This document shows positions 1 to 64,000 of a stretch of DNA of 64,000 bases, piece by piece. Under the pieces are notes generated by a model. The model had not been told where the DNA came from, did not search any database, and saw only the letters and a list, made by a program, of their open reading frames with translations. A program made the position numbers and the translations under genes. How positions within the stretch are numbered: position 1 is the stretch's first letter; each line of letters starts with the position of its first letter. This DNA comes from Bacteriovoracaceae bacterium (lineage in GTDB: Bacteria > Bdellovibrionota > Bacteriovoracia > Bacteriovoracales > Bacteriovoracaceae), in NCBI GenBank assembly GCA_024711325.1, contig JANJTC010000003.1, positions 186,001-250,000 on the forward strand, read 5' to 3'.

Positions 1-1
1 C

Positions 2-1321
2 AAAATTATCGATCTTTTGATTGCTCTGTTTTGTTGGCTTATTGCTTATCTATTGAGATTTGATAGCTTTAATAACGAATATTTGTGGTATCTAAAGCTT
101 TCCTTACCGCTGCTCATAATTCAATATTATTTTTTTAGAAAATTTGATCTGTATGCCTCAAAACGGCTTCAGGGTTTAGTTTCCGAATTATTAAATGTTT
201 TCAAGGCAAACTTTGCTGTAATTGTTACTTTCGTAATGAGCATTTACTTTTTCCATCCTGAAAAAGTGTCACGAATTGTTTTATTAAACTACTCACTTTT
301 ATCCACCTTCTTGTTCATCACAACTAAACTAGGGATTCGAATGTTTCTTCGTATACAGCGAAGAAAAGGAAAGAATTTAAGACATGTCATTCTTATGGGG
401 AATGGTCCACAAATCGAGCATTTTCTAAAAGTCATAAAAGCTAATCCAGAGGCTGGGTTAAAGATCAAGGGATGGCACGACTCAAACGGCTTGAATGAGA
501 AATATTCAATCAAGGAAATGAATATTTCAGTTGGAAATTTAAAAAACTTGAATTCAGATTATTTAGTAATTGGTTACTACTTAAAAGATCTTGGAAAAGG
601 CGATGAATTACTAAAGATACTTTCTAAAGAGTTAATTGAAATTATAATTCTTCCAGATTTAAGTTTTTCTCTGATTGGACACGAAATTTCAGAATTTGCT
701 GGTTTGCCTGCCATTAGTATCAATCAACCCAAATTTCATACAAAGAGTATAATTACCAAAAGACTTTTTGATATCCTACTCTCGTCTATCGGTTTGATTC
801 TAATTTCCCCACTTTTGCTACTTATCGGCTTAGGGGTAAAGCTAACTTCACCGGGTTCTATTCTATTTGGACAAAAACGAGTGGGGTTAGATGGTCATGG
901 GTTCATAATGTGGAAATTTCGCACCATGAGAACTGATGCTGAATCTCAAGGGAGTGGATGGACAACGAAGAATGACCCGAGAAGAACCAAATTTGGTTCT
1001 TTTCTACGTAAAACATCATTCGACGAATTACCACAACTTTGGAATGTTCTAGTTGGAGATATGAGCCTTGTAGGGCCTAGGCCAGAGCAGCCTTATTTTG
1101 TTGAAAAGTTTCGTGAAGAGATTGATGCTTATATGCTTCGACATAAGATGAAGGCCGGTATCACAGGATGGGCACAGGTCAATGGACTACGAGGTGATAC
1201 GAGTATTTCTACACGTATTGAATATGATATTTGGTACATCAAGAATTGGTCAATATGGCTGGATATTAGCATTATTTTCATGACCTTTTGGAAAGGTATC
1301 TTTAATAGGAATGCTTACTAG
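2..1321 (+). CDS. Polyprenyl-phosphate sugar phosphotransferase, 5' end outside window
   Basis: This enzyme transfers a sugar-1-phosphate from a nucleotide sugar to undecaprenyl phosphate at the inner membrane, the first step of a lipid-linked glycan. The N-terminal part is hydrophobic with several membrane segments, followed by a CoA-binding-like middle region. The bacterial sugar transferase domain (WcaJ/WbaP family, PF02397) fills about the last 190 residues. It shows KRLFD, the FDELPQL motif with the Asp-Glu pair, LVGPRPE and GWAQVNG. The frame is open to base 2, so the true start lies upstream; a TTG at 17 is only an internal start candidate. The next gene starts 2 bases downstream. The sugar specificity (glucose, galactose or an N-acetyl sugar) cannot be read from the sequence. 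Confidence 0.93.
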
Positions 1322-1323
1322 AG

Positions 1324-2544
1324 GTGATTTTGAAACAGTTACTAAATACTATTAAGATCTCTGGTCCGTTTGCGTTTGCTCGGCTTGGATACGGATATGT
1401 TCAAGCTAGATTTCTAATGCTTCTTGCAAAGATATTGCGCCCTGTTGGAATAAAGCTTAAGTCATCCGCACTTTGGATTCTAAAAAGACAATCTTCTGAT
1501 GAGGCTTCTGTTCGAATATTTGAACATTTATTAATTAATATATTCCAAAGAGATAAAACAGTTAATTTACTCGTTCCCAATTATTTAGGGAAAGCATTTC
1601 GCAATATCCTACCTTTTCTGCCAAAAGGTACTTGCATAAAGATATACCAAGATTTGCAACAAGATGATGAATTTGATTGGGTTATTATTACAAATGTAAT
1701 GTTGAGTTCAATCGCAGCGAAATTAAAATATAAAATAGAAAATTTTGAAATAGAACTTTCGACTATGGGCTTTCATCTTTTAAGAAATAAGAAATTATCG
1801 GGTAACTCAAATGTATACGAATATATACGTCTAAGGGAAGAAGTGGAGCTATTAAGTAGACACGAAAATGGAAACCGTATTATTTTTAAAGATGATTTTA
1901 AATTCTGTATAAGATCTAGATCCATGGATGCTGCAATCTTGGATGAGGTAAAAACGGAATACTGCAATTGGTTGACGATGAAAAATTTAAAATTTGATAC
2001 AATTATAGATATTGGAGCTCAAATAGGTGGATTCTCTGTTTATGCTTCAAGGTTTCTAAATCAGCAAGGGAAGATTTTTTCTTATGAGCCTGAACCGAAA
2101 AATTTCGAATTATTGAAAGAAAATCTATCAATGAATGAACTGTCTAATATTGTTTCACCTCAAGAAGTTGCTTTGAGTAATAAAAAGGGAAAAGCTGAAT
2201 TATCCATTTCTTCTGATAATACTGGCGGTAATAAGCTAGGTGTAAGCGAGAGTTCGAGTAATTCTACAGTTCAAGTTGTTACTCTAGATGCATTAGAAGA
2301 AGTGCAAGGCCATCTAAATGGAAGAAACTTGCTTAAAATTGATGTTGAAGGCTGGGAATATCCCATATTAAAAAGAATTGAACCCATATTATCTTGCTTT
2401 GAAGTTATTTTAGGTGAATTACAATATTCGCAATTTGGATCTACTGAAAAATCACTAAATGTACTTCTTAAAGCTGGGTTTGATGTGGAAACCAAAGGTG
2501 ATAACTCAATTTTACTTTTTTATGCACAGAGGAAACCGCTGTAA
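1324..2544 (+). CDS. FkbM family SAM-dependent methyltransferase
   Basis: The C-terminal half (about residues 215-400) is an FkbM-type methyltransferase. It has the SAM-binding loop DIGAQIGGF near residue 228, an acidic EPEPKNF after strand 2 and the family hallmark KIDVEGWE near residue 338. It probably O-methylates a sugar of the glycan. The first 200 residues are an extension I do not recognise. The start is uncertain: GTG at 1324 has little Shine-Dalgarno (SD) sequence, while TTG at 1330 lies only 3-4 bases after GAGGT. The stop overlaps the ATG of the next gene by one base, so the two are probably translationally coupled. Confidence 0.88.
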   Translation: MILKQLLNTIKISGPFAFARLGYGYVQARFLMLLAKILRPVGIKLKSSALWILKRQSSDEASVRIFEHLLINIFQRDKTVNLLVPNYLGKAFRNILPFLPKGTCIKIYQDLQQDDEFDWVIITNVMLSSIAAKLKYKIENFEIELSTMGFHLLRNKKLSGNSNVYEYIRLREEVELLSRHENGNRIIFKDDFKFCIRSRSMDAAILDEVKTEYCNWLTMKNLKFDTIIDIGAQIGGFSVYASRFLNQQGKIFSYEPEPKNFELLKENLSMNELSNIVSPQEVALSNKKGKAELSISSDNTGGNKLGVSESSSNSTVQVVTLDALEEVQGHLNGRNLLKIDVEGWEYPILKRIEPILSCFEVILGELQYSQFGSTEKSLNVLLKAGFDVETKGDNSILLFYAQRKPL

Positions 2545-3869
2545 TGATCAGCTATCTTAACGGATATATTTTATATCCAATTCTAGAAAAACTTACTAAA
2601 CGCCAGATTGCAGTTAAGCTTCGAGAGCTTACTTTATTTGAGACTTTGTCTTACGAAAAGAAATTAGAAATCCAAAAAGAAGAATTATACAAGTTGCTAG
2701 TTTTTTGCCAAGGACATATCCCTTTTTACCAGGAAATGTTCAAGCAAAATAACTTTGATATAGAGAAGATTAAAGAGGACATCTCTTATATAAAGAACCT
2801 TCCTGTCCTAACGAAAGAAATAGTTAGAGATAATGCTGAGAAGCTTAAATATTTAGGAAACGGTTTACATGCAAGAAAAACGGGAGGTTCTACTGGGCAG
2901 TCGGTCTTTTTTTTCTATGACAATGGTGGGTTGGATTGGACTGCCGCAATCAATCTTTATGCTTATAATCAAGTAGGTAAGAGGCCACATCATACTGACT
3001 GTCATATTTCTGCTGAACTCGGGATTAAGCCACCTTTGTTGAAATACAAAGTAATGCAATTTTTCAAACTAATGAGTCAGAACAGGAAAGTTCTAATGAT
3101 TGACTCATTTTCAAATGAGGCTCTTAAACTAGTTTATAAGAATTTGAAAAGCTTCAAACCTTATCTACTTCAAGGGCATCCTTCCACTGCTTATGCCCTT
3201 GCAAGTTTTATTGAATCGAATAAATTGAAAAGAAAAAAAATGTTTTCTGTCTTTGAACCTACTGGCGAAATGATCACTGGTAAGATGATTAAAACGATTG
3301 AAGAAAATCTTTTGTGTAAGGTCGTAAACAGATACGGCAATGCCGAGTTTGGCGTGATTGCTCATAGCACAGAATCACATGACCCTTTTCGCTTGAAAGT
3401 TTTTGACAGAGCATTTTTTGTGGAAGAAACGGAAGAAAGTAACATAATAGTAACAGGAATTACGAATTATGGATTTCCACTTTTGCGATATGATACGGGG
3501 GATATAGGCTCAGTAAAAAAAGAAAGTGATGGTACTTTCATTTATAATATACAAGGAAGAGTACATGATCTTGTAGAGATAAACGGTGAAAGCTTTCCAA
3601 CACATTTCATTATGGATTTTTTGGATCATAAAGTTTGTGGGGTAAGACAATTCCAAATAGTTTTGACCGATTCGAATAAGGCTATATTGAATATTGTTCC
3701 TGAAAATGAAGCCGATTCCGAGAGAATAAGAATGATGGTCGAGAAAAGATGGCCTGATGGTTTTGATATTAAATTTGTAGGTTTTGAACAATTGGAAACA
3801 CAAGGCTGGAGAAACAAGTTTAGGTTTGTGATTAACAAAAGAAATATTCATGCACAAAGTTCTTTTTAA
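2544..3869 (+). CDS. CapK/PaaK-like adenylate-forming enzyme
   Basis: This belongs to the phenylacetate-CoA ligase / coenzyme F390 synthetase-like (CapK) group of adenylating enzymes that recurs in capsule clusters. It has the phosphate-binding loop TGGSTGQS near residue 112, NRYGNAEFG near 262 and the nucleotide-contacting YDTGDIG near 315. At 441 residues it has the usual family length. It probably activates a carboxylic acid as an acyl-adenylate for decoration of a sugar, but the substrate is unknown. It sits in a tight + strand run, with a 1-base overlap upstream and a 20-base overlap downstream. Confidence 0.85.
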   Translation: MISYLNGYILYPILEKLTKRQIAVKLRELTLFETLSYEKKLEIQKEELYKLLVFCQGHIPFYQEMFKQNNFDIEKIKEDISYIKNLPVLTKEIVRDNAEKLKYLGNGLHARKTGGSTGQSVFFFYDNGGLDWTAAINLYAYNQVGKRPHHTDCHISAELGIKPPLLKYKVMQFFKLMSQNRKVLMIDSFSNEALKLVYKNLKSFKPYLLQGHPSTAYALASFIESNKLKRKKMFSVFEPTGEMITGKMIKTIEENLLCKVVNRYGNAEFGVIAHSTESHDPFRLKVFDRAFFVEETEESNIIVTGITNYGFPLLRYDTGDIGSVKKESDGTFIYNIQGRVHDLVEINGESFPTHFIMDFLDHKVCGVRQFQIVLTDSNKAILNIVPENEADSERIRMMVEKRWPDGFDIKFVGFEQLETQGWRNKFRFVINKRNIHAQSSF

Positions 3870-4803
3870 TACCTGGAATGCCGCCTTCTTTATTAAAGGT
3901 GGGGGAGAAGTTCAACTTCTTGAATCCAAGCGAGCATTAGAGCAGAAAGGTTGTTCCATTGATCTTTACGATATGTGGAACCCTCAAAAAGACTTTGATA
4001 TTTTTCATCAGTTTTCTTCTGTCCCGGGTGTTGAGTATGTAATAGATGCTTATAAAAGTTTGGGAAAGAAAATTGTGATTTCTCCCATTTTTTGGGACGA
4101 ACTGACAGAAGATTATCCACTTCATTATCATTATAAGAACCTGTTTCCTAAAGCAGACCTGCTTATGACCAACTCTGATGCGGAATCAGAGAAAATCAGC
4201 CGCCTTTTTTCAATTCCTTTGGATAAGTTTCAGAAAACAAGAAACAGTATAACTGATGATTACTTAGTAAAAGGAAACAGGGAGTTATTCCTAAAACAGT
4301 TTAATATTTCGGTTCCATTCGTTTTAACTGTTGCAAATATTGATGAACGTAAAAATACGGCAAGGCTAGTAGAGGCATGTGAAAGGCTTAAAATTAAGCT
4401 GGTTTCTATTGGCAATGTACGACACCCACATATTTTAAAAAGCTTTGAGAACAGTCCTTATTTTCGTCACCTTGGACCAATTTCTGATAAAGAAATTTTA
4501 AAATCAGCTTTTTGCTCTTGTTCTTTATTTGCATTGCCTAGTATGTGTGAGACTCCTGGAATTGCAGCTTTAGAGGCGGCATCTCAGGGGGCGAAGATAC
4601 TTATTACTCAAGAAGGATCAGCTAAAGAATATTTTGAGGATTATGCTACTTATGTTGACCCTTGGTCTGTTGATTCAATCACAACTGGAATGGATATTGC
4701 GTTAAGTTCTTCTCATAAGGATATAAGTACATTTATAAGAGAGACTTATACTTGGAGTAATACTGCGGATGATATTATTAAAGGATATGAAAAGATTTTT
4801 TAG
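3850..4803 (+). CDS. GT4 family glycosyltransferase
   Basis: This is a GT-B fold glycosyltransferase of family GT4. It has an N-terminal glycine-rich loop (KGGGEVQL), a hinge followed by TVANIDERKN, and a C-terminal donor-binding segment CETPGIAALEAASQG near residues 232-246 that matches the E-x7-E motif. It is predicted to be cytoplasmic and to extend the lipid-linked glycan. It is short (317 residues), mostly in the acceptor half. It starts inside the end of the CapK-like gene. Donor and linkage cannot be predicted. Confidence 0.87.
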   Translation: MHKVLFNTWNAAFFIKGGGEVQLLESKRALEQKGCSIDLYDMWNPQKDFDIFHQFSSVPGVEYVIDAYKSLGKKIVISPIFWDELTEDYPLHYHYKNLFPKADLLMTNSDAESEKISRLFSIPLDKFQKTRNSITDDYLVKGNRELFLKQFNISVPFVLTVANIDERKNTARLVEACERLKIKLVSIGNVRHPHILKSFENSPYFRHLGPISDKEILKSAFCSCSLFALPSMCETPGIAALEAASQGAKILITQEGSAKEYFEDYATYVDPWSVDSITTGMDIALSSSHKDISTFIRETYTWSNTADDIIKGYEKIF

Positions 4804-4833
4804 TATCAATCTTATATAGTGCTTGTTTTAATA

Positions 4834-4952
4834 TTATTGTACTACAAATTGTAAGACAATTATCTTGTTTTTAAGGAATTATATGCTTAGTGAGTTGAAT
4901 AAAAGTGACATTGGCCTGCTTACTTTTCAGTGTAATATTTGTAGTACAATAA
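4834..4952. repeat. 16-bp perfect inverted repeat around a start codon
   Basis: The 16 bases at 4834-4849 recur as their exact reverse complement at 4937-4952. The arms flank the start (4883) and SD of the following methyltransferase gene, so a transcript from upstream could fold into a stem closing an 87-base loop that contains the ribosome-binding site. No function is known. Confidence 0.6.
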
Positions 4953-5674
4953 ATCGTGTCCCTGTTAACTCTTTAAACCGCGAAACACCATCTTGTTCCA
5001 AGTGCGCCTCGACTGTGAGAATGAGAGGAATGATCCATGCTCTTTCAGTCGCTCTATATCAGAAGTCACTCCCAATAAATGAATTTCCATTATCAAGTGA
5101 GATAAGAGGTATTGGAATGAGTGATTGGGATACCTATGCAAATGCTCTGGCCAATAGGGTTTCTTATGTAAACACTTACTATCACAAAGAGCCAAAACTA
5201 GATATAACGGACATTAAAGATCGAGATGAATCGACTTTAGATTTTATCTTAACCACTGATGTATTTGAGCATGTCCTAGCTCCTTGCAGCCGAGCTTTTG
5301 AAAATTCTTATAAACTCTTAAAACCCGGTGGACATTTAGTCATGAGCGTTCCTTATTCTCTTGAAAATGAGGATAACCAAGAACATTTTTCAGATCTCCA
5401 TGATTTTAAGATAGTTGAAAAAAATAATCGTAGGGTGTTGATAAATGAAACCTCGACAGGCAATATTCAGGAATATGACAATCTTATTTTTCATGGAGGC
5501 GAAGGCGATACTTTGGAAATGAGGTTATTTTCAGAAGCCGGCTTAATTAAAAATCTAAAAGATGCGGGCTTTATTGATATTCAAATTATGAAGGAGCCTT
5601 GTTTTGAGCATGGAGTTTACTGGCGGCACTCGTGGTCATTACCATTGATTGCTCGAAAGTCTAAACTTGGCTAA
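4883..5674 (+). CDS. SAM-dependent methyltransferase with N-terminal zinc ribbon
   Basis: This is a class I methyltransferase (type 11-like). Four cysteines at residues 17, 20, 38 and 41 form a CxxC...CxxC zinc-ribbon-like start. The core shows TTDVFEHVLAP and KLLKPGGHLVMSVPY, typical of motif II and post-II regions. The ATG at 4883 is chosen because AAGGA lies 5 bases upstream; a longer TTG start at 4865 has no SD. It follows the GT4 gene after 79 bases. It probably modifies a glycan residue, but the substrate is unknown. Confidence 0.82.
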   Translation: MLSELNKSDIGLLTFQCNICSTINRVPVNSLNRETPSCSKCASTVRMRGMIHALSVALYQKSLPINEFPLSSEIRGIGMSDWDTYANALANRVSYVNTYYHKEPKLDITDIKDRDESTLDFILTTDVFEHVLAPCSRAFENSYKLLKPGGHLVMSVPYSLENEDNQEHFSDLHDFKIVEKNNRRVLINETSTGNIQEYDNLIFHGGEGDTLEMRLFSEAGLIKNLKDAGFIDIQIMKEPCFEHGVYWRHSWSLPLIARKSKLG

Positions 5675-5699
5675 GTGAAGTTAAATATTTTACATGTGA

Positions 5700-5715
5700 T
5701 TTATCTTTAGATAAA
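5700..5715. terminator. Small hairpin between convergent genes
   Basis: A 7-bp perfect stem (TTTATCT / AGATAAA, 2-base loop) sits in the 44-base gap between two convergent genes and is followed by A/T-rich sequence on both sides. It could act as a weak bidirectional terminator. It is AT-rich, so the call is tentative. Confidence 0.3.
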
Positions 5716-5718
5716 ATA

Positions 5719-6618
5719 TCAAACTTTTTGCATCCAAAAACTTGCTCCCAAATTTTTGAAAGCAACTTCGAATTCATCTCTATAGCGCTCAAGGTAGTTT
5801 AGCCCCATGTGGTTGTTGAAATACAAAGTTTTGTATCGTTCGTTATTGCTTAGAAAGGCACGAAGAATATAATTCTCATTCCAGCAAATCCCCATTTGTA
5901 ACCATTCGACAGGATATTCAAAGTTTAAAAAGATGTCATGAAAGTGTATGATTACGCCGGATTTAAGGCGAGGAAGTATTTCAAACATAATATAATTTAA
6001 GTCGCTCCCAAATTTGCTCACATGAGTTGAGTCGACAAATAAAATGTCGTTTCTTTCGAGTTGTGTGAAAATTGATGAATCGAGATCTTCAAGTCTTTCT
6101 GCTATTAATGTACTCTTATTAAGGTCTTCACCGACTAAATCTTTAAGGAGTGCGGGATAAGGTTCTATAAATGTTTTTTCTATTTTTTCTGAGAAATAAA
6201 GGTTTTCAGTGTCGAATAAAACGCATGAAGAAAAACCTGAACCTATTTCAATCACCTTCTTGGGCTTATAACAGATTAGAATATTGTAGTAAGTAATGGC
6301 ATCATTATGACCAAATGCCGAGTTTTTATAGTAATATTTCAATCCTTCCTTGGGGGTGTCATCCCAAGGAAGCTTATCCTGATTTGAAATCATAAAGTCG
6401 AGGAACCGTAATTGTTGTTCAATATTTAGATTAATGTCCCTCACGGGGAGTGTTCGTATTTTTTGATATTTAGATTCCTCTGTTTTATCAAATACGACCA
6501 TTGGCGAATAAAAATGATCTAAAGGAACAAATCTTTCATGATACTTTAATTTTTCAGCTTTCTTCGTTAATAGTTTGTAATTCTTAATTTTCTGTTTAGG
6601 CCAATTTAAAATATTCAT
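5719..6618 (-). CDS. Class I SAM-dependent methyltransferase (Methyltransf_24-like)
   Basis: A 299-residue protein with the SAM-binding motif VIEIGSGFSS (residues 122-130), a later DILFVDSTHV strand and GVIIHFHD, the pattern of Methyltransf_24-like enzymes that methylate sugars or small molecules. The first 100 residues are an extension without a recognised motif. It is transcribed on the minus strand, downstream of the ABC exporter genes and 117 AT-rich bases from them. The substrate is unknown. Confidence 0.75.
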   Translation of the reverse strand: MNILNWPKQKIKNYKLLTKKAEKLKYHERFVPLDHFYSPMVVFDKTEESKYQKIRTLPVRDINLNIEQQLRFLDFMISNQDKLPWDDTPKEGLKYYYKNSAFGHNDAITYYNILICYKPKKVIEIGSGFSSCVLFDTENLYFSEKIEKTFIEPYPALLKDLVGEDLNKSTLIAERLEDLDSSIFTQLERNDILFVDSTHVSKFGSDLNYIMFEILPRLKSGVIIHFHDIFLNFEYPVEWLQMGICWNENYILRAFLSNNERYKTLYFNNHMGLNYLERYRDEFEVAFKNLGASFWMQKV

Positions 6619-6735
6619 GTTGATTATGCTTTTTTCTTTAGTTTGTGATTCAATATTTATTATTAATGTAATAATTAAAAGTTTAAATTGAAACTTAATT
6701 TAAATATCTGAAAAATAGTTAGTAACTAAATTCGA

Positions 6736-7479
6736 TTATAGACAATAATGCTTTTTGTACTCTGTGAGAACTTCCTCTGCGGGAGCATCCATTTTGATTC
6801 TATGATTTTCTATCCAAATAACCCTGCTACATATCCTTTGTATATCGTATATGTTGTGAGAAACCAAAATCATAGTCACCCCTCGATCCTTGAATTCTTG
6901 CATCTTCTGATAGCATTTCTGCTGAAATTTACCATCTCCAACTGATAGAACTTCATCAATTAGTAGAATAACAGGATCAAGGTGAGCGATAACAGAAAAA
7001 CCGAGACGGGTAAGCATCCCTGACGAATAGGTTCTGATCGGATGATTTATGAAATCACCAAGCTCTGAAAAGTCTATGATCTGATTCATTTTTTCTTTAA
7101 CTTCTTTTCTCGTCAAACCAAGCAGAACGCCGTTAAGCTCTATATTTTCCACTCCAGTCAGGTCTGGATGAAAACCTCCTCCAAGTTCAAGAAGAGGGGA
7201 GACTCTTCCATTTACTTCAACAGTTCCTTGATTAGGCTTTAGAACTTGAGCAATGAGTCCCAATGTAGTACTTTTTCCAGCTCCGTTTCTACCGATAAAG
7301 GCAACACATTCGCCCTTTTTAATATCAAAGCTGATATCTTCAAGGGCTGTAAATTTTGCCGATTTCATCTCCTTGAGTGCTTTAGGTAGATTAAATAGCA
7401 AGTTTTTAAAGCCACCTGTAATATGGTGGTAAAGAGGATAAGATTTTGTGACGTGGGAAAAAGTTACTACAGAAGTCAT
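6736..7479 (-). CDS. Polysaccharide ABC exporter, ATP-binding subunit (Wzt/KpsT-like)
   Basis: This is the nucleotide-binding subunit of an ABC-2 glycan exporter acting at the inner membrane. It has Walker A GRNGAGKST (residues 63-71), the LELGGGFHPDLTG stretch typical of O-antigen and teichoic exporters, signature YSSGM (151-155), Walker B VILLIDE (170-176) and VSHN with the switch His. At 247 residues it lacks the C-terminal carbohydrate-binding domain found in Wzt proteins that recognise a chain terminus. The ATG at 7479 overlaps the permease stop as ATGA, a coupling signal; a start further upstream at 7500 would overlap more without reason. Confidence 0.93.
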   Translation of the reverse strand: MTSVVTFSHVTKSYPLYHHITGGFKNLLFNLPKALKEMKSAKFTALEDISFDIKKGECVAFIGRNGAGKSTTLGLIAQVLKPNQGTVEVNGRVSPLLELGGGFHPDLTGVENIELNGVLLGLTRKEVKEKMNQIIDFSELGDFINHPIRTYSSGMLTRLGFSVIAHLDPVILLIDEVLSVGDGKFQQKCYQKMQEFKDRGVTMILVSHNIYDIQRICSRVIWIENHRIKMDAPAEEVLTEYKKHYCL

Positions 7480-8222
7480 AGAATCTCTGCAAAGCGCCAT
7501 GAGAGTTTGTTATAAACTAATTGGCCAAGAACAAGCACAATTGAAGCCCAGACCATACTGATCCCTATGTACTGCCAATTAATAAATCCATTCAAAAACA
7601 AGTCTCGCCAAGAAATAATAAGAGGGGCAACTGGATTCAGTACGATAAGCTGCTGATACTCCTTAGGCACCATATTTATATCAAAAACAACAGGAGTTGA
7701 GTAAAACAGAAAAGTCATTCCAATTTGAATCAGTCTTTCTAGGTCCCTAAAAAAGAGATTTATGGTGGATATAAATAGATTGAACCCATAAGTTAGCATG
7801 AGCTGGATTAAACAAAGTAGCGGAATTCCCAAAATCCAGTCAAGAGTCGGAGACTTATCAAATATGAAAAGAAAGAGAACGATGATTGGCAGAGATGCTA
7901 AAAAATGAAGCATGTCTTGAACGACGGCGACAAAACTTAAAAGATATCTTGGAAAATTCACCTTTTTAATGAGGGGAGCGTTTCCTAAAAATGTCATAGG
8001 TCCAACCCCGACAGAGTTGGCAAACCATTGCCAAGGAAATAGAGCAGAGATCAAAAAAATTGGGAAATTCTCAATTTTTACTTTCATGACTATTTTGAAA
8101 ATCATAAAGTAAAGAAGAGCATAGGCTAAAGGGTTAGCAATCGACCATAAATAACCTAGACTTAGATGTTTATATCTAACACGTAGCTCTTTTTGGGTAA
8201 GTTGAATGATAATGTCTTTCAT
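7476..8222 (-). CDS. Polysaccharide ABC exporter, permease (Wzm-like)
   Basis: This is an ABC-2 type permease of 248 residues with six predicted membrane helices, the partner of the downstream ATPase. The N terminus (KELRVRYKHLSLGYLW) and LNPVAPLIISWRDLFL match the Wzm/TagG/KpsM group. Together the pair would flip completed undecaprenyl-linked glycan to the periplasm, where an O-antigen ligase could act. It overlaps the ATPase gene by 4 bases and is divergent from the glycosyltransferase at 8303. Confidence 0.93.
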   Translation of the reverse strand: MKDIIIQLTQKELRVRYKHLSLGYLWSIANPLAYALLYFMIFKIVMKVKIENFPIFLISALFPWQWFANSVGVGPMTFLGNAPLIKKVNFPRYLLSFVAVVQDMLHFLASLPIIVLFLFIFDKSPTLDWILGIPLLCLIQLMLTYGFNLFISTINLFFRDLERLIQIGMTFLFYSTPVVFDINMVPKEYQQLIVLNPVAPLIISWRDLFLNGFINWQYIGISMVWASIVLVLGQLVYNKLSWRFAEIL

Positions 8223-8302
8223 TGTTTAAAAGCATAGATAATTTAAGATAAAATGAATATCATTTTAAAAGAAGATAGATATTTAATTAATAGAAGTAAA
8301 AA

Positions 8303-8998
8303 ATGCTTTCAGTCGTCATTCCAACCCTTTTAATGGGCCCAAAAGATATTTTTCAACACACTCTCGACGTTTTAAATTCATCAGAAGTTGTCTCAGAAAT
8401 TATAATTATAGATAACACGGATTCAAAATCATTTAGAAGCTTTTACCATCCGACTGAAAAATTTATTATCATAGAGCCTGGGAAAAATATTTTCGTAAAT
8501 AAAGCTTGGAATATTGGCTTACAACAATCTACCTCACAGCTTTTCTTAATATTAAATGATGACATCTTGATTCATCCAGATGTGCTTGGGACATGTGTAA
8601 ACACTTATAAAAACCTCCACCAACCCGGAATTTTGACCGTGAGAACGGTTATTAATAAAAACATTGATGAATACTTATCTTTAGTCAAATTAATGCTAAA
8701 GGAAAGGCTTGAAGTCACAACCAATGTTCCTGAGGGGCGGATTGGCTGGTTTATGTTAGGAGATATTGAAAATTGGGAAGATATTCCAGAGGAGATAGAC
8801 ATATTTTACGGTGACAATTTTATTTATGAAATGGCCAAGAAGAATGGATTGATCAATTACATGATTGAAAGTGGTGTTGTTATTTCTCACAATCAAAGTT
8901 CTACAGTCTTAAATCAAGAATTTATAAAAATTAAAACTCCTGTTGCTAATAACGATCATATACAATGGCCTAAAATAAAAAAGCGTTACAACTTTTAG
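8303..8998 (+). CDS. Glycosyltransferase family 2-like protein
   Basis: A GT-A fold enzyme of 231 residues. The N terminus has VVIPTL and IIIIDNT, and the metal/nucleotide motif appears as ILNDD with the context LFLILNDDILIHPDV. It is shorter than most GT2 enzymes and has no membrane segment, so it is probably cytoplasmic and peripheral. It is divergent from the ABC exporter and its last 4 bases overlap the convergent nonulosonate gene. Confidence 0.75.
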   Translation: MLSVVIPTLLMGPKDIFQHTLDVLNSSEVVSEIIIIDNTDSKSFRSFYHPTEKFIIIEPGKNIFVNKAWNIGLQQSTSQLFLILNDDILIHPDVLGTCVNTYKNLHQPGILTVRTVINKNIDEYLSLVKLMLKERLEVTTNVPEGRIGWFMLGDIENWEDIPEEIDIFYGDNFIYEMAKKNGLINYMIESGVVISHNQSSTVLNQEFIKIKTPVANNDHIQWPKIKKRYNF

Positions 8999-10158
8999 TT
9001 TATAAGGAATAACTCACTAATATCTCTAATCACTCCATCCCCACCATTTTTTGAGGAGACATAATCTACAACTTTTAAGTTACAGTCGATAGCATCTTTA
9101 GGGCAGATTGAAAAACCAACGGATTTTAAAACTTCATGATCGTTTATATCATCGCCAATAAAAGCGACCTCATCTAAATTTACACCCAATTGATGAGTGA
9201 GCTTTTTTAACTCCTCAAGCTTGTTCTGTGCTCCTAGTACCACGTGCTCAATATGTAACTTTTTTGCTCTGTTTGCCACTATCTTTGTAGATTCTGAAGT
9301 GATTATTGCAATCTGATAGCCATATTGCTTAAGCAATTCAACCGCTTTCCCATCTCTTGTATTGAATTTTTTTAACTCATCTCCAGCATTAGAATAATAC
9401 ATACCAGAATCAGTTAAAACTCCATCAACATCAAATGCAATTAACTTTATTTTCTTAATTTTGCTCTTGTAATCTTTGAGCATGCTTTTTTTATGTAAAG
9501 CTTGAACTATTTCCCAATCGCTAGGCTCATCAATTTCAAAATAAGATTCTGAAGCCATTTCTATGACTCCTACTTTCCCATTAAGTCGAACCTGATTTAT
9601 AAGGAAATCATTTTTAGAAGTGATATATAAAGCACCATTTTCAACCAAAAACCCATCAAAGTCTTGTCGGCGGGGTCTATTCTCTAGCGAATAATTGACA
9701 GGCTCATATACGCCATCTGTGAATTGCCAAATAAATCTTTTTTCTCTGACTACGGATAATGCGCTGTCGAAAGATTTTGAAGTTACTAACTCAATGCCTC
9801 TTTCTATATCCTTACTTTTCAATAATGGAGAAGTTGCTTGAACAAGAATGAGATTCTTAAAATCTATTCCCCCTTGATCAATAAAGTTATTAATTACCGA
9901 TTCTGTAGAAGCGGTATCTGTTGCTGTTTCAGGGTTCCGAGGGAAGTAATGAAGCTTATCCGATTTTAAATTTTCATTTATTGCATTCCAGATTTCAAGT
10001 GAGTCCGTTGCAATAACCACTTTATCAATAAGTTTACAGTTGACGCATTCTTTGACCGTCCAATAGGCGAGTGGGCGGCCATTGAAATCTTTTATGTTTT
10101 TATTCCGTATGCTCTTACTTCCAGCTCTTAATGGAATAAAAGCTAAGTTTGTTACCAT
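8995..10158 (-). CDS. neuA: CMP-nonulosonate cytidylyltransferase fused to HAD phosphatase
   Basis: Residues 1-230 are an acylneuraminate cytidylyltransferase that activates a nonulosonic acid with CTP; the nucleotide-binding loop IPLRAGSKSIRNKNIK is clear. Residues 235-387 are a KdsC-like HAD phosphatase with FDVDGVLTD near residue 240 (nucleophile Asp), ITSES and GDDINDHEV. Similar fusions occur in bacterial and animal CMP-sialate synthetases, where the phosphatase can act on a 9-phosphate precursor. The start overlaps the upstream NeuB-like gene by 7 bases, so the two form an operon. The gene name follows the cytidylyltransferase domain; the exact sugar is unknown. Confidence 0.88.
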   Translation of the reverse strand: MVTNLAFIPLRAGSKSIRNKNIKDFNGRPLAYWTVKECVNCKLIDKVVIATDSLEIWNAINENLKSDKLHYFPRNPETATDTASTESVINNFIDQGGIDFKNLILVQATSPLLKSKDIERGIELVTSKSFDSALSVVREKRFIWQFTDGVYEPVNYSLENRPRRQDFDGFLVENGALYITSKNDFLINQVRLNGKVGVIEMASESYFEIDEPSDWEIVQALHKKSMLKDYKSKIKKIKLIAFDVDGVLTDSGMYYSNAGDELKKFNTRDGKAVELLKQYGYQIAIITSESTKIVANRAKKLHIEHVVLGAQNKLEELKKLTHQLGVNLDEVAFIGDDINDHEVLKSVGFSICPKDAIDCNLKVVDYVSSKNGGDGVIRDISELFLIN

Positions 10159-11027
10159 TTAATTTGATTCGACTTGAGCTTGTTTCTTTGGACAACTTCA
10201 ATATTAAGAATTTCCTGAGGCTTATAGTTCAAAGCCTTGTGAACGTTATTTAAATCTCTTACAAGTTTTCTAAGACCTTCTGGTTCTAGTGAAGCTGCAT
10301 GATCAGTTCCCTTCCAGGTTCTATCAAGAGTGAAATGTCTTTCAATGTATGGGGCACCTAAGGTATAGGCTGCAACATCAGCTGCAATTCCTAAATGATG
10401 TCCCGAAAAGCCTACTGCAAGAACTTCATCTTTGAAAAGATCACGAAGCTTTGATATTTCTAATAGACAGATATCTTCATGGGGCACTGGATACCCAGAT
10501 GTACAAGAATAAAAGACAGTGTCTTTTAAGCGACCTTTTTCTTTAACGTAATTATATATTTTTGTAATTTCAGCTAAGTCAGTCATACCTAGAGAAATAT
10601 GAATTTCTCCTGAGTAACTATCGCAGAGTAGAGTTAGAATATTTTTATTTAAATTACAGCCAGAAGGAACTTTTATGAACTTAGGATTTAAAGCAATAAT
10701 TTCTTTAGTTGAAGTAATATCCCAAACGGACGTTGAATAATCAATTCCTAGCTTTTCACAAAAATTTTTAAGTTCTTTGTGCTGATCTGGTGAGAATTCT
10801 AAAAAATCCCTATGTTCGCCATAAGTTGATCCATAAGAATTATCTGGGTTAGGGTGCGGAGCACTGTATTCTGCCTCTGACAATAATTCCCTTGTTGTCC
10901 GCTTTTGAAATTTTGCAGCGTCGGCTCCACAAAATTCTTTTGCTGTCTTAATTAACTGTTTGGCAATTTCAATATCACCTTTATGGTTACATCCGATTTC
11001 TGCAATTATATAAGGCTTTTTATACAT
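10152..11027 (-). CDS. NeuB-like nonulosonic acid synthase without SAF domain
   Basis: This enzyme condenses phosphoenolpyruvate with a hexosamine-type sugar to form a sialic-type acid. It starts with YIIAEIGCNHKGD and contains AKFQKR, FIKVPSGCN, HISLGMT and FSGHHLG, which match the TIM-barrel of NeuB/SpsE. At 291 residues it ends right after the barrel. Typical NeuB proteins are about 340-350 residues and carry a C-terminal SAF (antifreeze-like) domain that completes the partner active site. The frame ends cleanly in the coupled neuA start, so this is a short form, not a visible frameshift. Confidence 0.85.
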   Translation of the reverse strand: MYKKPYIIAEIGCNHKGDIEIAKQLIKTAKEFCGADAAKFQKRTTRELLSEAEYSAPHPNPDNSYGSTYGEHRDFLEFSPDQHKELKNFCEKLGIDYSTSVWDITSTKEIIALNPKFIKVPSGCNLNKNILTLLCDSYSGEIHISLGMTDLAEITKIYNYVKEKGRLKDTVFYSCTSGYPVPHEDICLLEISKLRDLFKDEVLAVGFSGHHLGIAADVAAYTLGAPYIERHFTLDRTWKGTDHAASLEPEGLRKLVRDLNNVHKALNYKPQEILNIEVVQRNKLKSNQIKW

Positions 11028-11087
11028 GTTTCCTCTTTTTTAAATCCGGTAGTGCTTTTTTTAGTAAAAAACTATATCTTAACGTCT

Positions 11088-11933
11088 ATGATTATCCATC
11101 ATGTAAAACAAACTCCGATTGCTTGGGCGCCGGATGAGTTATCAGCCGCAATCAATAAGTATACCAGTCATACATCAAGTGTTTCCAATACAGTCTTAGA
11201 AGGTGCTGATTTGATACACTTTCATAATCTATTTTTAGAAACAAATATTCGAAGTCTTATCCAATATCATTCTGAGCCTGAAAAAGTAAATTTAAATTTT
11301 AAGGGGCCAAAGTCAACATTGGCCCAGTACCATGCCACTCTTTGTGAGTACCGAGGGTTTAAAGTACTTCGCAATGTAATAGATTTCGCCAAGCCAGAAT
11401 ATAACATTGAATTAAGTAATAAAGGCGGGCCATTGATTGTTGGCTTTACGCCAAGCACAAACCATGCCACAAAGTATGGGACAAAAGGCATTTTGGAGAC
11501 CTTACAAGTTCTCGAAAAGTTAAGATTCAAGTATTTAAATCGCTTCGAGTACAGGCTGTTGCAAGGATTTCCAATCAAGGAGAGCTTGATGATAAGAAAG
11601 AGTTGCCATATTTTAATAGATGAATGCGCTACAGATAGCTATCACAGAACTGGACTAGAGGCTTTGGCTCTTGGAAAGGTGGCAATTTGTTCTCTTTCAA
11701 AAGACGTAGAGGATGTTTTATTAAAATCTTCCGGTGCAAAATATAGTCCATTTGAAAACGTACAACTACAGAACCTTGAAACCTATTTAGAGCAACAGCT
11801 AGAGATTGATATATCAAAAATAATAGAAAAAGGTTTAGCAAATAGGGGTTGGATGGAAAAATTTTGGAAGCCAGAGGATGTTGTCGGAGACTATATTAAT
11901 TATTACAAAGATGTACTTAATGGTATTTGTTAA
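11088..11933 (+). CDS. GT-B type glycosyltransferase, divergent
   Basis: A 281-residue protein with the late GT-B pattern HRTGLEALALGKVAICS, a variant of the GT4 E-x7-E donor site. The N terminus (IHHVKQTPIAWAPDEL) suggests a short acceptor domain. The ATG at 11088 is chosen because a longer frame from 10983 would run back into the divergent neuB-like gene. There is no clear SD. It probably belongs to the nonulosonate-containing glycan branch. The family assignment rests on the C-terminal half only. Confidence 0.65.
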   Translation: MIIHHVKQTPIAWAPDELSAAINKYTSHTSSVSNTVLEGADLIHFHNLFLETNIRSLIQYHSEPEKVNLNFKGPKSTLAQYHATLCEYRGFKVLRNVIDFAKPEYNIELSNKGGPLIVGFTPSTNHATKYGTKGILETLQVLEKLRFKYLNRFEYRLLQGFPIKESLMIRKSCHILIDECATDSYHRTGLEALALGKVAICSLSKDVEDVLLKSSGAKYSPFENVQLQNLETYLEQQLEIDISKIIEKGLANRGWMEKFWKPEDVVGDYINYYKDVLNGIC

Positions 11934-12020
11934 AAAAATGGACGGCCAAGCGGTTTAAAAGTTGGGTAGAATATTTCTTTAATCCTGAACTAATTTAAAG
12001 AAATCAAAAAAAATACTTAA

Positions 12021-12191
12021 ATGAGAAAAGTTTTTCCTTGTTGGCGCTTGTCTGTTACTGAATATCTAAGTCATCCTAAGCTAATAAAAGATATATTCCC
12101 AGAAGAACCTCGATCTTTGTCTATTTCTCTTTGGAAAGAGAATGAACGAAAATATAGTGCCGAAATATTTTTAAGGGTTTCATTATTGTGA
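12021..12191 (+). CDS. Small ORF, 56 codons, uncertain
   Basis: This frame lies in a 249-base gap that otherwise holds nothing I recognise. It encodes 56 residues with a basic start (MRKVFPCWRL) and ends 9 bases inside the convergent HAD gene. It has no SD upstream and no family I recognise. It may be a small gene, a remnant or chance. Confidence 0.2.
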   Translation: MRKVFPCWRLSVTEYLSHPKLIKDIFPEEPRSLSISLWKENERKYSAEIFLRVSLL

Positions 12192-12911
12192 TTGAAAAGC
12201 TTGGGTTCTTAAAAAGTTGAGAATTCCTTTCACTGAACGATTTTCTTTTCCTGTTAGTATAATATTTGGTTTGTGTTCGAGTAGATCTAGATAATGTTCA
12301 ATATTGCTTACTCCAACCGTATAGGGTAGACCATTGAAAGCACTTTCATCATTTATAGAGTCTCCGAAATACACGATTTCAGCACTTGAAATTTGCTCTA
12401 ATTTCAGAAAATATTGGATCCCAAATAGTTTATCAATTTTTTTGGGCAAGATATATAAGTTTTTGAATGTTTTATAGGCTCGAAACCCTTTCGTGAATAG
12501 AAAGGTCTCAATTTTAATAAAATCAGATAGGCTTAAATTTATTAGTGAATATGAACAGCTTGCGCCTCTGTCTTCAAAATCGTCAGATGGGATGGCTTGT
12601 GGTAGATTAATTGTAATCCAGTTTTTAATCTCAACTAGAGTGGTACGTTCTTCTATATTCAACAAACATGTCCTTAAAACTTTTTTGCTATTATCCCTAT
12701 CCCTTGTAAGCATAAATCCACCGTCTTCCATAATACATGCATGGATATTAAAATAATTCATCAAAAAACTACCCCATGAGGCGGGCCTGCCAGAAACGAT
12801 CACTAAGGGAGAATTATTTCGATTGCATAGGGATACAAGTTCTAAGAATTCTTCAGAAATCTTTTCATCAATCGTAATTGTTCCATCAAAATCTGAAAGA
12901 ATCATTTTCAT
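12183..12911 (-). CDS. HAD superfamily sugar-phosphate phosphatase (type IIB-like)
   Basis: A 242-residue HAD hydrolase with the nucleophile motif SDFDGTITI at the N terminus, VIVSGRPAS as motif II and YFGDSINDESAF as the acidic motif IV. The cap region between resembles Cof/trehalose-phosphatase-like type IIB enzymes. It probably removes phosphate from a sugar intermediate in the glycan pathway. It lies 8 bases downstream of the SDR gene in a minus-strand run of three genes. The substrate cannot be read from the sequence. Confidence 0.78.
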   Translation of the reverse strand: MKMILSDFDGTITIDEKISEEFLELVSLCNRNNSPLVIVSGRPASWGSFLMNYFNIHACIMEDGGFMLTRDRDNSKKVLRTCLLNIEERTTLVEIKNWITINLPQAIPSDDFEDRGASCSYSLINLSLSDFIKIETFLFTKGFRAYKTFKNLYILPKKIDKLFGIQYFLKLEQISSAEIVYFGDSINDESAFNGLPYTVGVSNIEHYLDLLEHKPNIILTGKENRSVKGILNFLRTQAFQSQ

Positions 12912-12919
12912 AAATTGCC

Positions 12920-13834
12920 TTACTTAAATGTTTGTCCGTAACTTCTTTCAAAGTAGTAACGATATTTAATCTCAATCATTTGTCTAAAAGTTCGAAATGA
13001 GATGTCTGCAATATCTTTTCGGCAAGATATCATTTTCAGATCTCTTGGTCTGAGTGCCACTCTTAACCATTTTTGAGGATCTGGGTACGTTCCAGTGTCC
13101 TTTAAGGTCCCTCTACTGTTTCTCATGTTTTCTTTGATTATCACGCCCATTTGATAACGAGTTAGGCCATTGCTATTGTTTGCTAAATTGAGAATACCTT
13201 TGGGTTGAGTGGTAATTATTTTCATAATTACTTTATAGAGATCATTAATGTCGATTGGATACCTTAATTCAGAATTATCTAGCTCAAGATCTTCATCTTT
13301 CTGCAATTGTTTACAAAGTGTCATTAGAAAATCATTTGGATGTTCCGGATTCCCTAAAATCATGGGTAAGCGAATTGAAATGCTTTTTTCATAATACCTA
13401 CTTATAAATAATTCGGCTAAAAGTTTTGTATAACCATAAGTATTAATAGGGCATGGAAGTGACGATTCATTATTAGTCTGTGATTCGTCCTTATAGACAT
13501 ATATGGTTGATAAATTAATCAAGAAAGGTTTATTTGATTTGTTTTTTAGAGCACTAATTAAATTAAATATTGAAGTAAAATTGCCGCCATATGCTTCATC
13601 TGGGTAGCTCTCGCAATAATCAGGTGATGGATGTCCAATTGTGTTGATTATTACATCAAATTCGGTGGTGTCGAATAAATTAATAACATCGGTTATATTC
13701 TTAAAATCTATTTTTATTAAATCTTGAACTGGGGAGCTATGGGTCGTGCCTGTGACATTAAGCTCTGTTTTTTGAAAAGCTTTGAATAAATAACTCCCAA
13801 CATAGCCACTCGCCCCGAGTATTAATAGTCTCAT
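12920..13834 (-). CDS. RmlD-like SDR (NAD(P)-dependent sugar reductase/epimerase)
   Basis: An extended short-chain dehydrogenase with the nucleotide-binding GASGYVG (residues 7-13), a NLSTIYVY active-site strand and the catalytic Y133-G-Y-T-K137 pair. It is the length of dTDP-4-dehydrorhamnose reductases (304 residues) but lacks close RmlD signatures. A second, better RmlD lies at 28631. It starts with an ATGA overlap on the upstream MptE-like gene. It probably acts on a nucleotide-linked sugar of the nonulosonate or deoxysugar branch. Confidence 0.78.
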   Translation of the reverse strand: MRLLILGASGYVGSYLFKAFQKTELNVTGTTHSSPVQDLIKIDFKNITDVINLFDTTEFDVIINTIGHPSPDYCESYPDEAYGGNFTSIFNLISALKNKSNKPFLINLSTIYVYKDESQTNNESSLPCPINTYGYTKLLAELFISRYYEKSISIRLPMILGNPEHPNDFLMTLCKQLQKDEDLELDNSELRYPIDINDLYKVIMKIITTQPKGILNLANNSNGLTRYQMGVIIKENMRNSRGTLKDTGTYPDPQKWLRVALRPRDLKMISCRKDIADISFRTFRQMIEIKYRYYFERSYGQTFK

Positions 13835-14565
13835 TTGGCCAATACCTCTTCTAGACTTATCCGCTGTATACTTTTCAGCTCTGAGTATCTGCTTGCATTT
13901 AAAAATGTACGCCCATCATTCAGGTAGTTTTTACAAGCCAGGCTAAAAGATTGTTGCTGAATATGTTTTTCAGGCTTTATCCATTTTTCTCCTCTTTCGC
14001 GATAATTTGAATGGAAATGATTTTTCTCTCCTTCGCTTACCAATACTTCTCCATTGGGCGCTGTTTCCCCTGTTGGAGGAGAAAGCTTGTAATTAAAATC
14101 TACTCCCAGAAGGATAGCTTCAGAAATACCCATGTAAAAGGCTACTTGGAGTTGGAAAAAAAGCACAGCATGTCCACCAAATGTATTAACATCGGCATTT
14201 TGAGAAAATTTAATTACGTAATCACCATTCTTATCTTTCGGTCGACTAATGTGATTAAACCAGTAGGCACTGATCTCAGGGAGGTAATCTTTTAAGGCTT
14301 CTTTTATTGTATTCCCAAAAAGTTTAGTCGAAGGGATTTTACATATTTGTTTTGCATTCACTTCAGCTGAAACTCTATCCGTGATGCTGTAGTATGTTGG
14401 TCTCCAGTTTGTATCTTCAAAAGCGAGGTAGATTTTGTTACATCCGAAAGTTATTTCATTCGATAATAATTCAAGGTCACTTACTTTTAGAGAAGGTCCG
14501 TTCCCAATAAAGAAAGCCCTTTTTCCCTTATGTATATTCTTAAGTTCTCTAATGTCTTTTTCCAT
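13831..14565 (-). CDS. MptE-like (DUF115) protein
   Basis: The protein carries a 6-hydroxymethylpterin diphosphokinase MptE-like domain, with AFFIGNGPSL close to the N terminus and ILLGVDFNY further on. Related domains occur in Maf/PseE flagellin glycosylation proteins and in many sugar clusters near sialic-acid genes. There they are thought to handle nucleotide-activated nonulosonates, not pterins. The ATG at 14565 is preferred: it has GGGG about 10 bases upstream, while the longer frame to 14700 would start at TTG and adds a region without domain character. It is the first gene of the minus-strand run to 12183. Confidence 0.72.
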   Translation of the reverse strand: MEKDIRELKNIHKGKRAFFIGNGPSLKVSDLELLSNEITFGCNKIYLAFEDTNWRPTYYSITDRVSAEVNAKQICKIPSTKLFGNTIKEALKDYLPEISAYWFNHISRPKDKNGDYVIKFSQNADVNTFGGHAVLFFQLQVAFYMGISEAILLGVDFNYKLSPPTGETAPNGEVLVSEGEKNHFHSNYRERGEKWIKPEKHIQQQSFSLACKNYLNDGRTFLNASRYSELKSIQRISLEEVLAK

Positions 14566-14751
14566 AATTATCTTACCCCACAAAATGTTAAGGCATTTAA
14601 AGAGATCTAAATCTAGAAGGTCTGTAGAAGAATTTAATGTATTGTTGCAGTATGTTGCGAATTCGTAACTGGGCGATGCGGCATTGTTCTTCGTTGCCAA
14701 TGCTGATTTCTTAATTTAGAAATGCATTTATTAAGATTTATAGGTTGGTGA

Positions 14752-16305
14752 ATGAAAGTATTAATAATTGGAAGTTCCGGCTTACTTGGCGGTAAGTTGC
14801 TTGATAAATTCTCAAAAAAAACAAAAACTTTGGGGACTTATTTCTCGCATTCAGAGAAAAAACAAAGTCATAAAAATATAGTCCACTTAGATGTAAGACA
14901 GCTCACAGTTGTAGAAAAATTTATTGTCGAATTTCGCCCTAATGTTGTTATTTATTGTGCGTCAATTCCTAGGCCAGATATTTGTGAGGAAAATGCAAAT
15001 GAAGCCTACGCTGTAAATGTGGAAGGTTTGAAGAATGTTGTTTCAATCTGCGCTTCTTTGGACTTAAAGCTGGTTTATGTTTCTGCTGATTATGTTTTTA
15101 GTGGAAGCAGGAGTATATATGTGGAATCAGATGAACTGGATCCTATAAATACCTTTGGAAGAACTAAGCAAATTGCTGAAACTTATTTAAAAACACATCT
15201 CCCAAGTGCACTTGTAATCAGGTCTGGGTTGATATATGGCTACTCAGTTCATACTGAGGGGAGAGGATTTGTTCATTGGGTAATAGATAGTTTATTAAAA
15301 AATGAACCAATTGAAGTCGATGATTCCTTAACTGTATTTCCAATTCTCGCTGATGACATTGCCGATATAATTTTTAAACTTATTCAAAAAGACGAGTCTG
15401 GTGTTTATCATGTGGCCAATCTTGAGGCTCATACCAAATTTAGCTTCGCTTCTTTAATTGCTCAAGAATACAAACTCAACGTGAAGCTTTTAAAAATTGT
15501 TTCAACTGAAGCAAAAAAATTGCCTGCGAAGAGACCTAAAGAAGTAAAGTTATCAACAGATAAGGTTAAAAATTTATTAGGCGACGAATTTAGTATTGCG
15601 AGTGTTGAAGAAGGAATAAGAATACATCGTAGGCAGTTTGGATGTCTCTTTAGAATGATATATAGTGTTCGACCAGACATGCTTGTCGCCGGCCAGAATG
15701 CTTCAGATTTTAGAATCTCTGTAGGGCGGGCTTTGGCTAAAGAAGCTCCTATTGAAGAAGTGGATTGTGTCGTACCTATTCCTGAATCAGGAATTTATAG
15801 CGCGACAGGTCTATCTGCGGAAAGTAAAAAACCCTTATTCTTTGGAATTATTAGAGATTACTTCACGGAAAAAACGCTTTATAGCTCAACAGCGAAAGAC
15901 AGACACCAATCTCTTAAAGAAAAACTAATCCCGGTAGAATCAGTAATTAAGGGGAAAAGCATTGCTCTGGTTGATGAAGCTGTTCTTTCAGGTGCAACTC
16001 TTGGGGTCGTGATTCAGAGACTTAAGGAAGTTGGGGCTAGAGAAATACATGTTAGAATTCCATCGCCTGTAATGACAAGTGATTGCACAGGTAGGATTTT
16101 ACCACAAGTTAGACTAGCTTATGATGCACTTTGTGAAGCTGAAAGCGACGTGAAATTAACGAAAGGTGACTTCGAAGAAAGACTCGCTAAAAAATTCGGG
16201 GTTAGTTCATTTTGTTTTTTGAGCACAAAAGCTTTTTTAGATTCAGTTAAGACGTCAAATCAAATTACATGCTCTGATTGCTTCTTAGGTAGAGAGGATC
16301 GTTAG
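14752..16305 (+). CDS. Fusion of RmlD-like SDR and PurF-type phosphoribosyltransferase domain
   Basis: Residues 1 to about 285 form an RmlD-like SDR with GSSGLLGG at the N terminus and a SADYVFSG strand. The catalytic Tyr of YxxxK is replaced by Phe (F135-G-R-T-K139, codon TTT). Residues 300-500 resemble the C-terminal phosphoribosyltransferase half of amidophosphoribosyltransferase (PurF): VVPIPESG near 340, KEKLIPV, GKSIALVDEAVLSGAT near 404-416 as the PRPP loop, and RIPSPV. The N-terminal glutaminase domain of PurF is absent. The frame is intact through the junction. It is divergent from the MptE-like gene at 14565. I do not know a described protein with this order; a role in making or gating an unusual activated sugar is inference. 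Confidence 0.8.
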   Translation: MKVLIIGSSGLLGGKLLDKFSKKTKTLGTYFSHSEKKQSHKNIVHLDVRQLTVVEKFIVEFRPNVVIYCASIPRPDICEENANEAYAVNVEGLKNVVSICASLDLKLVYVSADYVFSGSRSIYVESDELDPINTFGRTKQIAETYLKTHLPSALVIRSGLIYGYSVHTEGRGFVHWVIDSLLKNEPIEVDDSLTVFPILADDIADIIFKLIQKDESGVYHVANLEAHTKFSFASLIAQEYKLNVKLLKIVSTEAKKLPAKRPKEVKLSTDKVKNLLGDEFSIASVEEGIRIHRRQFGCLFRMIYSVRPDMLVAGQNASDFRISVGRALAKEAPIEEVDCVVPIPESGIYSATGLSAESKKPLFFGIIRDYFTEKTLYSSTAKDRHQSLKEKLIPVESVIKGKSIALVDEAVLSGATLGVVIQRLKEVGAREIHVRIPSPVMTSDCTGRILPQVRLAYDALCEAESDVKLTKGDFEERLAKKFGVSSFCFLSTKAFLDSVKTSNQITCSDCFLGREDR

Positions 16306-16354
16306 CATATTTTTTTAAAAAATTTAAAGCCCTCATTTACCAAAGGATCACAAA

Positions 16355-17068
16355 ATGGATTATATAGGGGATATGTTTTCTTTAAAAGGATTATCCTATA
16401 GTCAATATTTGACTTCTCGTAAATACGATCGAGGTGAGAGGCATATAAAAAATCTTTTTGATGGGCTGGTAACAGCGGTAGAGTATGCGATATATCTTGG
16501 TGTTCACGGGAGTATCATTGAATTCGGAACTGGTTGGGGATTGAGTACGAACATATTGGCTTATGCAAACAAGGGCGCTTCACAGCATTGGGATAATCCT
16601 TGTCGGAATATGTACTTGCTTGACACATTCTCGGGCATGCCAAAACCTAGCCACGAAATTGATAAAAATCAGAAATCTTGGATCGGGGGGGAGTTTGCAG
16701 GATTATCTGCCCTAGAACTCTCTGAAGTACTAGAGAAACACATCCCTTCAAATAACATAAAGATATATAAAGGTTTATTTAGCGAAACAATTTCTAAAAT
16801 ACCTGAGAACGAAATCTTCGCTGTAATTCATGTCGATTGCGACTACTATCATTCTGCCAAAGAAGTCCTAACTTTTTTATTTCGAAGTAAAATGGTAGCC
16901 GTGGGTGCCATCCTGATTTTTGATGACTTTAATTGTAATCAAGCAAGAAATGATCTTGGAGAGCGAAAGGCTTGGACTGAAATAGTAAAAGAATTTGGAG
17001 TAAATTTTTCTTTTGTTCGTGCGCATTCTGTAAGTGGTTCACAGTTCATCATACATTCATATATGTAA
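16355..17068 (+). CDS. TylF/MycF-like O-methyltransferase
   Basis: A 237-residue SAM-dependent enzyme of the TylF (macrocin O-methyltransferase) family, common in O-antigen clusters. It has IIEFGTGWGLS as the SAM loop, MYLLDTFSGMP, the metal-binding pattern VIHVDCDYYHSAK, and GAILIFDDF. The SD AAAGGATC lies just before ATG 16355. It follows the SDR-PRTase fusion by 49 bases and likely methylates a sugar hydroxyl. Confidence 0.85.
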   Translation: MDYIGDMFSLKGLSYSQYLTSRKYDRGERHIKNLFDGLVTAVEYAIYLGVHGSIIEFGTGWGLSTNILAYANKGASQHWDNPCRNMYLLDTFSGMPKPSHEIDKNQKSWIGGEFAGLSALELSEVLEKHIPSNNIKIYKGLFSETISKIPENEIFAVIHVDCDYYHSAKEVLTFLFRSKMVAVGAILIFDDFNCNQARNDLGERKAWTEIVKEFGVNFSFVRAHSVSGSQFIIHSYM

Positions 17069-17483
17069 GACAGTAGTCTTGATAAACAACATTAATTTTA
17101 TAGCAAAAGATTCGATTTTAGTGTTTGTACTAGACTTTCTATTTTCTTAAATCATCATTAGCCTTAAGATGTTTTTTAATAACTTGAACTGTCTAGTTCT
17201 GATACTAGGACAGTTCAAGTTAGTCGTTCTTTAAAATACAAGTAGAGGACATCTTTTAAGTGTTCAGCCTTTTTGGGATATCCCTCAAGGCCGGTGTGGC
17301 GTGTAAAGTGCTTGAAAATTAAAGCTTTTTTATACTTCGTTTCCTTCTTTTTACATTTTCACCATTTGTCATTTCTTCAGATATTTAGCTTTATTTATTT
17401 GCTAAAAAAGCTGAAGATGTTTTTTTAAAGGAAATTTGATTTACGTAGTGTGAAAGACTTTAATTGATTAAGGATTTATAATA
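17069..17483. other. 415-base intergenic region
   Basis: No ORF of interest is seen here. The region holds one long hairpin (17181-17221, listed separately) and AT-rich sequence before the glycosyltransferase at 17484. A promoter for that gene is expected downstream of the hairpin, but I see no pair of boxes with good spacing. Confidence 0.5.
17181..17221. terminator. Long hairpin downstream of TylF-like gene
   Basis: The arms 17181-17196 and 17205-17221 are complementary over 16 base pairs with one bulged G, closing an 8-base loop. The stem is far longer than expected by chance. A weak T-rich run (GTTCTTTA) follows on the + strand, so it may terminate the upstream transcript, though it is not a classic terminator. 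Confidence 0.5.
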
Positions 17484-18668
17484 ATGAGAGTTGGTGTTTT
17501 TAGTGTAATTCCATGGAGCTTTTTAGATCAACGACCTCAAGTCCTCGCAAAAAAAATTGGAGAATGGGGAAATGAAGTAATTTATTTTGAACCTTTCGTA
17601 AGGCTTGATCAATGGAATGATACTTATAATCATCCTTGGAGTAAGTATGAAGCCCTGTGTTGGACTCCAAGAAATGTATTTCAAAATGTATCAGCTCTTA
17701 GCCTTATGAATTTACCAGCGCATAGGGTCTTAGGAAAACTACTCAAGAAAAATAAAGAATATCATGGAAAAAATCTAGCATATTTAAAATCATTAAACTT
17801 AGATCTTGCTATTGTGATAGACCCATCAGTAGGTCATCTTCTAGACGAGTTGGGCGTTCCATATATCTATGATCATGTAGATGATACCCATCAAATGAAA
17901 GCTGTGGTAAAAGATTTCTGGTTTGAGTCTCAGAAACACTGTAGCAAAAATTCGATAACTTCATTGTATATTCAGCCGAACATTGCTCGTAGATACAACG
18001 GTCTTTATGTAACTAACGGCATAGAGCCAAGCCAGTTAGAGATGGAATGTAATCCTGAAAAGTTCTTTGATGCTGGATGCTTATCTGCTATCGCTGATTG
18101 GTTTGATTTGGATTCAATATTAAACACTAAGAAAAAGATATTAATAATAGGCCCCATGGAAACTGGGGTTCGTGCAGAATATACTAAATATAGAAAGCTT
18201 GGCGGTATCAATGTTACTTGGATACCTCGAGTTTCTCGGCGAAATGGAGCCCAATGGCTAAAAAGATGTCGCTCTGCAGTGGTGCCATTTAATGATGAGC
18301 ATGCCATTGTGGATTATGTTATGCCCCTTAAACTTGTAGAATATTTTTATCTCGGTCTACCTTCTATTTCATACTTAAATAAAGGGATTGAAGAGGAGTT
18401 TGCTGACAAGGTAGTTTTTTATTCTAATCTCAATTGGAAAGGACTCCCTTCTCTTGATGAAGCTATCGATATTGCTAATGAAAGGTCTTTTGATCCTAAT
18501 TTCCTAAAAGAAACTGCGCTAAAGTTCACCTGGGATAAAGTCCTGTCACCCCTTGAAGCTTTATTGAGGACTCTTGAGAAGTATAAAACGTCAGAAGATT
18601 CTTTTTCACAAATTTCAAAGGAATTTGTTGCTAAAAACCCACCGATATTACTATCGAGGACAAACTAG
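17484..18668 (+). CDS. GT-B glycosyltransferase, TuaH-like
   Basis: A 394-residue protein with DQRPQVLAKK at the N terminus, IYDHVDD in the middle and VMPLKLVEYFYLGLPSI in the donor half, the layout of TuaH-like GT4-related transferases. A relative with CVDDL at the equivalent place lies at 26796. ATG 17484 has AAGGA about 9 bases upstream. The last bases adjoin the GTG start of the next gene, suggesting one transcript. Confidence 0.78.
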   Translation: MRVGVFSVIPWSFLDQRPQVLAKKIGEWGNEVIYFEPFVRLDQWNDTYNHPWSKYEALCWTPRNVFQNVSALSLMNLPAHRVLGKLLKKNKEYHGKNLAYLKSLNLDLAIVIDPSVGHLLDELGVPYIYDHVDDTHQMKAVVKDFWFESQKHCSKNSITSLYIQPNIARRYNGLYVTNGIEPSQLEMECNPEKFFDAGCLSAIADWFDLDSILNTKKKILIIGPMETGVRAEYTKYRKLGGINVTWIPRVSRRNGAQWLKRCRSAVVPFNDEHAIVDYVMPLKLVEYFYLGLPSISYLNKGIEEEFADKVVFYSNLNWKGLPSLDEAIDIANERSFDPNFLKETALKFTWDKVLSPLEALLRTLEKYKTSEDSFSQISKEFVAKNPPILLSRTN

Positions 18669-18669
18669 G

Positions 18670-19407
18670 GTGAGTGGACGTGATTTAAAGTGGTTTTATG
18701 ATACAGAGGGAAGCACTATAATGCAGCTTCCACCCTACCTTGAGTTATATTATCAGCTATTTAAGCAGAATTTTATTGCCACGACTGAGTTTTCAAGCAG
18801 ATATTCTTTTTTAAGTTGGCTCTATAGTACAGATACAAATTCTATAGAGATTGAAAAAGGTCTTACAGATATCGGTGTTTTAAATTTCTTAAGTGAACCA
18901 TACGACAGTATGGAGTTAGGATCAGATACTTTTTTAACACAATTCGACTATTATTATTTCAGTAAAAATAGAGACAGTTTTCTTTCCTGGGATTATTCAC
19001 TAGGCTCAATTAAAGAAAGGCAGAAATATTTATCGTGGTGTTATTCATGGGGTAAAGACATCCCTTTTTTTAAAATGACCAGAGAAAGAATGCTGACCCC
19101 TTCTAAAAATTGTTTTTTAGATTTTTTTGAGATCACAAAATTTTTCGAGCTTACGATATACGGTTTTGATTTACTTGATTATGAAATAGATGCTCCTAAA
19201 CCTTTGGCACTAGGGGTCGCAAGAGTACTTTTTGGATATTCTAGATTTAGGTATCCCCTTACTCAAAGTCAGTTGTTAGAATTATCAACTCCTAATAACT
19301 TAGAATACCTTTATTCATTATATTGTAGATTCTATGGCGGAAACCTAACTAATATTGACTTCAAGGTTTTGGATATAAGCCCTGAACTCCTTGAGTTAAA
19401 AGTCTGA
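18670..19407 (+). CDS. Protein of unknown family with [FY]LSWxYS repeats
   Basis: I do not recognise this 245-residue protein. It has no signal peptide or membrane segment. Three short repeats are visible: FLSWLYS, FLSWDYS and YLSWCYS. The C-terminal third is Leu- and Tyr-rich. GTG 18670 directly follows the stop of the glycosyltransferase, with GAGG about 10 bases upstream. A longer frame from 18574 would overlap that gene by 95 bases and is less likely. Position suggests an accessory to the neighbouring glycosyltransferase. Confidence 0.6.
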   Translation: MSGRDLKWFYDTEGSTIMQLPPYLELYYQLFKQNFIATTEFSSRYSFLSWLYSTDTNSIEIEKGLTDIGVLNFLSEPYDSMELGSDTFLTQFDYYYFSKNRDSFLSWDYSLGSIKERQKYLSWCYSWGKDIPFFKMTRERMLTPSKNCFLDFFEITKFFELTIYGFDLLDYEIDAPKPLALGVARVLFGYSRFRYPLTQSQLLELSTPNNLEYLYSLYCRFYGGNLTNIDFKVLDISPELLELKV

Positions 19408-19425
19408 GTCATAGTTTTCTTCAAA

Positions 19426-21381
19426 TTACTGTGCCCAAAAAGGGGTTAAGCTAAAACCAGACTGATTTCTAAAATCGTCAATAACAGAAAGTTCTTTCGT
19501 CTTAGCATCTATACATTCAGAATTTTTAGAGACCTTATAAACAATGTAACCATTTTCATCAAATGTCGTGTGAAGACACTTTAAATAATCTCCAAATACC
19601 TCTTGTGGTTTCCAGTAATCAAAATTTTTATTGAATAAAACATAATCAAAATTCATTTCGGTGAAAAATTTTGCTACTTCTGCAAATTCTTTTCCTGCAA
19701 AGAGGTGTAGACCAGCAATTCCAAACCAGTCCCCAACGATTGGGCGAGGGGAATAGAGATGAGTGCAGCTATTGTGAACACTTAAAACAATTGATTTCTC
19801 AGGCGTTTGCTTTTCGAGAAACTGATAAGCTGAAGCCGAACCAATCTTTGTATCAATGAAACTTATAACTTCTTCCTTAGATGTTGGAATAGTTCCAAAT
19901 TTTAAAGATTTTATAGTCGGTATTAGAGAAGCAATAATGAAACAAATAGAAACAAGGGTTAATAGTCTTGTAGATTTAAATATCCTTTTTGTAGATATCT
20001 CTTTCCAAAGATAATAGATAAGGACTCCCACCAGAGGTGTCAGATATCTAAGTACGGGGCCAGTGGCCAACCACCCCAGAAAATAGAAGATAGAAAGTAA
20101 AAAAAGAAAACGGATTTCAGATAGGACATTTTTGTCTATAAGTCTTTCAAGGAAATGATACTTAATAAAAGCGATTATTATAAAACCCCAGGTTAACCAC
20201 CAAAAAGGTCCGATAACAAATTCTCTTGTATCTGAAAACTTTGTCCTATCCGTTGAAATAATAAAGAAGGCTTTGAACCATTCTTTAAAAGATTTTGGTT
20301 TGAAAAAATCCATGGCTGCTACAAATTCATGAGCACTCGTTTTATCCCAAAAATATTCATTTTCGGTATAAATCCCAAGGGGGAAGAAAGGGCTTTTTGC
20401 TAGAATGATGTTTTTCCAAACAAATGGAATGAATATTAAAAGCGAGAAAACAATCCATAAAACAAGTTGTTTCTTTGGAAATGTTTTAATCGTCATATAG
20501 ACTGATTTTCTCGCTATTATGAGAAGAGACATCCAAGCAAGGACTGCATAGAAACCGCCTTGATGTTTTACGCAATATGAGGCTGCACTCAAAAAGAATG
20601 CGAGGCCAAGAAATGGAGCTTTGCCAGTGTTAATATATTCAATAAAGCAGATTACGAGAGCGACAAAAAAAGAAATCGCCAAAATGTCCTGATATGCGTA
20701 AGTCATTTGAAAAGCAATGACTTGGACGCTGATAATTGATAATAAAAACAGCCAATTATATTTTTTAAGCGAGTAAGATGTAACAATACCTAGCGATGCA
20801 AGGAAGAAAATTTGAGAAACTCCACCAATAAGATCGCCTCTACCGAGAATCTTGGAGCTAACAATACTTAAGCTAGAAAAGATAGTTTGAGTAAAACCAG
20901 GAGTCCATGGATTTCTTACCCACCAAGCATTTATCCATTCTCCACTTGTAAACTGAGGAAGAAGAAAAGTGAGGTGTCCAAGTGAAGTATCACATGATGT
21001 TTGTGGATAAAGGCTCCCTAAGTAAGGAGCTGCTGGATAAAGAACAAGAACCAAAAGTGCTAAAGCAAAAAGAAAGTGACTAAAAATAAAAATTTTATTG
21101 AACTTAATGCTCCAATTTTTTATACAGCAATCTTTCCAAAGAATTAAAATGACAGTAGTTAACGAAGCCGCCCAAACAGAAAATAGAACTCCTGGAAGTA
21201 ATAAGCCGACATATGCTAGGTTAATACTAATAAAAGCCCACAGACATAACCCTAGCACACCCCACCATGGGAGAAGGTCTGCAGAAACACGTTTTAGTAC
21301 TAGATTTGTTAAAAGTAAAAAGGGCGCGAGGAAAATGAGAATCAAAAAAATATGCTGGGTACCTAAAATAATTTCATCCAT
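19426..21381 (-). CDS. Polytopic GT-C-like membrane protein
   Basis: A 651-residue protein with about a dozen predicted hydrophobic segments up to about residue 480, then a soluble C-terminal tail of about 150 residues. This is the layout of GT39/ArnT-type polyprenyl-phosphate-sugar transferases, which act on the periplasmic face. A possible acidic site is SCDTSLGHL after the early segments. The neighbouring DPM1-like transferase at 21434 could supply a polyprenyl-phosphate sugar as its donor. The assignment is by topology, not by a diagnostic motif. Confidence 0.6.
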   Translation of the reverse strand: MDEIILGTQHIFLILIFLAPFLLLTNLVLKRVSADLLPWWGVLGLCLWAFISINLAYVGLLLPGVLFSVWAASLTTVILILWKDCCIKNWSIKFNKIFIFSHFLFALALLVLVLYPAAPYLGSLYPQTSCDTSLGHLTFLLPQFTSGEWINAWWVRNPWTPGFTQTIFSSLSIVSSKILGRGDLIGGVSQIFFLASLGIVTSYSLKKYNWLFLLSIISVQVIAFQMTYAYQDILAISFFVALVICFIEYINTGKAPFLGLAFFLSAASYCVKHQGGFYAVLAWMSLLIIARKSVYMTIKTFPKKQLVLWIVFSLLIFIPFVWKNIILAKSPFFPLGIYTENEYFWDKTSAHEFVAAMDFFKPKSFKEWFKAFFIISTDRTKFSDTREFVIGPFWWLTWGFIIIAFIKYHFLERLIDKNVLSEIRFLFLLSIFYFLGWLATGPVLRYLTPLVGVLIYYLWKEISTKRIFKSTRLLTLVSICFIIASLIPTIKSLKFGTIPTSKEEVISFIDTKIGSASAYQFLEKQTPEKSIVLSVHNSCTHLYSPRPIVGDWFGIAGLHLFAGKEFAEVAKFFTEMNFDYVLFNKNFDYWKPQEVFGDYLKCLHTTFDENGYIVYKVSKNSECIDAKTKELSVIDDFRNQSGFSLTPFWAQ

Positions 21382-21433
21382 GACTTAATCTCTAGTTTTT
21401 CTAAGGTAATCGGTTTTTAAAGGGCACTTCATC

Positions 21434-22399
21434 TCAATTAGATTTTCTTGCACGATGAGAGTGAGCGCCATAGTTGTAGACATCATAAGTAATAAAGGTA
21501 ATCAGAAATTGAACTCCTAATATAATTAAAAGTGCAATGATAAACAGAGTGCCAGTTGGAGTGGGTTTTGCATTTGAGAGAGCATCATACCATTTATATA
21601 GCCCAAATATCGAACCAAAGAATAATGAGGGAATTGCAGCAAGAAGTGATACACTACCCGCATTAAAATCTCTTAAGAAGTAAAGATAGATAATCCTTTT
21701 AAATATTCTCTTTAAATACTTTGATGGAAAGGTAATCATTGTATTTATAATGCTCAAATTTGATTTTTCATCTGAATATTTCGCTTCCATTGGCACATCT
21801 TGCACTATCGCTCTAATGAGTCCTAGTCTAAAAAGTAAGTCACTTTCAAAGAAATATCTTCGTTCAATCTTATCAAAGGGTAAGTGAAGTAGAGCTTTGG
21901 AACTAATTGCTGTATAACCGTTGGTGGGATCCATGATTTCCCAGTACCCACTCATTAATTTGTTAATGAAACTTAATGCGGAGTTGCCAATTAATCTTAA
22001 GACAGGCATTTCTTTTAAGCCATCAAACCAATAGAATCTGTTCCCTTTAGTGTAATCCGCTTCATTTCTTATGATAGGATCAACAAACAATTTCATTAAT
22101 GCTGGGTCCATTTGGCCGTCGCCATCTATCTTTACACAAATATCAATCCCACTTTTTAAACAGAATTGATAACCTGTTATCATAGCGCCGCCAACGCCTT
22201 GATTAACATTGTTATATAGAATGGTAATCCTTGGATCTTTACAGTTCATTTCAATAAATTTTCCCGAATTTTGAGGACATTTATCATCCACGGCAATAAC
22301 GTGATCGACATACGGTGGGATTGAAGAAATCACCCCTTCAATGTGATTTATAACTTTATAACAGGGAATGATTACAGCGATCTTATAATTTTCTATCAA
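21434..22399 (-). CDS. DPM1-like GT2 glycosyltransferase with C-terminal membrane helices
   Basis: The GT-A domain has AVIIPCYK, AVDDKCP, VKIDGDGQMDP (the DxD-type metal site) and DPTNGYTA. After it come two membrane helices near residues 245-300, as in polyprenyl-phosphate mannose/glucose synthases (DPM1/GtrB/ArnC). It probably makes an undecaprenyl-phosphate sugar for a GT-C enzyme, plausibly its downstream neighbour at 19426. The start is TTG at 22399; no ATG is available before the conserved core, and no strong SD is visible. Confidence 0.85.
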   Translation of the reverse strand: MIENYKIAVIIPCYKVINHIEGVISSIPPYVDHVIAVDDKCPQNSGKFIEMNCKDPRITILYNNVNQGVGGAMITGYQFCLKSGIDICVKIDGDGQMDPALMKLFVDPIIRNEADYTKGNRFYWFDGLKEMPVLRLIGNSALSFINKLMSGYWEIMDPTNGYTAISSKALLHLPFDKIERRYFFESDLLFRLGLIRAIVQDVPMEAKYSDEKSNLSIINTMITFPSKYLKRIFKRIIYLYFLRDFNAGSVSLLAAIPSLFFGSIFGLYKWYDALSNAKPTPTGTLFIIALLIILGVQFLITFITYDVYNYGAHSHRARKSN

Positions 22400-22509
22400 T
22401 GTAAAACTCGGTTCTAAAAGTAATAATAAAGATAAATTTTCTACTTAATATAACGGTTTTTAAAGCAAAATTATCATAACGAGAGATTCAAAAATAACAA
22501 TCCCATTAA

Positions 22510-23253
22510 TTAAAATATATAAGCTTTGAAAACAGGTAGCTTTAAAAGTTCTTTTTTTGAGGTAGCCAGATTGATACCGCTATACTTTAACTCTCTTAAG
22601 ATTTGAATCTCAGTATTTAAGTCTTTACTTTCAAGTTCAACCAATACTTCCTTTGCCAAATTCGCATGCATAAAAGATGCGGGCTCTTGAAAGGTAGATA
22701 AACTTAAGTTTGGATACTTTTCCCAAAGACGATCAATTTCTTCCTCACATTCTATATTATTTGTTCCTATATAGATAAGCATGACAGATGATTCTTTTAA
22801 TAGAATTTGGGGAAGAATGCTTTTATATGAATCATCGGCGATGAGACAAAGATTAAATGGCTTTATTGATTTCTCTCTGTCTTGCGTTAAGAAGTTAAAA
22901 CTTTCTGGAAAGTCTGAGGAGAACAAGGAGAAAACAGAAGCAGTGGGAAACTGTTCTTTAAAGGAGACTTCTTTATCCTTTAAACTCTTTAATAAATGAT
23001 CAATATCATTGATATCGTTTGGATTCAAATCAGGATCAGGAATATAGCCCAAATTGTCTTTGAAATCTGATAAATTCAGTGAGGCACTTGTTCCATACAA
23101 GATGCATGACTTGTAGCTTGGAATAATCTCTGTTGGAATTTCATTTTCATACACATCATAACTCAATTTTTTTGCATCTAGCCTAGCTGTGATGTCATCG
23201 AAGCTTAAGCCGATAGATAAAGATTTATTTTTTAGTAATAAAACATCTTTCAT
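22510..23253 (-). CDS. Hypothetical protein, glycan-cluster associated
   Basis: I do not recognise this 247-residue protein. It has no membrane segment or signal peptide and is rich in Leu, Lys and Asp. Alternating hydrophobic strands (NLCLIADD, SVMLIYIGTNN) hint at an alpha/beta fold, possibly a degenerate GT-A. It starts at the base after the stop of the GT2 gene at 23254, so it is very likely cotranscribed with 23254-25406. Confidence 0.6.
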   Translation of the reverse strand: MKDVLLLKNKSLSIGLSFDDITARLDAKKLSYDVYENEIPTEIIPSYKSCILYGTSASLNLSDFKDNLGYIPDPDLNPNDINDIDHLLKSLKDKEVSFKEQFPTASVFSLFSSDFPESFNFLTQDREKSIKPFNLCLIADDSYKSILPQILLKESSVMLIYIGTNNIECEEEIDRLWEKYPNLSLSTFQEPASFMHANLAKEVLVELESKDLNTEIQILRELKYSGINLATSKKELLKLPVFKAYIF

Positions 23254-24267
23254 TTAAATTCCTTTAGAGAAAAAAGGCTTTGATGTATAACCTTCATTAT
23301 GTAATGGCGGTATGGACATGATTTCAAAGATATTCATTTTACAAGAGAAGGTTAATTCCATTCTTCGTTTAATGATCTGAGGCGCTTTAAAAAGGAGCTC
23401 TTTAATTATTCTGTTTCGTAATGATTTCTTTGGTGTGTTCAGAAGAAAATGAATTAACGTTTTTGAAAACTTAAGTGTCATAGATAAGTTGGAAATGTAA
23501 ATTAAGTGAAAGATCACATAATTTAAGAGAACCAAGTTTTCTTTAAAGTCATTGGGGGCCTGTTCAGCAGAGGCACTAATCTTATGCCAAGCTACAGTTC
23601 TATTTGTGTAGTAAGATTTCCATCCCTTCCCCCACGCTTTCAAACATAAGGCTACGTCTTCCCAGTAGGCGAGGCCAAAAATAGGGTCGAAAGCTCCTAG
23701 CTCGAAAAATTTTCTCTTGTCTACCAATAAGGCTGCGCCCGTTCCGTAAATTGTAGGTTCATCTCGATTGGACAAATTTGTCAGATTATTAACGCCCCAG
23801 TGTTGAATTATCTCACCATCTTGATTAAATCTAAAATTAATGTAGGAAGAAAAAACTTCATTAGTAAGCTCTTTCCCCCGCCAGTAGTTGGTTTGTGGAG
23901 AAACGCTAAAGCAATCAGGATGTTCGAGAAAAGCTTGCGCTAATTGTGATAGGAAATCGTGAGGAACATAAATATCGTTATTTAAAAACAAGATGCTCTC
24001 ATATTGGGCAATTTGGGCACCACTGTTACAGGCATGGCCAAACCCAGTATTCGTTTCATAAGCAATTAGTTTTACCTCCGGATAATAATCTTTTAAGACA
24101 TCGACAGATCGGTCCTGACTCCCATTGTCAATAACAATGATCTCGCTCTTACCTTCAAAATGCTTTGTCGCTTTTAGAAGAGGGTCGAGAGACTGCTTAA
24201 GGAGATGTAGGCCGTTCCAATTTGGAATTACAATTGAAATTCCAAATTCCTTGAGTGAATTGTTCAT
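23254..24267 (-). CDS. GT2 family glycosyltransferase
   Basis: A rhamnosyltransferase-like GT2 enzyme of 337 residues. The motifs SIVIPNWNG, IIVIDNGSQDRS, NTGFGHACNSG, LFLNNDI and FGLAYWEDVALCLKAW are all present; the last is the typical ED acceptor-base region. No membrane helix is clear, so it is cytoplasmic or peripheral. Its ATG overlaps the upstream GT4 stop by one base. The sugar donor is not determined by the sequence. Confidence 0.88.
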   Translation of the reverse strand: MNNSLKEFGISIVIPNWNGLHLLKQSLDPLLKATKHFEGKSEIIVIDNGSQDRSVDVLKDYYPEVKLIAYETNTGFGHACNSGAQIAQYESILFLNNDIYVPHDFLSQLAQAFLEHPDCFSVSPQTNYWRGKELTNEVFSSYINFRFNQDGEIIQHWGVNNLTNLSNRDEPTIYGTGAALLVDKRKFFELGAFDPIFGLAYWEDVALCLKAWGKGWKSYYTNRTVAWHKISASAEQAPNDFKENLVLLNYVIFHLIYISNLSMTLKFSKTLIHFLLNTPKKSLRNRIIKELLFKAPQIIKRRMELTFSCKMNIFEIMSIPPLHNEGYTSKPFFSKGI

Positions 24268-25406
24268 TATTGTTCCAGTGTTGAGATATTGAGATTAGAT
24301 ATAAATTGTTTCATCGTTTTATCAAATTTTTTTGACAATGCTTCAGTTGAAAAATTTTCTTTTATGTTTTTTTGTGCCATTGCAATCTTTAACCGCACTT
24401 CATCATCGTTAGAGAAAACTTTTCTCATCAGTTTAGCAGCCGATATAATGCTTGGGTCGGCCCATTGAAAGCCTTCTGCAAGATGATAATCTGATTCAGT
24501 AACTGATATCATTTCATAATCTACTAAAAAGCATAGTTCGTTGGAGCAAAAGTCCATGTTTCCTGAATAACCTGTACATATGACAGGTTTTCCCATGAGC
24601 ATGTTCTCGGCAATACCAATTCCGAACCCCTCAGATCGATGGAGTGAAACATACGAATCACAGCAGTCAAATAGCGAAAGTAGCCTTTCTCTTGGCAAGA
24701 CTTCATCAATTAAAAAGATGTTATTACCATTGATTAGACTGAGGATTGTTTGCCATTCTTTTGATTCTGCATCAGTATTGGTAACTTTTAAAACAAGTCC
24801 AACATCTTCACTGTCAGTGAAGGCTTGTTTAAAGGCTTGAATACATGCGATGGGATTTTTTCTCGTTAAAAAAGAATTCATATCGAACGAAAAACAAAAT
24901 AGAAATTTATTATTCGGCAAATTAAAATCTGACCTTGAAGCCTTTGGGAAAGGCAGTATTTCAATTGCGTTCGGCATAACCTCAACTGGAATGTCATATT
25001 CATTTAGATAAGCTTTCTTTACGAATTCAGAAATTCCCCAGATCTCATCTGAAAATTTTAAAGCATGGTCCAGTTTCTTTTGTCGGGTATCGAATTCCCA
25101 AGCAAAATGGAAAATATTGTATTTGTTATCGAAAAACTCACTTCCAAAACGATAAATCAAAGCTGCTGCATAATTGTGAGTAATTGAATATATGCGGATA
25201 GGATGTTTAAATTCATTGCTAATATAAAGAGCAAATTCATTATCATCATTTTGTATTTTATCAGAGGGGTGGTAACAATCAATAGCATTTATTTCGTAAT
25301 CGGATTTTAAGGCCAATCTCATGAGTGATCGTATTTGTTCGCCAATTCCAAGCTTTCCTTTTGGAAAACCTATAAAATCAATTCCGATTTTTTCTTTCGC
25401 CCTCAT
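24267..25406 (-). CDS. GT4 family glycosyltransferase
   Basis: A 379-residue GT-B enzyme. The C-terminal domain has the donor motif HRSEGFGIGIAENMLMGKPV and CTGYSGNMDF, common in rhamnosyl- and mannosyl-type GT4s. The middle region VEVMPNAIE and FCFSFDMNS marks the interdomain hinge. It is the first gene of the minus-strand operon running to 22510, divergent from the deacetylase at 25562 with 155 bases between. Confidence 0.88.
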   Translation of the reverse strand: MRAKEKIGIDFIGFPKGKLGIGEQIRSLMRLALKSDYEINAIDCYHPSDKIQNDDNEFALYISNEFKHPIRIYSITHNYAAALIYRFGSEFFDNKYNIFHFAWEFDTRQKKLDHALKFSDEIWGISEFVKKAYLNEYDIPVEVMPNAIEILPFPKASRSDFNLPNNKFLFCFSFDMNSFLTRKNPIACIQAFKQAFTDSEDVGLVLKVTNTDAESKEWQTILSLINGNNIFLIDEVLPRERLLSLFDCCDSYVSLHRSEGFGIGIAENMLMGKPVICTGYSGNMDFCSNELCFLVDYEMISVTESDYHLAEGFQWADPSIISAAKLMRKVFSNDDEVRLKIAMAQKNIKENFSTEALSKKFDKTMKQFISNLNISTLEQ

Positions 25407-25561
25407 GTGAGCTGATATCCTGTTACAATTTATGAACTGAATTTAGCAAAAAAAGTTTAAATGTAATATTAATAAGACGGATTGTGCTCCGCAATACTCT
25501 CTATGTTGGAGACAGTGTTTATAGTTTTAAGACATAATAATCCTTTTATTGGTCAGGTTTT

Positions 25562-26803
25562 ATGTCTAAAAAAGTATTATTTTTGAAGTCTCAATCAATT
25601 GCAAAAAGTTCTGTTCTTGCTAATTGCAAGCTTGTCTATGAATCTCCATTTAAGTTCGAACGCTTTTTTGAAAGGTTTGACTTCGCAGATGAGTGGAACA
25701 ATTTAGGATATGGTCGAATCCGCACTGATGGATCACCGTATGCAATTTCAGATTTTACTCTGACTGATTCTGCTTTTGATAATATTCTTGCAAGGTATTA
25801 TTTATCTGATGGTACTTCGGGGGTGTATGCAGGTATTAAGGACAATAAACTTACTTTTAATCGTGAGGTTGGGCCAATTGACGGAATAGATGCCTGTTTA
25901 ATTGAAGACTTTTTGAATGAATCTAAGCCAGTTTTGATTGATATTCCTTATGGATATAATTCAGCGGTCACTATGAGAATTGATTGCGATGAGGCAATCT
26001 CATCTGGAAAACAACTGGTCGATCTTTACAAGGAGTTGTCTGTTCCTTTCTCGATGGCAATCAAGACCTCTCTTGATTTTAATGCTGCTTCTTTAGAATT
26101 AATCAGGAACGTGCTGGAAAATGGTGGCAGTGTCCTTTCACATTCTGAAACTCATGCTCCGAACTGGGGAGGAACTAGGGAGAATGCTAAGTGGGAAGCC
26201 GAAACAGCTCGAACTAAACTTAGAGAATTTCTTCCTTCTGGCTATAATTTTGACTTTGTGGTCTCACCTTTTCATCAAAACCCACAATATGCAGTAGAAG
26301 GCCTGCGAGATGCTGGTATCAAAGGTTTTGTGGCAGGGATTATTAAGAATGATCCAGAATATTTGGTCTCCAGGGCTTCTTGGGCGAAGAATGTGCCAGG
26401 AATTATGACCCATTCTCAACAATGTATGCTTCACGGAGATTCCTATCATAATGCAGGAAACACTATTGATATTTATAAAGAAAGCTTTGAGAATCATTAT
26501 AGAAGCAACACATTTTTTGGATTCCTAGATCACCCTTTTTCTAGCTATCAGTATGGCTGGCTAAATGAAGAAGAGCGGCTCAATGCTCACAAAGAATTTC
26601 TTCTACATATTAAGAAGTTTGATGGGATATGGTTTGCGAATTTGGTAGATGCGATGAGCTTTTTATGGGTCAAGGTGAATACCAGAGTTTGGATTGAGGA
26701 TGATCAATTGAATTGGGAAGTTCCACCCCATGACTATAAAGGACTTCCTGATCTTTGTGTTTTATGGAAAGGTGAAAAGTACAGAGTGCCTATTAATGGA
26801 TAA
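25562..26803 (+). CDS. Polysaccharide deacetylase-like protein (CE4/NodB fold)
   Basis: A 413-residue protein with CE4-like metal-site motifs. TMRIDCDE near residue 138 supplies the paired Asp, and LSHSETHAPN near 193 supplies two His in an HxxxH arrangement. The first 130 residues are an extension without recognised domain. No signal peptide is seen, so it may act on a cytoplasmic sugar intermediate instead of finished polymer. It overlaps the next glycosyltransferase start by 8 bases. Confidence 0.8.
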   Translation: MSKKVLFLKSQSIAKSSVLANCKLVYESPFKFERFFERFDFADEWNNLGYGRIRTDGSPYAISDFTLTDSAFDNILARYYLSDGTSGVYAGIKDNKLTFNREVGPIDGIDACLIEDFLNESKPVLIDIPYGYNSAVTMRIDCDEAISSGKQLVDLYKELSVPFSMAIKTSLDFNAASLELIRNVLENGGSVLSHSETHAPNWGGTRENAKWEAETARTKLREFLPSGYNFDFVVSPFHQNPQYAVEGLRDAGIKGFVAGIIKNDPEYLVSRASWAKNVPGIMTHSQQCMLHGDSYHNAGNTIDIYKESFENHYRSNTFFGFLDHPFSSYQYGWLNEEERLNAHKEFLLHIKKFDGIWFANLVDAMSFLWVKVNTRVWIEDDQLNWEVPPHDYKGLPDLCVLWKGEKYRVPING

Positions 26804-27956
26804 AAAGAATTTCATTATTATCTCTACAGCAGATTGGGACAATCCTTTTTGGACAAACAAACAACATGTTGCAAGAACCTTAAGTGAAGCCGGGCATAAA
26901 GTAGTCTATTTTGATTCTTTGGGCCTTCGGAATCCGAATAAAAACTCAACTCGTGATCTGACGAGAATTTTTAAGCGTCTAGTGTCGTTCCTGAGAGGGC
27001 CTCGCAAAATTAGCGAGAATCTGACTGTATTTTCTCCATTAGTGGCTCCTAAGCATTCAAATAAAGTTGTTTCTTTATTTAATAATTTCTTGATGTCACT
27101 ATATCTAAAATATTTTGAGCTTAATTCTTTTTCAGGTCCAGTAATATACTGGACTTACAATCCTCTAAGCGCTGATTTTTTAAAATCGAATTCTATCGTT
27201 TATCATTGCGTCGATGATTTAACCGCCGCACCGGGGTTGCCAGTTGAACGCATACAAAGAGAAGAAATTAAACTGCTGAAAAAATCAAAATTGATCTTTG
27301 TAACCTCAAAAACTTTAAAAAATAAATATGATGGGATGGGATTCTCAGAGAAAACTTTTTATTTCCCGAATGTGGTGGATGAAAAGCATTTTTCTCAAAA
27401 AGTGGACCCTAATCAGGTGCCAGAAGATTTAAAAAATATTGGTAGGCCCATATTGGGATTTATCGGGGCCATAAGTTCATACAAGGTTGATTTTAATCTT
27501 CTCCGTCAAATTGCAATAGAGAAAGCTGATTGCTCTATAGTTCTCATAGGCTTAATCGGAGAAGGGCAGCCAGATACTAGCATTGATATTCTTACCGGAC
27601 TGGACAACATCCATTTCCTCGGTGCAAAGAGTTACAGTGAGCTTCCAAAATATTTGCACTTTTTTGACGTTGCCATGATCCCGTGCGTTGCGAATGAGTA
27701 CACCCGATCAATGTTCCCAATGAAATTCTTTGAATACTTGTGCGCAGAGAAAAAAGTAGTTACAACTCATTTGGAGTCATTGGAAGAATTTAGGGAATGT
27801 TGTTTTGTGGCCCAGGATCATAAGTCCTTCATCTCAGGTATAAACAAGGCCTTGACTTCGAATTTAGAAGAATTCGCAGACAAGAATAAAATGGATGAAG
27901 TTTTGAAGGAGCACACTTGGAATGTTCGGACGAATAAAATGTTGAGATTCCTTTAA
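26796..27956 (+). CDS. GT-B glycosyltransferase, TuaH-like
   Basis: A 386-residue relative of the protein at 17484. It has the IISTADWDNPFWTNKQHVA start, YHCVDDL in the middle, PILGFIGAIS at the hinge and FPMKFFEYLCAEKKVV in the donor half. ATG 26796 is chosen because the protein pattern starts there; it overlaps the deacetylase stop by 8 bases. A longer frame from 26730 would overlap more without conserved content. It probably acts in the same pathway as the deacetylase. Confidence 0.82.
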   Translation: MDKKNFIIISTADWDNPFWTNKQHVARTLSEAGHKVVYFDSLGLRNPNKNSTRDLTRIFKRLVSFLRGPRKISENLTVFSPLVAPKHSNKVVSLFNNFLMSLYLKYFELNSFSGPVIYWTYNPLSADFLKSNSIVYHCVDDLTAAPGLPVERIQREEIKLLKKSKLIFVTSKTLKNKYDGMGFSEKTFYFPNVVDEKHFSQKVDPNQVPEDLKNIGRPILGFIGAISSYKVDFNLLRQIAIEKADCSIVLIGLIGEGQPDTSIDILTGLDNIHFLGAKSYSELPKYLHFFDVAMIPCVANEYTRSMFPMKFFEYLCAEKKVVTTHLESLEEFRECCFVAQDHKSFISGINKALTSNLEEFADKNKMDEVLKEHTWNVRTNKMLRFL

Positions 27957-28094
27957 GTAACCAAAAATTTCATCTTAAGATTCTATAAACTTTTGATATT
28001 ATTTTGCAAATGTTAAAGGGGAGTCTTTTATTTCAGCACATATTTTGCAAGAATACCTTCTTCTTAAACAGAGCTTTGGTAACTTCGAGGTCAT

Positions 28095-28634
28095 ATGCCT
28101 TTTTTAAAAACAGATTTTCAAGATTTATATATTTTTGAACCAAGAGTATTTGAAGACGGTAGAGGTTATTTTTTTGAATCGTTCAATCAACAAACTTTCG
28201 AAAGTGAAGCAGGAATTAGTTGTTCATTTGTCCAAGATAATCAATCAAAGTCAAAATATGGAACTTTAAGAGGTTTGCATTTTCAAAAAAACGATGCAGC
28301 TCAAGCCAAATTAGTGCGCGTGTTATCAGGAAAAGTACTGGATGTTGTAGTTGATTTACGTCAAGGTTTTTCAACTTATAAAAAATCTTTTTCGATAGAA
28401 TTATCTTCGGATAATAAAAAGCAACTTTATGTTCCAAGAGGTTTTGCTCATGGCTTTGTTGTTTTAAGTGATACGGCAGAATTTCTATACAAATGTGATA
28501 ACTTTTATAGCCCTCAGTATGAATCTGGAATTAATTTTGCTGACCCTGATTTGAATATTGATTGGTTGTTGCCTGAAGAAAGTTTGCTCCTATCAGATAA
28601 AGATAAAAATCTTCCTTTTTTAAGGGATCTATGA
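28095..28634 (+). CDS. rmlC: dTDP-4-dehydrorhamnose 3,5-epimerase
   Basis: This enzyme epimerises dTDP-4-keto-6-deoxyglucose at C3 and C5 in dTDP-L-rhamnose synthesis. At 179 residues it has standard length, with LRGLHFQ carrying the catalytic His near residue 62, VLDVVVDLR and VPRGFAHGF. SD GAGG lies before ATG 28095. The next gene starts inside its stop codon (ATGA). rmlA and rmlB are not in the window. Confidence 0.95.
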   Translation: MPFLKTDFQDLYIFEPRVFEDGRGYFFESFNQQTFESEAGISCSFVQDNQSKSKYGTLRGLHFQKNDAAQAKLVRVLSGKVLDVVVDLRQGFSTYKKSFSIELSSDNKKQLYVPRGFAHGFVVLSDTAEFLYKCDNFYSPQYESGINFADPDLNIDWLLPEESLLLSDKDKNLPFLRDL

Positions 28635-29476
28635 ATCGGGTTTATGTCACAGGCGTAACGGGGCAAGTTGGTGGGGAACTTAAGAGGCTCTGCCCCGATG
28701 TTGTGTGTCTTACGAGGAATGACATAAATTTATCTTCGGAAGAGAGTATTCATAGCTATTTTAAAGACAAAAAACCTTCCTTAATTGTTAACTGTGCTGC
28801 TTATACAAAAGTCGATCTTGCTGAGACAGAGGAAGGAATCGCCCGTCAAGTTAATGCCCATGCACCTTCAATTTTGGCCGGTTTTAGTGATAAATTTATC
28901 CATCTCTCCACAGATTATGTTTTTGATGGAGATGGACATTGTCCTTATTCTGAGGATCATGTCACAAGCCCTTTAGGGGTTTATGGACGCACAAAACTCT
29001 TGGGCGAGGAGATGGTTTTAAGGGTGAATCCGAATGCTACGATAATTAGGACATCGTGGATATATTCTGATCTCGGAAAAAATTTCTTAAAGACAATCCT
29101 AAAATTAGGTAAAGAGCGAGAGGTATTAAATATTGTTTCGGATCAAATCGGAACACCAACTTATGCCCGAGATCTTGCATCTCTAATCGTTGAAAATGGA
29201 ATTAAACAGTGGAGATTTAAGAGTGGTATCTACCATTTTTCAAATGAAGGTGTTGCTAGTTGGTATGACTTTGCACACGAGATCATCGATTTAATGCAAG
29301 TTAATTGCAAAGTTTATCCTATTAATACCAGTGATTACCCAACACCTGCCAAAAGACCTCACTATAGTGTTTTAGATAAAACAAAAATCAAGAAAGATTT
29401 AAACATAGTAATTCCTCATTGGAAGACTAGTTTAAAGCAATGTTTAATGACATTAGAGACAATCAGCAATAGCTAA
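28631..29476 (+). CDS. rmlD: dTDP-4-dehydrorhamnose reductase
   Basis: This reduces the RmlC product to dTDP-L-rhamnose. The SDR nucleotide loop GVTGQVGG, NCAAYTKVDLAE, LSTDYVFDG and the catalytic Y118-G-R-T-K122 are all intact. Its 281 residues match the family. It overlaps rmlC by 4 bases and its last 14 bases overlap the convergent glycosyltransferase gene. It is the clearest RmlD of the three RmlD-like proteins in the window. Confidence 0.95.
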   Translation: MNRVYVTGVTGQVGGELKRLCPDVVCLTRNDINLSSEESIHSYFKDKKPSLIVNCAAYTKVDLAETEEGIARQVNAHAPSILAGFSDKFIHLSTDYVFDGDGHCPYSEDHVTSPLGVYGRTKLLGEEMVLRVNPNATIIRTSWIYSDLGKNFLKTILKLGKEREVLNIVSDQIGTPTYARDLASLIVENGIKQWRFKSGIYHFSNEGVASWYDFAHEIIDLMQVNCKVYPINTSDYPTPAKRPHYSVLDKTKIKKDLNIVIPHWKTSLKQCLMTLETISNS

Positions 29477-30551
29477 GGATGTTTTTGGTGAAATTCTCTC
29501 GAGAGAATTCCTCAGCACGAGCAATTAATTTTGTTCGTTCAAAATTTTGTTTCGAGAAGGAGAGAATCGCTTCAATTAAACCATCTTCATTTTGATCTGT
29601 GAAAAAGTGGGCCGTAGAATCATCCAAAGTATCTAAAACGCCTGCATCTTTATAAGCAATTACTGGTGTGCCTGAGGCAAGGCTTTCCAATGGAGTAATC
29701 CCGAAATCTTCGGTTCCGGGAAAGATTAGTGCTTTGGCCTTAGCAAGTTCGTTTACGATCTCAGCTCTTGAAACGTTTCCAGAAAATACTATGTTTTTAG
29801 AAGCTAAGCTTCTCAAATAATCTGTTTCTTCAAAACTTCCTGATCCAATAATTTTGAGATTAAAATTGCTACCTAATCTGTTGAAGGCTTTTATTGCTAA
29901 ATCGACCCTTTTATTAGGTGCAAAAGCAGTTACCATCAAAAAATACCCTGCTTTCTCTGGAGGAGACATTTGAATTTCTCTAAAATCTTTCAAGTCCACA
30001 AAAGGGTGAACTACTTCTGCATTGGTGTTATAAAAGGTCTTAATCCGTTTTGCTACGAACCTCGAATTTGCTAGAAATAAATCAACATTTTGGTTGGAAT
30101 AACGATCCCAATATTGGAGATAGGGTCTTGCAGCATTGGCCGCAGCTCTTATCGCGAATGATTTATGTCCGAAATAACTATCGAATTGATCATAAATATA
30201 TCTCATCGGACTATGAATGTAACAAATGTGCTTAGATCCTTCAGGTTTAGGTACCCCTTTTATCACACAATGAGAGCTTGAAATTATAAGATCGGCCTTA
30301 TGGTGAATTTTCAAATTTTGAGCAGCTAATGGCATCAATGGCAGAAAGTTACGATAATTTTCGTGAATGTTAGGGATTCTGTCTAAAAATGATGTGTTAA
30401 TCTCTCTTGATTCAATGATAGAGGAGGTAGATCCTTTTTTATGAAGAAGAGTATATATAGGTGCATCTGGAAAAATCTCACAGAGGGCTTCTAGAACTCT
30501 TTCACCACCGCGAAAACCTGTTAACCAATCATGCATCAGAACCACATTCAC
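29463..30551 (-). CDS. GT4 family glycosyltransferase (mannosyltransferase-like)
   Basis: A GT4 enzyme of 362 residues with VVLMHDWLTGFRGGERV at the N terminus (WbaZ/WcaI-like), YIHSPMRYIYD, VTAFAPNKRVDLAI at the hinge and FPGTEDFGITPLESLASGTPVIA as donor motif. The start is GTG 30551, because AAGGAG lies 7 bases upstream; a longer frame to 30572 has no SD. It is divergent from wecB and convergent with rmlD. Confidence 0.9.
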   Translation of the reverse strand: MNVVLMHDWLTGFRGGERVLEALCEIFPDAPIYTLLHKKGSTSSIIESREINTSFLDRIPNIHENYRNFLPLMPLAAQNLKIHHKADLIISSSHCVIKGVPKPEGSKHICYIHSPMRYIYDQFDSYFGHKSFAIRAAANAARPYLQYWDRYSNQNVDLFLANSRFVAKRIKTFYNTNAEVVHPFVDLKDFREIQMSPPEKAGYFLMVTAFAPNKRVDLAIKAFNRLGSNFNLKIIGSGSFEETDYLRSLASKNIVFSGNVSRAEIVNELAKAKALIFPGTEDFGITPLESLASGTPVIAYKDAGVLDTLDDSTAHFFTDQNEDGLIEAILSFSKQNFERTKLIARAEEFSRENFTKNILSYC

Positions 30552-30614
30552 AGAGCATCTCCTTAAGTTCAAATATTCTATCCAAATAATATAGTTTAGA
30601 TAATAATTAGCCTT

Positions 30615-31718
30615 ATGAAAAAATTATTATTTATCTTTGGCACAAGGCCAGAGGCCATTAAATTGGCTCCTTTAATCAAAAGACTTAAGAATAATCCCAA
30701 ATTTGACACTAAAGTCCTGGTGACAGCTCAGCATCGCCAAATGCTTGATCAGGTTCTTAATTTGTTTGAAATTCGACCTGATTGGGATCTCAATCTAATG
30801 GCCCCTAATCAGGATCTAACTGATATAACGGCTAAAATTCTTTTAGGATGTAGACCTATTCTTAAAGAGTTTAGACCAGATTTAGTTTTGGTTCATGGTG
30901 ATACCACAACAACACTTGCAGCATCTCTCTCAGCTTTTTATGAAAGAATTGATGTTGCTCACGTAGAAGCTGGTTTGAGAACTTACGATATTTTTTCTCC
31001 TTATCCTGAAGAATTGAATAGGCAAGTATGTACTAGAATATCGAAATTTCATTTTGCTCCAACCATTCAGAGTAAAGAAAACCTTCTACGGGAGGGAGTT
31101 AAAGAATCCGATATTGTCGTTACTGGTAATAGTGGGATCGATGCTTTATTTGATGCTTTGAATATCATAGGTGACAGTAATAATGGCCTTCTCGGATTTG
31201 AGAATAAAAAGTATGTATTGATTACAGGGCATAGACGAGAAAATTTCGGCAAAGGTTTTGAAGACCTGTGCCAAGCAATAAGAACTTTGGCCCAAAAGTT
31301 TAAAGACATTTCCTTCGTTTACCCCGTTCACTTAAACCCAAATGTTCAAGAGCCTGTAAAAAGAATTCTTTCTAATCTTGAAAATATTCATCTCATTGAG
31401 CCGAAGGATTATCTTCCGTTTGTGAGTTTGATGAAAAATTGTCATCTAATTCTTACTGATAGCGGTGGGATTCAAGAAGAAGCTCCTAGTCTAGGTAAGC
31501 CCGTTCTAGTCATGCGAGAAACGACAGAAAGACCTGAAGCCGTCGAATCTGGAGTGGTTAAGCTTGTTGGGACAGATTATGAAAAAATAGTAAATGGGGT
31601 TTCCGAATTATTAGAAAATTCTGAATTGTATGAAAAGATGAGTAGAAGTATGAATCCTTATGGTGATGGAAGGGCCAGTGATAGGATCATTCGCTTCTTA
31701 GAGTCATGTTACATTTAA
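30615..31718 (+). CDS. wecB: UDP-N-acetylglucosamine 2-epimerase, non-hydrolysing
   Basis: This interconverts UDP-GlcNAc and UDP-ManNAc. It has FGTRPEAIKLAPL, VTAQHRQMLDQ, VHGDTTTTLA, HVEAGLRT, ITGHRREN, DSGGIQEEAP and RETTERPE, covering the active site of the family. Its 367 residues are typical. UDP-ManNAc dehydrogenase (wecC) is not present, though ugd is at 48638. UDP-ManNAc could be used directly or feed other sugars. Its end overlaps the O-antigen ligase start by 13 bases. Confidence 0.95.
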   Translation: MKKLLFIFGTRPEAIKLAPLIKRLKNNPKFDTKVLVTAQHRQMLDQVLNLFEIRPDWDLNLMAPNQDLTDITAKILLGCRPILKEFRPDLVLVHGDTTTTLAASLSAFYERIDVAHVEAGLRTYDIFSPYPEELNRQVCTRISKFHFAPTIQSKENLLREGVKESDIVVTGNSGIDALFDALNIIGDSNNGLLGFENKKYVLITGHRRENFGKGFEDLCQAIRTLAQKFKDISFVYPVHLNPNVQEPVKRILSNLENIHLIEPKDYLPFVSLMKNCHLILTDSGGIQEEAPSLGKPVLVMRETTERPEAVESGVVKLVGTDYEKIVNGVSELLENSELYEKMSRSMNPYGDGRASDRIIRFLESCYI

Positions 31719-32884
31719 CAACACTATCCCTTTTATTTTTAGTTCTGGGAGTTTTTACTTCAGTTTCTCTTTTAGGGGCCAGTCAGGTTCTTTTAGTTGG
31801 TCCTGCTCTTTATTTTACTTATCGCTCTTTTAAGGACGTACACTTTAAGCTTCCAAAAAGTGCATGGTTCTTGATTGCTTTTTTTGGGATAGCTTTACTT
31901 TCACTCATATTTAATCATTCTGAGCTTATTAAACCTGGCAAAAACTATGGAAGACTTAAATACCTCGCCTTTGGTTTCATTTCGATCTACCTTTTTAGAG
32001 CATATTTAAGCAATGCCAGCGATAAAATTAAGGGGCTGATTTTAAATAGTGGTCTGTTTGCTATTTCTGTCGTGGGCCTTATTTGTCTATATCAAATCTT
32101 TTATCTCGACCAAATACGGGCCAAGACCCTTACAGATACTTTGAGATATGGTTATGGCATGGGAATGATTCTTCCCGTCCTTTTGGGTATTAGTCTACGT
32201 AAGTACGTTATCCCGATGGTTAATCGAAAGCTCCTTTTTTCCTCATTAGTTCTTGGTTTCATTGGCCTGTATCTTACTTATACTCGAGGGGCCCTTTTAG
32301 GTCTTTTATGTGCATTACCCTTTGTGATTTATTTCTGGAATAAGAAGAAAGGACTGGTCGCTTTTGGTGTAGGTGCAGTGGTTTTGGTTTTTTTAGGGGG
32401 GTTCTATCTCTTTGGAAGTGGAGAAATTGGAAACCGCTTCATCAGTTCCCGTCATAATAGCTCAGATAGTGTAAGGTTCACTCAATGGGAAGCCGCCTAT
32501 AAAGCTTGGACTGAAAAGCCCCTCTTAGGCATTGGCTTCTCAGATTTTATTAATCAGGAACAGGCAATAAAAGTTAAACATGGCATTAGACATCAGGAAT
32601 ACAAAGGTCATGCTCACAATATTTATCTGGAAACATTATCTGGAACAGGGCTATTAGGTCTTTTAGCATTCTTGGCCTGGCTGATAACCTGGACTTATGA
32701 AATGATTAAAGCGAATAACGATATCGCTGGAACAATTGTGCCTTTCATCGTTGCGTTTTCTGTTTCTGGCCAATTTGAAGTTGTTCTTGATGCAAACAAT
32801 GCTTCAATGATTTTTATGGTATATGCGCTTTCCGTAGTTCTTAAGGAAAAGCAGGATACAGTAAAAAATGACCAGAAGATTTAA
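31706..32884 (+). CDS. O-antigen ligase family protein (paralogue 1)
   Basis: A 392-residue polytopic protein of the Wzy/WaaL superfamily, with about ten membrane helices and the large periplasmic loop before the last helices. Characteristic points are LTYTRGALLG, W-EAAYKAWTEKPLLGIG, and HAHNIYLETLSGTGLLG with the His proposed as catalytic. It would attach glycan to lipid A-core or polymerise repeats at the periplasmic face. It is clearly similar along its length to the protein at 40064-41224 (for example LTDTLRYGYG versus LTDTMRYGYG, and FEVVLDANNASMIF versus FEVTFDANNASMIF). Confidence 0.88.
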   Translation: MLHLTTLSLLFLVLGVFTSVSLLGASQVLLVGPALYFTYRSFKDVHFKLPKSAWFLIAFFGIALLSLIFNHSELIKPGKNYGRLKYLAFGFISIYLFRAYLSNASDKIKGLILNSGLFAISVVGLICLYQIFYLDQIRAKTLTDTLRYGYGMGMILPVLLGISLRKYVIPMVNRKLLFSSLVLGFIGLYLTYTRGALLGLLCALPFVIYFWNKKKGLVAFGVGAVVLVFLGGFYLFGSGEIGNRFISSRHNSSDSVRFTQWEAAYKAWTEKPLLGIGFSDFINQEQAIKVKHGIRHQEYKGHAHNIYLETLSGTGLLGLLAFLAWLITWTYEMIKANNDIAGTIVPFIVAFSVSGQFEVVLDANNASMIFMVYALSVVLKEKQDTVKNDQKI

Positions 32885-34451
32885 TTTAAGCCTGCTGGTT
32901 TATATATTAATAATCATTTATTCGTTCGCAGTCTCCCTGGACGCTGTTGGTATAGTTGCCCTTATCTATTTGATGTGGAAGAAAAATTATTCCGATTTTA
33001 CATCGAGGGTCAGGGGATTAACCCCACTCATTTACCTCATTCCCCTACTGATTTTAATAGGACAATTCTTTAGACACTTGTCGTTTCATACCCATGCTTA
33101 CGATCTGACATTCGTGAATCAGGCACTTTTTCATCCCTGGGGACTTGGTGCTTGGTTAAAAAGTGACTTGTCGATTAATGGATCATATTTCGGAGAACAT
33201 TTAAGCTTTAGTTTCTTTCTAGTTAGCTGGATCACAAAATATTTACAATCTGATTATCTCGTATTTTTGATTCAAAATCTTATTCTTACTTTTAGTATTT
33301 TATGGATTATAAAAAGAGGTCCCGCAAAAGACCTTAAGCATTTGCATGTTCTCATCTTTTTAATGATATTTTCCTCCAGGTCTTTTAGGGGAGCATACTT
33401 TTTCGATTTTAGAGAAGATGCCATCGCATTTGCAGGTATCATTTTTTTATTGTGGTCATTAAGTCAAAGAAAACTTCTTTTCTACCTTCTTTCACTCACG
33501 ATTACCTTATTAAGCAAAGAAAACTACAGCTTCATCTGTCTTTTCATCCCTTTTGGTATTCTACTAGACCAGGATTTGGGATTAACGAAGAGAGACAAGT
33601 GGATATACTCCATTTTAACTTGGGCTCTTGCCTTGATTTGGTTAATCATATCTTTTAAAATATTGATACCGTATTTTACTTCCGGGGTTGAATCTGGTCA
33701 TCCCATTGTTACCCGTTTTAAGGAGTTTGGAAGTACTCCAGGAATGATTCTCGTAAATATACTCACTACACCTCGGTATTGGGCCGTGCTCTTAAATGAT
33801 TATTTATTGGGATGGGATAGATTGAAATACCTCGTTTATCTCCTGGCACCGTTTATTGTTATTGGAAGAAACGCATGGGTTTGGCTTTTACCTGCGATCC
33901 CAGGCATCGCCTTTAACTTGCTCGCTCCTAATCACGCTCATCGTTCAATGAGCTTCCATTATGATCTCATGGTTCTTCCATTTTTATTGATGATGCTGGT
34001 TTTAGGAGCCAGAAAGATCAATAAAGAAAAAACTTGGGCTTTGGCGTTTTGTATCGCTCTTTCCTTTTCTAGCAAGTGGCCTACTTATAAACTTAGAATA
34101 TTTTTTCCGACAATTAGCGATATTAAGAACTCTTTTTATCTCAGTAATCTAGATGAAAACGAGATCACTGCTGCTAGTAAACGAACACTTGCCCATTTAA
34201 ATTATATAAATGACTTGAGACCTTTTAATAAAACAACTTATGCGGGGTTGGAAGCTTTTAAAAGAGAAATTTCTGCTCAAGATGGGCGGAGTAAAAAAAT
34301 TACGAAAGAAGCCACTCGCTGGGTAATTAATAATTTGGACGATAATGAAAAGAAAATTAAAGAATTTCTTCTTCAAGACGGTGCTAAACTAGTAAGTGAT
34401 TCATTTGATGGAAGATTTAGTTATCTTTCTTATCATCTCGTTTCGCAATGA
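32868..34451 (+). CDS. DUF2079-like polytopic membrane protein
   Basis: A 527-residue membrane protein with about ten hydrophobic segments and a soluble C-terminal tail of about 130 residues. The loop after the third segment, HTHAYDLTFVNQALFHPWG, followed by FGEHLSFSFF, matches DUF2079, a GT-C-like family often found in polysaccharide clusters. The AYDLTF acidic site fits a GT-C loop. It overlaps the ligase end by 17 bases and probably acts at the same step on the periplasmic side. The substrate is unknown. Confidence 0.72.
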   Translation: MTRRFNLSLLVYILIIIYSFAVSLDAVGIVALIYLMWKKNYSDFTSRVRGLTPLIYLIPLLILIGQFFRHLSFHTHAYDLTFVNQALFHPWGLGAWLKSDLSINGSYFGEHLSFSFFLVSWITKYLQSDYLVFLIQNLILTFSILWIIKRGPAKDLKHLHVLIFLMIFSSRSFRGAYFFDFREDAIAFAGIIFLLWSLSQRKLLFYLLSLTITLLSKENYSFICLFIPFGILLDQDLGLTKRDKWIYSILTWALALIWLIISFKILIPYFTSGVESGHPIVTRFKEFGSTPGMILVNILTTPRYWAVLLNDYLLGWDRLKYLVYLLAPFIVIGRNAWVWLLPAIPGIAFNLLAPNHAHRSMSFHYDLMVLPFLLMMLVLGARKINKEKTWALAFCIALSFSSKWPTYKLRIFFPTISDIKNSFYLSNLDENEITAASKRTLAHLNYINDLRPFNKTTYAGLEAFKREISAQDGRSKKITKEATRWVINNLDDNEKKIKEFLLQDGAKLVSDSFDGRFSYLSYHLVSQ

Positions 34452-35259
34452 CCATTTGGGTGTCAAACAGATTGAGATAAAGCGGAACACTAAAGAGTAA
34501 ACTTGAGTTTTTGAGCCACTTCTTGGGACCAAAAACAGCGGCCAGATAAACAGCAAGAGGTCTAACATATCCAAAATGAAAATGTTCCAAGAGCTTAAAG
34601 TGGTTTTTTGAGAAGAAAATCTCAAATGATTTTTTTGTTGGATAATTAATATGAGTCGGAGGGTGGAATTGTCGCCAACCTTCTTGTCTCTTGACTGCGA
34701 CGGAACTGCTTGAATCAACTGTCGTCACGGCAAAAATGACGTCTGGCGAACAAAGTTCAAGATACTTTTTCATAACTAGTGAGGGACAATCTATGTGCTC
34801 CCAAACGTCCCAGGCCACAATTAAATTAGGACTGAGTGCTTTGATTTCTTTTTCAAGTGAAGGGTCAAAAGGTGAAAGAACCTTAAGACCATCTTTTATG
34901 GCCACCTCTCTGGCAAAATCTGAGATTTCTACCCCAAGTATTTGTTGAATACCATTTTCTTTAGCCGTTTTTAAAAATTCTCCTGTGGCCGCACCAATTT
35001 CTAGAATTCTAATGTCTCGTTTAGAGAAATGGGGTTTTAATATTTTTATTTTTTTTTGGAAGTTCTTACGATGAACTTTTTTGCCAAGCTCATAATTTAA
35101 ATACTCATCGCCATCAAAGTATTTCTTTGAGTATAAAAGATGAAAATCCTGCTGATCGTCCATATTTGCTACCCATGCTCCGCAATCAGAACATATGCAT
35201 TTGAATGTATTTTTTTCGAATGAGACTTTATCGGAGTCGCAATTGTAACAATGATTCAT
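34417..35259 (-). CDS. SAM-dependent methyltransferase with N-terminal zinc ribbon
   Basis: The N terminus has CYNC and CICSDC cysteine pairs (zinc-ribbon-like), followed by a UbiG/Methyltransf_23-like core: ILEIGAATGEFL, LGVEIS and AWDVWEHI. A short hydrophobic region near the C terminus may associate it with the membrane. ATG 35259 begins right after the glycosyltransferase stop. A longer frame to 35343 would overlap that gene. The 3' end overlaps the convergent DUF2079 gene by 35 bases. Confidence 0.82.
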   Translation of the reverse strand: MNHCYNCDSDKVSFEKNTFKCICSDCGAWVANMDDQQDFHLLYSKKYFDGDEYLNYELGKKVHRKNFQKKIKILKPHFSKRDIRILEIGAATGEFLKTAKENGIQQILGVEISDFAREVAIKDGLKVLSPFDPSLEKEIKALSPNLIVAWDVWEHIDCPSLVMKKYLELCSPDVIFAVTTVDSSSSVAVKRQEGWRQFHPPTHINYPTKKSFEIFFSKNHFKLLEHFHFGYVRPLAVYLAAVFGPKKWLKNSSLLFSVPLYLNLFDTQMVIAKRDDKKDN

Positions 35260-35263
35260 ACAT

Positions 35264-36202
35264 CTATATTTGTTGAGAGATAATAAACTTTGGTCGTTTT
35301 TTTGTTTCGAGATAAATTTTTCCGATGTATTCCCCAATAACACCGATACTAATTAATTGCACTCCACCGATGAAATAAATAGGAATAACGATGGATGCCC
35401 AGCCCGGTATGACATTCCCAGCAAAGTATTGCTGAATAACAAAGATGCCTTGAAGCAAGCTAAAGAAAAATATAAGGAATCCTAAAAGCGAAAAAAATCT
35501 TAAAGGGACGATAGATGTGGAAGTTATTCCACTCCAAGCGAGGCTCAGCATTTTTCTGAAAGAATATTTTGAACAACCCGCTATTCTCTCTTTTACCTTA
35601 TAATTTATTATCGAGGTTTCAAATCCTATCATGGGAATTAAACCCCTAAGGAACAAGTTCGTTTCCTCATGTTTTAAAAGCTCATTAGTTACTTGATTTG
35701 ATAAAAGCCTGAAGTCTGCATGATTGTAGAAGATATTAACTCCTAATAATTTGAGAATCAGGTAATAGGCTTGGGCCATGGTCTTTTTAAAGAAAGAATC
35801 ACAGGTTCGGTCTTCCTTGATTCCTAGAACGATGTCTGCCCCGTTGAGATGGGCCTCAATGAAATCTTTTATCTTACTTATATCGTGCTGTAGGTCGGCA
35901 TCAATGCATACGTTAATATCGCACTTATCTAAGCAGAAATTTAGTCCTGCAAGTAGTGCATTTTGGTGACCAAAGTTTTTAGAGAAACGGATCGCCAATA
36001 AGTTGCTATGGAGAGCTTTTTGTTGAGAGAGAATTGACCAAGTTCTGTCTTTACTTCCATCATCAATGAAGATTATAAAGCTATCCGACGTTATTAGATT
36101 AGCACCTTGCAAAGTGCAAAATAGCTGGGTCAATTCATTTATGGTGGTCAACAGAATTGCTTCTTCATTGTAACAAGGAACAATTAATCCAAGTTTTTTC
36201 AT
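35264..36202 (-). CDS. DPM1/GtrB-like polyprenyl-phosphate glycosyltransferase
   Basis: A GT2 enzyme with LIVPCYNEE, FIDDGSKDRTW, FSKNFGHQNAL and CIDADLQHD (metal site), then two C-terminal membrane helices near residues 230-295. This is the layout of GtrB/ArnC/DPM1 enzymes, which load a sugar onto undecaprenyl phosphate. The nearby DUF2079 protein at 32868 is a possible user of the product. It overlaps the upstream phosphotransferase by 4 bases (ATGA). Confidence 0.88.
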   Translation of the reverse strand: MKKLGLIVPCYNEEAILLTTINELTQLFCTLQGANLITSDSFIIFIDDGSKDRTWSILSQQKALHSNLLAIRFSKNFGHQNALLAGLNFCLDKCDINVCIDADLQHDISKIKDFIEAHLNGADIVLGIKEDRTCDSFFKKTMAQAYYLILKLLGVNIFYNHADFRLLSNQVTNELLKHEETNLFLRGLIPMIGFETSIINYKVKERIAGCSKYSFRKMLSLAWSGITSTSIVPLRFFSLLGFLIFFFSLLQGIFVIQQYFAGNVIPGWASIVIPIYFIGGVQLISIGVIGEYIGKIYLETKKRPKFIISQQI

Positions 36203-37476
36203 TGCCCGGACCCTGTTATGACTGTTTTTATAGTTTTAAGGACGACCAAAATATCAAGCCATATGCTGCGATTTTTTACATAGAATAAGTCATATTGGAG
36301 CTTTTCTTTAGAATCTTCCTGAGAAAACCCATATCTAAATGTCACTTGCGCCCATCCTGTCACTCCAGGTTTTACCAGATGACGAAGATTATAAAACGGA
36401 ATATTGGGAGCTAATTGCTTCTCAATCATCTCAGGTCGCTCTGGCCGAGGACCAACTAAACTCATCTCACCCCTGATTATATTTATTAGCTGAGGTAGTT
36501 CATCTAGTCTTGTTTTTCTTAAGAACTTACCAAGTTTGGTAACTCTCGCATCCCCTGGTTTTGCCCACTGAGCACCATTCTTCTCAGCATCAACTACCAT
36601 TGACCGAAGTTTATATAGCTTGAAAGGCTTATTATCCTGCCCAGTTCTGATTTGCTTAAAGACGATAGGTCGTCCATGAAAGATCAGTAGGATAGGTATT
36701 AGGATCGCGGCGACTGGGATTAAGAGTATCAGCATCAGAATCGCCACAGACTTATCAATCACAAGCTTCAGAAAGTCATACGAACGACTTTCTTGATGCC
36801 CGCAGTACTCAATAAACCAGGCCTCATCAATCGCCTTAATCGGAATCTTGCCAGATATTTTCTCAGCAAATGCCGCCAGATCCATGACTTCAACAGACCC
36901 CAGCATGGAGAAAATCTTTTGATAAAGCTCGGTATTGGCAAAATTTCTTTCAATCGCAATAAGCTTAGTTTCAGGAGGAATCTCTCCGCTTGTTGCAATG
37001 ATTTTGTAACCAAGATGGGGTTTTCGTTCAATTTCTTCAGTGACCATTTGAAGAGTTTCTGGAGAGCCTATTAAAACCGTTTCTCGTAGACGTCGGTCTC
37101 CCGAGAAAAATTTAAAGAATGAGGTTCTCCAGCCGTACATGAGTGCAAGAGATAATAGACCGGTAAGGATTAGGTTCGTTTTCGGAGTGACACCTTCTCC
37201 TTGAATCGGAAAAAGGTAGATGAAAATAAATGAGACCAGGATTGAAAGTACTGTTCCCCTAAGAACAGAAATAGACAAATTCGCTGGATTGTAAGTTCGG
37301 AGAGTATAAAGACCCTCAATGAAATACATCAAAATCCAAAAAGGAAAGATAAGACCAAAGAGCCGGTAATGCTCTTCAAGATTTCCATGTCTTAAAGAAA
37401 TAACCAGGGTTAGAGAAAGGAATAAAATTCCAATATCAACTAGAAGTAGGAGTAGGGTTTTCGCTCTGTTTGACAT
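36199..37476 (-). CDS. Polyprenyl-phosphate sugar phosphotransferase (second initiator)
   Basis: The second sugar-1-phosphate transferase of the window. Four N-terminal membrane helices (residues 1-115) precede a CoA-binding-like domain (VLIGSPETLQMV). The C-terminal PF02397 domain shows LYKLRSMVVDAE, LRKTRLDELPQL with the Asp-Glu pair, LVGPRPERPEM and GWAQVTFRYG. Two initiators suggest two separate glycans, or one for a common start and one for a special oligosaccharide. It heads the minus-strand run to 34417, with REP sequence 29-47 bases upstream. Confidence 0.93.
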   Translation of the reverse strand: MSNRAKTLLLLLVDIGILFLSLTLVISLRHGNLEEHYRLFGLIFPFWILMYFIEGLYTLRTYNPANLSISVLRGTVLSILVSFIFIYLFPIQGEGVTPKTNLILTGLLSLALMYGWRTSFFKFFSGDRRLRETVLIGSPETLQMVTEEIERKPHLGYKIIATSGEIPPETKLIAIERNFANTELYQKIFSMLGSVEVMDLAAFAEKISGKIPIKAIDEAWFIEYCGHQESRSYDFLKLVIDKSVAILMLILLIPVAAILIPILLIFHGRPIVFKQIRTGQDNKPFKLYKLRSMVVDAEKNGAQWAKPGDARVTKLGKFLRKTRLDELPQLINIIRGEMSLVGPRPERPEMIEKQLAPNIPFYNLRHLVKPGVTGWAQVTFRYGFSQEDSKEKLQYDLFYVKNRSIWLDILVVLKTIKTVITGSGQ

Positions 37477-37504
37477 GCCCCTATAATATTCCCTAAAGGC
37501 AAGA

Positions 37505-37523
37505 GGTGTCAGCTACCTTTTGG
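37505..37523. repeat. REP-like element, canonical copy
   Basis: GGTGTCAGCTACCTTTTGG, the same 19-mer as at 39516 and 40060. The element is a short imperfect palindrome built on AGGT/ACCT, between the phosphotransferase start and the acyltransferase stop. Confidence 0.75.
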
Positions 37524-37528
37524 TGCTT

Positions 37529-39442
37529 TTAAATCTTACAACCAATAATATGGCAAACTTCTTCTAAGGTTTGGACTTTTTGTGACAGGGCTATGGATCT
37601 CGAACCATAATGATTAAGATGTGAACCATCGCGATAAACTAAAACGTCTCCGGAAAAGGCCGATTTTATAGGAACTTCAAAGAATAAGAACTGTGGTCTT
37701 CCTTCAATCAGACCTTTAATTTGAGTTTCAGTCTTCTTAAGGGCGGTACTGATTCGATTTTTTAGTTCAGGCAGGGATCTCATTTGCACTGGTGCATATT
37801 TCGCCCGGATATAACTAAAATAAAGGAAGTTATCTAGCGTGGGGATTTGTGCCATGACCACAGTAGGTTTCTTCTTGGCCTCAAGGATATCCAAAGTCTT
37901 TTTAAAACTCTCATCAAATCCCTTGAAAAAGGTTTTGTAGCGGGCCCAATTCCCAGCAATGATGACAACATCGAAGTGATCAATGTTTTTTGCAACATCG
38001 GCCAGGTGCTCGGGACAACGGCGGCTAGAGCCTCTTAAAATGGAAGCTTTCATTTCCTCGGTTTGATAGAGAAGCGGAGGACAAGAATTTCTAGACCGAG
38101 AGTAGAAATTTACTTCCGCTCCGGTCAGGCTCTCCAGCCAAAAGGCTTGAAAATGGCCTGCGAAGGAATCACCAAAGAGAAGAACTTTGGGCGCCTTAGC
38201 TTTAACAGTAATGAGATTACAATCACGAATATTTTTCTTTTCGCAAAACTTACTTCCTTGAAAGTTCGTTTCGATTTTATACTCCTCAATCTGTGAGATT
38301 CTCTGGGGGAGTCCATCGGTCTTTTTTGTCACATGTAAAACTGCTCCGCAAACAAGGCCTGGAACCAACAAATAACGAACAAAAGACTGCTTAAAGGTAA
38401 ATTTCACCTGATAGAGAGGAACTTCAAAGAACTTCTTGGTTAAAATTGAAAGGAAGAGGGTCACTCCAATATAGATAAGTGATTCAACATGTCCGGGATA
38501 ACTTTTCCCCGAAGTATAACGGTAGAAAGATAATAGGGGCCAATGCCAGAGATAAATTGGGTAGGAGTGCTGGCCAATATATGTCAGGACCTTTGAGGAC
38601 ATGAGCGTCTTAAATGGACTTTTTTCTTGGCAGTGACAGCTATAGATAATTAAAGCTGTGGCAATACAAGGAATAAGCGTCAGAAGACCTGGGAAATTAG
38701 AATTCAGATCAATTAACCAAAAAGTGGAAAGCAAAGCTATTAAGCTTATAAAAGCAGTGGGAGTACTGATTTTTGCACTAAGTTTAAAGCGGTAGTTTTG
38801 CTCGATAAAGGCGATGAGACAACCAATTAGAAGTTCATGTCCACGAGTAAAGAGTGAAAAGTAGGCCACATCTTTTGTCGCAATACTTTTTGTCATGAAG
38901 TAGGACGCAGCGATGGAGCTCAGAATTAAGAATATCCATGTTAGTAATCTTCCACGCTTGGATTTTATTTTCCATAAGAGGGCCAGCATGAGGGGCCATA
39001 GGATATAAAATTGCTCCTCGATCGCCAGCGACCAAGTATGGAGCAGTGGAAACTCATCAGAGGTAGGCGCGAAATAGTCCACACTTTTTGAGAAAAAGCG
39101 ATTGGATGAAAAAGTCAGGGCAGCGATCCCAGATCTGGCGAAGGTGTAGAGATCGTTCGGCAGCATGAATAAGCAGCCTAGAAGAAATGAAACCACTACA
39201 ATCAGGAGTAGGGAAGGAATGATTCTTCTAATTCTTCTCGAATAGAACTCTTTGAAATCGATTTTATTATTTTTAGCAAGATTAAATAGAAGTCCGGAAG
39301 AAATCAAATAACCTGAAATAACAAAAAAGACATCGACACCGATAAAACCACCTGGAACGAGATCCGGCTCCAAATGAAAAAAGAAAACACTTAGAATCGC
39401 AATGGCACGAAGTCCGTCTATTTCTGGTCTATATTTTAGCAT
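37529..39442 (-). CDS. OafA-like acyltransferase with C-terminal SGNH domain
   Basis: An O-acetyltransferase of 637 residues that decorates LPS or capsule sugars. The N-terminal acyltransferase-3 domain (about ten helices, residues 1-370) has RAIAILSVFFFHLEP and FIGVDVFFVISGYL. The periplasmic C-terminal SGNH domain has LLFGDSFAGHF with the nucleophile Ser and DGSHLNHYG with the Asp and His, and IIAGNWARY between. Both catalytic sets look intact. It sits between two REP elements (37505 and 39516) and is probably its own transcription unit. Confidence 0.92.
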   Translation of the reverse strand: MLKYRPEIDGLRAIAILSVFFFHLEPDLVPGGFIGVDVFFVISGYLISSGLLFNLAKNNKIDFKEFYSRRIRRIIPSLLLIVVVSFLLGCLFMLPNDLYTFARSGIAALTFSSNRFFSKSVDYFAPTSDEFPLLHTWSLAIEEQFYILWPLMLALLWKIKSKRGRLLTWIFLILSSIAASYFMTKSIATKDVAYFSLFTRGHELLIGCLIAFIEQNYRFKLSAKISTPTAFISLIALLSTFWLIDLNSNFPGLLTLIPCIATALIIYSCHCQEKSPFKTLMSSKVLTYIGQHSYPIYLWHWPLLSFYRYTSGKSYPGHVESLIYIGVTLFLSILTKKFFEVPLYQVKFTFKQSFVRYLLVPGLVCGAVLHVTKKTDGLPQRISQIEEYKIETNFQGSKFCEKKNIRDCNLITVKAKAPKVLLFGDSFAGHFQAFWLESLTGAEVNFYSRSRNSCPPLLYQTEEMKASILRGSSRRCPEHLADVAKNIDHFDVVIIAGNWARYKTFFKGFDESFKKTLDILEAKKKPTVVMAQIPTLDNFLYFSYIRAKYAPVQMRSLPELKNRISTALKKTETQIKGLIEGRPQFLFFEVPIKSAFSGDVLVYRDGSHLNHYGSRSIALSQKVQTLEEVCHIIGCKI

Positions 39443-39515
39443 TCAATAACTCTAACTTTTAGACGCAGAAAATGCATAGAGAAAAAATATCGTACTGACA
39501 TTGTTGGTCTAGAAA

Positions 39516-39534
39516 GGTGTCAGCTACCTTTTGG
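39516..39534. repeat. REP-like element, canonical copy
   Basis: An exact copy of the 19-mer at 37505, here preceded by AAA, so the 7-base-spaced arms AAAGGT/ACCTTT are complete. It lies upstream of the acyltransferase and of the brn remnant. Confidence 0.8.
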
Positions 39535-39560
39535 CGGTTGATCAATACTAATGCTTGGCG

Positions 39561-39592
39561 CTGAATGTATGTACAAATGTACATACATTCAG
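39561..39592. promoter_or_regulatory. 14-bp perfect palindrome, likely operator of brnT remnant/brnA
   Basis: Arms 39561-39574 and 39579-39592 are exact reverse complements around the loop AAAT. It is 20 bases upstream of the ATG of the decayed brnT. BrnA antitoxins are known to bind palindromic operators before brnTA, so an autoregulatory operator is the likely role; the binding itself is inferred. Confidence 0.55.
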
Positions 39593-39611
39593 TATGATAA
39601 GGTAGGGAATC

Positions 39612-39850
39612 ATGTAGTTCAAATGGGATAATGGTAATATTTCTAAGATATTGGCCAGGTTTGATCGCCATGAAGTTGAAAAGTTTTTCCTGTTGGAAAT
39701 GAACTGGAGAAAAAGCCTATGTTCGTTTGTTTCACTGTAAGAGCTGGAAAAATACGAGTTATATCAGCTAGGTTAATGAGAGAGAAGGAAGCTAAAAAAT
39801 ATGAAAAATTCAAAAAAAATATCAAAGAAAAAGAAAAAGTTGGAAAATGA
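39612..39850 (+). pseudogene. brnT toxin remnant
   Basis: The N-terminal BrnT pattern FKWDNGNISKIL followed by RHEVEKFF is readable from 39618. The ATG at 39612 (SD AGGG just before) is followed at once by TAG. The C-terminal BrnT pattern MFVCFTVRAGKIRVISARLM is readable from 39719 in another frame and ends at TGA 39850. A stretch of about 25 residues between the halves is missing. The gene thus has a premature stop, an internal deletion and a frameshift. It overlaps the start of the intact antitoxin gene. Confidence 0.75.
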
Positions 39851-40058
39851 TCCCCTCGAAAGAGATCTTTCACACTTATTCGATCGGAGTGACTGGAAAA
39901 AGGTCAAGTTTGAATTAAAACCTAAGAATAAATCCATTACGCTTAGGATTAGTGAAGAAATGCTGGAAGCAATTAAAGCAAAAGCTGAAAATGAGGGTCA
40001 AGATTATCAAAAATGGATAAGAAGCTCCCTTGAAGAGGCCCTAAATAAGAGCGCTTAA
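39801..40058 (+). CDS. brnA: BrnA-like antitoxin (ribbon-helix-helix)
   Basis: An 85-residue basic protein with a Lys-rich start and a C-terminal ribbon-helix-helix segment (SITLRISEEMLEAI followed by QKWIRSSLEEAL), as in BrnA antitoxins. AAGGAAG lies about 9 bases before ATG 39801. Its toxin partner upstream is decayed, so this is an orphan antitoxin, perhaps kept as a regulator or protecting against a related BrnT such as that at 47096. Confidence 0.8.
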   Translation: MKNSKKISKKKKKLENDPLERDLSHLFDRSDWKKVKFELKPKNKSITLRISEEMLEAIKAKAENEGQDYQKWIRSSLEEALNKSA

Positions 40059-40059
40059 T

Positions 40060-40078
40060 GGTGTCAGCTACCTTTTGG
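40060..40078. repeat. REP-like element, canonical copy
   Basis: The third exact 19-mer. It overlaps the last codons and stop of the convergent ligase gene: read on the minus strand it encodes that protein's end, PKGS then stop. Confidence 0.8.
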
Positions 40079-41224
40079 CATTCTGATGCTAGAAACAGCA
40101 TAAAGAAAGAAGATCATACTGGCGTTATTTGCATCAAAAGTAACTTCAAACTGACTTGAAACGACTAAAGCGACCCCAAATGGAATCACCAGGGCCCGGG
40201 TCATGCCCCCATGCTTAAAGGCTTCGGCCGCCCAGGCAATGAGCCAGCCCAAAAACAAGGCAAGGCCAACCAAACCCGTCCCCGAAGCAACTTCCAAAAA
40301 TAAATTATGTGAATGAGCATCATGATATTCTTTAGCATCAAGATCATAGTCAGTTTTAATTCGCTTGAGTTGTGAATGAAAATTTGAAAGCCCCCAACCC
40401 AAAATCGGCTTTTCTTTTGTCGCAATAATGGCAGCTTGCCACTGACTTCTACGAATGACGTCAGATGGATTATTTTTATTAGTCAGAAATCTCGATTCAT
40501 ATTGTCCTGAACCAAAAAGATAAATACTCCCTAAACCCAGAACTCCCAGAACCGCCAGACCGCCGAGAGTCAGACCCAATTTCGGTTTATAAAAATAAAG
40601 TACAAAGGGAATTCCGCAAAGAAAGCCTAAAAGACCACCTCGGGTATAGGTCAGGTACATTCCCACAAACCCCAAAACGAAGGCTACGGCACCCATTTTG
40701 AAATCAAACCAATGCTTGATCTTTTCCCGGTGGAGCAGGGCGCTTAAAAGGCTTAGGAGGATCATGGCCGATCCATAGCCGTAGCGCATGGTATCTGTGA
40801 GACTTTTCACCCGGGCCTTACCGGAGAAGAAAAATTCCCAACAACAATAAAGGCCTGCCACAATCATGCTGAATAAGAAGACTCGGACCAGATTCTTTTT
40901 AAGCTGGTCACTGGCCTCATTAAGCCAAACCCGCAAAACAAAGATTCCGCCGATCCCATAGAGAAAGTACTTAATTCGTCCAAAGTTCTTTGATGGCCTC
41001 GGAACCAAATCGAAATTGATCACCAAGCTCAGGCCCGCCACAACCGCAAAGGCCAAAAGGAACCAGGCACTTTTTGGAAGCTGGATGTTTTTTTCTTTAA
41101 TCGCCAAGAAAATGAAGTAGGCAAGGGGGATTGCAAACAGGATCTGATAGATCGAAAGAATACTAACAGAGGTAAGGATCCCAGCTGCGAGGAAAAACAA
41201 AGCGGCGGTAGTCATTTTAATCAT
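40064..41224 (-). CDS. O-antigen ligase family protein (paralogue 2)
   Basis: A 386-residue polytopic protein, paralogous end to end with the ligase at 31706. It shares LPKSAWFL, LTDTMRYGYG, YLTYTRGGLLG, EKPILGWG, the loop His in HAHSHNLFLEVASGTGL and FEVTFDANNASMIF. The start at 41224 is supported because its first residues align with the paralogue start (MIKMTT versus MLHLTT). The final residues PKGS and the stop come from the REP element at 40060. It stands alone between REP elements, away from its glycosyltransferases. Confidence 0.87.
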   Translation of the reverse strand: MIKMTTAALFFLAAGILTSVSILSIYQILFAIPLAYFIFLAIKEKNIQLPKSAWFLLAFAVVAGLSLVINFDLVPRPSKNFGRIKYFLYGIGGIFVLRVWLNEASDQLKKNLVRVFLFSMIVAGLYCCWEFFFSGKARVKSLTDTMRYGYGSAMILLSLLSALLHREKIKHWFDFKMGAVAFVLGFVGMYLTYTRGGLLGFLCGIPFVLYFYKPKLGLTLGGLAVLGVLGLGSIYLFGSGQYESRFLTNKNNPSDVIRRSQWQAAIIATKEKPILGWGLSNFHSQLKRIKTDYDLDAKEYHDAHSHNLFLEVASGTGLVGLALFLGWLIAWAAEAFKHGGMTRALVIPFGVALVVSSQFEVTFDANNASMIFFLYAVSSIRMPKGS

Positions 41225-41229
41225 ACCTA

Positions 41230-41264
41230 AAAAGGTACCGCATACCTTCTGGAGGTGTCAGCTT
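41230..41264. repeat. REP-like element, diverged, plus half element
   Basis: AAAGGTACCGCATACCTTCTGG is followed by AGGTGTCAGCTT, so a variant palindrome is joined to the left half of the canonical one. It lies just upstream of the ligase start. Confidence 0.6.
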
Positions 41265-41316
41265 CTATTAAGAAAAATTGAGTAAATTCTTTCCCCTAGC
41301 ATCCGACAAACTTCTT

Positions 41317-41850
41317 ATGAAAAACAAATTACTAATATTGATGATTTCCCTAATTGTGATCTCCTGTAATAAGAAATCCAAGTCCGAGACCGTCATAAGT
41401 GGGAGCTCCGCTTACGTCGGAAAGACTTATACCCTCTGCTCCAATGATACGAGTAACAGCACGTTTCAAGAGATTCAATTTATTGATTCAGAAAATTACA
41501 GCTGGAAAACAACCTATTATTCTGCCATTGACTGCTTAGACGCTGATAAAACCACTTCCGATATCTACACTGGAAAATATCGATATGATTCCAGAACAGA
41601 AATTTTTGCTGAGCTTGCCTTGAAAAATGAGATGACTCTTCATACTCAGGACCTTGTCGATAGTATTAAAGTTGATACCAATCAAAATTGTGGATTTACT
41701 GACTGGGAAGTAGATGTCACAAAAGATATTACTGGTGCTTTATCATGTTATGGTGGGACCTTTGAACCTTATACCGAGTATGATCCCATTCCAGGTTCAT
41801 CCTTATCAGCGGATGTTGTGAACATATATGGTGTTTCTTTTTATCCCTAG
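41317..41850 (+). CDS. Putative lipoprotein, unknown function
   Basis: A 177-residue protein with a lipoprotein signal: basic MKNK, hydrophobic ILMISLIV and a lipobox ending ISC, then a Ser/Lys-rich linker. The mature part has YTLCSNDTSN, two further Cys and a Tyr/Asp-rich character, but I recognise no domain. ATG 41317 is chosen because the signal peptide begins there; a longer frame from 41278 would disrupt it. It is probably anchored in a membrane leaflet facing the periplasm. Confidence 0.7.
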   Translation: MKNKLLILMISLIVISCNKKSKSETVISGSSAYVGKTYTLCSNDTSNSTFQEIQFIDSENYSWKTTYYSAIDCLDADKTTSDIYTGKYRYDSRTEIFAELALKNEMTLHTQDLVDSIKVDTNQNCGFTDWEVDVTKDITGALSCYGGTFEPYTEYDPIPGSSLSADVVNIYGVSFYP

Positions 41851-41856
41851 AATGTC

Positions 41857-42378
41857 AAAAAGGTGCCAGGTAAAAAACGAATCGGAAATAAGTACGGTTT
41901 GAATACAGTAATAATTTTTTGGCATTTTGTTAGTTTTGAATAATTCTCTAATCTTATAAAAATTAAACTTGGCCATCAAATTGCTTCATTCATGTTAAAC
42001 TACTTCCATTCCCGGAGGTAGATGATGGGAGCGATTGTGTTTGATAATTACGTTTTTGATTCTTGGTTGAATAAGAAGTCTGATGAGATTTTATCCAAGG
42101 TGGATAAATCGACCATATCTACGGAAGAAATGCTGACCTTAATTCTTAAGGCCCAAACTAATCACTTTCATCATATGGATGTTGAATTCAGAGAGGAATT
42201 TAAAAGAATCGACGATCGTTTTGAACAAGTGGATGACCGCTTTGAGAAGATTAACTTTAAAATGGATGCCAGGTTTGAGGCGATGAACTCAAAGATCGAC
42301 GATAAATTCAAATGGCAAATTGGTATAATTATCACTCTCTTTGCAGGACTCTATCTGAAACTTTTTTTGGGTTAAAGA
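41857..42378 (+). repeat. Duplicated cassette, copy A
   Basis: About 520 bases that recur at 43242-43795: a REP-like start (AAAAAGGTGCCAGGTAAAAA), a shared leader of about 150 bases, the SD GGAGGT and the coiled-coil membrane gene. The leader sequences are nearly identical, which implies recent duplication or selection on the leader. Confidence 0.85.
42025..42375 (+). CDS. Small coiled-coil protein with C-terminal membrane anchor, copy A
   Basis: A 116-residue protein. The N-terminal half begins GAIVFDNYVFDSW, the middle has heptad-like repeats of the form (D)RFExx(D) predicted to form a coiled coil, and the C terminus ends in one membrane helix (IGIIITLFAGLYLKLF). The start is ATG 42025 because GGAGGT is 5 bases upstream; ATG 42022 is too close. 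The paralogue at 43409 shares the first 63 residues and the last 25 almost exactly. The function is unknown. Confidence 0.8.
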   Translation: MGAIVFDNYVFDSWLNKKSDEILSKVDKSTISTEEMLTLILKAQTNHFHHMDVEFREEFKRIDDRFEQVDDRFEKINFKMDARFEAMNSKIDDKFKWQIGIIITLFAGLYLKLFLG

Positions 42379-42607
42379 GTAAAAAAGCATAAGGGACAAG
42401 CTAACCATCAGCGGTTTTAATTCCAACTGCCATTTTGTCATAGTCTGCGAATCGCCTAGTTCAGCAATGATCTTAGACTTGGTTTGCCTATGGGATATCA
42501 TGAGAATAGGTGATTCTGGTCATCGAATTTTCCCTCGGCTCACTTAAGATTTCTTAAACTTCAATTTCTTAGAATTCAAAACGTAGAGTAATCATTAATA
42601 TGGTGCC

Positions 42608-43264
42608 ATGCTTGCTTGTTATTGTGATGAACATTCTATTTCTGTAATACCTTTTGATGAACTGAGAAGCCATTTCAAAATTGACTTCTTTCATGATTCT
42701 ATTGTTTTCAAAGATGCCTTAAAGGAAAAGCGCTATTCCGCTATCCTGATAAATTCCGACATCAATCTATTGAAAGCGATCCAAGCCGAGTCTTACTATA
42801 ATGGTTGTCCTATTATTGTTACTGCCTCAGAGGAAAGAGAAGCCTATAAATTAAGGGCCCTCAAGGCAGGAGCCTATGATTTCTATTCTAGTAATATGAA
42901 GCCTTATGAACTCGTCCTGAAGCTTAAAAACAACAAAAAGAATTTTGTAAGAATGAATAGTGCACTTAAGCTTGGAAGTGTGAGTATCGCTTTCTCGGAG
43001 CTTACAACTTATTTGAATGATAGGCCTGTTGATCTCACCTTAATTGAAATGAAAATTCTTCGACTTCTCCTTAGGAATTTTCCCAAAAAAGTCACTAAAG
43101 AAGAGCTTGTTAATGATATCTGGCCGTCACAAAGTGTACTTCCAAAATCGATCAATACTCACATCTACAATATTCGGACAAAGTTTAAAGAATGGGAATT
43201 TGAAGTCCAAACCATTCATACTGAAGGGTTTACTTTGTCGGAAAGGTGCCAGGTAAAAACATAA
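42608..43264 (+). CDS. OmpR-type winged-helix regulator with degenerate receiver
   Basis: The C-terminal half (about residues 120-215) is a Trans_reg_C winged helix: DLTLIEMKILRLLLRN, KEELVNDIW and INTHIYNIRTKF. The N-terminal half resembles a response-regulator receiver, but the expected phospho-acceptor Asp is Asn at residue 49 (YSAILIN), so phosphorylation control looks lost. The final residues (RCQVKT) are encoded by the REP-like start of cassette copy B. There is no adjacent kinase. It may control the flanking duplicated genes. Confidence 0.8.
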   Translation: MLACYCDEHSISVIPFDELRSHFKIDFFHDSIVFKDALKEKRYSAILINSDINLLKAIQAESYYNGCPIIVTASEEREAYKLRALKAGAYDFYSSNMKPYELVLKLKNNKKNFVRMNSALKLGSVSIAFSELTTYLNDRPVDLTLIEMKILRLLLRNFPKKVTKEELVNDIWPSQSVLPKSINTHIYNIRTKFKEWEFEVQTIHTEGFTLSERCQVKT

Positions 43265-43795
43265 CTAGAAAAAAGTACGATTTGAATACAGTAATTATTT
43301 TTTTGGCATTTTGTTAGTTTTGAATAATTCTCTAATCTTATGAAAATTAATCTTGGCCATCAAATTGCTTCATTCATGTTAAACTACCTCCATTCCCGGA
43401 GGTAGATGATGGGAGCGATTGTGTTTGATAATTATGTTTTTGATTCTTGGCTGAATAAGAAGTCCGATGAGATTTTATCTAAGGTGGATAAATCGACCAT
43501 ATCTACAGAAGAAATGCTGACCTTAATCCTTAAGGCCCAGACGAATCATTTTCATCACATGGATGTTGAGTTTAGGGAAGAGTTCAAAAGGATTGATCAA
43601 AGGTTTGAGGCAATGAATTCAAAAATGGATGCCAGGTTTGAGACAATGAACTTAAAAATGGATACTAGATTTGAAAGCGTAGATTTGAAATTTCAGGTCG
43701 TGAACACAAAGATCGACGATAAATTCAAATGGCAAATTGGTATCATCATCACACTCTTCGCAGGACTATACTTAAAAATTTTTCTTGGTTAAAGA
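43242..43795 (+). repeat. Duplicated cassette, copy B
   Basis: The second copy of the cassette at 41857. Its REP-like start GAAAGGTGCCAGGTAAAAAC overlaps the end of the regulator gene. The coding part is longer by several heptads. The copy ends at the stop, then a REP hairpin follows. Confidence 0.85.
43409..43792 (+). CDS. Small coiled-coil protein with C-terminal membrane anchor, copy B
   Basis: A 127-residue paralogue of the protein at 42025. The N-terminal 63 residues and the C-terminal membrane anchor (IGIIITLFAGLYLKIF) are almost the same. The central heptad region differs in number and order of repeats (RFEAMNSKMD, RFETMNLKMD, RFESVDLKF), so expansion and contraction of heptads is visible. 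GGAGGT is 5 bases before ATG 43409. The function is unknown; a membrane-tethered oligomer is inferred. Confidence 0.8.
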   Translation: MGAIVFDNYVFDSWLNKKSDEILSKVDKSTISTEEMLTLILKAQTNHFHHMDVEFREEFKRIDQRFEAMNSKMDARFETMNLKMDTRFESVDLKFQVVNTKIDDKFKWQIGIIITLFAGLYLKIFLG

Positions 43796-43796
43796 T

Positions 43797-43825
43797 GTCA
43801 GGAAGGTAGAAGCTACCTTCCTGAC
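43797..43825. repeat. REP-type hairpin, 13-bp perfect stem
   Basis: GTCAGGAAGGTAG and its exact reverse complement CTACCTTCCTGAC are separated by AAG. The core AAGGTAG/CTACCTT matches the REP family. It lies between convergent genes, 4 bases after one stop and 7 before the other, and may terminate both, though no T tract follows closely. Confidence 0.7.
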
Positions 43826-43832
43826 AGAAAAA

Positions 43833-44135
43833 TTATCGGGTGATGAAGTTAGCAGTACAGCTAGCAGATTGGATTTGTGGATTATTATTTGGTCCACGGA
43901 AACGAGCAACAAGACCTGCTGGTACGGTACAATTGCTATAACATTCTCTTGTATCCCAGTGCTTGCTGCCGCTATATGTATATGCTTCATAACGAATACT
44001 AGTGATCTCAATGTCCCGACCAGAATCATTCGCAACCAGACAGTTCATAGTAGTTGGGCTGAATTCGATGTTGGTATAGGCCGCAAAAGCACTGACAGAA
44101 GAAAGAAATAGGACAGCAGTAAATAGTTTTTTCAT
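43833..44135 (-). CDS. Small secreted protein, unknown function
   Basis: A 100-residue protein with a clear signal peptide (MKKLFTAVLFLSSVSAFA, cleavage after AFA). The mature part has four Cys (NCL, ECYSNC and SCTANF) that could form two disulfides. GGAG lies 6 bases before ATG 44135. I recognise no family. It is probably periplasmic or released. Confidence 0.72.
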   Translation of the reverse strand: MKKLFTAVLFLSSVSAFAAYTNIEFSPTTMNCLVANDSGRDIEITSIRYEAYTYSGSKHWDTRECYSNCTVPAGLVARFRGPNNNPQIQSASCTANFITR

Positions 44136-44252
44136 TTTAAACTCCAAAGTTTTAATGTGCAGGATTGCAAAGTTTTTTAGAATTATTAAATGAAAATGGA
44201 TGGCATTGAAGAAGATTGAAATTTTTATAGCCTTAAGATTTCTTGAATTTAA

Positions 44253-46064
44253 TTAGTGAAGTGTACGAACAGACCTTACAGAAGAGTGACCCTGTTGAAT
44301 CCGATGTGGCCGATCCTGAACCACTCCTTCCTCGAGCCAAGAGAACTCATCATTCTCAATTCTCTGGGCCAGATTATATTTAAATTTATCAGAGTTATTC
44401 CATAAATCTTTAAAGAGCTGATCCACTTTCCTTCGAGAGTTCTCACAAAATAGCTTCGCTAAGTCCCCCGAACCATGAACCTGCTCAGACTTCGATATAG
44501 TCGCTGCCATTACATAGAGCTCAGTTGCAATATCCACTACTCGAAAAAGAAACTGCTGGCGATTTTGTAAACCAGGCCCGTGGATAACCATCCCATGAAA
44601 GATTTGACGAGCAAGCTTTTTAGTGGCGCGATTAATATAACCCAAATCTCCGCCACCGAAAGGCCGGAATAACCAAAGTTTTAAATACCAGAAGAAATAA
44701 AAGAACATGATCTTTGGAAGGGCCAGAATTTTATCCTGGGTCTTCACTTTTTTATCCAGAAGCACGCCTGAGATTTTTAGATGTTTATCGACGGCCTCCC
44801 TCGCGATATACAGATGCATGATTTCAGTTGTGCCCTCAAAGATTCGATTAATTCTAAAATCCCGCATGATCCGTTCAACCGGGATGCCCTCTTCACCTCT
44901 AGTCCGCAATGAATCCGCCGTTTCATAACCCCGTCCTCCCCGCATCTGAAGAAGCTCGTCCACATCCTTCCATCCAGTCTCTGTGCAAAATAATTTTGCA
45001 ACCGCAGCTTCCAGCCGAATGTCCTGATGGTTGTCATAGAGGGCCGTGGCGAGATCTGAAATCGCTTCCATGGCAAAAGTATTCGCCGCTAGATCTGTAA
45101 GCTTGTGAGCGATGGCCTCATGCTGAGAAATAGGTTTCCCCCATTGAACCCGCTCACTACACCATGACCTGGCAATTTCAAGATGCTTTTTCGAAGCTCC
45201 TGCAACGGCCGCTGGTAAAGATAGCCTGCCCGTATTTAGAGTCATGAGCGCCAGCTTTAGACCTTTGCCTCTTTCCCACAGGAGATTTTCTTTCGGGACT
45301 TTAACATTTGTAAAACTAATTACTCCATTCTCAAGAGCACGAAGACCCATGAAGTGACATCGATGCTCAACCTTAACTCCCGGCCACTTCATTTCTATGA
45401 TGAAGGCACTGATCAGATCATCTTCCGGATGACGGGCCATCACTATAATGACATCAGCGATGGTTCCATTAGTGCACCAAAGTTTCTCACCATTTAAAAG
45501 ATAGTGATCGGCCTTAGTCTCAACTGTCGTTTCAAGATTGGCCGGATCTGAACCAACGTTAACTTCCGTTAAAGCAAATGCCGAAATCTCTCCACGAGCA
45601 AATCGTGGAAGATAACTTTGTTTTTGTTCCGCATTTCCAAACATGATGAGCGGCTGAGGGACTCCAATGGATTGATGGGCCGAAATGAGTGCCACCAGAT
45701 TGGCATCTTTACTGGCGGTAACTTTGAGAACTTCATTGTATTCGGATTGAGTGAAGCCATGACCACCGTACTCTTTTCCAATTTTAAGAGCAAAGAGCCT
45801 CATTTCTCTTAAGCGTTGAATGATATGCGCCGGAATTTTCCCCTCACGATCAATCAAATCTGCATCCACTTCATTCGTGAGAAAGAGTTTATATTCGTCC
45901 AGGAAATCCAGAAAAACTTGATCCTTCATTCCTTTTTTTTCAGGAAAGGGATGAATCAAATCATAAGTAAAATTTCCCATGAACATTTCTTTTAAGAAAC
46001 TGGTCTTGGTCCAATCTTCTCGACTGGATTCTGCAACCTCCATGGCCCGATCGAAGTCTTTCAT
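44253..46064 (-). CDS. Acyl-CoA dehydrogenase, long form
   Basis: An FAD-dependent acyl-CoA dehydrogenase of about 603 residues. The core shows FALTEVNVGSDPANLE and LWCTNG in the middle domain, and LQMRGGRGYE followed by FRINRIFEGTTEIMHLYIARE with the family catalytic Glu region. A C-terminal extension of about 170 residues resembles very-long-chain or ACAD9-type dehydrogenases, which associate with membranes. ATG 46064 is preferred over TTG 46100. It is probably a beta-oxidation enzyme and unrelated to the glycan genes. Confidence 0.92.
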   Translation of the reverse strand: MKDFDRAMEVAESSREDWTKTSFLKEMFMGNFTYDLIHPFPEKKGMKDQVFLDFLDEYKLFLTNEVDADLIDREGKIPAHIIQRLREMRLFALKIGKEYGGHGFTQSEYNEVLKVTASKDANLVALISAHQSIGVPQPLIMFGNAEQKQSYLPRFARGEISAFALTEVNVGSDPANLETTVETKADHYLLNGEKLWCTNGTIADVIIVMARHPEDDLISAFIIEMKWPGVKVEHRCHFMGLRALENGVISFTNVKVPKENLLWERGKGLKLALMTLNTGRLSLPAAVAGASKKHLEIARSWCSERVQWGKPISQHEAIAHKLTDLAANTFAMEAISDLATALYDNHQDIRLEAAVAKLFCTETGWKDVDELLQMRGGRGYETADSLRTRGEEGIPVERIMRDFRINRIFEGTTEIMHLYIAREAVDKHLKISGVLLDKKVKTQDKILALPKIMFFYFFWYLKLWLFRPFGGGDLGYINRATKKLARQIFHGMVIHGPGLQNRQQFLFRVVDIATELYVMAATISKSEQVHGSGDLAKLFCENSRRKVDQLFKDLWNNSDKFKYNLAQRIENDEFSWLEEGVVQDRPHRIQQGHSSVRSVRTLH

Positions 46065-46221
46065 AAGTCTAAGTATGAAAGCTAGAGTTGTAGCGGGCAA
46101 TTTAAGAAGTAATTAAGTCAATTCACGGTAGTAGTTTTATTTCTACCCAGTGTCATTCGTGAACGATAACCGCAATTTAGCGATTTGATAATTGGCCGAG
46201 AATTTTCATAGAGAGAAAGAA

Positions 46222-46327
46222 GGGAAGGGAATGTTCACGTTACCCGCTCAAACAGTTCAATGTTAACGCTGACCCCTTGGTGCTAGAACCACCTGGGCCC
46301 GTGGAAACCCACGGTCTCACCCTTCCC
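46222..46327. ncRNA. Possible structured RNA, three-way fold
   Basis: GGGAAGGG at 46222-46229 pairs with CCCTTCCC at 46320-46327. Inside are CGTTA/TAACG (46238-46242 with 46264-46268), TGGT/ACCA extended by CCC/GGG (46274-46281 with 46288-46297) and CCGTGG/CCACGG (46299-46304 with 46309-46314, loop AAAC). Nested stems with these GC-rich arms in an AT-rich gene desert (46065-46388) suggest an RNA or DNA structure. I cannot match it to SRP RNA, 6S RNA, tmRNA or tRNA, and the strand is undetermined. The rest of this 324-base gap holds nothing else I recognise before the REP element. Confidence 0.35.
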
Positions 46328-46368
46328 ATTAAAGATTATAGCTTAATCCCAAGCTCGACTCCACGTCG

Positions 46369-46388
46369 AAAAGGTAGCGTGTACCATT
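46369..46388 (+). repeat. REP-like element before the RAYT gene
   Basis: AAAAGGTAGCGTGTACCATT ends at the base before the transposase ATG. It keeps the AAAAGGT and TACC arms of the family. A REP directly at the RAYT start is the typical arrangement for these transposases. Confidence 0.65.
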
Positions 46389-47021
46389 ATGCCAAGACCA
46401 TTACTTATCCGCTCGGACAGACATCCTTACCATGTTACTTCTCGCTGCAATAATAAGGAATTTTTTCCTCTGCCTCTTGATGTGGTCTGGAAAATCATGC
46501 TCGAGCAATTGCTCTATCTTCATAAGAATCAATCTTTGGCGGTTCATGCCTTTGTTCTCATGGGCAATCACTTCCATTTACTGTGTCACACCCCCAAGGC
46601 CAACCTTGATCAAATCATGCAGATCTTTTTGCGTTCTACTTCGATTAAAATTTCCCGCGAGGCCAAGACTATCAACCATCTCTGGGGAAGTCGTTATAAG
46701 TGGAGCCTGATTGAATCCCAGACGCATTACTATCAAGTTTATCGCTACATTTTTCAAAATCCCATTCGTGCTGGCATTTGTAAGCGAGTCGAGGAATATC
46801 CTTTTTCAACTTTGAAGCAAGTTCCTATTCCGCTCCATTCTTTTATCCCTCTTTCTTTTGGGGGTTCGGAAGGGGAGCTTCATTGGTTAAACGAGCATTA
46901 TGAAAAAGAAGACGAGCAGCTGATTAAACTGGGACTTAAAAAACATCAGTTTGATGTGAGTCAGAGGAGGCTTAAGGCGTTTAATAAGTTAAGTTTGCCT
47001 AAAAAAGAATTGTTCGATTGA
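46389..47021 (+). CDS. REP-associated tyrosine transposase (RAYT)
   Basis: A 210-residue Y1-type HUH nuclease of the IS200-like fold. It has HPYHVTSRCNN, the HUH pair MGNHFHLL (H61 and H63) and YYQVYRYIFQNPIRAG with the nucleophile Tyr among Y115/Y118/Y120. RAYTs nick and rejoin REP sequences and are thought to spread them within the genome. This copy looks intact. REP-like elements on both sides, at 37505-41264 and 49973-50113, share the same core, so it is their likely source. Confidence 0.92.
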   Translation: MPRPLLIRSDRHPYHVTSRCNNKEFFPLPLDVVWKIMLEQLLYLHKNQSLAVHAFVLMGNHFHLLCHTPKANLDQIMQIFLRSTSIKISREAKTINHLWGSRYKWSLIESQTHYYQVYRYIFQNPIRAGICKRVEEYPFSTLKQVPIPLHSFIPLSFGGSEGELHWLNEHYEKEDEQLIKLGLKKHQFDVSQRRLKAFNKLSLPKKELFD

Positions 47022-47065
47022 GGACTTGTATATTGTTGAAAATACGTATGAGTTTATTTGCTTGA

Positions 47066-47084
47066 GATAGTGTGATACACTATC
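47066..47084. promoter_or_regulatory. Palindromic operator candidate of brnTA
   Basis: GATAGTGT and ACACTATC are exact reverse complements around GAT, ending 11 bases before the brnT start and next to its SD. Autorepression by the BrnT-BrnA complex at such a site is established for the family; binding here is inferred. Confidence 0.6.
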
Positions 47085-47095
47085 AGGAGTTTAAT

Positions 47096-47422
47096 GTGGC
47101 CCAGTTTATATTCAGTGAATGGCTTGTGAAATTTATAGCTGAAAAGAACTTTCAGTTTGAATGGGACACAGGCAACAGAGTTAAAAGTTTTTATAAGCAT
47201 GGGATAGATTATTTAGAAGCGGAGGATGCTTTTAACGACCCTGCACTGATTGAATTAGGAATTCAGATTTCACCGATAGTAAATGAGGATCGCTTTGGAA
47301 TCATAGCTCAGACAAATAAAGGTAAATTGCTATTTGTTGCATTTACGATAAGAGCAGGACAGATTCGAATCATTTCAGCTCGTCATGCAAATAGTAAAGA
47401 GAGAGAATTATATGAAGGCTAA
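47096..47422 (+). CDS. brnT: BrnT-like ribonuclease toxin
   Basis: The toxin of a type II toxin-antitoxin pair; BrnT has a RelE-like fold and cleaves RNA. It shows FQFEWDTGNRVKSFYKHGID near the N terminus and LLFVAFTIRAGQIRIISARHAN with KERELYE at the end. The start is GTG 47096, since AGGAG is 6 bases upstream; a GTG at 47072 would put the operator inside the gene. An N-terminal extension of about 20 residues precedes the usual start. The gene appears intact, unlike the remnant at 39612. It overlaps brnA by 11 bases. Confidence 0.85.
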   Translation: MAQFIFSEWLVKFIAEKNFQFEWDTGNRVKSFYKHGIDYLEAEDAFNDPALIELGIQISPIVNEDRFGIIAQTNKGKLLFVAFTIRAGQIRIISARHANSKERELYEG

Positions 47423-47660
47423 ACAGAAAGTTAAAACCAATCCGAAAGATGCAGCCATGTATAAAAAAAATAAATGGGATGATGTTCAAGTTAAGGCCCA
47501 AAGAGATGAAAAACGGAAAAAACTAAGGCCAACGAGTGTTGCTTTAAATGAAGACACGGTTGATCAATTAAAAAGTATTGCGGAAGAAAGAGGAATTCCT
47601 TACCAAGTACTGATGAGGAGTTACATTTTAAAAGGAATTAAGGAGGATCTTGCTTCCTAG
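47412..47660 (+). CDS. brnA: BrnA-like antitoxin
   Basis: An 82-residue basic protein. The N terminus (KAKQKVKTNPKDAAMYKKNKWD) is the toxin-wrapping part, and SVALNEDTVDQLKSIAEE followed by YQVLMRSYILKGI is the ribbon-helix-helix DNA-binding part. ATG 47412 overlaps the brnT end, a coupling typical of the family. The stop is 1 base from the convergent gene at 47662. Confidence 0.85.
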   Translation: MKAKQKVKTNPKDAAMYKKNKWDDVQVKAQRDEKRKKLRPTSVALNEDTVDQLKSIAEERGIPYQVLMRSYILKGIKEDLAS

Positions 47661-47661
47661 T

Positions 47662-48537
47662 TCAATACGGAACTTCCCTCGTAAGATTCATCCCATGACT
47701 ACAAAAATCACCATTCACCTCATCGGTAATCGTATACGTTCCCGTAAACAGCACAGTTGTTATTTGTTCAAAAAACACTCCAGTTAAATTTAGAATTTTA
47801 CAATTGAGATCAACAAATGTTGTGCCTGGTATACTAGTACAAACCCGACTCGAAATATTTATGGAACTATTCTGAGGTGATGGTAAAAAATTTCCGATGT
47901 TGTGGACCTCAAGGTTCGTATTGCCGGCAAGATAATTAGGATAAAAATTGAAACTGGTGTTAGTTGCAAGTTCTAGTCTGGCATTACCTGTTGTGAGTAA
48001 ATTACAACGATCCCGCGTATCCGAGATTTCTCGGATCGTCCCATTATAAAGTCCGCAGTAACCGGTTAAAGCTCCAAAACCAAGAATACAAGTTGAGTCA
48101 TCCGGATTTTGATCTACCAAATTTCGGGTTGTCATGAGTGCGAAGGTGTTAGGAGCATCAATGGGAACACCAATATTATTTCGAGTAGTAATTGTTATGG
48201 GAATACTGCCATTGGCAAGCCCAGTTTGAATGGTTTTGAATGTAATAGATTTAACCTCATTGATTTCTTCCGAAAAAATCACGTTGAAAGTTCTTCCGTT
48301 ATTCGCGACTGTCCCACTTAGAGTTTTGGGTCCATCTTTGGCGAAATAATTATCCTGATAAATTCCCTGGATGGCCGAAGTGGTCTCATTCCAGTTCATG
48401 GAATAATTAACAATGGTGGGTTCCATGGTTTCAGGATTGGCCGAGGTCGCAAAGGAGCCTTCGAGGTGGTACTTAAATTCCTGGGCAAAGGCCCCAAAAG
48501 ATAGAAAAGACAAAAAAAAGAAGAGAAAGGTACTCAT
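47662..48537 (-). CDS. Secreted protein, unknown function
   Basis: A 291-residue protein with a signal peptide (STFLFFFLSFLSFGAFA then QE). The mature part is rich in Thr, Asn and Ser with alternating beta-strand pattern and seven Cys; I recognise no domain. AAAGGAG lies 5 bases before ATG 48537. It stands alone, convergent with brnA and divergent from ugd. Location in the periplasm or outer membrane is inferred. Confidence 0.7.
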   Translation of the reverse strand: MSTFLFFFLSFLSFGAFAQEFKYHLEGSFATSANPETMEPTIVNYSMNWNETTSAIQGIYQDNYFAKDGPKTLSGTVANNGRTFNVIFSEEINEVKSITFKTIQTGLANGSIPITITTRNNIGVPIDAPNTFALMTTRNLVDQNPDDSTCILGFGALTGYCGLYNGTIREISDTRDRCNLLTTGNARLELATNTSFNFYPNYLAGNTNLEVHNIGNFLPSPQNSSINISSRVCTSIPGTTFVDLNCKILNLTGVFFEQITTVLFTGTYTITDEVNGDFCSHGMNLTREVPY

Positions 48538-48637
48538 ATAATCTCCTTTCCGGCGCTCATATTTTCCTCCTCCACATAGACAAAAGCACCAAAATTAACG
48601 AAAATGACCACTCTTTTCATTCTTACTGGAGCTTAAA

Positions 48638-49951
48638 ATGAAGCTAAGCATTATTGGCACGGGATACGTAGGTCTTGTAACTGGAACTTGTTTTGCAGAA
48701 ATGGGTCACGAAGTGACTTGTATAGATATCGACGCCGCAAAAGTTGAGCGAATGAAAAGAGGCGAGTGTCCAATTTTCGAACCAGGCCTTGAGCCATTAA
48801 TGCAGTCAAACTTTAATGAAGGCCGACTTCATTTCGCCAATAATTATGACTCAGTCACTAAGGCCGAGGCGATCTTCCTGGCAGTGGGAACTCCTTCTTC
48901 TGACGACGGTCAGGCCGATCTTAAGTATGTCTTTGGTGCTTGCGATTCAATCGCTCCTTATTTGAAAGACGGTTCAGTCGTCGTGGTCAAATCAACCGTT
49001 CCCGTTGGAACTGGTGACAAAGTCCGCGAACATCTAAAATCCAAAACCAACAAAAAATTCTTTGTAGTAAACAATCCTGAATTCCTAAAAGAGGGCTCAG
49101 CTGTAGAAGACTTCATGAAGCCTGAACGCATTATCATCGGTGCTCAAGAAGATAGCGCCGCTGACACTATCGAAGACCTTTACGAGCCATTTAATCGCCA
49201 AGTGAAGCGTACCATCCGCATGAGCAACATCTCGGCCGAGATGACAAAGTATGCTGCTAACTGTTTCCTCGCGACTAAAATCTCATTCATGAATGAAGTG
49301 GCCCGTCTGTGCGATATCGTTGGCGCTGACGTCGAAGAAGTTCGTCACGGCATTTCAACCGATTCTCGAATCGGTTCCCAGTTCTTATACCCAGGTCCTG
49401 GTTACGGCGGCTCTTGTTTTCCAAAAGACGTTAAGGCCCTCGTTTATACTGCTCGCGAACATGGAATCAATTTCAAAATTGTCGAGGCCGTCGAAGAAGT
49501 AAACAAAGAGCAGAAGAAGTACCTCGTTGGCAAAGTGAAGAAACACTTTAACGACGACCTCAAAGGTAAAATCTTCGTCCTTTGGGGAACAGCTTTCAAA
49601 GCTAACACCGATGATATCCGTGAAACTCCATCAATCGATACGGCCGTCGCCCTTCACCAGGCCGGCGCTAAAGTCCGCATTCACGACCCTGAGGCCGCGG
49701 ATCATTTCGAACAACTCATGACCAAGATGGGCATCCCTGTCGATCAATTCGAGAACAAGTACGACGCTCTAAACGGCGCCGATGGCTTACTCGTTATGAC
49801 CGAGTGGAAACAGTACCGCGCCCCAGATTTCGAAGAAATCAAATCGCGCCTTAAATCTCCACTTATCTTCGACGGCCGAAACCTCTACAACACCAAGAAG
49901 ATCCTAGAGCAAGGCTTCACCTATTACGCCATCGGCAAACACATCAAATAG
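48638..49951 (+). CDS. ugd: UDP-glucose 6-dehydrogenase
   Basis: This oxidises UDP-glucose to UDP-glucuronate with NAD+. It has the Rossmann start IGTGYVGLVTG, AVGTPSSDDG, VKSTVPVGT, NPEFLKEG, the catalytic Cys C260 in YGGSCFPKD, and GKIFVLWGTAFKANTDDIRE. Its 437 residues are standard. Codon use is clearly richer in C/G third positions than in the genes on both sides, which suggests a highly expressed or long-resident gene. The product may feed uronic-acid sugars. Confidence 0.97.
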   Translation: MKLSIIGTGYVGLVTGTCFAEMGHEVTCIDIDAAKVERMKRGECPIFEPGLEPLMQSNFNEGRLHFANNYDSVTKAEAIFLAVGTPSSDDGQADLKYVFGACDSIAPYLKDGSVVVVKSTVPVGTGDKVREHLKSKTNKKFFVVNNPEFLKEGSAVEDFMKPERIIIGAQEDSAADTIEDLYEPFNRQVKRTIRMSNISAEMTKYAANCFLATKISFMNEVARLCDIVGADVEEVRHGISTDSRIGSQFLYPGPGYGGSCFPKDVKALVYTAREHGINFKIVEAVEEVNKEQKKYLVGKVKKHFNDDLKGKIFVLWGTAFKANTDDIRETPSIDTAVALHQAGAKVRIHDPEAADHFEQLMTKMGIPVDQFENKYDALNGADGLLVMTEWKQYRAPDFEEIKSRLKSPLIFDGRNLYNTKKILEQGFTYYAIGKHIK

Positions 49952-49972
49952 TCCAAAAGACCAAAAGGGACC

Positions 49973-49993
49973 AAAAGGTGCCACATACCTTTT
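49973..49993. repeat. REP-like element
   Basis: AAAAGGTGCCACATACCTTTT, with perfect 7-bp arms AAAAGGT/ACCTTTT, lies 21 bases after the ugd stop. It could also act as its transcription end. Confidence 0.7.
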
Positions 49994-50089
49994 GAACAGT
50001 TTGCGGTTCCGACGTTGAAAGAAGCACAGGGCTATGTCGTAATGTTGTGTTGGATTTCAAACTCTGCTACCATTTTAATGTGATCAGGT

Positions 50090-50113
50090 GGGAAGGTGTT
50101 TGTGCACCTTCCC
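50090..50113. repeat. REP-like hairpin, 9-bp perfect stem
   Basis: GGGAAGGTG and CACCTTCCC flank TTTGTG. On the minus strand it falls 7 bases after the stop of the small ORF at 50121-50201 and could serve as its 3' structure. Confidence 0.6.
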
Positions 50114-50120
50114 TGAAACC

Positions 50121-50201
50121 TCATCTGATTAATTCTAAGACTGCAACCATAAGTTGAAGCCAAAGAATAATCAGAGCCAGTACCCTGATCATGTCTTCCA
50201 T
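50121..50201 (-). CDS. Very small hydrophobic peptide ORF, 26 codons
   Basis: It encodes MEDMIRVLALIILW followed by a Leu/Val-rich stretch ending LIR, a single predicted membrane helix. GAAGG lies 6 bases before the ATG. Two hairpins precede it (50225-50259) and a REP hairpin follows. This layout resembles small membrane peptides or type I toxins. No antisense RNA is evident, so the class is open. The rest of this 437-base gap holds the two REP copies and AT-rich sequence. Confidence 0.4.
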   Translation of the reverse strand: MEDMIRVLALIILWLQLMVAVLELIR

Positions 50202-50224
50202 AACATACCTTCTACTGGAAAAGG

Positions 50225-50259
50225 CGCCCTTCATTGGGCGTCTGGAAGACCCCGTCTTC
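50225..50259 (-). promoter_or_regulatory. Two leader hairpins before the 26-codon ORF
   Basis: In transcription order on the minus strand, GAAGAC-GGG-GTCTTC (50259-50245) is followed by CGCCC-AATGAA-GGGCG (50240-50225), then CC and TTTT. The second with its T run looks like a weak terminator or attenuator. Confidence 0.4.
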
Positions 50260-50388
50260 TTAACAGACATAGGGAATATTTTACGAATGGTTCTTAGAAC
50301 TAAGCGTATGAAATTTTATTTTTGAAATAAAAAAGAAAGTGCAAGTAAATGGACCATTGTTTACGTACAAATAGATTTTGAAGTTGTA

Positions 50389-52290
50389 TTAATAGCTACA
50401 GCTCTGAAAATCATCAATCGTCAAATCACTCAAACCTAAACTATTAGGCATTATTGAACAAAAAGTATTCTTTTTTAAAAGCATAGAACCATGGCTTATT
50501 CCTAAAAGAGCGACTCTTGTTTGAGAAGGATATTTTCGACCTAACCATCTGTCTGAAGAGGATGCATTAAAGTATTGAGTTGCTAAAGCATTTTTCCCCG
50601 GCAAACCAGGAGTCAACGGGCCAATAAATGCATCCCAAGTTTTCCCTTGTTTAACTCCAAACTCTATATATTCCGAAATATTTACACATTTTAAAGTTAT
50701 ATTTGGATCACTCGTTTTAATTTTTTCTTTTATTTGAAATGCAATTTTGGAACAATCCTCTAGATAGTCAGGTAAAGCAATTACCTTTGGAGTCTTTGAA
50801 GAAGTATAATTAGTAAGATCGAATTGATACTGTTGAAATTCGGAGAGTAAATACTCATTCTTTTTTATAATTTGAAAAATCCCACTTCGAGAAAATTCCT
50901 CTGTAATTGTATTCATCAACTTCTTACTTATCCAAGTGGGTACTTTGTTTTCGTCTCCATTGGCCAAGAAGAAATAATAGATGGGGTTGAAGAATTTTAT
51001 ATTATTATGTGTTTTGGTTGAAAAAGAATTCTCAAAAAGAAAAATATCTGGATTCGTATCACTCGTAGATATGTCTAATATCCAATTTTTTGTAAATAAA
51101 GTACCTTCAGTTATCCTCCCTTCATCTTTTGATTTAATTGAAAAACAATTCGGGGCTATACCAACTAGTAAATCATCTTCTTCAAACAAAGACCAACCAA
51201 ACTTTAAATAGATGCTCTCAAGATGATTTTGAATATTTGGAACATTATCAAATGAGATGCAGGTAGGAGAATCTTTACACCATCTAAAATTAGGGAGAAT
51301 CCAGTTTTTGCTCAATAAAATGGATTCAAGTTCTTTCCTGAAATGTTTTTGCGTATAATTTTTTTGATTGCAGCCTATAAATCCTTCTTTGAACTTAAAC
51401 TCCAAAACAACTCGTTTGCAACTTGAGGACAGTAGTGAATTTTCTTTATCTTCGCAATAAAGATTCTTTTCTGTGATCGCAGAATTAGATCTAAATTCTC
51501 CTGAGCGTCGAATAAAACGAGGATAAATGTGGTTCATTACGAAAAAACTGGACCAGTCATCTGCATTTGTAGGTATTAAAGAATAAACAGGCCCGCTAAT
51601 ATTGAGTGACGCTTTTTTTTGGGTTCCTTTATACTGATCAAAACCTACTGATGCAATTGTTAACAGTATTGGCAGAGTAAGGACTATTGTGAAAAACCTT
51701 GGTATCTGAAACATTTTTTCAGCATATAATTCGCTACTACTCTTAAGTAGTTTTTCTTCCTCTGTGGCCCGTATTAATAAGCCGATACAAAAGAAAGTCA
51801 ATAGAACTAAATTTAAAAAGTTGAAATGGATTATGACAAAAATAATAAAAATATGTATATAGCTCGCATAGATAGGATGCCTTACTAGCGAATATAGTCC
51901 ACTTGTCTTTACATTGTTTGACGATGGTAGGATTGAGAAAGATCTTCCTAGATTAAATAAAGCTATAAAACTTAAGACTATATAAAAAATTAGCGATGAA
52001 GAAAGAAAAATTAAACTGGTTTTTGAAAAAGTCCTATCTTCGATAGATACGAAATATATTGATCCAAAAGAAAGTAGTAAGCCTAAAGTCGTTTTCAAAT
52101 TTACAGATCGTTGACGATTGGTTGCTGTAAACATTAAGAATGCGATAATGATGGGTTTGAGAATACTGCTTAGGTGCGATAAATTTAGCCCTTCACTTGG
52201 AAAAGTTATGAGTACCTTTATTGCTTGTGATATGAAGAACAAAGGTAATATATATTTTTCTATAATAAGAAGAATATCTTCTTTCTTCAT
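50389..52290 (-). CDS. Fusion: ICMT/PEMT-like membrane methyltransferase plus solute-binding domain
   Basis: The N-terminal part (about residues 1-220) has about seven membrane helices and the signature of isoprenylcysteine/phospholipid methyltransferases: NLGRSFSILP, VKTSGLYSLVRHPIYASY and RATEEEKLL with a following Tyr. The rest (about 220-633) looks like an extracytoplasmic peptide-binding protein of family 5 (OppA-like): GPVYSLIPTN, FFVMNHIYPRFI and, late, TWDAFIGPLTPGLPG. The binding domain would face the periplasm, tethered by the last helix. The ATG overlaps the stop of the 42-codon gene (ATGA). The family calls rest on motifs only, and the SBP part is the less certain. Confidence 0.6.
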   Translation of the reverse strand: MKKEDILLIIEKYILPLFFISQAIKVLITFPSEGLNLSHLSSILKPIIIAFLMFTATNRQRSVNLKTTLGLLLSFGSIYFVSIEDRTFSKTSLIFLSSSLIFYIVLSFIALFNLGRSFSILPSSNNVKTSGLYSLVRHPIYASYIHIFIIFVIIHFNFLNLVLLTFFCIGLLIRATEEEKLLKSSSELYAEKMFQIPRFFTIVLTLPILLTIASVGFDQYKGTQKKASLNISGPVYSLIPTNADDWSSFFVMNHIYPRFIRRSGEFRSNSAITEKNLYCEDKENSLLSSSCKRVVLEFKFKEGFIGCNQKNYTQKHFRKELESILLSKNWILPNFRWCKDSPTCISFDNVPNIQNHLESIYLKFGWSLFEEDDLLVGIAPNCFSIKSKDEGRITEGTLFTKNWILDISTSDTNPDIFLFENSFSTKTHNNIKFFNPIYYFFLANGDENKVPTWISKKLMNTITEEFSRSGIFQIIKKNEYLLSEFQQYQFDLTNYTSSKTPKVIALPDYLEDCSKIAFQIKEKIKTSDPNITLKCVNISEYIEFGVKQGKTWDAFIGPLTPGLPGKNALATQYFNASSSDRWLGRKYPSQTRVALLGISHGSMLLKKNTFCSIMPNSLGLSDLTIDDFQSCSY

Positions 52291-52415
52291 TGCGGCTCAG
52301 ACTGGCCAATTGCAACTAGACTTAAACCTTTTGCATTAAGAATAATCCCTTTAGATTGAAAATAATAACAACCGAGAAGAAGAAATAAAAATCCAGTAAA
52401 CAGTTTAAGCTTCAT
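52287..52415 (-). CDS. 42-codon lipoprotein-like peptide
   Basis: It encodes MKLKLFTGFLFLLLGCYYFQ followed by a 22-residue tail ending SEPQ. Basic start, hydrophobic core and LLGC lipobox make it a candidate lipoprotein with a mature part of 27 residues. AGAGG lies 4 bases before ATG 52415. The stop overlaps the ATG of the methyltransferase/solute-binding fusion, and such ATGA coupling strongly supports translation. It could be a structural subunit or a precursor of a secreted signal peptide. Confidence 0.6.
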   Translation of the reverse strand: MKLKLFTGFLFLLLGCYYFQSKGIILNAKGLSLVAIGQSEPQ

Positions 52416-52456
52416 ATAACCTCTCTTGAAGAAGTTTGGTGATATGATGAATTCGC

Positions 52457-53173
52457 TCATTTCAAAAGTGAATTTAGTGTAATTGAAAATAATTCAGGCT
52501 GCTCAAGCATTGGAAAATGACCAGAATCTTTAATAATATGGGGTTGCTTTTGAAGGTGATTCTCCCAATCATTGCCGATAATTAGATCATTTTCCGCAAA
52601 TATAAAGGATATTTTATGCTCATATTTCTTGAGGTTTTGTAAACTTAATTTTATAGCTTCATCATCAAAGAGAAGTTTATCATTACCTATCATAAATGAA
52701 TCTTTCGTAATTTCTTTATATTTTTCTATATTTAATTCATCATTAAAATAAAGTTTCAATATCGATTCAAAATAATGAGAAAAATCCTGATTTGTGTTTA
52801 ATTCTATTTTCTCTAGAGTATTGATATACTTACTTACAATCTTATTTCTTTTGTTCGAAAATGGGGTACACACAAGAATTATCTTATTTATTTGGGATAC
52901 TGGAATCTCACTCAATAAGAGTAGTACTATGAGAGATCCATACGAATGAGCAACTAAATTTACTTCAGACAGCTTGTTGATATTACTCTTAATTTCCTTA
53001 AGTAAATCAGTTAAAGAAGGTATATAAGAAGGATCGTAATCTCTTTCATGATTTATTAAAACAATCCTCTCATGAGGGATGTTTTTGTAATATTTTTCTA
53101 AAAATATGTCCCAGTATTTACCTGATATCCATGGACCACCGGGAATGAATAATATTTTTTTGATCATATTCAC
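52457..53173 (-). CDS. Alpha/beta hydrolase
   Basis: A 238-residue serine hydrolase with FIPGGPW near the N terminus (oxyanion region), the nucleophile elbow NLVAHSYGS, the acid in FAENDLI and the His in DSGHFPMLEQPE. There is no signal peptide, so it is likely cytoplasmic. It is the first gene of the minus-strand operon that continues with the 42-codon peptide and the fusion protein, and it is 44 bases from the divergent histidine kinase. The substrate is unknown; an ester or lactone signal is possible. Confidence 0.82.
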   Translation of the reverse strand: MNMIKKILFIPGGPWISGKYWDIFLEKYYKNIPHERIVLINHERDYDPSYIPSLTDLLKEIKSNINKLSEVNLVAHSYGSLIVLLLLSEIPVSQINKIILVCTPFSNKRNKIVSKYINTLEKIELNTNQDFSHYFESILKLYFNDELNIEKYKEITKDSFMIGNDKLLFDDEAIKLSLQNLKKYEHKISFIFAENDLIIGNDWENHLQKQPHIIKDSGHFPMLEQPELFSITLNSLLK

Positions 53174-53217
53174 ATTAAACTGCCTGTTATTTCTATTTTC
53201 ATAATATTATACCGAAT

Positions 53218-54810
53218 ATGATTACTCTTAAAGATTATTTAACACGGAAGTTCAATACATCGATTCTAATTATAACCTCTATTTCTTGGATACTAATCCT
53301 CCTCTCTTTGATTAGTTGGGGTTTTTTCTCAGCTTCAAAAAATCTAAAACTTGAACTTGAGGAGTCTACTGGTACGGTAACCTCCTTGATTTATGACAAA
53401 AACTGGAGCTTGATAAATGAACATTTCAACTCCAAGGGAAGGGTAGAGTTTTTTTCATATGTAAATGCTAAATCCAAGCAAGACAACAGCATACTTTATG
53501 AGGCTAGATTTAATGGGGGATGGGAGTTACCTGAAATATGTGATACTAATCACTCATCTGAGCTAGTCGTCCTTAAGGCATGTACAAGATTAATTCGTTC
53601 TGAGGTCCTGCTTTTTGTTTCCATGTCGATGTTTCTTTATTTACTAGCATTATTAGTGCTGTTTAAAGTTATTCAACTGCGAATTTTATCATCTTTTGAT
53701 TCTCTCTCTATAGAAATTGGAAATTCCCTAGAGGAAGAACCTTTAGATTTGCAAAATAACAGGTTGAAAATCGAAGAGATTGAAAATATCAAAACAATGG
53801 TTGAGACAAAAAAAAAGGAACTAAAAAAGACATCTCAAGAAGCAGCCTTTATAAAGCTTTCTCAAAAAGTAACCCATGACTTAAGGTCCCCGTTAGCCGT
53901 GATAGCAAATATTTCCAATAAAGATGAATGGGACTCTCAGGATAAAGATATTTTAAAAACCTCAGCACTAATGTTGCATGATATCTCAAGCTATTTGTTA
54001 GACACGTCTTTGAAGAGCACAAGCAAGTTGCCCCGCTTCTCTAGGTTGAATATTGTGAATGAAATTAAAGCTATAATAAAATTGAAAGAAGAAGAGTTCC
54101 CGAAATATAAAGGTACCATTTGTTTTAAGAATGAAGTGCCTACCTCTGCATGGGCATGGCTCAATCATACAGAGTTCAGTCGAGTCCTATCGAATATTAT
54201 CAATAATAGTTTAGAATCAAGCCAAACTCCAAAAATTGATGTTGAATTGACCTTTAGTGATAGTTTGATTTTGCGTGTTAAAGACAATGGGCCTGGTTTT
54301 CCCAAAGAAGTCTTAGGAAGTTTTCATTCATCCAGAGCAAAATCGACCAAGAATTTTGGCCATGGGATTGGTTTAATTTCCGCCAAAACATCGATTTCTC
54401 AGATGGGAGGAGTACTAACTATTTCCAATAAATTGGGAGCTTGTGTTGAAATTTGCTTCCCTAAGGATGTTATCTTCTTGGAGAAAGCTCCGATAATTCT
54501 AATTGACGATGATAAGTATATTAGACATAGCTGGATCAGCTTAGCCGAAAGGTATAATTTTGAGATTAAAGTATTTAGAGGATTTGAAGAATTTCTCGCA
54601 GAAATTGATCAGCTTGATAGAGATTCTGAAGTTTTCATAGATTCAAACTTGGGAAACAATAGTCGAGGTGAGGACCTAATTTTCAAAGTGAAAGACTTGG
54701 GTTTTAGGATTGTTAATATTCAAACAGGTTATAATGAATCTGAAGTGAAAATAGTCGAAGGCTTAAATAATATTGTCTCTAAAGAGTTTCCCTATACAGC
54801 TAAGATATGA
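53218..54810 (+). CDS. Hybrid histidine kinase with C-terminal receiver
   Basis: A membrane sensor of 530 residues. TM1 (about 17-37) and TM2 (about 128-150) enclose a periplasmic sensing region of about 90 residues with two Cys. The dimerisation helix carries the phospho-acceptor His H220 (VTHDLRSPLAVI), followed by the N box NIINNSLES, DNGPGFP and GHGIGL of the ATPase. A receiver follows, with ILIDDDK, the acceptor D475 (VFIDSNLG) and a late Lys in VSKEFP. No output domain or separate response regulator is beside it. It is divergent from the hydrolase-peptide-fusion operon, and its end overlaps the GT4 gene by 11 bases. Confidence 0.88.
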   Translation: MITLKDYLTRKFNTSILIITSISWILILLSLISWGFFSASKNLKLELEESTGTVTSLIYDKNWSLINEHFNSKGRVEFFSYVNAKSKQDNSILYEARFNGGWELPEICDTNHSSELVVLKACTRLIRSEVLLFVSMSMFLYLLALLVLFKVIQLRILSSFDSLSIEIGNSLEEEPLDLQNNRLKIEEIENIKTMVETKKKELKKTSQEAAFIKLSQKVTHDLRSPLAVIANISNKDEWDSQDKDILKTSALMLHDISSYLLDTSLKSTSKLPRFSRLNIVNEIKAIIKLKEEEFPKYKGTICFKNEVPTSAWAWLNHTEFSRVLSNIINNSLESSQTPKIDVELTFSDSLILRVKDNGPGFPKEVLGSFHSSRAKSTKNFGHGIGLISAKTSISQMGGVLTISNKLGACVEICFPKDVIFLEKAPIILIDDDKYIRHSWISLAERYNFEIKVFRGFEEFLAEIDQLDRDSEVFIDSNLGNNSRGEDLIFKVKDLGFRIVNIQTGYNESEVKIVEGLNNIVSKEFPYTAKI

Positions 54811-55894
54811 TTTTAAACAGAATGTTAATATTGTTAGAGCTATCAAATTTTTTTGAAACCTTTTCTAAACCGTTCTCTTTGAGTTCCTCCGACCTTTTAG
54901 AGTTCTCTATTAGTTCCCGTACGTTCTTAGTTAGGTTAGCAACATCCCCCAACCCCACCAAAAACCCTGTAACCCCATCCTCAATAATCTCCGGATTCGA
55001 ACTCACATCCCAAGCAATCGTCGGCACTCCATACTGAAGCGTCTCAATCAACGTATTCGCCGACCCTTCATACAAACTCGTAAACACAAACACATCAAGC
55101 GAATTAAAAAACGCCGGCATATCATTCACATGACCCAATAGCTTAACTTCATTCTTAAGCCCTTGATCATCAATCATTCGCTGAAGCTCACCCCGAAGTT
55201 CACCTTCACCAGCAATCAGAACTTTAAACTTAATCCCATCGGCTTTGAGAAGCGTCGCCATCTCAATCAAATACTTCTGCCCCTTCTGCTCGGTCAAGCG
55301 ACCTGCATTCCCAATAATGATTTCTTGCTCATCCTTCTCATAAAGCTTGCGACTTTTATCCACAGGTTTTGAAGTATCAACACCGTTATATATCAAGACC
55401 ATCTTATCTTCCGGAAACCAACTCTCATTGCCTTGTTTTAAACTTCGACCGATCTCTTTTGAGTTCACAATCACATGAGTGAGAATCTTGGTGAATAGAA
55501 ATCGGTTGAGCCAGGTGTTTCTAAGAGGGTGAGGCATGCCTCGGCGATAAATAATCTTCTTCACACCAGCCAGCTTGGCGGCAATCCCAGCAAGCTTTAA
55601 ATCAGAAGGCAAATTCATCACGATGGCGTCTACGTTCTGTGAACGGAAGAACATCATCATCACAAGAATCTTGATAGGGTTGAGGAAACTTAGATTACCC
55701 ACACGGAAACGGTATACGTCTTGTTTTTCCTGAATACCTTTGGTGGCAATTTGTGACTGCATGTTGGTAACAAGAATGGTCTTGAAACCACGGCGCTGAA
55801 ATTCTTTGCAGGTAGTGAGGTGCCACTTTTCACCGCCGCCCCAGGCCTTATTGGAATTGAAGAAACAAATTGTTTTAGATTGTGGGTTATTCAT
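54800..55894 (-). CDS. GT4 family glycosyltransferase
   Basis: A 364-residue GT-B enzyme. It has NKAWGGGEKWHL at the N terminus, IIYRRGMPHPL, VLIYNGVDTSK, IIIGNAGRLTEQKG at the hinge and FTSLYEGSANTLIETLQYGVPTIAWD as donor motif. Base composition changes sharply near 54940: the last 45 codons are AT-rich like the island to the left, while the rest is richer in G/C. This marks a likely recombination point. folA lies 26 bases upstream on the same strand. Confidence 0.9.
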   Translation of the reverse strand: MNNPQSKTICFFNSNKAWGGGEKWHLTTCKEFQRRGFKTILVTNMQSQIATKGIQEKQDVYRFRVGNLSFLNPIKILVMMMFFRSQNVDAIVMNLPSDLKLAGIAAKLAGVKKIIYRRGMPHPLRNTWLNRFLFTKILTHVIVNSKEIGRSLKQGNESWFPEDKMVLIYNGVDTSKPVDKSRKLYEKDEQEIIIGNAGRLTEQKGQKYLIEMATLLKADGIKFKVLIAGEGELRGELQRMIDDQGLKNEVKLLGHVNDMPAFFNSLDVFVFTSLYEGSANTLIETLQYGVPTIAWDVSSNPEIIEDGVTGFLVGLGDVANLTKNVRELIENSKRSEELKENGLEKVSKKFDSSNNINILFKIIS

Positions 55895-55920
55895 GTGTGG
55901 ATATCTTAGGGATAAAAGGG

Positions 55921-56403
55921 TTAAAAGTCAGGGCGCTTTTTGAAATGGTATAAGGTCCAGTTTGCATGGATCTCTTGATTTACAACTTCCCATTCGTAGA
56001 AGAGGTATTCCGGAAAATAAGCATCGGCCGGTCCTTCGTAGTCGACGACGGAACATAAAAATTCTGAAAGATAGGGAAGAGTTAAATTATAGATTTCAGC
56101 GCCGCCAATCACATAGATTTTGGGAATCTCCATGTCATCTGCATATTCTATAACCTGATCCATGGAGCTAAAAACAACTGCGTTGGGATTTGTGTAACCG
56201 GACTTGGATAAAACGATGGGCATTGCGCCTTCTACATCTTCGCCATGTAGCTCATAGTTTTTCCGACCTATCAGAACATACTGACCTTTAATTGTTCTTT
56301 TAAAATGCTCGTATTCCTCTGGAATGTTCCAGGGGAGGGCACCTTTTAGGCCAAACTCTTTATTTTTACCAAGGGCAGCAACTGCAATAAACTTAACAAT
56401 CAT
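55921..56403 (-). CDS. folA: Dihydrofolate reductase
   Basis: This reduces dihydrofolate with NADPH. At 160 residues it has standard length, with FIAVAALGKNKEFG, LPWNIPEEYEHFKR (the active-site acid is Glu), VLIGRKNYE and IYVIGGAEIYNLTLPY. It is divergent from galE by 37 bases and probably cotranscribed with the glycosyltransferase at 54800. It is a chromosomal housekeeping gene; I see no sign of a resistance-type variant. Confidence 0.93.
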   Translation of the reverse strand: MIVKFIAVAALGKNKEFGLKGALPWNIPEEYEHFKRTIKGQYVLIGRKNYELHGEDVEGAMPIVLSKSGYTNPNAVVFSSMDQVIEYADDMEIPKIYVIGGAEIYNLTLPYLSEFLCSVVDYEGPADAYFPEYLFYEWEVVNQEIHANWTLYHFKKRPDF

Positions 56404-56440
56404 TCTTCAATTATAGGCCTGAATACCCTAAAATGGGGAC

Positions 56441-57415
56441 ATGAAAATCTTAATTACTGGTGGCGCAGGCTACATTGGTTCACATGTCGTAAAAGCACTC
56501 GGGACTCAAGGTCACGATATCACGGTTTATGACAATCTCTCGACTGGGCACAGAGAAGCCGTGCGCTTTGGTAATCTGGTGGTAGGGGATCTGGCCGACA
56601 AGGAAAAGCTTTCTGAGCTTTTTGCTTCCAAGAACTTCGATGCGATTCTTCACTTCGCAGGAAGCATTGTTGTGCCAGAGAGTGTTTCTGAACCGCTTAA
56701 GTATTATCAAAACAACACTGTGAACTCTCATACGTTGCTTTCTTTGTGCAAAAAGTATTCGGTCCAAAAATTCATTTTCTCATCTACGGCAGCTGTTTAC
56801 GGGATGCCAGGTGATGGGGTTTGTCGGGAAGATTCTGCTCTTGCTCCTATTAATCCTTACGGTCAGTCAAAACTCATGACTGAACATATGCTAAGAGATT
56901 ATTCTCAAAGCTCAAATTTCCGCTACGTGGCCCTTCGCTACTTCAATGTCTCAGGTGCTGATCCTCAAGGGCATCTTGGTCAATCTTTTCCTGAGGCGAC
57001 TCACTTAATTAAAGTTGCTTGCGAAGTTGCTACAGGAAAACGTCCTTCTATTAAGGTTTTCGGAACTGATTATCCTACTCCTGACGGCACTTGTGTCCGT
57101 GACTATATCCATGTCTCTGACTTGGCCGAAGCACACGTCAAGGCCCTCGAGTATCTGGAGAAGGGTGGTAAATCAGAAGTCTTAAACTGTGGTTATGGAC
57201 ATGGTTTTAGTGTCAAAGAAGTTCTGGCCCGAGTAAAAGAAGTGACCGGAGTGAATATAAAGGTAGATGAGTCTCCTCGTCGTGCGGGTGATCCTGCGAG
57301 CCTGACAGCGAAAGCGGATCGAATTCAAAGTACTATCGGCTGGAAACCTAAGTATGATGATTTAAATCTCATCATCAAATCTGCCTATGAATGGGAAAAA
57401 AAGCGGCCTTACTAA
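56441..57415 (+). CDS. galE: UDP-glucose 4-epimerase
   Basis: This interconverts UDP-glucose and UDP-galactose (or the N-acetyl forms). It has TGGAGYIGSHVV, the FSSTAAVYG strand, the catalytic NPYGQSK (Tyr, Lys), RYFNVSGADP and DGTCVRDYIHVSDLA. Its 324 residues match the family. GGGGAC lies just before the ATG. Its stop overlaps the queC start by one base. It supplies galactose-type precursors for the glycans. Confidence 0.96.
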   Translation: MKILITGGAGYIGSHVVKALGTQGHDITVYDNLSTGHREAVRFGNLVVGDLADKEKLSELFASKNFDAILHFAGSIVVPESVSEPLKYYQNNTVNSHTLLSLCKKYSVQKFIFSSTAAVYGMPGDGVCREDSALAPINPYGQSKLMTEHMLRDYSQSSNFRYVALRYFNVSGADPQGHLGQSFPEATHLIKVACEVATGKRPSIKVFGTDYPTPDGTCVRDYIHVSDLAEAHVKALEYLEKGGKSEVLNCGYGHGFSVKEVLARVKEVTGVNIKVDESPRRAGDPASLTAKADRIQSTIGWKPKYDDLNLIIKSAYEWEKKRPY

Positions 57416-58122
57416 TGAAAAAAAAAGCAGTCGTCGTTCACTCTGGTGGAATGGATTCTAGTCTTTGTCTCGCTTTGGCGGTGAAAGAATTTGGAGCAGA
57501 GAATGTTCTGTCTCTTTCCTTTACTTATAATCAGCGCCACTCAATAGAACTTACCCGGGCCACTGAAATCTCTCATCACTTCAAAGTCGATCACGTTGAA
57601 TTAGATTTAAGCTGCCTTTCAAAAATTACGGAATCAGCTCTCATTGGAAATAAAGAAAAAATCGAACATCAAGAAGGGAGAGCACCCAATACCTTAGTCG
57701 TAGGACGAAATGGCCTTATGGCGAGACTCGCTGGAATCCACGCCGACTCCCTTGGAGCGAACTGCATTTATATGGGTGTGATGGAACTGGAAGAAGCTAA
57801 TTCCGGTTACAGAGACTGCTCTCGCGCTTATATGGACATTATTGAGTCGGCCCTCAGAATGGATTTTGCTAATCCGAAATTTGAAATTCGTACACCACTG
57901 GTTAAGCTTAATAAAAAAGATTCGATGGAATTAGGTTATGAGCTTGGGGTTTTAGAATACCTCTTGGAAACCACCATCACTTGTTATGAAGGGATTGAGA
58001 AAGAAGGATGTCTCAAGTGTCCGGCCTGTAAACTTAGAAATAATGGGCTCAAGATTTTTAGCCTTGAGCACCCGGAAGTTAAGTATTCTTATAAAGAGAA
58101 AATTTTGAATTTGATTGCTTAG
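57415..58122 (+). CDS. queC: 7-cyano-7-deazaguanine synthase
   Basis: This makes preQ0 from 7-carboxy-7-deazaguanine with ATP and ammonia, for queuosine tRNA modification. It has the PP-loop VHSGGMDSSLCLA near the N terminus and C-terminal zinc cysteines in CYEGIEKEGCLKCPACKLRNN. The start is ATG 57415, the coupling start in the galE stop; a longer frame from 57391 adds nothing conserved. No DNA-modification (dpd) genes are near, so tRNA is the likely target. Confidence 0.94.
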   Translation: MKKKAVVVHSGGMDSSLCLALAVKEFGAENVLSLSFTYNQRHSIELTRATEISHHFKVDHVELDLSCLSKITESALIGNKEKIEHQEGRAPNTLVVGRNGLMARLAGIHADSLGANCIYMGVMELEEANSGYRDCSRAYMDIIESALRMDFANPKFEIRTPLVKLNKKDSMELGYELGVLEYLLETTITCYEGIEKEGCLKCPACKLRNNGLKIFSLEHPEVKYSYKEKILNLIA

Positions 58123-58214
58123 GCGACTTTGTTTTTTTCTGCGACTTCTATGAAATCCTGAACATATGCTGCAAGTTTCACTTCAACGAGCCATCTCTCA
58201 ATCATTTCTTCCAT
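58119..58214 (-). CDS. Small ORF, 31 codons
   Basis: It encodes MEEMIERWLVEVKLAAYVQD followed by FIEVAEKNKVA, an amphipathic, mostly helical acidic peptide. GAGGA lies 5 bases before the ATG. It is downstream of the gene at 58284 on the same strand and its stop overlaps the queC stop. There is no known family. The good SD and downstream position favour a real gene. Confidence 0.4.
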   Translation of the reverse strand: MEEMIERWLVEVKLAAYVQDFIEVAEKNKVA

Positions 58215-58283
58215 CTGATTCCTCAGAAAAGAGATAAACAATTGCGAGATGGATTGTCTTGATTTTAACTTAATTGCTTTAAA

Positions 58284-58769
58284 TTATTTCTTACTAGTAA
58301 CAAACTCAGCCCAAGTCTCCAGGAGTGATTCCTTAAACTCTTCACCGTTCTCGTTGTCTTCCTCAGAAAGAAAGTCATCCATGTCAGCGACAGTTTCTTC
58401 TAACTCTTCAATCAACTCGGCCAGCTCTTCATCGTTACATGATTCAGCGTTTGTGCCTGATAAACTCATGGCGGTCAGAAAGTAATCCAACTGATCTTTT
58501 GAGATTTCCATGAAGGTATTGAGATCAACTTCATCCATTGGAAACATGTTCTTAAGTTCAGTTTTTAAATTTGCTTTTAATTCATCCCAAAGCTTAATTA
58601 GACCAGGCTCAAGAGAAGCCTTGGACTCAGGAACTTCAGTTAATAATTCATCAACTGCTTTGGGAAATGGCATCGACCTTTCTGCGCATAAAATCCCTAA
58701 AAAGAAGGCCTTTACTTGCGCTACAGTCATATCGAGTTCGGTTTGATCAATGAGTTCTTGAAGTTTCAT
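58284..58769 (-). CDS. Acidic protein, possibly UPF0149/YecA-like
   Basis: A 161-residue acidic, all-helical protein without signal peptide or membrane segment. The pattern MTVAQVKAFFLGILCAE near the start, the middle FPMDEVDLNTFMEIS and the Glu/Asp-rich tail recall UPF0149 (YgfB/YecA) proteins, but the match is loose and the C-terminal zinc motif of YecA is absent. Upstream is a 15-base palindrome (58791-58805) that could be its operator. Confidence 0.5.
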   Translation of the reverse strand: MKLQELIDQTELDMTVAQVKAFFLGILCAERSMPFPKAVDELLTEVPESKASLEPGLIKLWDELKANLKTELKNMFPMDEVDLNTFMEISKDQLDYFLTAMSLSGTNAESCNDEELAELIEELEETVADMDDFLSEEDNENGEEFKESLLETWAEFVTSKK

Positions 58770-58790
58770 ATATTTATAGCCTCGTTTTTT

Positions 58791-58805
58791 TGGTAATTAT
58801 TACCA
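58791..58805. promoter_or_regulatory. 15-base palindrome TGGTAATTATTACCA
   Basis: A perfect palindrome 22 bases before the start of the acidic protein gene. It resembles a transcription-factor site. The regulator is unknown. Confidence 0.35.
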
Positions 58806-58944
58806 GTTTTATGCCTTTTTCTCCACTCTTATACCTTGATCAGGCATTATCGCCATATGAAAAACGCAGCATCATTAGCTAAAATTGTTTATTTTGGTAC
58901 CAAGGCGGTCCTCTTTTGTTACTTTTTTAAAGAGGTTTTGGTCA

Positions 58945-59733
58945 TTATTTTTTGAAGGGATCTTCGATCTTCTCACCGTTTTGTAAGCGCCAGATTTTAA
59001 CCGCACGAATAAAGACATTGTAGGCCGCTAAGGCCGAGACAACAAATCCATGAGTTCCATCCAGAAATCCCAAACGCCAGATATAGTGTCGAATAAAACG
59101 TCCGAAAGGTCGCAAGAATAGATAAGGCAACCCAATCTTTCTTCCGGACTTTTCAAATTTATGGTAGCGGTCAAGCGCACCCCAAGTGGTGTAGCGATCG
59201 GCCTTTTTAAGATAAGAGGTGAGATCCTTATAGGTGTAATGAATCAGCTTATGTTTCAAAATACTGATTTCGCCCTTCGATTCGACTTCGGCGTGCACGT
59301 GCTTATTTTGATATTTACATTCATCCCGCTTGAACAACCGAATAACTTTATCTGATTGCCAGCCAGAGTAATCAATTCGCTTACCCATGAAATTATTCCG
59401 TCGGTAGATCCAAAAGCCTGAATACTTTGTTCCGGTTTTAACCAGGTTCTTGATCTCACTTACCAGTTCCGGAGTTGGTCTTTCATCCGCATCCAGAAGA
59501 AAAATCCAGGGATGATTGGCCTGAGGGATGGTCCAATTCTTTTGAGCGGCCGAATGCTCATACTCATGTTGTAAGAGACGCACTTGAGGAAATGACTTCA
59601 CAATCTCAACTGTTTTATCAGTCGAAAAGGAATCCACTACGATTATTTCATCACACCAAAGGACGGATTCGATCGCCTCTTTAATGTTAACTTCTTCGTT
59701 GAATGTCGGGATTATCGCCGTGATCTTTTCCAT
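58945..59733 (-). CDS. GT2 glycosyltransferase, WaaE/KdtX/LgtF-like
   Basis: A 262-residue GT2 enzyme with AIIPTFNEE, VVDSFSTDKT, QKNWTIPQA, FLLDADERPTPEL (metal site) and a C-terminal amphipathic region (LRPFGRFIRHYIW) typical of the LPS inner-core transferases WaaE/LgtF. It probably adds glucose to a heptose of the core. It is divergent from the heptosyltransferase at 59756 by 22 bases, and a core role for both is consistent. Confidence 0.88.
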   Translation of the reverse strand: MEKITAIIPTFNEEVNIKEAIESVLWCDEIIVVDSFSTDKTVEIVKSFPQVRLLQHEYEHSAAQKNWTIPQANHPWIFLLDADERPTPELVSEIKNLVKTGTKYSGFWIYRRNNFMGKRIDYSGWQSDKVIRLFKRDECKYQNKHVHAEVESKGEISILKHKLIHYTYKDLTSYLKKADRYTTWGALDRYHKFEKSGRKIGLPYLFLRPFGRFIRHYIWRLGFLDGTHGFVVSALAAYNVFIRAVKIWRLQNGEKIEDPFKK

Positions 59734-59755
59734 ATTTGTGTGTTAATCTTAACGC

Positions 59756-60766
59756 ATGACTGACGCCTCGTCTAAAACAATTCTCATCATCCAAACGGCT
59801 TTCATTGGGGATACCATCCTTGCGAGCCATTTTGCCCGTGCTGTCAAAGAGCATTACCCGAATTCCAAGATCCATTTCTTCCTGAGAAAGGGTAATGAAT
59901 CTGTGATCCAAGGGTTGCCAACAATCGAAAAAACCTGGGTCTGGGATAAAGCAGGCGGAAAGACGAAAAATCTCATGAAACGCATCTCGGAACTTCGAGA
60001 GATCAAGTTCGACATGGTTTTTAATCTACACAGGCATTTTAACTCAGGTTTAGTTTCGGCGATGATGAAGTCACCTTTTAAAGCTGGCTTTAAGCAAAAT
60101 CCTCTGAGTATGTTCTATACTCATAAAGTAAACCATCAGATTCCGGATCCGCGCGGTTGGCATGAAGTTCAGAGAAATCTGGAACTCATTCCTGAGTATG
60201 AAATTGTGGATAACTCCAAAATTTATAAACCAGAACTTCCGATTCAGCAGAAAAATATCGATAAGATCACGCCTTATGTGACTGATAATTATTTTGTGGT
60301 GGCACCGGCTTCCGTATGGTTTACCAAGGCCTGGAGCGAGCATAAATTCCGTGAACTGACTGAAGAGTTGGTAAAACTTGGGAAGGTCTACTTTACTGGT
60401 GGCCCTGGCGATAAAGAGCTTTGTGAACGCATCCGAAAGGATCTTCCGAATACAGAAAATCTTTGTGGAGCTTTAAATCTGTTGGATTCTGCGGCACTCA
60501 TGAAAAAGGCAAGGAGAGTATTTGTAAACGATTCGGCTCCCTTGCATCTGGCAAGTTGTGTGAATGCAAAGACGACTGCCATCTTTTGCTCTACCGTCCC
60601 AGCTTTTGGTTATACTCCTCTGGCCGACGATTCTATTGTGATTGATGTCGGTGATTCGCTGGCCTGTCGCCCTTGTGGTTTACATGGACATAAGGCCTGT
60701 CCGTTAGGACATTTTAAATGCGCGGAGAATATTGAGATTAAGCGTGTTCTTGCCACTATTAATTAA
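59756..60766 (+). CDS. Heptosyltransferase (GT9)
   Basis: A 336-residue GT9 enzyme of the WaaF/WaaC/RfaQ type, which adds heptose to the LPS inner core from ADP-heptose. It has ILIIQTAFIGDTIL, FNLHRHFNSG, VVAPASVWFTKAW, FTGGPGDKEL and VNDSAPLHLAS (the conserved donor-binding region). The C terminus has a Cys-rich stretch (CRPCGLHGHKACPLGHFKC) seen in many members. Its end overlaps the convergent dehydrogenase by 8 bases. Confidence 0.92.
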   Translation: MTDASSKTILIIQTAFIGDTILASHFARAVKEHYPNSKIHFFLRKGNESVIQGLPTIEKTWVWDKAGGKTKNLMKRISELREIKFDMVFNLHRHFNSGLVSAMMKSPFKAGFKQNPLSMFYTHKVNHQIPDPRGWHEVQRNLELIPEYEIVDNSKIYKPELPIQQKNIDKITPYVTDNYFVVAPASVWFTKAWSEHKFRELTEELVKLGKVYFTGGPGDKELCERIRKDLPNTENLCGALNLLDSAALMKKARRVFVNDSAPLHLASCVNAKTTAIFCSTVPAFGYTPLADDSIVIDVGDSLACRPCGLHGHKACPLGHFKCAENIEIKRVLATIN

Positions 60767-61757
60767 TTGAGATGACTTTCCCCAGACGTCCTTCGTCGGT
60801 CGAGAAATAGAGATTTCCATCTGGCCCTGGTCTTACATTCCGCCATCTCCATCCCAGCTCTTTAAAAAACTCTTCTTGTTTTCCGACTTTTGTCCCTTTT
60901 AATTCCAATCTTCTCAAATGCTCACCCGAGAGATTAGCGAGCCAAATATCGTTCTTCCAGAAAGTCATGGCAGAAGGAGAAATTGATGGAACCCAGTACA
61001 CAATCGGTCCTTCCACTCCAGGCTTACTCTTTACTCCAATCTTTGGTCCCGAGTATTCACGGCCATAAGTCACAATCGGCCAGCCATAGTTACCATCTTT
61101 CTTGATGAGATTAACTTCATCCCCACCCTGAGGACCCATCTCCGCTTCCCACAATTCCTGAGTTCCCGGTCTCATGGCCAATCCCTGAGGGCTCCGGTGA
61201 CCCAGACTCCAAACTTCGGGCGAAGAGCCGTCTTCCTTCATACGGATGATTTTTCCCAGATAGTTGTCTTTTTTCTGGATCATCTCTCTTTCAGCTCGCT
61301 CACCCGATGTGATGAAGACATTTCCTTCATTATCAAATTCAATGCGTGAACCATAATGGTAATCATTGGTACTTTTATCAGCGGTAAATATTTTTTTAAA
61401 ATCTACCAGTTTATTGTCTACAAGTTTTCCACGTCCCAAGGCAGTTGCTGAATATTTATCCATCGGCTCAGAGTAAGTGAAATAAATGTAACCATTACTG
61501 GGATGTACCCTCACATCCAACATTCCTCCCTGACCTACGGCGTGGACCTTAGGTGTTCCACTGAGTAAAGAAGCTTTTTTGGTCTTTGGGTCAAAGACAA
61601 AAACTTTCCCGCCGCGTTCTGTGAAAATAATTTTACCATCCTTAAGAAAATCAAACCCCCAAATGACATCATCTTGTTTCAGCAAGACTTCATAGGCAGG
61701 CTTAGCAAAAGTATTGAGAGATAAGGTAAGAAGAATGAGAATAAAAATGTTTTTCAT
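60759..61757 (-). CDS. PQQ-type soluble aldose sugar dehydrogenase family
   Basis: A 332-residue six-bladed propeller protein of the glucose/sorbosone dehydrogenase family (YliI/Asd). A signal peptide (MKNIFILILLTLSLNTFA) directs it to the periplasm. Motifs are WGFDFLKDGKIIFTERGG, GQGGMLDVRVHP, SRIEFDNEGNVFITSGER, LGHRSPQGLAM, EMGPQGGDEVN and NYGWPIVTYG, with His and Arg at PQQ-binding positions. It overlaps the upstream nitroreductase by 4 bases. Confidence 0.92.
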   Translation of the reverse strand: MKNIFILILLTLSLNTFAKPAYEVLLKQDDVIWGFDFLKDGKIIFTERGGKVFVFDPKTKKASLLSGTPKVHAVGQGGMLDVRVHPSNGYIYFTYSEPMDKYSATALGRGKLVDNKLVDFKKIFTADKSTNDYHYGSRIEFDNEGNVFITSGERAEREMIQKKDNYLGKIIRMKEDGSSPEVWSLGHRSPQGLAMRPGTQELWEAEMGPQGGDEVNLIKKDGNYGWPIVTYGREYSGPKIGVKSKPGVEGPIVYWVPSISPSAMTFWKNDIWLANLSGEHLRRLELKGTKVGKQEEFFKELGWRWRNVRPGPDGNLYFSTDEGRLGKVISIN

Positions 61758-62527
61758 ATAATTTTAATAAACCTTTCAGACGGCATTCTGACCCGAGGGC
61801 CATAGACACCTTTTTTATCGCGCTTTCCAACACTGATGACCATGACAATTTCAGCATTTCTTCCCAGTCCCAAAGTTTTCTTAATTCGTGAGGAATCATG
61901 GCCTTCCATTGGGCAAGTATCAAAACCATGCGCAGAGAAACCCATCATAATATTCTGACAGGCCAAAGCGGTTGATTTGACCGACCAAACCCTCATATCA
62001 GATCTTGAATAAGGTTCTCGGGGAATTGGTCTAAAAACACCTACAATGCTTGCTACTAGTCTTTTACAAAATCCGAAAATACTAAGAGGTCCTTGAGAAT
62101 AAACTAATGGTACGAGTTTTTCATAATAGGCCCTGGCCGAAGAGGGAACTTTATCGTTCTTACTGAAAAGCGCAATCATGTCTTTCCTGGTTTCTTTCCA
62201 GGTATCAATCCGGGCAACGGCCACAATGAGTTCCTGAGCAGTCTTTGCTGCTGGCTGATTGAAGCAGGCCTCTACAATTTCTGATTTTTTTCGAGGATCT
62301 TGCACCCAATAAAATTCCCAGGGTTGAAGATTGGAAGAATTCGCGGCATCTAATCCCCAATTGAGTACTTGTTCCATTACTTCTTTAGGAACTCGTTGAG
62401 TCGTATAAACTCTGACTGATCTGCGATTACGAATGATATTATCAAAGGCTTCGGGAGATGTTTCTCGTAGGTCTTCCTGATAATCCATTTCGGGAGTGCG
62501 GGTTAGAATTTCGGTTGGATCCTTCAT
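61754..62527 (-). CDS. Nitroreductase family protein
   Basis: An FMN-dependent oxidoreductase of 257 residues. It has RNRRSVRVYTTQRVPKEV (FMN contact), DAANSSNLQPWEFYWV and a C-terminal GLGRNAEIVMVISVGKRDK. It is longer than typical (about 200 residues), with an N-terminal extension and an insertion around PRE-YSRSD. The 4-base ATGA overlap with the sugar dehydrogenase puts both in one operon. The substrate is unknown. Confidence 0.85.
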   Translation of the reverse strand: MKDPTEILTRTPEMDYQEDLRETSPEAFDNIIRNRRSVRVYTTQRVPKEVMEQVLNWGLDAANSSNLQPWEFYWVQDPRKKSEIVEACFNQPAAKTAQELIVAVARIDTWKETRKDMIALFSKNDKVPSSARAYYEKLVPLVYSQGPLSIFGFCKRLVASIVGVFRPIPREPYSRSDMRVWSVKSTALACQNIMMGFSAHGFDTCPMEGHDSSRIKKTLGLGRNAEIVMVISVGKRDKKGVYGPRVRMPSERFIKII

Positions 62528-62541
62528 CGGTATCTCTTTTT

Positions 62542-63939
62542 TTAGAATTTGCGTTCATACTTTATCCCTAAGGTATGAATAAGATCGGCCCGGTTTCTAT
62601 TGTCGTCTTCAGCGTGGGCATATCTTCTGGTTAGAGGATCCTTATGTTGATCCACTCCTGCAAATACTTTTAGCACGTTTCCTTTTTTATCACTATAGAC
62701 AGTGCCATATAAAGTCACGCCGATGTTGGTATAACTTTTATTATCGCCATAATGCTTATGATCAGCTTTAAGACGCGCTTCAAGCACTGGGGGACTTCCT
62801 GCTTGAGAACGAAAGAGCTGGTTTGTATTAACTGCCACTTCTGTGGAGAGTCCAACAAAAGAATTCTCCATTCCGGCGGTACTGCCCTGTACTTTGCCTT
62901 CTATGGCATATTTAACACCTAACCAGGTGAGGGGAGTTGAAGATTTTTCCATACCAACCGCCAGCCCGGTTTGGAGTCTGGTCTCATTGTTTCGATGTGG
63001 TAAATTATGATATTGGATTGCTCCCCCCCATTCATGCCACTTGTCCTGGATTTTTGGAGCGAGACCACCTGAATCAGTTAAACGCTCTACTGAGCCAATT
63101 ACTTTAAAGTATTTATCACCGTTAGTTTGATTCACACGAACTTCGAATAAGAGGCCATCAACAGTAACCAGATTTTGATAGCGGCGATTTTCTTCATCTC
63201 TTATTTTGTTATTAACACGTGCGAGTTCACTGTAAGCATCGGTATATTGCGAAAGCTTGAGGCCGCCTTTTTCATAATTCATTTCGGCGCTCCAGTTTAA
63301 ACCAAAGGTATAACCCCGGTCATCACCTTCCCACCAGGGTAAGTCCTGTTCATTTTCTATAAACTGTCTTCCAATTCCGTGGAAAAAATTATCATTTTTT
63401 GTTCCGAACTCCAGTGAAATATCCTGCAGTTTACCCAATTTAAGAAAGCCTTCACTGGCCATCTTTTGATCCACTAACTCTCTTTCAATCTTTAACTGTG
63501 ATTCAGGATCAAAACGTAGATCAATAAAAGGCGTCACTGTGAGTTCTTTTTCAGATTCCAGACATTCTTCCACCGAACCCAGCTGGTCAGGCAGTTGACT
63601 CAGACTTTTTAGAGCAGGTGTAAGAAGGGCCTCATCACCTGGATACTCAAAACGGAACTTCTCTTCAAAATGAGCAAGAATGATTTTCTTAAGCTGGACC
63701 TGATCAGAATTCACATCATCAGAATACTGACTCATGTTTTTTTCTAGCTGCTGGTACTGATCTGCAAGATCGGCCGTTGGTGTGAGCTTAAAAGAACTGC
63801 GATTTTTCAAGCAGACCAGTTCGTATTGAGAGACTTCTTTCTGGTAAAATAGCTGACAGGCCTTATTAGCACTGGTGAACACAGGATGAGTGCTTTCGGC
63901 CCTTAGACCTGAAATAATGAATAATAAAATGAGCATCAT
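62542..63939 (-). CDS. Outer-membrane beta-barrel protein, possibly LpxR-like
   Basis: A 465-residue exported protein. The signal peptide is short (MMLILLFIISGLRA). The N-terminal 150 residues are Gln/Glu-rich and helical. The rest shows beta-barrel strands ending in KYERKF with a terminal aromatic residue. The segment NDNFFHGIGRQF and DDRGYTFGLNW recall LpxR (lipid A 3'-O-deacylase). It may be an LpxR-like enzyme, but the catalytic residues cannot be verified by eye. It lies 14 bases upstream of the nitroreductase gene. Confidence 0.55.
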   Translation of the reverse strand: MMLILLFIISGLRAESTHPVFTSANKACQLFYQKEVSQYELVCLKNRSSFKLTPTADLADQYQQLEKNMSQYSDDVNSDQVQLKKIILAHFEEKFRFEYPGDEALLTPALKSLSQLPDQLGSVEECLESEKELTVTPFIDLRFDPESQLKIERELVDQKMASEGFLKLGKLQDISLEFGTKNDNFFHGIGRQFIENEQDLPWWEGDDRGYTFGLNWSAEMNYEKGGLKLSQYTDAYSELARVNNKIRDEENRRYQNLVTVDGLLFEVRVNQTNGDKYFKVIGSVERLTDSGGLAPKIQDKWHEWGGAIQYHNLPHRNNETRLQTGLAVGMEKSSTPLTWLGVKYAIEGKVQGSTAGMENSFVGLSTEVAVNTNQLFRSQAGSPPVLEARLKADHKHYGDNKSYTNIGVTLYGTVYSDKKGNVLKVFAGVDQHKDPLTRRYAHAEDDNRNRADLIHTLGIKYERKF

Positions 63940-64000
63940 AGGTTCATATACCTGATGCTTACTGATCGGTTTAATCGGGAAATATCATTAAAATTTAATT

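Follow-up and report, generated by a model that had tools for sequence, protein, structure and literature searches.

A small-peptide and fused-methyltransferase island in a Bacteriovoracaceae genome as a candidate diverged member of a peptide-signalling module of Bdellovibrionota

The window analyzed here is a stretch of 64,000 nucleotides from a Bacteriovoracaceae genome, in which an island of four genes is flanked by ugd and a glycosyltransferase gene, with 99.5% and 90% protein identity to their counterparts in the sister genome G011. The island is composed of the following features:

49950 to 54950, no strand assigned: divergent cassette between sharp edges, delimited by nucleotide identity to G011
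50389 to 52290, minus strand: 633-aa fused ICMT-like protein (ORF call)
51649 to 52290, minus strand: N-terminal ICMT-like integral-membrane methyltransferase domain of this protein with the last membrane span (PF04140, alignment, hydropathy)
50389 to 51648, minus strand: C-terminal domain (C-domain, residues ~215 to 633), probably a diverged SBP_bac_5-like peptide-binding domain (gene order, mixed profiles)
52287 to 52415, minus strand: exported 42-codon peptide (PEP), MKLKLFTGFLFLLLGCYYFQSKGIILNAKGLSLVAIGQSEPQ, a predicted signal precursor (its slot and its counterparts in G011 and G281), with an ATGA overlap with the 633-aa gene
52457 to 53173, minus strand: 238-aa alpha/beta hydrolase (ABH) with a GTG start and no signal peptide seen (PF00561/PF12697, alignment)
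53218 to 54810, plus strand: 530-aa hybrid histidine kinase with H-box KVTHDLRSP, HATPase and C-terminal receiver (PF02518, weak PF00072), 44 bases from the hydrolase start

An ORF check over 50389 to 54810 found all four reading frames where the first-pass annotation had placed them, along with the ATGA coupling of the peptide to the 633-aa gene and the distance from the hydrolase start to the divergent kinase. The island had also been called AT-rich relative to its flanks, which holds against ten neighbouring genes (GC of 0.28 to 0.35 versus 0.40 to 0.47), but similar AT-richness is seen over the window's first ~36 kb.

The N-terminal domain of the fused protein matches ICMT in Pfam over residues 100 to 183 (E 3.4e-9, 37.5 bits versus a cut-off of 24) and is the sole match to this family within its own 93%-complete genome. 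Its motif region reads RHPIY and R...EEE, and H-P-x-Y, R and E are kept across ten aligned ICMT rows, while against the NF040696 equivalog the window ICMT scores 25.5 of the 160 bits required. Known ICMT enzymes methylate prenylcysteine; a C-terminal CaaX is absent from the window peptide, and none of the peptide tails described below ends in Cys. The ICMTs also match PEMT (phospholipid methyltransferase). The hydrolase matches Abhydrolase_1 (3.1e-7) and carries IPGGP, the nucleophile motif HSYGS, the histidine motif GHFPML and ENDLIIG, which we take to provide the acid; H-S-x-G and the late H are invariant among nine aligned hydrolases. The kinase had been described as hybrid, and both parts were recovered: HATPase_c at 3.9e-17, and a receiver that stays under the Response_reg cut-off (0.0047, 17.5 versus 30.2 bits) and is 32 to 33% identical to the stand-alone REC of G005 and G012 (E 2e-15 and 6e-15). 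Two predicted membrane spans surround a short extracytoplasmic sensor, a region that could be aligned with the kinases of G011, G021, G176 and the module presented below.

The same four genes, all open and with 43 to 64% protein identity, occupy the corresponding place in G011 in unchanged order, so that the island is more than a chance assembly. Nucleotide identity to G011 is 0.84 to 0.98 outside the cassette and drops to ~0.51 to 0.76 within it, with two unalignable intergenic bins at 0.31 to 0.35; the right edge cuts into the glycosyltransferase gene (54800 to 55894) at its 3' end. Where conserved residues have four- or sixfold codons, third-position identity is 33 to 50% in the four island genes and 64 to 83% in nine of ten compared neighbours. 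The tenth neighbour, a Y1 transposase gene at 46389 to 47021, stands at 32%. Because third positions diverge too and the edges are sharp, fast evolution alone is not favoured and cassette exchange fits the divergence better, although it may also stem from ancient alleles; the interval between ugd and the glycosyltransferase gene is a variable insertion site. Beyond G011, the fused ICMT-C-domain gene recurs in G281 together with hydrolase and peptide genes and a kinase fragment, and the gene set is widespread in an unfused form. The first-pass annotation would have been refuted if the genes occurred together in no other genome, and these loci show that they do.

This unfused parent form is a single gene run encoding an SBP_bac_5 protein, a histidine kinase, a sigma-54 regulator, the hydrolase, the peptide and the ICMT. 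A scan of 84,980 genomes with the SBP alignment A1 yielded 41 loci: 27 with ABH and ICMT downstream, 7 that stop at or just short of a contig end, and 7 other SBPs without the module. The order hydrolase-peptide-ICMT is kept in 27/27 complete modules, two of which lack the regulator, and a peptide gene lies between ABH and ICMT in every one of them, for a total of 28 peptides. In 27 loci the SBP and kinase genes come before that of the peptide, the SBP being cut by the contig start in four. The distribution is patchy over several families of the phylum: SBP (E<=1e-80) and PEP (E<=1e-8) were each found in 28 of 368 phylum genomes, the latter with a profile built from the same loci and hence partly circular, and both together in 26. 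Two unfused SBPs scored 173 and 165 bits against SBP_bac_5 (PF00496, cut-off 32.4), and two unfused ICMTs 35.7 and 36.6 bits against PF04140. The closest PDB relatives of the module SBP are peptide- and haem-binding proteins, with di-/oligopeptides, haem or nickel as ligands. The contiguous module genes include no exporter or protease and leave no room for permease genes.

In all 28 unfused peptides the N-terminus is of export type and the C-terminus reads P-[GTH]-[IVA]-stop, with P at -3 and I, V or A at -1 in 28/28, while P makes up 3.0% of the middle regions; Gln19 is present in 27/28, and an A-x-A-like stretch follows the hydrophobic part in many (A25 in 13/28). Lengths range from 37 to 118 aa. 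We rejected the view that the tail arises from the ribosome site of the ICMT gene, since its codons are varied, AGGA occurs in only 11/28, and at locus L100, where two peptides lie in tandem, 146 nt separate the end of the first from the ICMT ORF. Position -2 is most often encoded by GGA (17/28), and part of that ribosome site may overlap the tail. One long peptide (117 aa) gave a weak YkyA match below the cut-off (0.0019, 18.4 versus 28.8 bits), which was set aside. The window peptide, without a family match in Pfam, ends in EPQ, with P at -2, and does not follow the family pattern P-x-[IVA]-stop. Its G011 counterpart (42 aa, 43% identity) ends in GEPH and the peptide in the same slot of G281 in ADPS, so that the window-type tails lack the last residue of the family tail; tails in G333 and G013 are GGI and GGV. 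The PEP-family HMM at E<=0.05 matched nothing in G000, G011, G013 or G333, nor the window peptide. An exported small ORF lies between ABH and ICMT in the window, G011, G281, G333 and G358, as in the 27 module loci. The peptide had been called lipoprotein-like, and a lipobox Cys16 does occur in the window and G011; its absence from G281 and from position 16 of all 28 unfused relatives indicates that lipidation is no family feature.

Among 30 testable loci, 13 have a sigma-54 promoter-like site (at least 10 of 11 bases, a threshold passed by 0.57% of 6000 random windows) 46 to 59 nt upstream of the SBP ORF. The loci include near relatives, so these are not 13 independent events; the other 17 lack a strong site. 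Such a site before the operon suggests that the parent module may be autoinduced. Two loci of the same genus without the regulator (L105 and L116) score zero, but the contrast is weak, as L095, L096 and L114 also do so despite having the regulator. Within the window island no sigma-54 site was found, the lone one-mismatch match in the window being at chance level.

Permuted arrangements lie between the parent and the window form. G358 shows the order RR-ABH-PEP-ICMT-SBP-HK and G333 the order ABH-PEP-ICMT-SBP-HK~REC, and ICMT and C-domain are fused in G281, G011 and the window. Read as a path from G358 through G333 to the fused forms, this series was counted in favour of the explanation proposed below. 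G176, with a C-domain, a divergent kinase and a receiver but no ABH, PEP or ICMT in 14 kb, looks as expected for a receiver half and appears a cleaner case than G021. As a receiver-only locus, G021 holds only partly: its C-domain lacks the usual start codon before the membrane span, a hydrolase relic of 47 codons is present, and the kinase runs off the contig, so that this copy may be decaying.

The C-domain, extracytoplasmic by predicted topology, had been annotated as OppA-like. No Pfam or NCBIfam model covers these ~420 residues at E<=1, so that this assignment is invisible to direct search. A first scan of genome contigs with the window C-domain returned no relative; later searches found homologues in four other genomes, and G095 (E 9.1e-4) was dropped for 5 stops inside 93 residues. 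Local hhalign against the module SBPs gave scores of 31 to 32 over 281 to 337 collinear columns, versus maxima of 21.3 (A1) or 24.7 (A5) in 60 column shuffles and 22.2 and 20.6 for reversed controls, but at low probabilities (0.2 to 8%). The global mode gave nothing, a three-row SBP alignment of G333, G013 and G358 did not beat its shuffles, and PDB sequence searches with the C-domain alignments A2 and A3 stayed at chance level (best E 0.13 and 0.97). The gene order ABH-PEP-ICMT-SBP of loci L183 and L196 equals the domain order of the fusion. Gene order and mixed profile evidence thus speak for the earlier assignment, while AlphaFold gives it no support (pLDDT 41.4 with 22 module SBPs, 37.4 alone). 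The C-domain is probably an SBP_bac_5-like domain for peptide binding that has diverged strongly.

Altogether, we propose, with a probability of about 0.6, that the island belongs, in diverged and domain-fused form, to an undescribed, autoregulated peptide-signalling (pheromone) module of Bdellovibrionota. The first-pass annotation already had the island making or modifying a small peptide or lipid signal and sensing it; for a peptide, this idea is strengthened by the unfused run, in which a true SBP_bac_5 protein, a kinase, a sigma-54 regulator, a hydrolase, a conserved peptide and an ICMT stand together, sensing itself still being inferred. In this model, the precursor would be exported via its hydrophobic N-terminus, leaving the C-terminal tail outside the cytoplasmic membrane, where it could be released. 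The ICMT-like enzyme would act on the precursor, the simplest reaction being methylation of its C-terminal carboxyl, and the hydrolase, probably cytoplasmic, would process the peptide or reverse the ester. The extracytoplasmic SBP_bac_5 protein, in the window the domain fused to the ICMT, would bind the mature tail and present it to the short kinase sensor. In the parent module, phosphate would pass from the kinase to the sigma-54 regulator and activate the operon's own -24/-12 promoter, giving positive feedback; the window version has lost the regulator, and its kinase carries a receiver domain.

An unlikely alternative is that the peptide is never released and forms a tethered-ligand checkpoint: its N-terminal segment would anchor it, its tail would occupy the SBP, and through methylation (ICMT) and hydrolysis (ABH) the kinase would be informed of a metabolic or envelope state within one cell. 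The N-terminal segment, with Gln19, is indeed conserved beyond the need of a discarded signal peptide, peptide length varies, and enzymes of the ICMT family, to which the module methyltransferases belong, are membrane proteins; the A-x-A-like stretch and the autoinduction site, however, suit a released signal. It is more improbable still that SBP and kinase detect foreign or prey peptides as nutrients, with PEP as an accessory and ICMT and ABH acting on lipids or small molecules. The ligands of the PDB relatives, the predators among phylum members and the PEMT matches would agree with such a role, whereas the invariant C-terminal motif and slot of the peptide and the lack of space for permease genes argue against it.

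An exported precursor beside a modifying enzyme, in a cassette diverging as a block, could also encode a self-sensed modified toxin or bacteriocin, with ABH or ICMT for maturation or immunity; given a tail conserved across families rather than variable, and SBP and kinase genes before the peptide in 27 loci (four SBPs cut by the contig start), we regard this as very improbable. That unrelated genes have come together by chance at a recombination hotspot, as the variable insertion site might suggest, is scarcely credible: the order kept in 27/27 modules refutes it for the gene set, 25 of them have no ugd or glycosyltransferase match in the examined stretch and are thus located elsewhere, and chance could account for details only.

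The proposed pheromone module resembles the peptide quorum sensing of Firmicutes, ComQXPA and Agr, in its small precursor, adjacent membrane enzyme and kinase, and in parts that diverge together between conserved flanks. It differs in its ICMT-like methyltransferase, SBP_bac_5 protein, hydrolase and sigma-54 regulator and in its Gram-negative phylum, and the four island proteins have no Pfam match to the ComQ prenyltransferase or AgrB. As in LuxPQ and further receptors that pair an SBP with a kinase, an extracytoplasmic binding protein is predicted to feed a kinase, but here it is of oligopeptide family 5, and the same locus encodes the peptide presumed to be its ligand. Yeast a-factor is matured by Ste14/ICMT; an ICMT-family membrane enzyme acts on the precursor there and is encoded beside one here, where the tail is P-G-I/V in place of a CaaX box or C-terminal Cys. 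PrgZ, which binds pheromone in Enterococcus and feeds an importer, is among the PDB matches of alignment A1 and represents the kind of SBP_bac_5 family protein that binds short pheromone peptides; here the SBP is followed by a kinase gene rather than serving an importer.

To our knowledge, no peptide quorum sensing has been described in Bdellovibrionota, and few substrates are known for bacterial ICMT-like enzymes. We found no description of the module or of such signalling in this phylum in the open-access literature, an absence that is no proof; passages of PMC6722419 are unrelated to the module. More tentatively, the module may represent a new Gram-negative pheromone class, with Sec-exported P-G-I-tailed precursors, C-terminal methyl esters made by ICMT-family enzymes, an oligopeptide-type SBP signalling to a kinase, sigma-54 self-induction, signal-receptor cassettes exchangeable between strains, and receiver-only listeners. 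For reporter work it offers a promoter, along with a candidate receptor pair and candidate signals short enough to be synthesised. If the proposal is true, bacterial ICMT-like enzymes would be able to modify peptide signals, and a new communication route would exist among relatives of predatory bacteria.

The four genes that the first-pass annotation had placed at 50389-54810 proved to be all open and in place between ugd and a glycosyltransferase (GT) gene: on the minus strand an ICMT-like methyltransferase (ICMT) fused to a C-terminal domain (C-domain, residues ~215-633), a 42-codon peptide and an alpha/beta hydrolase (ABH), and on the plus strand a divergent hybrid histidine kinase (HK).

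46389-47021, Y1 (IS200-type) transposase, adjoining the BrnT-like toxin region
48638-49951, plus strand, ugd, left flank of the island
54800-55894, minus strand, glycosyltransferase, right flank of the island

The toxin region (47072-47660) comprises a BrnT-like gene (PF04365, 1e-19) and an overlapping 91-aa ORF, which could encode its antitoxin; several congeneric genomes have a Y1 relative close to ugd. The N-terminal part of the fused protein (633 aa) is ICMT-like, the last membrane span falling near residues 199-217; its genome has no other ICMT-family match at E<=0.001. The ~400 residues after that span matched no Pfam or NCBIfam model.

An unfused parent module, with ICMT and hydrolase beside a separate SBP_bac_5-type binding protein (SBP) and kinase, was found in the ugd-GT interval of genomes G005 and G012 and at other places in G008, G009, G018, G028 and G056. 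Two of these SBPs scored 173 and 165 bits against SBP_bac_5, the one kinase checked (G018) has two membrane spans, and all of these modules except those of G005 and G012 carry a sigma-54 response regulator (RR). Scanning 84,980 species genomes with an alignment of six unfused SBPs (A1) returned 41 loci, distant forms being missed because two pattern words drive the scan. ABH and ICMT lie downstream of the SBP in 27 of the 41; seven loci end at or just short of a contig end (L098, L109, L115, L117, L121, L122, L123), and the remaining seven (L124-L130) encode different SBPs and lack the module. The order SBP-HK-(RR)-ABH-ICMT holds in 27/27 loci, with the SBP truncated where the contig begins in L113, L118, L119 and L120. 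In L105 and L116 RR is missing and ICMT is followed by a receiver protein; L097, L108 and L114 contain an interrupted or split gene. In L097 (G212; L178:1447-5197) an insertion with a 606-aa ORF splits the hydrolase, which is unsplit in a second module of that genome (L177), and in L114 (G063; L180:3987-5692) ~1.7 kb interrupts the kinase gene. Within the phylum, Bdellovibrionota, the SBP occurs in 28/368 genomes at E<=1e-80. One complete module (L110) comes from a Saprospiraceae-labelled record, which may reflect a binning error or transfer.

All 27 module loci have a small ORF in the ABH-ICMT gap, giving 28 peptides (PEP; 37-118 aa) because L100 carries two in tandem (L100:13992-14267, with differing tails EHPGV and DHPGA). 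Among these 28, which are not independent since several loci are near relatives, the N-terminus resembles an export signal (K2 and Gln19 in 27/28, L12 and A13 in 26/28) and the C-terminus reads P-[G/T/H]-[I/V/A], with P at -3 and I/V/A at -1 in 28/28; proline makes up 3.0% of the middle parts. The tail proline uses varied codons (CCA 15, CCT 10, CCG 2, CCC 1), thus selection acts on the protein. A profile (A8) was built from 19 peptides, of which 18 come from these loci, so that its search is partly circular. At E<=0.05 it matched 62 of the 368 genomes, and at E<=1e-8 it matched 28; 26 of the latter also belong to the set of 28 with the SBP. The other two, G065 and G067, have ABH-PEP-ICMT; the SBP genomes lacking PEP at this threshold are G333 and G354, the latter with a contig ending in RR. 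Weaker matches in module context came from a second G150 locus (1.1e-5), G069 (9.3e-5) and G358 (5.8e-4). Many remaining weak matches cover the N-terminal part of the model alone and may be ordinary signal peptides. The window peptide did not match the family HMM; it occupies the same slot, equals its G011, G005 and G012 counterparts in length, has Gln at position 20 and ends in EPQ. It is a divergent member of the family. The peptide had been described as lipoprotein-like; a lipobox is not a feature of this family.

In thirty loci there was enough upstream sequence to look for a -24/-12 site. A match to 10 or more of the 11 bases lies 46-59 nt upstream of the SBP ORF in 13/30, and 18/30 have one to 9 or more, against 0.57% and 1.87% of 6000 random 180-nt windows from the same loci. 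The score was zero in L105 and L116, both without RR, and also in L095, L096 and L114, where RR is present, and in L098 and L122, cut by contig ends. No such site was found in the window island, in line with its missing regulator.

Permuted forms bear on the identity of the C-domain. The order in G358, RR-ABH-PEP-ICMT-SBP-HK, is a circular permutation of the main one; G333 has ABH-PEP-ICMT-SBP-HK with a receiver fused to the kinase, and G013 has ICMT-SBP-HK, beside which a weak candidate for the peptide but no hydrolase was seen. ICMT thus precedes SBP as it precedes the C-domain in the fusion, which occurs with ABH and peptide in the window, in G011 and in G281, from another family (ICMT part split over two frames; kinase non-divergent and extending to the contig end). 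At E<=0.01, 6/368 genomes gave a C-domain match, of which that in G095 was spurious and was rejected. Local profile comparison of five C-domains with SBPs scored 31-32 over 281-337 collinear columns from the SBP N-terminal region, against maxima of 21.3 (A1) and 24.7 (A5, a second profile) in 60 column shuffles and 22.2 and 20.6 for reversed profiles. Global mode returned nothing, comparison with a three-row G333/G013/G358 SBP alignment scored 16.8, within the range of 40 shuffles, hhalign's own probabilities were low (0.2 to 8%), and both structure predictions with the C-domain gave no usable model (pLDDT 41, 37). Mainly on gene order, the C-domain is probably a diverged SBP.

Partial loci fit a division of the module into sender (ABH, PEP, ICMT) and receiver (SBP, HK) halves. 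In G176 the C-domain carries a membrane span of its own and lies 23 bp away from a divergent kinase plus receiver; the 14 kb fetched there gave no match to ABH, PEP or ICMT. In G065 (L194:4899-6228) PEP and ICMT accompany a hydrolase shortened to 209 aa; the stretch fetched gave no match to an SBP, a kinase or a regulator, which makes this a possible sender-only locus. G021, with a C-domain, a kinase start and a 47-codon hydrolase relic, perhaps shows the state after a deletion.

The proposed four-gene unit, 42-aa peptide included, recurs in a congener, G011, with gene order and location unchanged. Surrounding proteins are 94.8-99.5% identical, with lower values for the adjoining GT (89.6%) and for the Y1 transposase (77.6%); the island proteins share 64% (fused), 43% (peptide), 51% (hydrolase) and 59% (kinase). 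Nucleotide identity in 200-base bins falls from 0.84-0.98 outside to 0.51-0.76 in the island (0.31-0.35 in two unalignable intergenic bins), with sharp edges near 49,940-50,020 and 54,940-54,960, the right one within the GT gene. Third codon positions are also divergent, and the pattern looks like exchange of the whole cassette rather than faster protein evolution. Such exchange is also a trait of pherotype loci. The ugd-GT interval is a hotspot: GT occurs at E<=1e-60 in 17 of 26 genus genomes searched, adjoining ugd in 5, with other genes between in 9 (the present cassette in the window and G011, the unfused module in G005 and G012) and with ugd beyond the fetched stretch in 3. In G015 the interval (L054:6782-10985) holds a kinase-receiver hybrid and, divergent from it, an SBP_bac_5 gene split over ORFs of 225 and 253 aa, then a YcaO protein (PF02624, 2.8e-9). 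This may be a parallel peptide system in which YcaO takes the place of ICMT. Another YcaO protein (3.4e-10) lies in G021 (L061:8418-9398), on the far side of ugd from the interval.

At the level of sequence, the best reading of the island and the module is an autoinducing peptide signal, in which putative peptide export, methylation, binding and a phosphorelay would work like peptide quorum sensing, although the defining enzymes of Agr and ComQXPA have no match among the island proteins. The gene set is judged real, and undescribed in the open-access papers searched.
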